Assembly: GCA_021157815.1 (NCBI GenBank)
Contig: JAGGVT010000099.1
Coordinates: forward strand, 1-14,547
Reading direction: 5' to 3'
DNA: 14,547 nucleotides
Source: a bacterium
Lineage (GTDB): Bacteria; JAJVIF01; JAGGVT01
This document shows positions 1 to 14,547 of the stretch, piece after piece; the stretch's first letter is position 1; each line of letters starts with the position of its first letter. Below the pieces are notes generated by a model. It was given only the letters and a program-made list of their open reading frames with translations, had not been told where the DNA came from and did no database searches. The position numbers and the translations under genes were made by a program.

Positions 1-474
1 ATCCTGAATATAATTCAAAAATTAGTTGATTATAATACGATAGATCAATTTCGTGGATGCGAAAAAGATATTGTAATGTATATTGACTTCAAATCGGAAT
101 TAATAAATTTAAAACAAGTGCCGGAAGCTTTTGGACCTTTAGATAAATTGAATAAATATTTTAAGCACATAAATGACTCAATGCCAAACGAGATTAATTG
201 GATCATGGATGAATGCGATGTAACTTTTGAAAAAGCTATTGGTTACTTGTTACTTTCGATCGTAAATAATTACGTACCATTAGATGTTTTGTTGGAAAAC
301 CTTAAGGATCCTGATAAAAGATTTGAAATTGACGCCAAATTTGAAGAATTATATGGAAAGGAAATGCAGGCTCGGGAGATGATTAATCATATTAGAAAGC
401 TAATGTATATATCCATTACAAGAGCAAAAAAATGGCTAATTATTTTTACCGATCATTGTGAACCAAATCATTAA
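1..474 (+). CDS. C-terminal fragment of a superfamily 1 (UvrD/Rep-like) helicase, cut by window edge
   Basis: The reading frame is open from base 1 to the TAA at 472-474 (157 codons), so the start and the Walker motifs lie outside the window. Two helicase signatures are visible. TIDQFRGCEKDIV at residues 13-25 resembles motif V (T..x..F+G.E.D.V), and KLMYISITRAKKWLIIF at about 133-149 resembles motif VI (the Y(V/I)..TRA+..L signature of UvrD-type C-terminal domains). In this family the arginine of TRA contacts the ATP gamma-phosphate, so the fragment is the end of RecA-like domain 2. About 110 residues separate the two motifs. The DNA is markedly more AT-rich than the methyltransferase that follows. 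The exact subfamily (repair helicase, NERD-helicase, defence-island helicase) cannot be told from this end. An internal ATG at 76 is not a credible start because it would remove motif V. Confidence 0.72.
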   Translation: MLNIIQKLVDYNTIDQFRGCEKDIVMYIDFKSELINLKQVPEAFGPLDKLNKYFKHINDSMPNEINWIMDECDVTFEKAIGYLLLSIVNNYVPLDVLLENLKDPDKRFEIDAKFEELYGKEMQAREMINHIRKLMYISITRAKKWLIIFTDHCEPNH

Positions 475-548
475 AAATTATCATTCGTTAAATTGCGAAA
501 TTCGTAAAAGGCGCCGTTGATGTGCCCTTAATTCAATTTGGCATAACA

Positions 549-571
549 AAATGGTAACTGTCCCCAATTTC
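549..571. repeat. Possible REP-like remnant (AATGGTAACTGTCCCCAATT)
   Basis: The 475-619 gap contains the phrase AATGGTAACTGTCCCCAATT. From memory, its complement (AATTGGGGACAGTTACC) recurs beside IS200-like/REP-associated tyrosine transposase genes in many bacterial genomes. No transposase is present here and only one copy is visible in the window, so the assignment rests on resemblance alone. Nothing else is recognisable in the gap, and no clear terminator follows the helicase. Confidence 0.25.
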
Positions 572-619
572 TAACTGTTCGCACATCACCACCCATATCT
601 GCTAAAATTACTCGCTGGG

Positions 620-1372
620 ATGAACGTAATAAAGGAAATTCTGAAGAAGCTTATTCCTGAAAAGTGGCATGATCAGCTGGTGTTGGTTTTCAAGTACTAC
701 GGGTTTCAATACACCTGCCCGTGCTGCGGGGGGCGATTCAGACGGATGCGCTCGGCTGGTTCTCCGTTGCGTGTGAACGCGCAATGTCCAAAGTGCCAGT
801 GCTTTGAACGCCATCGACTTTTGATCCTCTATCTGAAAAACAAAACCGGATTTTTCAAGGACAATCTGAAAGTTCTGGATATCGCTCCGATGGAGTTCTT
901 TCAAAAGATATGCAAAGGCGCGCCGAATCTCGACTACACAAGCGCTGATATTTCATCACCGCTCGCGATGATGCATTTCGACCTTACGGATATCCCGCTG
1001 CCGGATAACCGGTTCGATTGCATCATATGCTATCACGTTCTCGAACATGTCCCGGATGACATGAAAGCGATGAGGGAGTTGTATCGTGTGCTCAAACCGG
1101 GCGGATGGGCGCTTCTGCAGGTTCCGATCGATGTAAATCGCCGGGAGACATTCGAGGACCCAGGCGTTACATCGCCGGAGGAACGTAAAAGACTATTCGG
1201 CCAGGATGATCATGTCAGGCTGTACGGCTTGGATTTTCAAGACAGGTTAAGGGAAGCCGGATTTACTGTCAGGATAGAGGATTATCAAAAGGAACTGACA
1301 TCTGCTGAGATAAAAAAATATTGCCTGCTTGAAAAAGAGGATATTTATATCTGCGCAAAAGAGCAGCTTTAA
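620..1372 (+). CDS. Zinc-ribbon class I SAM-dependent methyltransferase (Methyltransf_11 type)
   Basis: The protein has 250 residues. An N-terminal helix-rich segment is followed by a probable zinc ribbon (C33-x2-C36 and C56-x2-C59, with extra C35 and C61). The Rossmann methyltransferase core starts at VLDIAP (85-90), which stands in for the usual glycine-rich motif I. Further landmarks are DLTDIPLPDNRFDCIICYHV (121-140), LEHVPDD (141-147) and the motif after strand 5, YRVLKPGGWALLQVP (155-169). A conserved-looking HVRLYGLDFQDRLREAGF block lies near residues 198-215. It should transfer a methyl group from SAM; the substrate is not evident. Zinc-ribbon members of this group often lie among glycosyltransferase genes, so a sugar or lipid substrate is one possibility. 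The ATG at 620 is the first in frame but its Shine-Dalgarno is weak. The gene converges on the PP2C regulator, with a hairpin array between the two. Confidence 0.85.
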   Translation: MNVIKEILKKLIPEKWHDQLVLVFKYYGFQYTCPCCGGRFRRMRSAGSPLRVNAQCPKCQCFERHRLLILYLKNKTGFFKDNLKVLDIAPMEFFQKICKGAPNLDYTSADISSPLAMMHFDLTDIPLPDNRFDCIICYHVLEHVPDDMKAMRELYRVLKPGGWALLQVPIDVNRRETFEDPGVTSPEERKRLFGQDDHVRLYGLDFQDRLREAGFTVRIEDYQKELTSAEIKKYCLLEKEDIYICAKEQL

Positions 1373-1389
1373 ATTCTGCTGGTAAATTT

Positions 1390-1478
1390 CCCGGGAAAGG
1401 GTTCCCGGGTTGCATATTTCCCCGGTGAAGGGACACCGGGTTACATATTATCCCAGTGAAGAAACACCGGGTTAGATA
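1390..1478. repeat. Three tandem 31-bp hairpin units between convergent genes
   Basis: Three hairpins start at 1390, 1421 and 1452, an exact 31-bp period. Each is followed by a variant of GGTTACATAT. Unit 1 is CCCGGGAA/TTCCCGGG (8 bp, loop AGGG). Unit 2 is CCCGGTG/CACCGGG (7 bp, loop AAGGGA). Unit 3 is CCCAGTG/CACCGGG (7 bp, one A-C mismatch). They belong to the same family as the hairpins at 9786-9870, 9896-9919, 10309-10376 and 13932-13989. The array lies between the 3' ends of the methyltransferase and the PP2C regulator, where it could terminate transcription from both sides, although no long T-tract follows. Confidence 0.85.
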
Positions 1479-3356
1479 CTACCAATTGTCATTAATGATT
1501 CGCTTGACAATCGTAACCTCGTTGCCTTTTTCATTATAGAACATTTCATCCATTAACGATTTAACAAGATAAATTCCGCGTTTGCCGGCTTCATATATCT
1601 GTTCCCTGTCAAGAAAGAAAGTTGAGCTGTCACGGAGAAATCCCTCGCCTTCATCGCTGACCTGCATGCGAACCTCACTGTGGTTGTACATATACTTGAC
1701 ATAAACGTTCTTCGATTTATCCTCGCGGTTGCCGTGATAAATAGCGTTGGTAATCAACTCATCCATTGATAAGTGGAAATCGCTGATGATGTCATTTGGA
1801 ATGCCGAATTTTTCCAAACTGTTGACTATCTCCGTGATAGCGTCATCCTTGGTTAAAGGCGGTATCTGGAGATAGCTCCACCTTTCAGCCTCGAAACTGA
1901 AAACGGAAAACAGGATATCATCATCATTTTGCTGTTTTGCCGATTTAAAACGTTTTATCTGGTCATTGATGATGTTAATTATATCTTCAGCTTGAAGATC
2001 GCAATTTCGCGCAAAGAGATCGGAAAGTCTCTCAATGCCGAAATATTCACCATCCGCATTTACATTCCAGATAAGGCCATCCGTGTAGAGAAGCAGTTTG
2101 TCATCCTCTTCAATATCCAGCGTTACAGTTTTATATATATAATTTTCCTGTATTCCAAGAAGCGGGTTGCCATCTGTTAATTCCTCCGCTGCCTCTTTCC
2201 TGCTTCGCCAGATTATTGGATTCGGGTGTCCCGCGTTAACAAATGTCACGTTGTCAGTGTTCATGTCAATAATACCGATAAGCGCTGTCGCGCTGAATTG
2301 GCGGCTGATATCATCCCTTTCGCGGAATATCATTTCATTTATTTCATGGGCGATATACTCAGGATTCGGATTTTCACGGCATCGCAGACGGAAAACGGTA
2401 AGAACAGACATCATGTTGAAACTTGCGCTAATGCCGTGCCCCTCGACATCGCCGAATATGAAACAGATTTTACCTGCGCCCAAATCCAGCAGGTCGAAGA
2501 AATCACCGCCAAGGTCCTCGCAGGGCATGAATCCGGTGGCGACTTTCAAACTTCCCTTTTCGACATACTCGGGGAAGAAGCTGCGTTGCAGATTCCGGGC
2601 TTTATCCAGCATCACGTTTTTTTCGTTGAGCTCATTCGCAAGTTCGTGGGCGGTATTTTGAAGCTCGATAATATTTTCCTTGAGATTGATGCGCATCTTG
2701 TCAAGAGCTCTGCCCAGGATGCCAACCTCATCTATTTCATCAACGCTGATTTCTGTATCAAGATCGCCTGTAGCGAGATTCTCAGCGGAAATTGTCAGTG
2801 TCTTAATTGATTTCAGGATTCGCGGAGCCATTAGAAACGCAAGAAAGATAAGCAGCAATGGTATCAGCAACACTTCCGGCTTGGCGAAAAGGGCTCTGTA
2901 AAATCGGCCAGGATTTATATAACTTTTTGACAGGTCATTTTTCGTGTCGGTGTCAATACGAGTGATATAGATTGAATCACCATCAGAGATGTGCAGAATG
3001 CTTTTGTAATGATCCAGGATGCATTTTTCAAATTCATCCTTGTCAAGGTGCTTTCTGTATTCCGTCTTAAGGTCTTTCGAGAGCCACTCGCCAGCGTCAG
3101 GATGATTTCGCGCAATTTCATCAGCTGCGGAATCGATAGCGGAATCAATGACAGGCTGGATTAGCTCGGATGGCAGCTGGATATTTTCCATCATGTCGCC
3201 ATCCCGGAAATTATCCAGCATCAATTCCTCGCCGGCCATATAGAAAAATACCACCGCAAGTGCAATAACCAGGAAGAAAAGCAGGAAAACCTCAACCAGC
3301 GCTCTTCTCAGGCCGGGCTTAAGAACGAGTTTTGCATATTGTTTGACAGGTCTCAT
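1479..3356 (-). CDS. Membrane HAMP-PP2C (SpoIIE)-HATPase regulator of a partner-switching circuit
   Basis: The protein has 625 residues. Membrane segments at about 21-41 and 161-178 enclose a roughly 120-residue extracytoplasmic sensor region without a recognisable fold. HAMP follows (about 178-232), then a coiled-coil linker to about 255. The SpoIIE/PP2C phosphatase spans about 268-487, with metal-binding DLGGDFFD (281-288) and GDVEGHG (302-308), NAGHPNP (374-380), YTDGL (424-428) and NDDDI (477-481). An RsbW-like HATPase occupies about 500-622, with N box MDELITNAIYHGN (531-543), G1 box SDEGEGF (567-573) and G2 box GKRGIYLV (591-598). All key residues look intact. Members dephosphorylate a STAS antagonist while the kinase-type domain phosphorylates it or binds a partner. 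The STAS protein at 10632-11447 is a candidate substrate. The start is the first in-frame ATG and its Shine-Dalgarno is weak. It lies 45 nt downstream of the deacetylase, probably in one transcript. Confidence 0.92.
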   Translation of the reverse strand: MRPVKQYAKLVLKPGLRRALVEVFLLFFLVIALAVVFFYMAGEELMLDNFRDGDMMENIQLPSELIQPVIDSAIDSAADEIARNHPDAGEWLSKDLKTEYRKHLDKDEFEKCILDHYKSILHISDGDSIYITRIDTDTKNDLSKSYINPGRFYRALFAKPEVLLIPLLLIFLAFLMAPRILKSIKTLTISAENLATGDLDTEISVDEIDEVGILGRALDKMRINLKENIIELQNTAHELANELNEKNVMLDKARNLQRSFFPEYVEKGSLKVATGFMPCEDLGGDFFDLLDLGAGKICFIFGDVEGHGISASFNMMSVLTVFRLRCRENPNPEYIAHEINEMIFRERDDISRQFSATALIGIIDMNTDNVTFVNAGHPNPIIWRSRKEAAEELTDGNPLLGIQENYIYKTVTLDIEEDDKLLLYTDGLIWNVNADGEYFGIERLSDLFARNCDLQAEDIINIINDQIKRFKSAKQQNDDDILFSVFSFEAERWSYLQIPPLTKDDAITEIVNSLEKFGIPNDIISDFHLSMDELITNAIYHGNREDKSKNVYVKYMYNHSEVRMQVSDEGEGFLRDSSTFFLDREQIYEAGKRGIYLVKSLMDEMFYNEKGNEVTIVKRIINDNW

Positions 3357-3401
3357 TTGTTACTTGCGGAAACGACGAAACCCCAATTATATCGAGAGCG
3401 A

Positions 3402-4187
3402 TTATTCCAGGTCGCGCCAGCTAATTAATTCGATGCCTTCTTTCTTAATTAAAGCGCGTAATTCAGGATTTATCAAGACATTAAATTCGGTTAGACGTTC
3501 ATCCGCATATCCTGAAATCTTGCCAAGTTCATCCGACACTTCACCCGGATGGCACATCAGTTCAGTTACGCCATCAGATATATCGGCTAATATATTTGCC
3601 ATGTTTTGAAAATTTATTGAATCAATGCCGAAAAATCGACCTTCGAAATAATCATTTGTCCTGACTCCTCTTGAGCGAACTTTTTCTCTCATCTCGGGAT
3701 TAATGGTTCGAAGCGGCAGATTATAATTTAAAGCACTGAAAATAACCGCTTCCAGCACCTTTGGGTCGGTGTGTATGTGATGATGACTATCCAGATGAGT
3801 CGGCTCCAGGTCGAAACCCATAAAATGCCGTATCTGAGTTTCCATCTCAAGGATTATTTCCTCAACGGGGACATCATCGAAAATAACAACTCCATCATCA
3901 TTGACCGGTCTTTTCTCTGTCTTGCGCTTGTGGAAATAACCGTTCTTGTCCACAAGATGCGGAATTTTCTCTTTCGGAAGAACGGATTTGCCGACTGTCA
4001 GATTCAGATGGACTCCGATATCAAGGCTCGGATTCTCCAAAAGCTCGATTATATCCGCCCTTTGGGCAAGGTTTATCATCACGGATGCGGATGTTACTAC
4101 GCCGTTTCGATGCGCTCGGATTATTCCCTGTGAGACAGATCGAGTCAGGCCATAATCATCGGCGTGTATAATTAGCTGTTTTGCCAT
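3402..4187 (-). CDS. ChbG/YdjC (HpnK-like) family carbohydrate deacetylase
   Basis: I start this 261-residue protein at the ATG at 4187. It gives the family's standard N-terminus (MAKQLIIHADDYG) and has GAGGAA upstream; an in-frame ATG at 4244 adds 19 residues that do not fit. Family motifs are HADDYG (8-13), VHLNLTVG (59-66), THLDSHHHIH (130-139) and MCHPGE (211-216). They supply the Asp and His ligands of the divalent metal in these TIM-barrel-like enzymes. Known members deacetylate chitooligosaccharides or act in hopanoid lipid biosynthesis; the substrate here is unknown. It is the first gene of a probable operon with the PP2C regulator. The promoter candidate is at 4219-4232. Confidence 0.9.
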   Translation of the reverse strand: MAKQLIIHADDYGLTRSVSQGIIRAHRNGVVTSASVMINLAQRADIIELLENPSLDIGVHLNLTVGKSVLPKEKIPHLVDKNGYFHKRKTEKRPVNDDGVVIFDDVPVEEIILEMETQIRHFMGFDLEPTHLDSHHHIHTDPKVLEAVIFSALNYNLPLRTINPEMREKVRSRGVRTNDYFEGRFFGIDSINFQNMANILADISDGVTELMCHPGEVSDELGKISGYADERLTEFNVLINPELRALIKKEGIELISWRDLE

Positions 4188-4218
4188 GATTTTTGAACGT
4201 TCCTCGATAAATGTATTT

Positions 4219-4250
4219 TGTATATTAGCATAGAGAATGTACAATTTTAA
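4219..4250 (-). promoter_or_regulatory. Candidate extended -10 promoter for the deacetylase operon
   Basis: The minus strand reads TATGCTAATATACA at 4232-4219, giving an extended -10 (TGC-TAATAT). TTAAAA at 4250-4245 is a weak -35 match at 17-bp spacing. The same 14-mer with one change (TATGCTAAAATACA) stands upstream of the phosphomannomutase. The rest of the divergent 4188-4305 gap shows nothing clear for the plus strand. Confidence 0.4.
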
Positions 4251-4305
4251 CCGATGTACGATTTTTAAACTGGCTTAATTCGATTTTATCCATAGGAGAC
4301 CAACA

Positions 4306-4800
4306 ATGAAAGCGCTTACAAGAATCGCAATTCCACTTCTTCTTCTGTTCACATTGATTGCACTGGCTGGATGTAGTGATTCAAACGATGAAAAGAATCC
4401 CGATATGGTTCTTGAGATGGTTGATTTAATTAACGCTGAGCGAAGCGCAAACAGCTTACCAGCACTTACTCATAATCTCGACCTTTCCCATGTCGCGCAG
4501 CTGCATGCAGATGATATGGTCGCGCGTAATTTCCTTGGGCATGTCAATCCTGATGGCCACGATTATTTCTGGCGCGTAACCGACGCCGGAATCGCCTATG
4601 CCGGTTTGGGTGAGAATGTATCAGCCGGGCATTTCAATATGAAAGCCGCACATGACGCCTTCATGCTTTCGCCCGCACACCGTGACAATATTCTGCAAGT
4701 TGCGGCACAGGAGGTCGGTGTGGGCATTGCGCAGGGAGTGCCTAATAGTGATTACGGGCAATCGTTTTACGTCTGCGTTTTGTTTTTGCAGAGGGATTAG
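4306..4800 (+). CDS. CAP/SCP-domain (YkwD-like) lipoprotein
   Basis: The protein has 164 residues. A lipoprotein signal (residues 1-23, lipobox LAGC, acylated Cys23) is followed by a short polar linker and a CAP domain (about 34-162). Characteristic blocks are LINAERSANSLPAL (41-54), HADDMVARNFLGHVNPDG (67-84), GENVSAGH (102-109), SPAHRDNIL (122-130) and VGVGIA (137-142). The H67, H79, E103 and H125 positions match the conserved CAP cavity. Bacterial members are exported proteins of mostly unknown activity; some are linked to spore or envelope surfaces. AGGAG lies 9 nt before the ATG. The gene stands alone and converges on the lipoprotein gene at 4843-6030. Confidence 0.9.
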   Translation: MKALTRIAIPLLLLFTLIALAGCSDSNDEKNPDMVLEMVDLINAERSANSLPALTHNLDLSHVAQLHADDMVARNFLGHVNPDGHDYFWRVTDAGIAYAGLGENVSAGHFNMKAAHDAFMLSPAHRDNILQVAAQEVGVGIAQGVPNSDYGQSFYVCVLFLQRD

Positions 4801-4805
4801 GAAAA

Positions 4806-4832
4806 GGGGGCAGGTTCCAAGTACTTGCCCTC
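4806..4832. terminator. Hairpin between convergent genes 4306-4800 and 4843-6030
   Basis: A stem pairs GGGGGCAGG (4806-4814) with CTTGCCCTC (4824-4832), including two G-U pairs, with a 9-nt loop TTCCAAGTA. On the minus strand it is followed by TTTT, so it fits best as a terminator for the minus-strand operon; on the plus strand it is followed by A residues. The phrase GGGCAGGTTCCAAGTACTTG also resembles REP-like dispersed repeats. Confidence 0.5.
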
Positions 4833-4842
4833 TAAAAAAATC

Positions 4843-6030
4843 CTACTGTTCCCAAAGCTCTTGAAGAAAACGACTGTGTGGCACACCACGGCTTACAGAA
4901 GCAGCCAGATCACCATTTTTGTCATAATAGTAAATTGCGAAAATTGCCACTTCTCCACCTTCATCCTCGAAAACGCTAAAAGAGTAGTTTCCTGCATAGT
5001 TATCAAGTTGCTCAGCATTTTTAATAATTGAGTATGGAACTGGAGGTTGTGTGAGTTTTAAGTCATTCAATACATCATATTGACATTCAATAAAATCCAC
5101 TTGTTGCATATCTGCATGAGTATAAGGATTGATCCATGCTTTTGGATTTTTCCTACCATAATAATTCAAATATTCATCAAGAGAATTAAGAACATTTTCA
5201 TGGCTCTGAGCAAGAGCGTAATTATTCATCATTCTGTGTACCTGTGCACTAATTGTGGTAATTCGCGCTGTTTCAGAAGTATAGTCATCACCAAAATATC
5301 CTCTACGCCCGAGTTCAGCTGAATTAATGGCTTCGTTTAATTTATCACTGTCGATCTTTTCAAAATCATATATAGTACGTCCGTCTGTGTATATTTCTTC
5401 ACGCTTCCCAATTCCACTTAAATAATAAAGTTCGTTAAAGTCATTTGTTGTTGAATCATATCCATCATCTTTTTCTCCAATATGCCTTAGAAAAGCCATG
5501 GCTTCATTATTTGACGCTATCAATATATCTCCAGGAGAATACTCAAGGCTTGTTTTAACATCTTCACCTGTATAAGGATTTCGTGGAATGTAAATTAATA
5601 ATCCTTCATCTATAAGGGAGCGATAATTAAAAGGAAATGAATCAGAGTAAAGTAAGCGGCTATAATAATTATCACAAAGCAACTGGAATAATAATGTTTG
5701 AGAATTATCAAAGTCGCTATCATAATTTGGATTACCAAACTTGCCAGGATCGTCTTTCTCAGCTTGAAATCTTGTATCAGCGTATTCTACATCAAATGAT
5801 TTATCAATTAGGTTAAAAACATCATCGTTTTCTACAGCATCAAGAAAAGTAATCTCATCTTGGGTGTAAGAGACGCTGTTTTGAGTTGATATCCGTATGT
5901 CGGATTTCGATTTGTTTTGGTTATTATCCGGTTGAATCCCGCCTATATCTTTTGTCCTGGTGCTACAACCAGTTAAAACCACTAATACTGTAATCCAAAT
6001 GAGATATCCGTATGTAATATATTTATTCAT
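4843..6030 (-). CDS. Unknown exported lipoprotein with two NPYT motifs 150 residues apart
   Basis: I do not recognise this 395-residue protein. It begins with a lipoprotein signal (lipobox LTGC, Cys22) and a polar linker rich in Asp, Asn and Ser (about 23-55), followed by an acidic, Tyr-rich body. Two segments share a plan: DNYYSRLLYSDS (120-131) leading to IPRNPYTGEDV (148-158), and NNYALAQSHENV (269-280) leading to AWINPYTHADM (298-308). The NPYT motifs are exactly 150 residues apart, which suggests two diverged copies of one domain. Similar N-P-(Y/W)-T ends occur in pseudopilin-like exported proteins, but I infer no function. AAGGAGAG precedes the ATG. It lies 22 nt downstream of the secreted protein gene and is the second gene of that operon. 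The DNA is more AT-rich than its neighbours. Confidence 0.78.
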   Translation of the reverse strand: MNKYITYGYLIWITVLVVLTGCSTRTKDIGGIQPDNNQNKSKSDIRISTQNSVSYTQDEITFLDAVENDDVFNLIDKSFDVEYADTRFQAEKDDPGKFGNPNYDSDFDNSQTLLFQLLCDNYYSRLLYSDSFPFNYRSLIDEGLLIYIPRNPYTGEDVKTSLEYSPGDILIASNNEAMAFLRHIGEKDDGYDSTTNDFNELYYLSGIGKREEIYTDGRTIYDFEKIDSDKLNEAINSAELGRRGYFGDDYTSETARITTISAQVHRMMNNYALAQSHENVLNSLDEYLNYYGRKNPKAWINPYTHADMQQVDFIECQYDVLNDLKLTQPPVPYSIIKNAEQLDNYAGNYSFSVFEDEGGEVAIFAIYYYDKNGDLAASVSRGVPHSRFLQELWEQ

Positions 6031-6052
6031 TTTTCTCTCCTTATTAACTTCT

Positions 6053-6733
6053 TTAGCAGTTTGTATTGGTATTATGAGCTGGATGCCATATTAATAGGCA
6101 AGAGCCACCATGATTATGATTTGGTGGATCATGTGGTTCGATATAATTGTCTTCATCATTCAGATAATTTTCCCATCCACCATCGTTATAACCAGGATAA
6201 GGAACCACATCTATATCATCCTGAAATGGAGAGGAATAGTTGTAATAGCAGACTCGTGCAAATTTAATTTTTCTGTAACGACAAATATCCGCAACTTCAA
6301 AATACTGATAAGTACTATAAGTGCAAGATCTGTTGCTATAAATCTTAAAAGGGATTGTATTAGCACATTGGCTAACGGGGTTGATTGCTATTGTACTTGG
6401 CCAGACAAAAGGATAGTATATCTTTATTTTCTCATCTGCTCCACCATTAAGATTTGGTACCCAGACTTGATAAAACACTTCTGACAAACCTACATGGGTT
6501 GAAGTATATGCGGCTCCCTGCCAATTGTACCAATGGAAGTTGCCTGATGTTGTATAACAATTGTTGGTTTGCCCTGTATCAACTCCAGCACCAACTGGAG
6601 AAGATGTAAGCGGTAAAAACGATAATAAGAAAAACAAAAGAAGTGTGAACGATTTTGCTTTAAAAAAACTGCTACCTAAAGAGCTTCTCCTCAGCAAAAG
6701 TTTACGGAAAAATCGGGGGGGGGTAACGTTCAT
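6053..6733 (-). CDS. Unknown secreted protein with seven cysteines and a C9 tract at its start
   Basis: The protein has 226 residues. A long basic n-region (1-28) precedes a strong hydrophobic core (29-41) and a likely signal-peptidase site near VGAG (47-50). The mature part is rich in Tyr, Asn and Trp, with cysteines at 59, 123, 137, 151, 162, 212 and 226, a His/Pro/Asn-rich segment (200-209) and an end at NTNTNC. The aromatic, Cys-bearing beta-type composition suggests a disulfide-stabilised extracellular domain; I recognise no family. The start is well supported by GGAGG seven nt upstream. Codons 4-7 contain nine consecutive C residues (6715-6723), a possible slippage site. It is the first gene of a two-gene operon with the lipoprotein. 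Confidence 0.75.
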   Translation of the reverse strand: MNVTPPRFFRKLLLRRSSLGSSFFKAKSFTLLLFFLLSFLPLTSSPVGAGVDTGQTNNCYTTSGNFHWYNWQGAAYTSTHVGLSEVFYQVWVPNLNGGADEKIKIYYPFVWPSTIAINPVSQCANTIPFKIYSNRSCTYSTYQYFEVADICRYRKIKFARVCYYNYSSPFQDDIDVVPYPGYNDGGWENYLNDEDNYIEPHDPPNHNHGGSCLLIWHPAHNTNTNC

Positions 6734-6791
6734 TTTAGAACCTCCAGCATTTAATTAAGTTTTTATATAATATCACGTAATCTAACACCAT

Positions 6792-6819
6792 AGTTTACAT
6801 TTTATTTAATAAATGTCAA
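6792..6819 (-). promoter_or_regulatory. Candidate sigma-70-type promoter for the 6733-4843 operon
   Basis: On the minus strand, a perfect TTGACA (6819-6814) is separated by 16 bp from TAAACT (6797-6792, four of six consensus bases). Transcription would begin near 6785, leaving a 5' leader of about 50 nt that ends in the GGAGG site. The sequence lies within the 96-nt gap after the phosphomannomutase stop, so the operon probably has its own promoter. Confidence 0.5.
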
Positions 6820-6829
6820 GATTTATCTA

Positions 6830-8233
6830 CTATTCATTCTCCCATACTTCAGCAATTTCGGGGTATTTTTTGAACATTTCGCGGAAGTAGTCCTTTATTT
6901 CTATCAGACGTTCAGCTGTTTTCGCCTCCATTCTCAAAACCAACGCCGGGACATTTGAACTCGCGCGAGCCAGTCCCCAGCCGTCTATCATTTTAACCCT
7001 CGCGCCGTTGACTGTATTGACATCAAGAATCTCGCCGTTGCCCTCAAGCGCCTTGAAATCCTTGATAAGTTCATCAACGACTTTATATTTAACCTCATCC
7101 CCGCAATGGACATGAATTGTGGGAGTCGCGACATAGTACGGCGTCTCATCAATAATCTCCGACACTTTTCTGTCATCGGCGGCGAGGTATTCGAGCAGTC
7201 TGAATCCGGAATATGCTGAATCATCAAAACCGTACCAGTTATCCATGAAGAAAATATGACCGCTCATTTCACCGGCGAGCGCGGCTTTTTCCTCGTGCAG
7301 TTTCGCTTTGATATGCGAGTGCCCGGTTTTCCACATAATTGGCGTACCGCCGTGCGCGATTATATCCTCCGCGAGAGCGTCCGAGCATTTGACATCGAAA
7401 ATTATCTTTGCACCGGGTTTTTTCTTGAGTACCGACCTTGCCAGTAGAATCATGTAACGGTCAGGCCAGATGATACCGCCTTTTTCATCGACCATTCCCA
7501 GACGGTCCCCGTCGCCGTCGAATCCAAGCCCCAGATCGGAACCTGTTTCAACGACTTTGTCGCCGAGGATTTTCATAAATTTGAGTTCAGCCGGATCGGG
7601 GCTGTGGTTGGGGAAATTCCCATCCGGCTCGCAGAATAGTTCGACCACCTCGAATCCCGCCGCGCGATACAACTCGGGAGCGAATAATCCCGCTGAACCG
7701 TTCGCGCAATCGACAACAACCTTGCGTTTTCCTGTTACATTTATTCTTTTAAGGACATCCTCTTTATACGCCGGAAACACGTCCTTTTTATCGGATTTGC
7801 CATTCCCCTGGGCGAATTCTTCAGTCTCGGTGTATTTTTGAATTTCCCTGACTTCATCGCCAATCAGCGTGTAGCTTTTTCCAAATGCGAACTTGAATCC
7901 ATTCCACTCTTTGGGGTTATGGCTCGCGGTAATCATTACGCCGCCCGGACTGTCGAAATAATACTGGCCCCAGTACATGAGAGGTGTCATTGTGAGTCCA
8001 ATATCGTAAACATCAACACCTGTGGATAGAAGCCCGTTAATCATCGCGGCCTGAAATGCCGGTCCGGTCAGGCGGGCATCATAACCCACAACCGCTTTGT
8101 CCGCTCCGCGTTTGCGCAGGAAAGTGCCGTACGCTTTCCCCAGCAGTTCAACCACCTCCGGGCTTAACTGCGACCCGTCCGCGATTCCTCTGATGTCATA
8201 TTCTCTGAATATGCTTTTTTCGATTTGTGCCAT
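6830..8233 (-). CDS. manB: Phosphomannomutase/phosphoglucomutase (alpha-D-phosphohexomutase)
   Basis: This is a full-length 467-residue alpha-D-phosphohexomutase. It interconverts hexose 6- and 1-phosphates, feeding GDP-mannose and UDP-glucose synthesis for surface polysaccharides. Four signatures are present in order: FREYDIRG near the N-terminus (9-16), the catalytic phosphoserine loop TASHNPKEWNG (102-112, Ser104), the Mg2+ loop GFDGDGDR (237-244) and the sugar-binding loop GEMSGH (321-326). The domain 4 phosphate-binding loop RASSNVP (423-429) is also intact. Bifunctional PMM/PGM enzymes of the AlgC/ManB group have this length; preference for mannose or glucose cannot be read from the sequence. 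A weak GGATGG precedes the start. An extended -10 candidate lies at 8275-8288. It appears monocistronic. Confidence 0.95.
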   Translation of the reverse strand: MAQIEKSIFREYDIRGIADGSQLSPEVVELLGKAYGTFLRKRGADKAVVGYDARLTGPAFQAAMINGLLSTGVDVYDIGLTMTPLMYWGQYYFDSPGGVMITASHNPKEWNGFKFAFGKSYTLIGDEVREIQKYTETEEFAQGNGKSDKKDVFPAYKEDVLKRINVTGKRKVVVDCANGSAGLFAPELYRAAGFEVVELFCEPDGNFPNHSPDPAELKFMKILGDKVVETGSDLGLGFDGDGDRLGMVDEKGGIIWPDRYMILLARSVLKKKPGAKIIFDVKCSDALAEDIIAHGGTPIMWKTGHSHIKAKLHEEKAALAGEMSGHIFFMDNWYGFDDSAYSGFRLLEYLAADDRKVSEIIDETPYYVATPTIHVHCGDEVKYKVVDELIKDFKALEGNGEILDVNTVNGARVKMIDGWGLARASSNVPALVLRMEAKTAERLIEIKDYFREMFKKYPEIAEVWENE

Positions 8234-8274
8234 TTTTCAACCATCCGTTTTAGGATTAAATCTTAAAGAGATTA

Positions 8275-8288
8275 TGTATTTTAGCATA
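8275..8288 (-). promoter_or_regulatory. Candidate extended -10 promoter of the phosphomannomutase gene
   Basis: The minus strand reads TATGCTAAAATACA, giving TGC-TAAAAT as an extended -10. No good -35 is visible. It is 13 of 14 bases identical to the element upstream of the deacetylase at 4219-4232, and both lie 30-45 bp before their start codons, which is the main support. Confidence 0.4.
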
Positions 8289-8318
8289 AAAGGAAACCTC
8301 TATGTATATTTGAATAAT

Positions 8319-8470
8319 TGGATTCCGGGTCAAGTCCGGAATGATAAACGAATGTCATTCCGGCGAAAGGGCTGGTTGAAAAAGCTATATATGTAGGGGC
8401 AAACCTTGTGTTCGCCCCTACAGTAAGGGATAAAAAAGGCTTTTTCAACAGCCCAGAAAGCCGGAATCCA
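8319..8470. mobile_element. 152-bp nested palindromic element (MITE-like)
   Basis: There are four perfect or near-perfect stems. The outer arms TGGATTCCGG (8319-8328) and CCGGAATCCA (8461-8470) are perfect. Inside them are a hairpin CCGGAATGA/TCATTCCGG (8336-8344/8355-8363), then inverted repeats GGGCTGGTTGAAAAAGC (8369-8385) and GCTTTTTCAACAGCCC (8439-8454), with one extra G in the left arm. Inside those is TGTAGGGGC/GCCCCTACA (8392-8400/8414-8422). The GGGCTGGTTGAAAAAG ends recur at 10279-10488 around different contents, as expected of a mobile family lacking its own transposase. Confidence 0.75.
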
Positions 8471-8655
8471 TTTCCCCTTCAGAGAGTTTCTCCCATATTA
8501 AATCGGCAATTTGTGGCGGTCTGATTAGGAATATTATTTTAGTCATTTTCGTGTGGGATTAAATCAGATACACACTAAATGAAGCCTGAACGGCGATTTT
8601 ATTAACGGTAATAGTGTTTGCCGGAAATATCTATTTTTTTGCCCGGAGGGTTTTG

Positions 8656-9777
8656 ATGTCATCCGAAGAATACAGTTTTCGCGACGAATTGATGGAAAAG
8701 ATAAAGAACGGCGGCGATCTAAAGGGATTTGATTTCTCAGGCAGGTTTCTTCCTGGAATCAAATTTTACTATCGCCATAAAAAAGGCGAGGACCCGATCG
8801 TGCCTGACATGACAGGCGCGAATTTCTCCGGCGCGATGCTTCATAATTGCGATTTCCTCGATGGCAATCTTCAAAACGCGAATTTTGAGGGTGCGGATTT
8901 AAAAGGCAGCTATATTTTTGGCGCTGACCTTCGTGATGCGAACTTTACGAAAGCGTTTATTAACAACTGTCACATTTACGGCAGCAATTTAAACGGTGCC
9001 TGCTTAAACGAGGTAAAATGCCATGAATCGCTTGTAAGCGCGTGTGAACTAAACAAATGCGAGATGCTTGGCGCGGATTTCACAGGATCATCTTTCAAGG
9101 ACAGCAATATTGTGGAGTCGAACCTCGCATACTCCAATTTCACCGATGCCTACATGGAGGGCGCGCGGCTTGTCTATTCAAAACTCCGTAACGCGAATTT
9201 CACAAAAGCGGTTTTGTTCCGCGGTGATCTGGGCAAGGTGGATGCCCGTTTCGCGATTTTCAGAGGAGCTGTGCTTGGTAAGTATGACACTGAAGTAGGG
9301 CAGTTTTACGGCGCGAACATGGGACGCGCTGATTTCACCAACGCTGATTTCAGAAACGCTGAGCTTGTTGGAGTGAACATGCATTCCGCGATTGCCCATT
9401 CCGCCAATTTCAAAAGCGCGAATCTTCGCAGCGCTAACCTGTGTAACCTGAAAATCAACGAGAAAACCAATATGTTTGACGCAAACCTGGTCAGGGCGCG
9501 GATTAAAAACGTCGATTTCTCACGCCTGAGGCTTGGCGGAGCGAATTTGTTCGAGACTATGATTAATTTCGAGGAAATCCCGCAGTCAATCTGGGAGGAG
9601 CAGCAGGGTGATTTCATGCAGGCGTGGGAGGCGTACTCCCAGCTGAAAACCAATTTTAAATCGCTTGGAGACAGGCGCGGCGAACGGTGGGCATCCAAAA
9701 AGGAACGACGACTCCGTGGAGTTTGCAGACGGCTTATGCAGAAGAATCAGAGAGAAAAAGCGGTAGCGATGAAATAG
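8656..9777 (+). CDS. Pentapeptide-repeat protein with helical C-terminal tail
   Basis: I choose the ATG at 8656, which has GGAGGG just upstream; an in-frame ATG at 8614 lacks one and adds an unlikely hydrophobic start. The protein has 373 residues. Residues 1-50 form a capping segment. About 52-303 are tandem pentapeptide repeats of the A(D/N)LXX/A(N/D)FXX type, for example GANFSGA (54-60), NANFEGADLKG (74-84), GADLRDANFTKA (89-100) and RADFTNADFRNAEL (224-237), folding as a right-handed quadrilateral beta-helix. A helical tail with QAWEAYSQLKTNFKSLG (322-338) and ERWASKKERRLRG (343-355) resembles the conserved C-terminus seen in other pentapeptide proteins. There is no signal peptide or membrane segment, so it is probably cytoplasmic. 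Family roles vary (DNA mimicry, scaffolding, effectors); none is indicated here. Confidence 0.9.
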   Translation: MSSEEYSFRDELMEKIKNGGDLKGFDFSGRFLPGIKFYYRHKKGEDPIVPDMTGANFSGAMLHNCDFLDGNLQNANFEGADLKGSYIFGADLRDANFTKAFINNCHIYGSNLNGACLNEVKCHESLVSACELNKCEMLGADFTGSSFKDSNIVESNLAYSNFTDAYMEGARLVYSKLRNANFTKAVLFRGDLGKVDARFAIFRGAVLGKYDTEVGQFYGANMGRADFTNADFRNAELVGVNMHSAIAHSANFKSANLRSANLCNLKINEKTNMFDANLVRARIKNVDFSRLRLGGANLFETMINFEEIPQSIWEEQQGDFMQAWEAYSQLKTNFKSLGDRRGERWASKKERRLRGVCRRLMQKNQREKAVAMK

Positions 9778-9785
9778 CAATCACT

Positions 9786-9827
9786 GTAACCCGGCGTCCC
9801 CTCGCAGGGGTTTTACCAGGCTACATA
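9786..9827 (+). repeat. GTAACCCGG-family hairpin downstream of the pentapeptide gene
   Basis: It begins GTAACCCGGCGTCCC, has a CCCC/GGGG stem with loop TCGCA (9798-9810) followed by TTTT, and ends with CCAGGCTACATAT. It closely matches the repeat at 13932-13989 in both its left part and its TACATAT end. As the first hairpin after the stop codon it may contribute to termination. Confidence 0.7.
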
Positions 9828-9841
9828 TAAACAAATCAAAG

Positions 9842-9870
9842 AAACCCGGGAAAGGGCATTTCCCGGGTTT
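9842..9870 (+). terminator. Perfect 12-bp stem-loop terminator for the pentapeptide gene
   Basis: AAACCCGGGAAA (9842-9853) pairs perfectly with TTTCCCGGGTTT (9859-9870) around the loop GGGCA. The flanking A and T runs make it terminator-like, although the T-run after the GC stem is only three bases. The stem is the same CCCGGGAA/TTCCCGGG type as unit 1 of the 1390-1478 array. Confidence 0.75.
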
Positions 9871-9895
9871 CGCTGTTTGTTGATCCTGAAGTCCT

Positions 9896-9919
9896 GTAAC
9901 CCGGTTTCTCATGAAACTG
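9896..9919. repeat. GTAACCCGG-family hairpin
   Basis: An exact GTAACCCGG (9896-9904) leads into GTTTC-TCAT-GAAAC (9904-9917), extended by one G-T and one C-G pair (9902-9919). It is the third repeat of this family within 120 bp. Confidence 0.6.
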
Positions 9920-10129
9920 TCTTAGAACTAGTAAACATCTAGAAAATATCCTGTGAATATCTAACAATTTTGTGCTGCGGGCATCCTCTCGACTTTCGAC
10001 ATTTATTTGCTTTCTGTATTTTGTGGCTCTGGGCAATATGGTACGTTCATTGGAAAAGAAGCGACTTTAAATTCGGCTGTGTTTTTATTTGAGTGTAGTA
10101 AAACAACAAGATATCGAATTTATAAACCT

Positions 10130-10232
10130 CGGGTGCCGCCCACACATCACGTCTTTTTGTGATTTGTGGGTGAAATGCGTAACTTCGCTGCAAACACCCA
10201 TAAAGCCGGGACGGCTGTATGGGCGGCACCCG
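10130..10232. repeat. 103-bp multibranch palindrome inside the island
   Basis: CGGGTGCCGCCCA (10130-10142) pairs perfectly with TGGGCGGCACCCG (10220-10232). The interior folds into at least three further stems: ATCAC/GTGAT (10146-10150/10159-10163), TGGGTG/CACCCA (10167-10172/10195-10200) and AGCCG/CGGCT (10204-10208/10212-10216). This could be a structured RNA or a DNA cruciform element. I do not recognise an RNA family. Confidence 0.6.
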
Positions 10233-10278
10233 GTTTAATAGTATTTAGGTAGCCTTAAATGTCGAAAGTCGAGCTTTC

Positions 10279-10488
10279 GGGCTTGTTGAAAAAGGGATAG
10301 GTTTCAATGTAACCCGGAATGCCTTTATTAAAAAAACATGAATCAATTCTGCAACGTTCGCAGGCATTCCGGGGTTCCGCATAGATAGCCACTTCCCCGG
10401 CATGCCTGATTCACGTTATAGATAATTGTTGCTTTTGTCCGGGACGGCATGACCGGGCTACGGGGGAAATAGGCTTTTTCAACAGCCC
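10279..10488. mobile_element. 210-bp element with GGGCTTGTTGAAAAAG ends (MITE-like)
   Basis: Left end GGGCTTGTTGAAAAAG (10279-10294) and right end CTTTTTCAACAGCCC (10474-10488) are inverted repeats with one extra base in the left arm, exactly as in the 8369-8454 copy. Inside are two imperfect hairpins: AACCCGGAATGCC with GGCATTCCGGGGTT (10311-10323/10363-10376), and CCCGGCATGCC with GGCATGACCGGG (10396-10406/10446-10457). Both carry the GTA(A/G)CCCGG-type motif. Confidence 0.65.
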
Positions 10489-10537
10489 CCAGGATGCCCG
10501 CAGCACAAAATTACTGGTTATTTGTACATTTCAATTA

Positions 10538-10573
10538 ATTCTGAGTCGGGATATGCTTCGCTATTCTCAGAAT
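10538..10573. repeat. Small hairpin downstream of the STAS-receiver gene
   Basis: ATTCTGAG (10538-10545) and CTCAGAAT (10566-10573) form a perfect 8-bp stem with a 20-nt loop. It lies about 60 nt past the stop of the minus-strand gene and lacks a T-tract, so a terminator role is uncertain. Confidence 0.45.
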
Positions 10574-10631
10574 GGCAATTTTAGCCGTTTTCCGGCGTTG
10601 TGAATCAGGTTAAATCAATTGTGAAATACTA

Positions 10632-11447
10632 TTATCTCCATTTTGATCGTTTGTATTCCAGATCATCATTCTGGGTACCGAGCGCCATGTTTTTCTGCCA
10701 ACTGTAATACAGCGACAAAGCCGTCCGAACTCGAATGGGTGTTTCATAAGGGTTGAAAGGAAATCGAAGAATATCATCCGCTCCATTTTTAGTGTAGTAA
10801 GCGGCTTCGGGGAAGTGTTTTTCATCCGATGCGATTATAAACGGTATTCCTTTTAGATCACGATTCGTGCGTACCTTTCTTAGAAAATTATGCCCTTCAT
10901 TTTTGGCAATTGAAACATCTAAAATAACAAGTTGAATGTTCTTGCCGCAAAGTATTTTCCATGCCCTTGATGGATTCAAGGTGGTAACAATATTGTAATT
11001 GGCTTCCTGCTGCGTTTCCTTTAAAACATCGCGGAATCCATCGTGGATGTTAACCTGACCTTCAACAAGCAGAATATTCTCTCTTCTAGATGCTGTTTTG
11101 TTCTGTGTGAATGTGAAAAGAAGATTCGATGCCGTGGATCTGCTCTCGGCTACCGGCACCACCAATTCTGTTCTGGCAAGTTTAAGTACCTTTAATATAT
11201 GCGGCGTTGGTGAACACAACGCAACTTTAACCCCTTGGGACCTGATGTATTTAAACGTGTCCATGAAAGAGGATACGCCAACGGAGTTGATGTATTCAAC
11301 ACCAGACAAATCCAGTATCACGCCTGAACACAAACCATCCATGGCTTTGTCAAATCCAGGCATGGGAATTTTGGATCTTTCAGTAATCGAACCATAGTAT
11401 GACACTACCATTATAGCGCCATTTCTTTTTGCATGATGAGTAAACAT
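10632..11447 (-). CDS. STAS (anti-sigma factor antagonist-like) domain fused to a degenerate receiver domain
   Basis: The protein has 271 residues. Residues about 5-105 form a STAS domain: GVILDLSGVEYINSVGVSSF (42-61) corresponds to the SpoIIAA/RsbV strand and phosphorylation loop, with Ser55 in INSVG as the likely phosphosite. A linker leads to a receiver-like domain (about 123-245) with NILLVEG (124-130) and VILDVSI (174-180, Asp177 as phosphoacceptor candidate). Key receiver residues are altered: the usual acidic pair is E129-G130, and RFPFNP (228-233) lacks the conserved Lys of KPF. Phosphorylation by a histidine kinase is therefore doubtful. It is the natural partner type for the PP2C-HATPase protein at 1479-3356. 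GAGGAG lies five nt before the ATG. It is monocistronic and divergent from the large lipoprotein gene. Confidence 0.85.
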   Translation of the reverse strand: MFTHHAKRNGAIMVVSYYGSITERSKIPMPGFDKAMDGLCSGVILDLSGVEYINSVGVSSFMDTFKYIRSQGVKVALCSPTPHILKVLKLARTELVVPVAESRSTASNLLFTFTQNKTASRRENILLVEGQVNIHDGFRDVLKETQQEANYNIVTTLNPSRAWKILCGKNIQLVILDVSIAKNEGHNFLRKVRTNRDLKGIPFIIASDEKHFPEAAYYTKNGADDILRFPFNPYETPIRVRTALSLYYSWQKNMALGTQNDDLEYKRSKWR

Positions 11448-11496
11448 CTTTACTCCTCAAACCTTCTCGTTACGCTGTTTCCTCATATTCCCTAGC

Positions 11497-11502
11497 ATTA
11501 TA
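11497..11502 (-). promoter_or_regulatory. Candidate -10 box (TATAAT) for the STAS-receiver gene
   Basis: A perfect TATAAT lies on the minus strand 50 nt before the start codon, but no recognisable -35 occurs at 16-18 bp. The rest of the divergent gap (11448-11734) is AT-rich and shows no other clear signal except the dyad at 11681-11713. Confidence 0.3.
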
Positions 11503-11680
11503 CTATACATTTTAAGGTTATATAGTGCAAGACTTATACAAAGAAATTCACTTCCTCTGGATTTTATCTGATTTATCGTCAAGATTTTAGGTTCCAAAAA
11601 AAGAGAAAAGTTACGATATTTTCCATAGAAAACTCTTGTATCTTTCTGTTAGATGTTGTAAACTTCAAATTAGTTGTTCC

Positions 11681-11713
11681 TGTGGCCAATACACTGAGGT
11701 GTATTATACCACA
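11681..11713 (+). promoter_or_regulatory. 33-bp dyad just before the ribosome site of the large lipoprotein gene
   Basis: AATACAC (11688-11694) and GTGTATT (11699-11705) form a perfect stem around TGAG. Outer arms TGTGG (11681-11685) and CCACA (11709-11713) continue the symmetry after a 2/3-nt internal loop. The dyad ends 8 nt before the GGAGG site at 11722-11726. It may be an operator or a 5'-leader hairpin that affects translation. Confidence 0.5.
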
Positions 11714-11734
11714 TTAATTTTGGAGGTTCATATC

Positions 11735-13909
11735 ATGAACTGTCGATTTCTCTTCATTGCATCATTGTTGATTGCCATTGCAGTTTCACTGTCCGCCTGC
11801 TCCGGCGGCGATGGGCCATTTGATCGATTCACAGCTCAGGCGCTCGATTCGGATGGCAACCCGCTCGATGGCGTAGCTGTGCTTGTAAACGGATCCAATT
11901 CCGGAATCACAAGCGATAACCAGGGATTTTTTCAGATTGACGAATCTTATTTTTCAAAGGGAATAAATTCCGTCAACCGTGTGAGTATCGGCGAAAGGGG
12001 AATTGTGCTCGCATCACGGGAGATTGTGCCTTCACATACTCGAAATGTAATCTTCCAGTTCCCCAAATCGAAAGGGCCGACCGGCGCTGTTACCGGTTAC
12101 GTTTATAATGATTATTCCACAATGCCGCTTTCTGATGCCAAATTGATTCTTATGAACGAGAAACTGGGGCTGTTTCAGTGCATTAGCCATAGCGAGGGAT
12201 ATTTTAATTTTTTCAACATCCCCGAGGGCAATTACCGCCTGACAGTGCGCGCGGAAGGCTATCATGCGGGAATCGCCATGATTAGGGTTGATGCCGATGG
12301 TTTGACATACCAGGGCGTTTCACTCCAACCCCAAAACAAAGCACGATTCGAAGAGGGAGTCATGGTTTCCGGATATGTTCTGGATACTGACACACAGGCT
12401 CCAATATCGGGAGTGTCGTTAACAATGACTGTTGACACAGGTTATATCGGAATGCCTGAACCATGGATGGATGATCCTGACAACAGCAATCCGCTCCCCG
12501 ATGATTGGGAAGAAGGCTCGCCGGGATATGGTATTTCATCTCCCGCGCCGCCACGATTTGACTCACAGTATCAGGAAACCGAAACAAACCAGGACGGCTA
12601 TTTTGAATTTGCCGACCCGGCAATTGGTTACGGTATCTTCCTCAACTACTGGAAAGATGGTTACACAAGCGACAACGAGTATTTTGATATCTATGACGCC
12701 AACGAGGATTTGTCGCTGAACCTTACACTCAAGGCTCTGATAATGACATCCGCGACAGGAAAAGTCATTGACGATGAGGGCGAACCGATCAAAGGCGCGT
12801 ATGTGGAATTCATATTCGCGGGTGAGGAAATTAAATACTACGAGGGTGGTTCTGAATTCGGGATGCCATCTGATCCGGGCTGGGATGGTTATGAAGACGC
12901 TGCGACCAGCTCAAGAGGAGGCGGCGAACCGCAGGCTCCTCCGGGAATGAGTGATCCTGACAACCAGAATCCGGTCGATAACCCGATAATGCAGCGTTAT
13001 CGATGGGAACATCAGCATGAACGGGAAGGCTCATATTTCGGCGGATTAACAGGATTCTTTGCTGTGAACACGGATGATCAGGGCGAATTCACAATCGATG
13101 AACTTCCAGTCGGCGCGTATTACTATTTCGTCTCGGCATATAAACACCAGAGCGACAGCGGCAATCTTGAGGTTGTCGAAAATCCCGACGCGAATGATTT
13201 CGAGTTTGTTCTTCCGGGCATACCCGTTGGCTCGGTTACAGGCGTCGTTGTGGATGAATTCGGCCAGCCAATTCCGGATGCTCTTGTGAACTGTGTCCAG
13301 CCGAATATAGATCCTTTCGCATACACAAACGAACTCGGCGAATACAGAATCGACAACATTCCGGTTGGTCATTGGATTGTCAGCGCGTTCAAGTACGGCT
13401 ACATCACAGAATCGTTTAATCCCAATATCGGAGAGGATGAGGTTGTAACAATCGATTTTGCGATTCATTCCTATGAACCGCCTGTCGTTACAACTGTCCA
13501 TTTCACCGGACAGGTTCTGGAGAGCATGAGTTCGGAGGGAATCGACGGCGCGCGAATGATTTTCACGACCGCCGATAACCAATTCTTCAGCGATACCACC
13601 AGCGGCGCTAATGGCTACTATCACGTTGAATTAATTCCAACCGAATATAACGTTCTCATCCAGCATCCCGATTTCCAGGATCTCTACATGAGTTTCTGGG
13701 TCGATACACTCTACCCCGAATATGATTTCTGGATGTGGTCGATATACGGCAGCAACGGTCCATGGGGCGGAATCATGCCCGGCGGCGGAATCGGATTTTT
13801 GGATGAGGGAGGCCCAACCGGCGCACCACAGGAAGGCGGCGGTTACGGCGGCGGTGACGGCACCCCATTCGACCCGGATGAAATATTCGACGGCAGACGC
13901 GATGGTTAA
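11735..13909 (+). CDS. Large exported lipoprotein with about six carboxypeptidase-regulatory-like units
   Basis: I start at the ATG at 11735, with GGAGG eight nt upstream and a clean lipoprotein signal (lipobox LSAC, Cys22). An in-frame ATG at 11636 adds 33 residues that spoil the signal. Of 724 residues, about 31-665 are beta-sandwich units of the carboxypeptidase-regulatory/prealbumin type, recognised by G.V.(D)..G.P..(G/D)(A/V).V, (D)..G.(F/Y)....(I/L)P.G.Y...V...GY. Units begin near 32, 117, 210, 338, 499 and 588. Units 3 and 4 carry long inserts with repeated DPDN motifs (245-258 and 405-417). A Gly/Pro-rich tail (about 672-724) ends the protein. Such proteins are thought to act in adhesion or carbohydrate binding at the surface; no enzymatic residues are seen. 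A strong terminator follows. Confidence 0.88.
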   Translation: MNCRFLFIASLLIAIAVSLSACSGGDGPFDRFTAQALDSDGNPLDGVAVLVNGSNSGITSDNQGFFQIDESYFSKGINSVNRVSIGERGIVLASREIVPSHTRNVIFQFPKSKGPTGAVTGYVYNDYSTMPLSDAKLILMNEKLGLFQCISHSEGYFNFFNIPEGNYRLTVRAEGYHAGIAMIRVDADGLTYQGVSLQPQNKARFEEGVMVSGYVLDTDTQAPISGVSLTMTVDTGYIGMPEPWMDDPDNSNPLPDDWEEGSPGYGISSPAPPRFDSQYQETETNQDGYFEFADPAIGYGIFLNYWKDGYTSDNEYFDIYDANEDLSLNLTLKALIMTSATGKVIDDEGEPIKGAYVEFIFAGEEIKYYEGGSEFGMPSDPGWDGYEDAATSSRGGGEPQAPPGMSDPDNQNPVDNPIMQRYRWEHQHEREGSYFGGLTGFFAVNTDDQGEFTIDELPVGAYYYFVSAYKHQSDSGNLEVVENPDANDFEFVLPGIPVGSVTGVVVDEFGQPIPDALVNCVQPNIDPFAYTNELGEYRIDNIPVGHWIVSAFKYGYITESFNPNIGEDEVVTIDFAIHSYEPPVVTTVHFTGQVLESMSSEGIDGARMIFTTADNQFFSDTTSGANGYYHVELIPTEYNVLIQHPDFQDLYMSFWVDTLYPEYDFWMWSIYGSNGPWGGIMPGGGIGFLDEGGPTGAPQEGGGYGGGDGTPFDPDEIFDGRRDG

Positions 13910-13931
13910 AACGTAGTATAAAAATACAACC

Positions 13932-13989
13932 GTAACCCGGCGTCCCTTCGCCGGGGTTTTTCCTGGGAAAGGATTCCCTGGTTACATAT
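13932..13989 (+). terminator. Family repeat forming an intrinsic terminator for the large lipoprotein gene
   Basis: CCCGGCG (13936-13942) pairs perfectly with CGCCGGG (13949-13955) around loop TCCCTT and is followed by GTTTTT, a good intrinsic terminator 26 nt after the stop. A second hairpin follows (13962-13981, CCTGGGAA with TTCCCTGG, one T-T mismatch), then TTACATAT. The ends GTAACC (13932) and GGTTAC (13985) are themselves inverted repeats, so the whole 58 bp is one repeat unit. Confidence 0.85.
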
Positions 13990-13997
13990 TAAAAAAC

Positions 13998-14025
13998 AAC
14001 CCGGACATAACAGTCCGGGTTTTTT
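13998..14025. terminator. Second intrinsic terminator, probably bidirectional
   Basis: AACCCGGAC (13998-14006) pairs perfectly with GTCCGGGTT (14013-14021) around ATAACA. TTTT follows on the plus strand and AAAAAAC precedes it, giving a T-run on the minus strand too. It lies between the convergent ends of the lipoprotein gene and the gene ending at 14057, so it can serve both. Confidence 0.85.
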
Positions 14026-14056
14026 CAATGGCGAGTATATAGTTTTCTCTGTTCAT

Positions 14057-14547
14057 CTACTCAAACTGGGGGATGAAATCATTTTCGAACTTTTCGAATA
14101 AAACGTAAAGTGGATGGTCAGGATAAGGATATTCATCTACGCATTTATGAATAGTCCACACATTTTCTCTCTGGTTTGGTTCACGAATGAGCAGGCTGAA
14201 AGCATACTCACCTGAACAAACAGGGTCGAAAATTGTAATAGCCTCAATTGGAGGCGGGTACATGCCTTCATACTCAAATCCGTTAAAAAAATAATCGCTG
14301 TTCTGAGATAAGACATTAAAAATATCCTGTATTTCTGATGCAGTGAAATTATGTGTATATGCATTGCTCTGCAGGGGCGTACCACTAGTTTGCAGTAATT
14401 CTCCTTGATAATCGTTAATGGACGATAACAGTAAATTGCCATTGTATTCCCCTGCTGAAAAGCTTAGCCTGGCCCAGGGTTTACCGTAATCAATCAGTAT
14501 GCCTGCAAAGTTTTGTGTATCGTTGAGAATTTCATTGAATCTTGCAG
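14057..14547 (-). CDS. C-terminal part of an unknown protein, cut by right window edge
   Basis: The frame ending at the TAG at 14057-14059 is open on the minus strand right up to base 14547 (163 codons), so the start lies outside the window. The visible part begins ARFNEILNDTQNFAGILI and ends YVLFEKFENDFIPQFE. It contains FTASEIQDIFNVLSQNSDYF about 50-70 residues into the visible part, and one Cys pair (DPVCSGEY and IHKCVDEY). It looks like a globular alpha/beta domain, acidic and rich in aromatic residues; I recognise no family. An internal ATG at 14263 is unlikely to be the start because coding-like sequence continues upstream. The DNA is AT-rich like the 4843-6733 operon. Confidence 0.6.
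   Translation of the reverse strand, partial: ARFNEILNDTQNFAGILIDYGKPWARLSFSAGEYNGNLLLSSINDYQGELLQTSGTPLQSNAYTHNFTASEIQDIFNVLSQNSDYFFNGFEYEGMYPPPIEAITIFDPVCSGEYAFSLLIREPNQRENVWTIHKCVDEYPYPDHPLYVLFEKFENDFIPQFE

Follow-up and report, generated by a model that had tools for sequence, protein, structure and literature searches.

The island lies in the intergenic space between two converging genes of the window, the 14,547-nucleotide stretch of DNA that was analysed. The gene on the forward strand ends at 9777 and the gene on the reverse strand occupies 10632-11447. A separate terminator-like hairpin, AAACCCGGGAAA...TTTCCCGGGTTT, is found at 9834-9878, downstream of the forward-strand gene and upstream of the island. 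The nested palindromes described in the earlier note were all recovered by a repeat search. The outer arms, 9966-9987/10491-10512, are perfect over 22 bp within a 32-nt pair at 88%, the second pair, 9988-10005/10256-10273, gives 18 bp at 100% and the third, 10279-10294/10474-10489, is near-perfect at 88%. Inner hairpins exist at 10130-10146/10216-10232 and 10313-10324/10362-10373, and the order A-B-B'-C-C'-A' is correct. When the 547 nt were folded as DNA the energy was -126.6 kcal/mol against a mean of -70.6 for shuffled sequences (z = -10), and none of 100 shuffles was as good. No Rfam match at gathering score was found within the window.

The nest extends beyond the outer arms. A miniature element E (9916-10550, terminal repeats at 9916-9932 and 10534-10550, consensus ACTGTCTCAGAACTAAT) is the host of the A palindrome, and at 9898-9914 on the forward strand lies AACCCGGTTTCTCATGA, the left half of the hairpin CCCGGTTTCTCATGAGAAACCGGG that hosts E. 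This copy has lost the other half of that hairpin, while at locus L201 the arrangement is AGCCCGGTTTCTCATGAG-E-CTCATGAGAAGCCGGGCT. The left arm of A (9966-9987, forward strand) runs up to an insertion point between GGGCATCCT and GCCTGC, as seen from empty 84-bp copies of A with constant arm spacing. It is followed by miniature element B (9988-10273), which is bounded by terminal repeats CTCGACTTTCGACATTTA, occurs about 16 times in the genome and contains a branched palindrome D (CGGGTGCCGCCCA...TGGGCGGCACCCG, 10130-10232) that also has dozens of solo copies. The spacer between B and C, CTTTC at 10274-10278 on the forward strand, corresponds to the loop of another target hairpin, CCCGCTTTCGCGGG, and is a mismatched target duplication. 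Miniature element C1 (10279-10489) with IS1182-type terminal repeats GGGGCTGTTGAAAAAG comes next and then, after a cytosine at 10490, the right outer arm of A (10491-10512, reverse strand), the inner half of A being missing from the window copy. A second, clean case in the window is an 87-bp C-type element at 8369-8455 in the loop of the hairpin ATTCCGGC-GAAA-GCCGGAAT, with arms at 8357-8364/8460-8467 and GAAA as target duplication.

Independent modules and the IS1182 ends of C

When the whole genome was searched, parts of the island were matched 54 times, in nearly every case over a single module. The earlier note's reading of nested insertion depended on modules recurring on their own, and every module does recur separately and in different orders, and empty sites exist as well. 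The A module, REP-like and palindromic over 84 bp, is often empty; its arm TTTTGTGCTGCGGGCATC occurs 64 times at up to two mismatches (reversed control 0). Empty copies read ...GCGGGCATCCTGCCTGCATC-loop-GATGCAGGCAGGATGCCCGC... with a constant arm offset of 66 bp, other copies have inserts of 130-500 bp, and empty 84-bp palindromes adjoin filled ones bearing a duplicated ATCCT. C1 and two other interiors (131 and 190 bp) have the common ends GGGGCTGTTGAAAAAG, and GGSYTGTTGARAAA, an end of C type, is matched exactly at 191 places in the genome (reversed control 0). The C elements are 87-220 bp long, without coding capacity and present with about 190 exact termini; copy numbers are lower bounds, as the repeats break the draft assembly. 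Contigs C3, C4, C7, C43, C47, C103 and C208 have ends inside an element or about 250 bp or less from one. The D palindrome (about 103 bp) is found within B, within a further repeated context, ATGTTGATTCTTAAACATACTATTTT...CCCGACAGGCTC, or solo (loci L050-L079), and in several contexts its flanks lengthen the stem (AAACC/GGTTT). Searches of plasmids for A, of phages for the island and of viral contigs for the A-C junction pattern gave no match.

The family to which C belongs is indicated by a 995-bp decayed insertion sequence on contig C90, beside a copy of A carrying element C3, which has ends GGGGCTGTTGAAAAAGCCTATTATTTG... and fragments of an IS1182-family transposase. Its ends, GGGGCTGTTGAAAAAGCCTATT... 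and GGGGCTGTTGAAAAAGCC..., match those of C1, C2, C3 and C87. The transposase fragments matched PF05598, PF01609, PF13751 and NF033551, with PF13751 and PF05598 above cut-off; NF033551 was the best match (E 1.3e-32 and 1.2e-13 on two fragments) but, owing to the decay of the gene, did not reach the full-length cut-off. A second IS1182 remnant, on contig C56, starts in another hairpin arm. No intact transposase of the IS1182 group was found in the draft, which is 91% complete and consists of 221 contigs: a DDE_Tnp_1 search returned only the two IS1182 remnants, one unrelated copy and one sub-threshold match. When a collection of genome contigs was scanned with the transposase fragment, the only matches were weak ones to Neisseria. 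At locus L243 (contig C155, 7128-7703) there is an intact-looking transposase of 353 aa (PF01609/PF13751) with different ends, GGTACCGTTGCAAAA. The C elements would be deletion derivatives of the IS1182-family element, probably mobilised in trans by its transposase.

The earlier note had looked instead to an IS110-family mechanism. Elements of the IS110/IS1111 type use a DEDD transposase together with a guide RNA, and they are without canonical terminal repeats plus target duplications. In contrast, C has clear terminal inverted repeats and target duplications and its family is IS1182, so that the IS110/REP model is ruled out for C.

Insertion sites of C in hairpin loops

Within A, the junctions of C are GGGCATCCT-C-ATCCTGCCTGC or the mirror form GCAGGCAGGAT-C-AGGATGCCC, that is, ATCCT is duplicated in the loop of the half-palindrome. 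Other targets are CCCGC-TTTC-GCGGG, GCCGCAG-TAGC-CTGCGGC, CGGACA-GCCT-TGTCCG and CACCATGC-TTTA-GCATGGTG, and further ones unrelated in sequence are GCGGGCA-TCC-TGCCTGC and CGTAGGGTGGATTTAAAATCTACCCTACG; at least six unrelated hairpin sequences serve as targets. Empty sites were reconstructed by removing the element and one duplicate from each locus, and random positions of the same loci were used as the null. A hairpin score allowing only perfect stems understated the A-type targets, which contain a G-T or mismatch pair, and was replaced by a tolerant score. With this score 28 of the 37 reconstructed sites lay above the 95th percentile of the null and 22 above the 99th; nine did not exceed the 95% null. 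Flank complementarity at sites other than A was at or above the 99th percentile in 20 of 35. Many of the failing sites are tandem insertions, one-arm losses or decayed copies. The set is enriched for A and CCCGCTTTCGCGGG, many loci having been retrieved via A searches, so the sites are not independent. Reconstruction at many unrelated hairpins supports what the earlier note had proposed, namely that elements sit inside the loops of other hairpins through transposition targeted to palindromes.

The target duplication corresponds to the loop alone or to the loop plus one base pair, and both arms of the hairpin are kept. Counting full symmetric termini, a 4-nt loop goes with a duplication of 4 or 6 bp and a 3-nt loop with one of 5 bp. 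Most of these counts come from two target families, so that about eight hairpins give independent support, and the boundary is ambiguous by one base at most sites. The parity of the duplication thus tracks the size of the loop, as would be the case if the cuts were symmetric with respect to the hairpin axis. The flanks of six C-type insertions (L014, L102, L115, L250, L348 and L349) are inverted and not direct (CCCGCGAAAG-C-CTTTCGCGGG is one of them), which suggests recombination between copies or another insertion outcome.

The sample of the phylum consisted of four genomes, including the one studied here, and the comparison was made with two, G002 and G003, that belong to the same class but to another family. 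Both carry the same termini (17+17 and 5+5), on elements of 138-170 bp with duplications such as TTCCA or TGGAA and hairpins such as ATGTGC-TTCCA-GCACAT. Seven of 14 usable sites lay above the 95th percentile and seven did not, none lay above the 99th, and the stems are shorter than in the genome of the window. These sites may therefore be taken as support for hairpin targeting and not as proof of it.

Nesting of B and E and the window copy

B occupies the same A and CCCGC hairpins as C and adjoins C in about six places; on contig C146 (L201) it has ATCCT on both flanks. Some copies of E, the host of A, sit in the hairpin CCCGGTTTCTCATGAGAAACCGGG. The test of flank complementarity failed for B and for most copies of E because the flanks are other elements or are imperfect, and targeting of hairpins by B and E is only suggested. 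No transposase was identified for B or E. At L320 (contig C101, 3665-3937) a B-type end lies in the hairpin CCCGCGAAA and is followed by a different interior that runs to the end of the contig; this element is possibly the autonomous partner of B. A copy of B at L205 (contig C169) contains an insert of about 190 bp with an apparent 9-bp terminal repeat, starting GCGCTTCAATAAATTGTGTGGG, and a sequence like this insert truncates the insertion-sequence remnant on contig C56.

Nesting is recursive. The series at about 46.5-47.4 kb of contig C27 runs, from outside inwards, hairpin CGTAGCGC, C, hairpin GTAGGGGCGAAC, E, A and then element C3 with a further insert, and at one locus insertion has recurred through about five levels. 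The window has the junctions CATCCT-B-CTTTC-C1-CAGGAT, which do not match one another and derive from different target hairpins. The same A-B-C order is found on contig C146 with ATCCT at all three junctions, and on contig C27 (L322) with junctions consistent but for one base. Given the mismatch and the missing inner half of A in the window, and the consistency of the other two, the window nest must have been altered, whether nests recombined with one another or the assembler joined them wrongly. The latter would make it partly a chimera, loop insertion being real elsewhere but this exact nest never having existed; the many contigs that end inside repeats fit such an origin, as do the mismatched junctions and the loss of the inner half of A. 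However, contigs C146 and C27 indicate that nests of this order do form, and recombination in the cell would account for the mismatch equally well. An assembly chimera is unlikely, though far from negligible.

Proposed mechanism and comparison with known systems

The reading favoured here, with a probability of roughly 0.8, is that miniature non-autonomous elements transposed again and again into hairpin loops and so gave rise to the island, with C moving by means of an IS1182 transposase that reads hairpins. The transposase would recognise a short perfect hairpin whose stem is about 6-16 bp and whose loop is 3-4 nt, and which probably arises by cruciform extrusion or by folding of single-stranded DNA. 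If it cut at symmetric positions on either side of the axis, within the loop or one base pair inside the stem, the loop would be duplicated and both arms kept. Insertion could then be recursive because the elements and their REP-like targets themselves bear hairpins. Recognition of structure in vivo, this mode of cutting and cross-mobilisation are inferred, whereas the single modules, the empty and hairpin sites, the loop duplications, the ends shared with an IS1182 remnant and the recurrence in related genomes are observed. A broader proposal is held tentatively, at somewhat less than even odds: that this is a structure-guided system in which the IS1182-type transposase reads loops regardless of sequence, with cuts set by the axis so that the duplication varies in length with the loop, and in which the unrelated B, C and E converge on the same loops and bring in new hairpins, giving a self-renewing chain of landing pads.

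Recognition might instead be of a sequence motif common to the REP-like repeats, the palindromy being incidental, as with insertion sequences that occupy one REP. The A and CCCGCTTTCGCGGG families make up most of the sites and REPs are known as specific targets of insertion sequences (PMC1525189), but such recognition is improbable given at least six hairpins without shared sequence, the TTCCA/TGGAA hairpins of the related genomes, the absence of a common motif among the loops TTTC, ATCCT, GTAGCC, AGCCTT, TTTA and TTAAA, and the parity of the duplications. The earlier note's alternative of one large functional element, structured as RNA or DNA with its palindromes together by design, is very improbable in spite of the extreme folding and the site between converging genes, since the modules move separately and occur solo or in other orders and the 547-bp arrangement is not conserved (the only near-complete match, at 78%, has different junctions), and a single large structured RNA is ruled out by these separate movements and the lack of an Rfam match.

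Under the favoured reading of transposition into hairpin loops, insertion sequences that target REPs are a natural comparison. Each uses one REP family, recognised by sequence, and their own families are others, IS3 and IS110 among them. In the present genome IS1182-type ends enter several unrelated hairpins, although C shares with IS1397, ISPpu9, ISPpu10 and others the use of repetitive palindromes as targets (PMC1525189). The closest precedent is that of IS1272 and TnSha1, IS1182-family elements of staphylococci, which enter hairpins of unrelated sequence and whose authors infer recognition of structure (PMC5678879, PMC4923244). The transposase family is that of C and the hairpin targets lack a sequence consensus in both. 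However, IS1272 and TnSha1 delete the stem-loop partly or wholly without target duplication (PMC5678879, PMC4923244), whereas C keeps both arms and duplicates 4-6 bp at most sites, and the elements moving here are miniature (87-220 bp), numerous and nested. Duplication of the loop is drawn in PMC5678879 only as hypothetical pathway c, which the outcome for C matches. Entry of a mobile element into the palindrome of a miniature element, as here, is also seen with IS1111 in the QMITE2 palindrome of Coxiella (PMC10969869). The repeats resemble REPINs/RAYTs and bacterial MITEs in being short, palindromic, non-autonomous and intergenic (PMC3116915, PMC10969869), and A is REP-like in shape, but REPINs depend on a tyrosine transposase and C is tied to a DDE transposase. 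A term search of the MITE review found no mention of IS1182 or nesting.

Hairpin targeting by the IS1182 family was previously known mainly from the staphylococcal IS1272 and TnSha1, which destroy the target. The surviving hairpin and duplicated loop described here make a site reusable, so that nests can grow. The many natural sites in one genome and its relatives constitute a data set from which to read what the enzyme recognises (stem, loop size and cut positions). They bear on whether such hairpins form in living cells and may offer a lead for shape-directed insertion of DNA.
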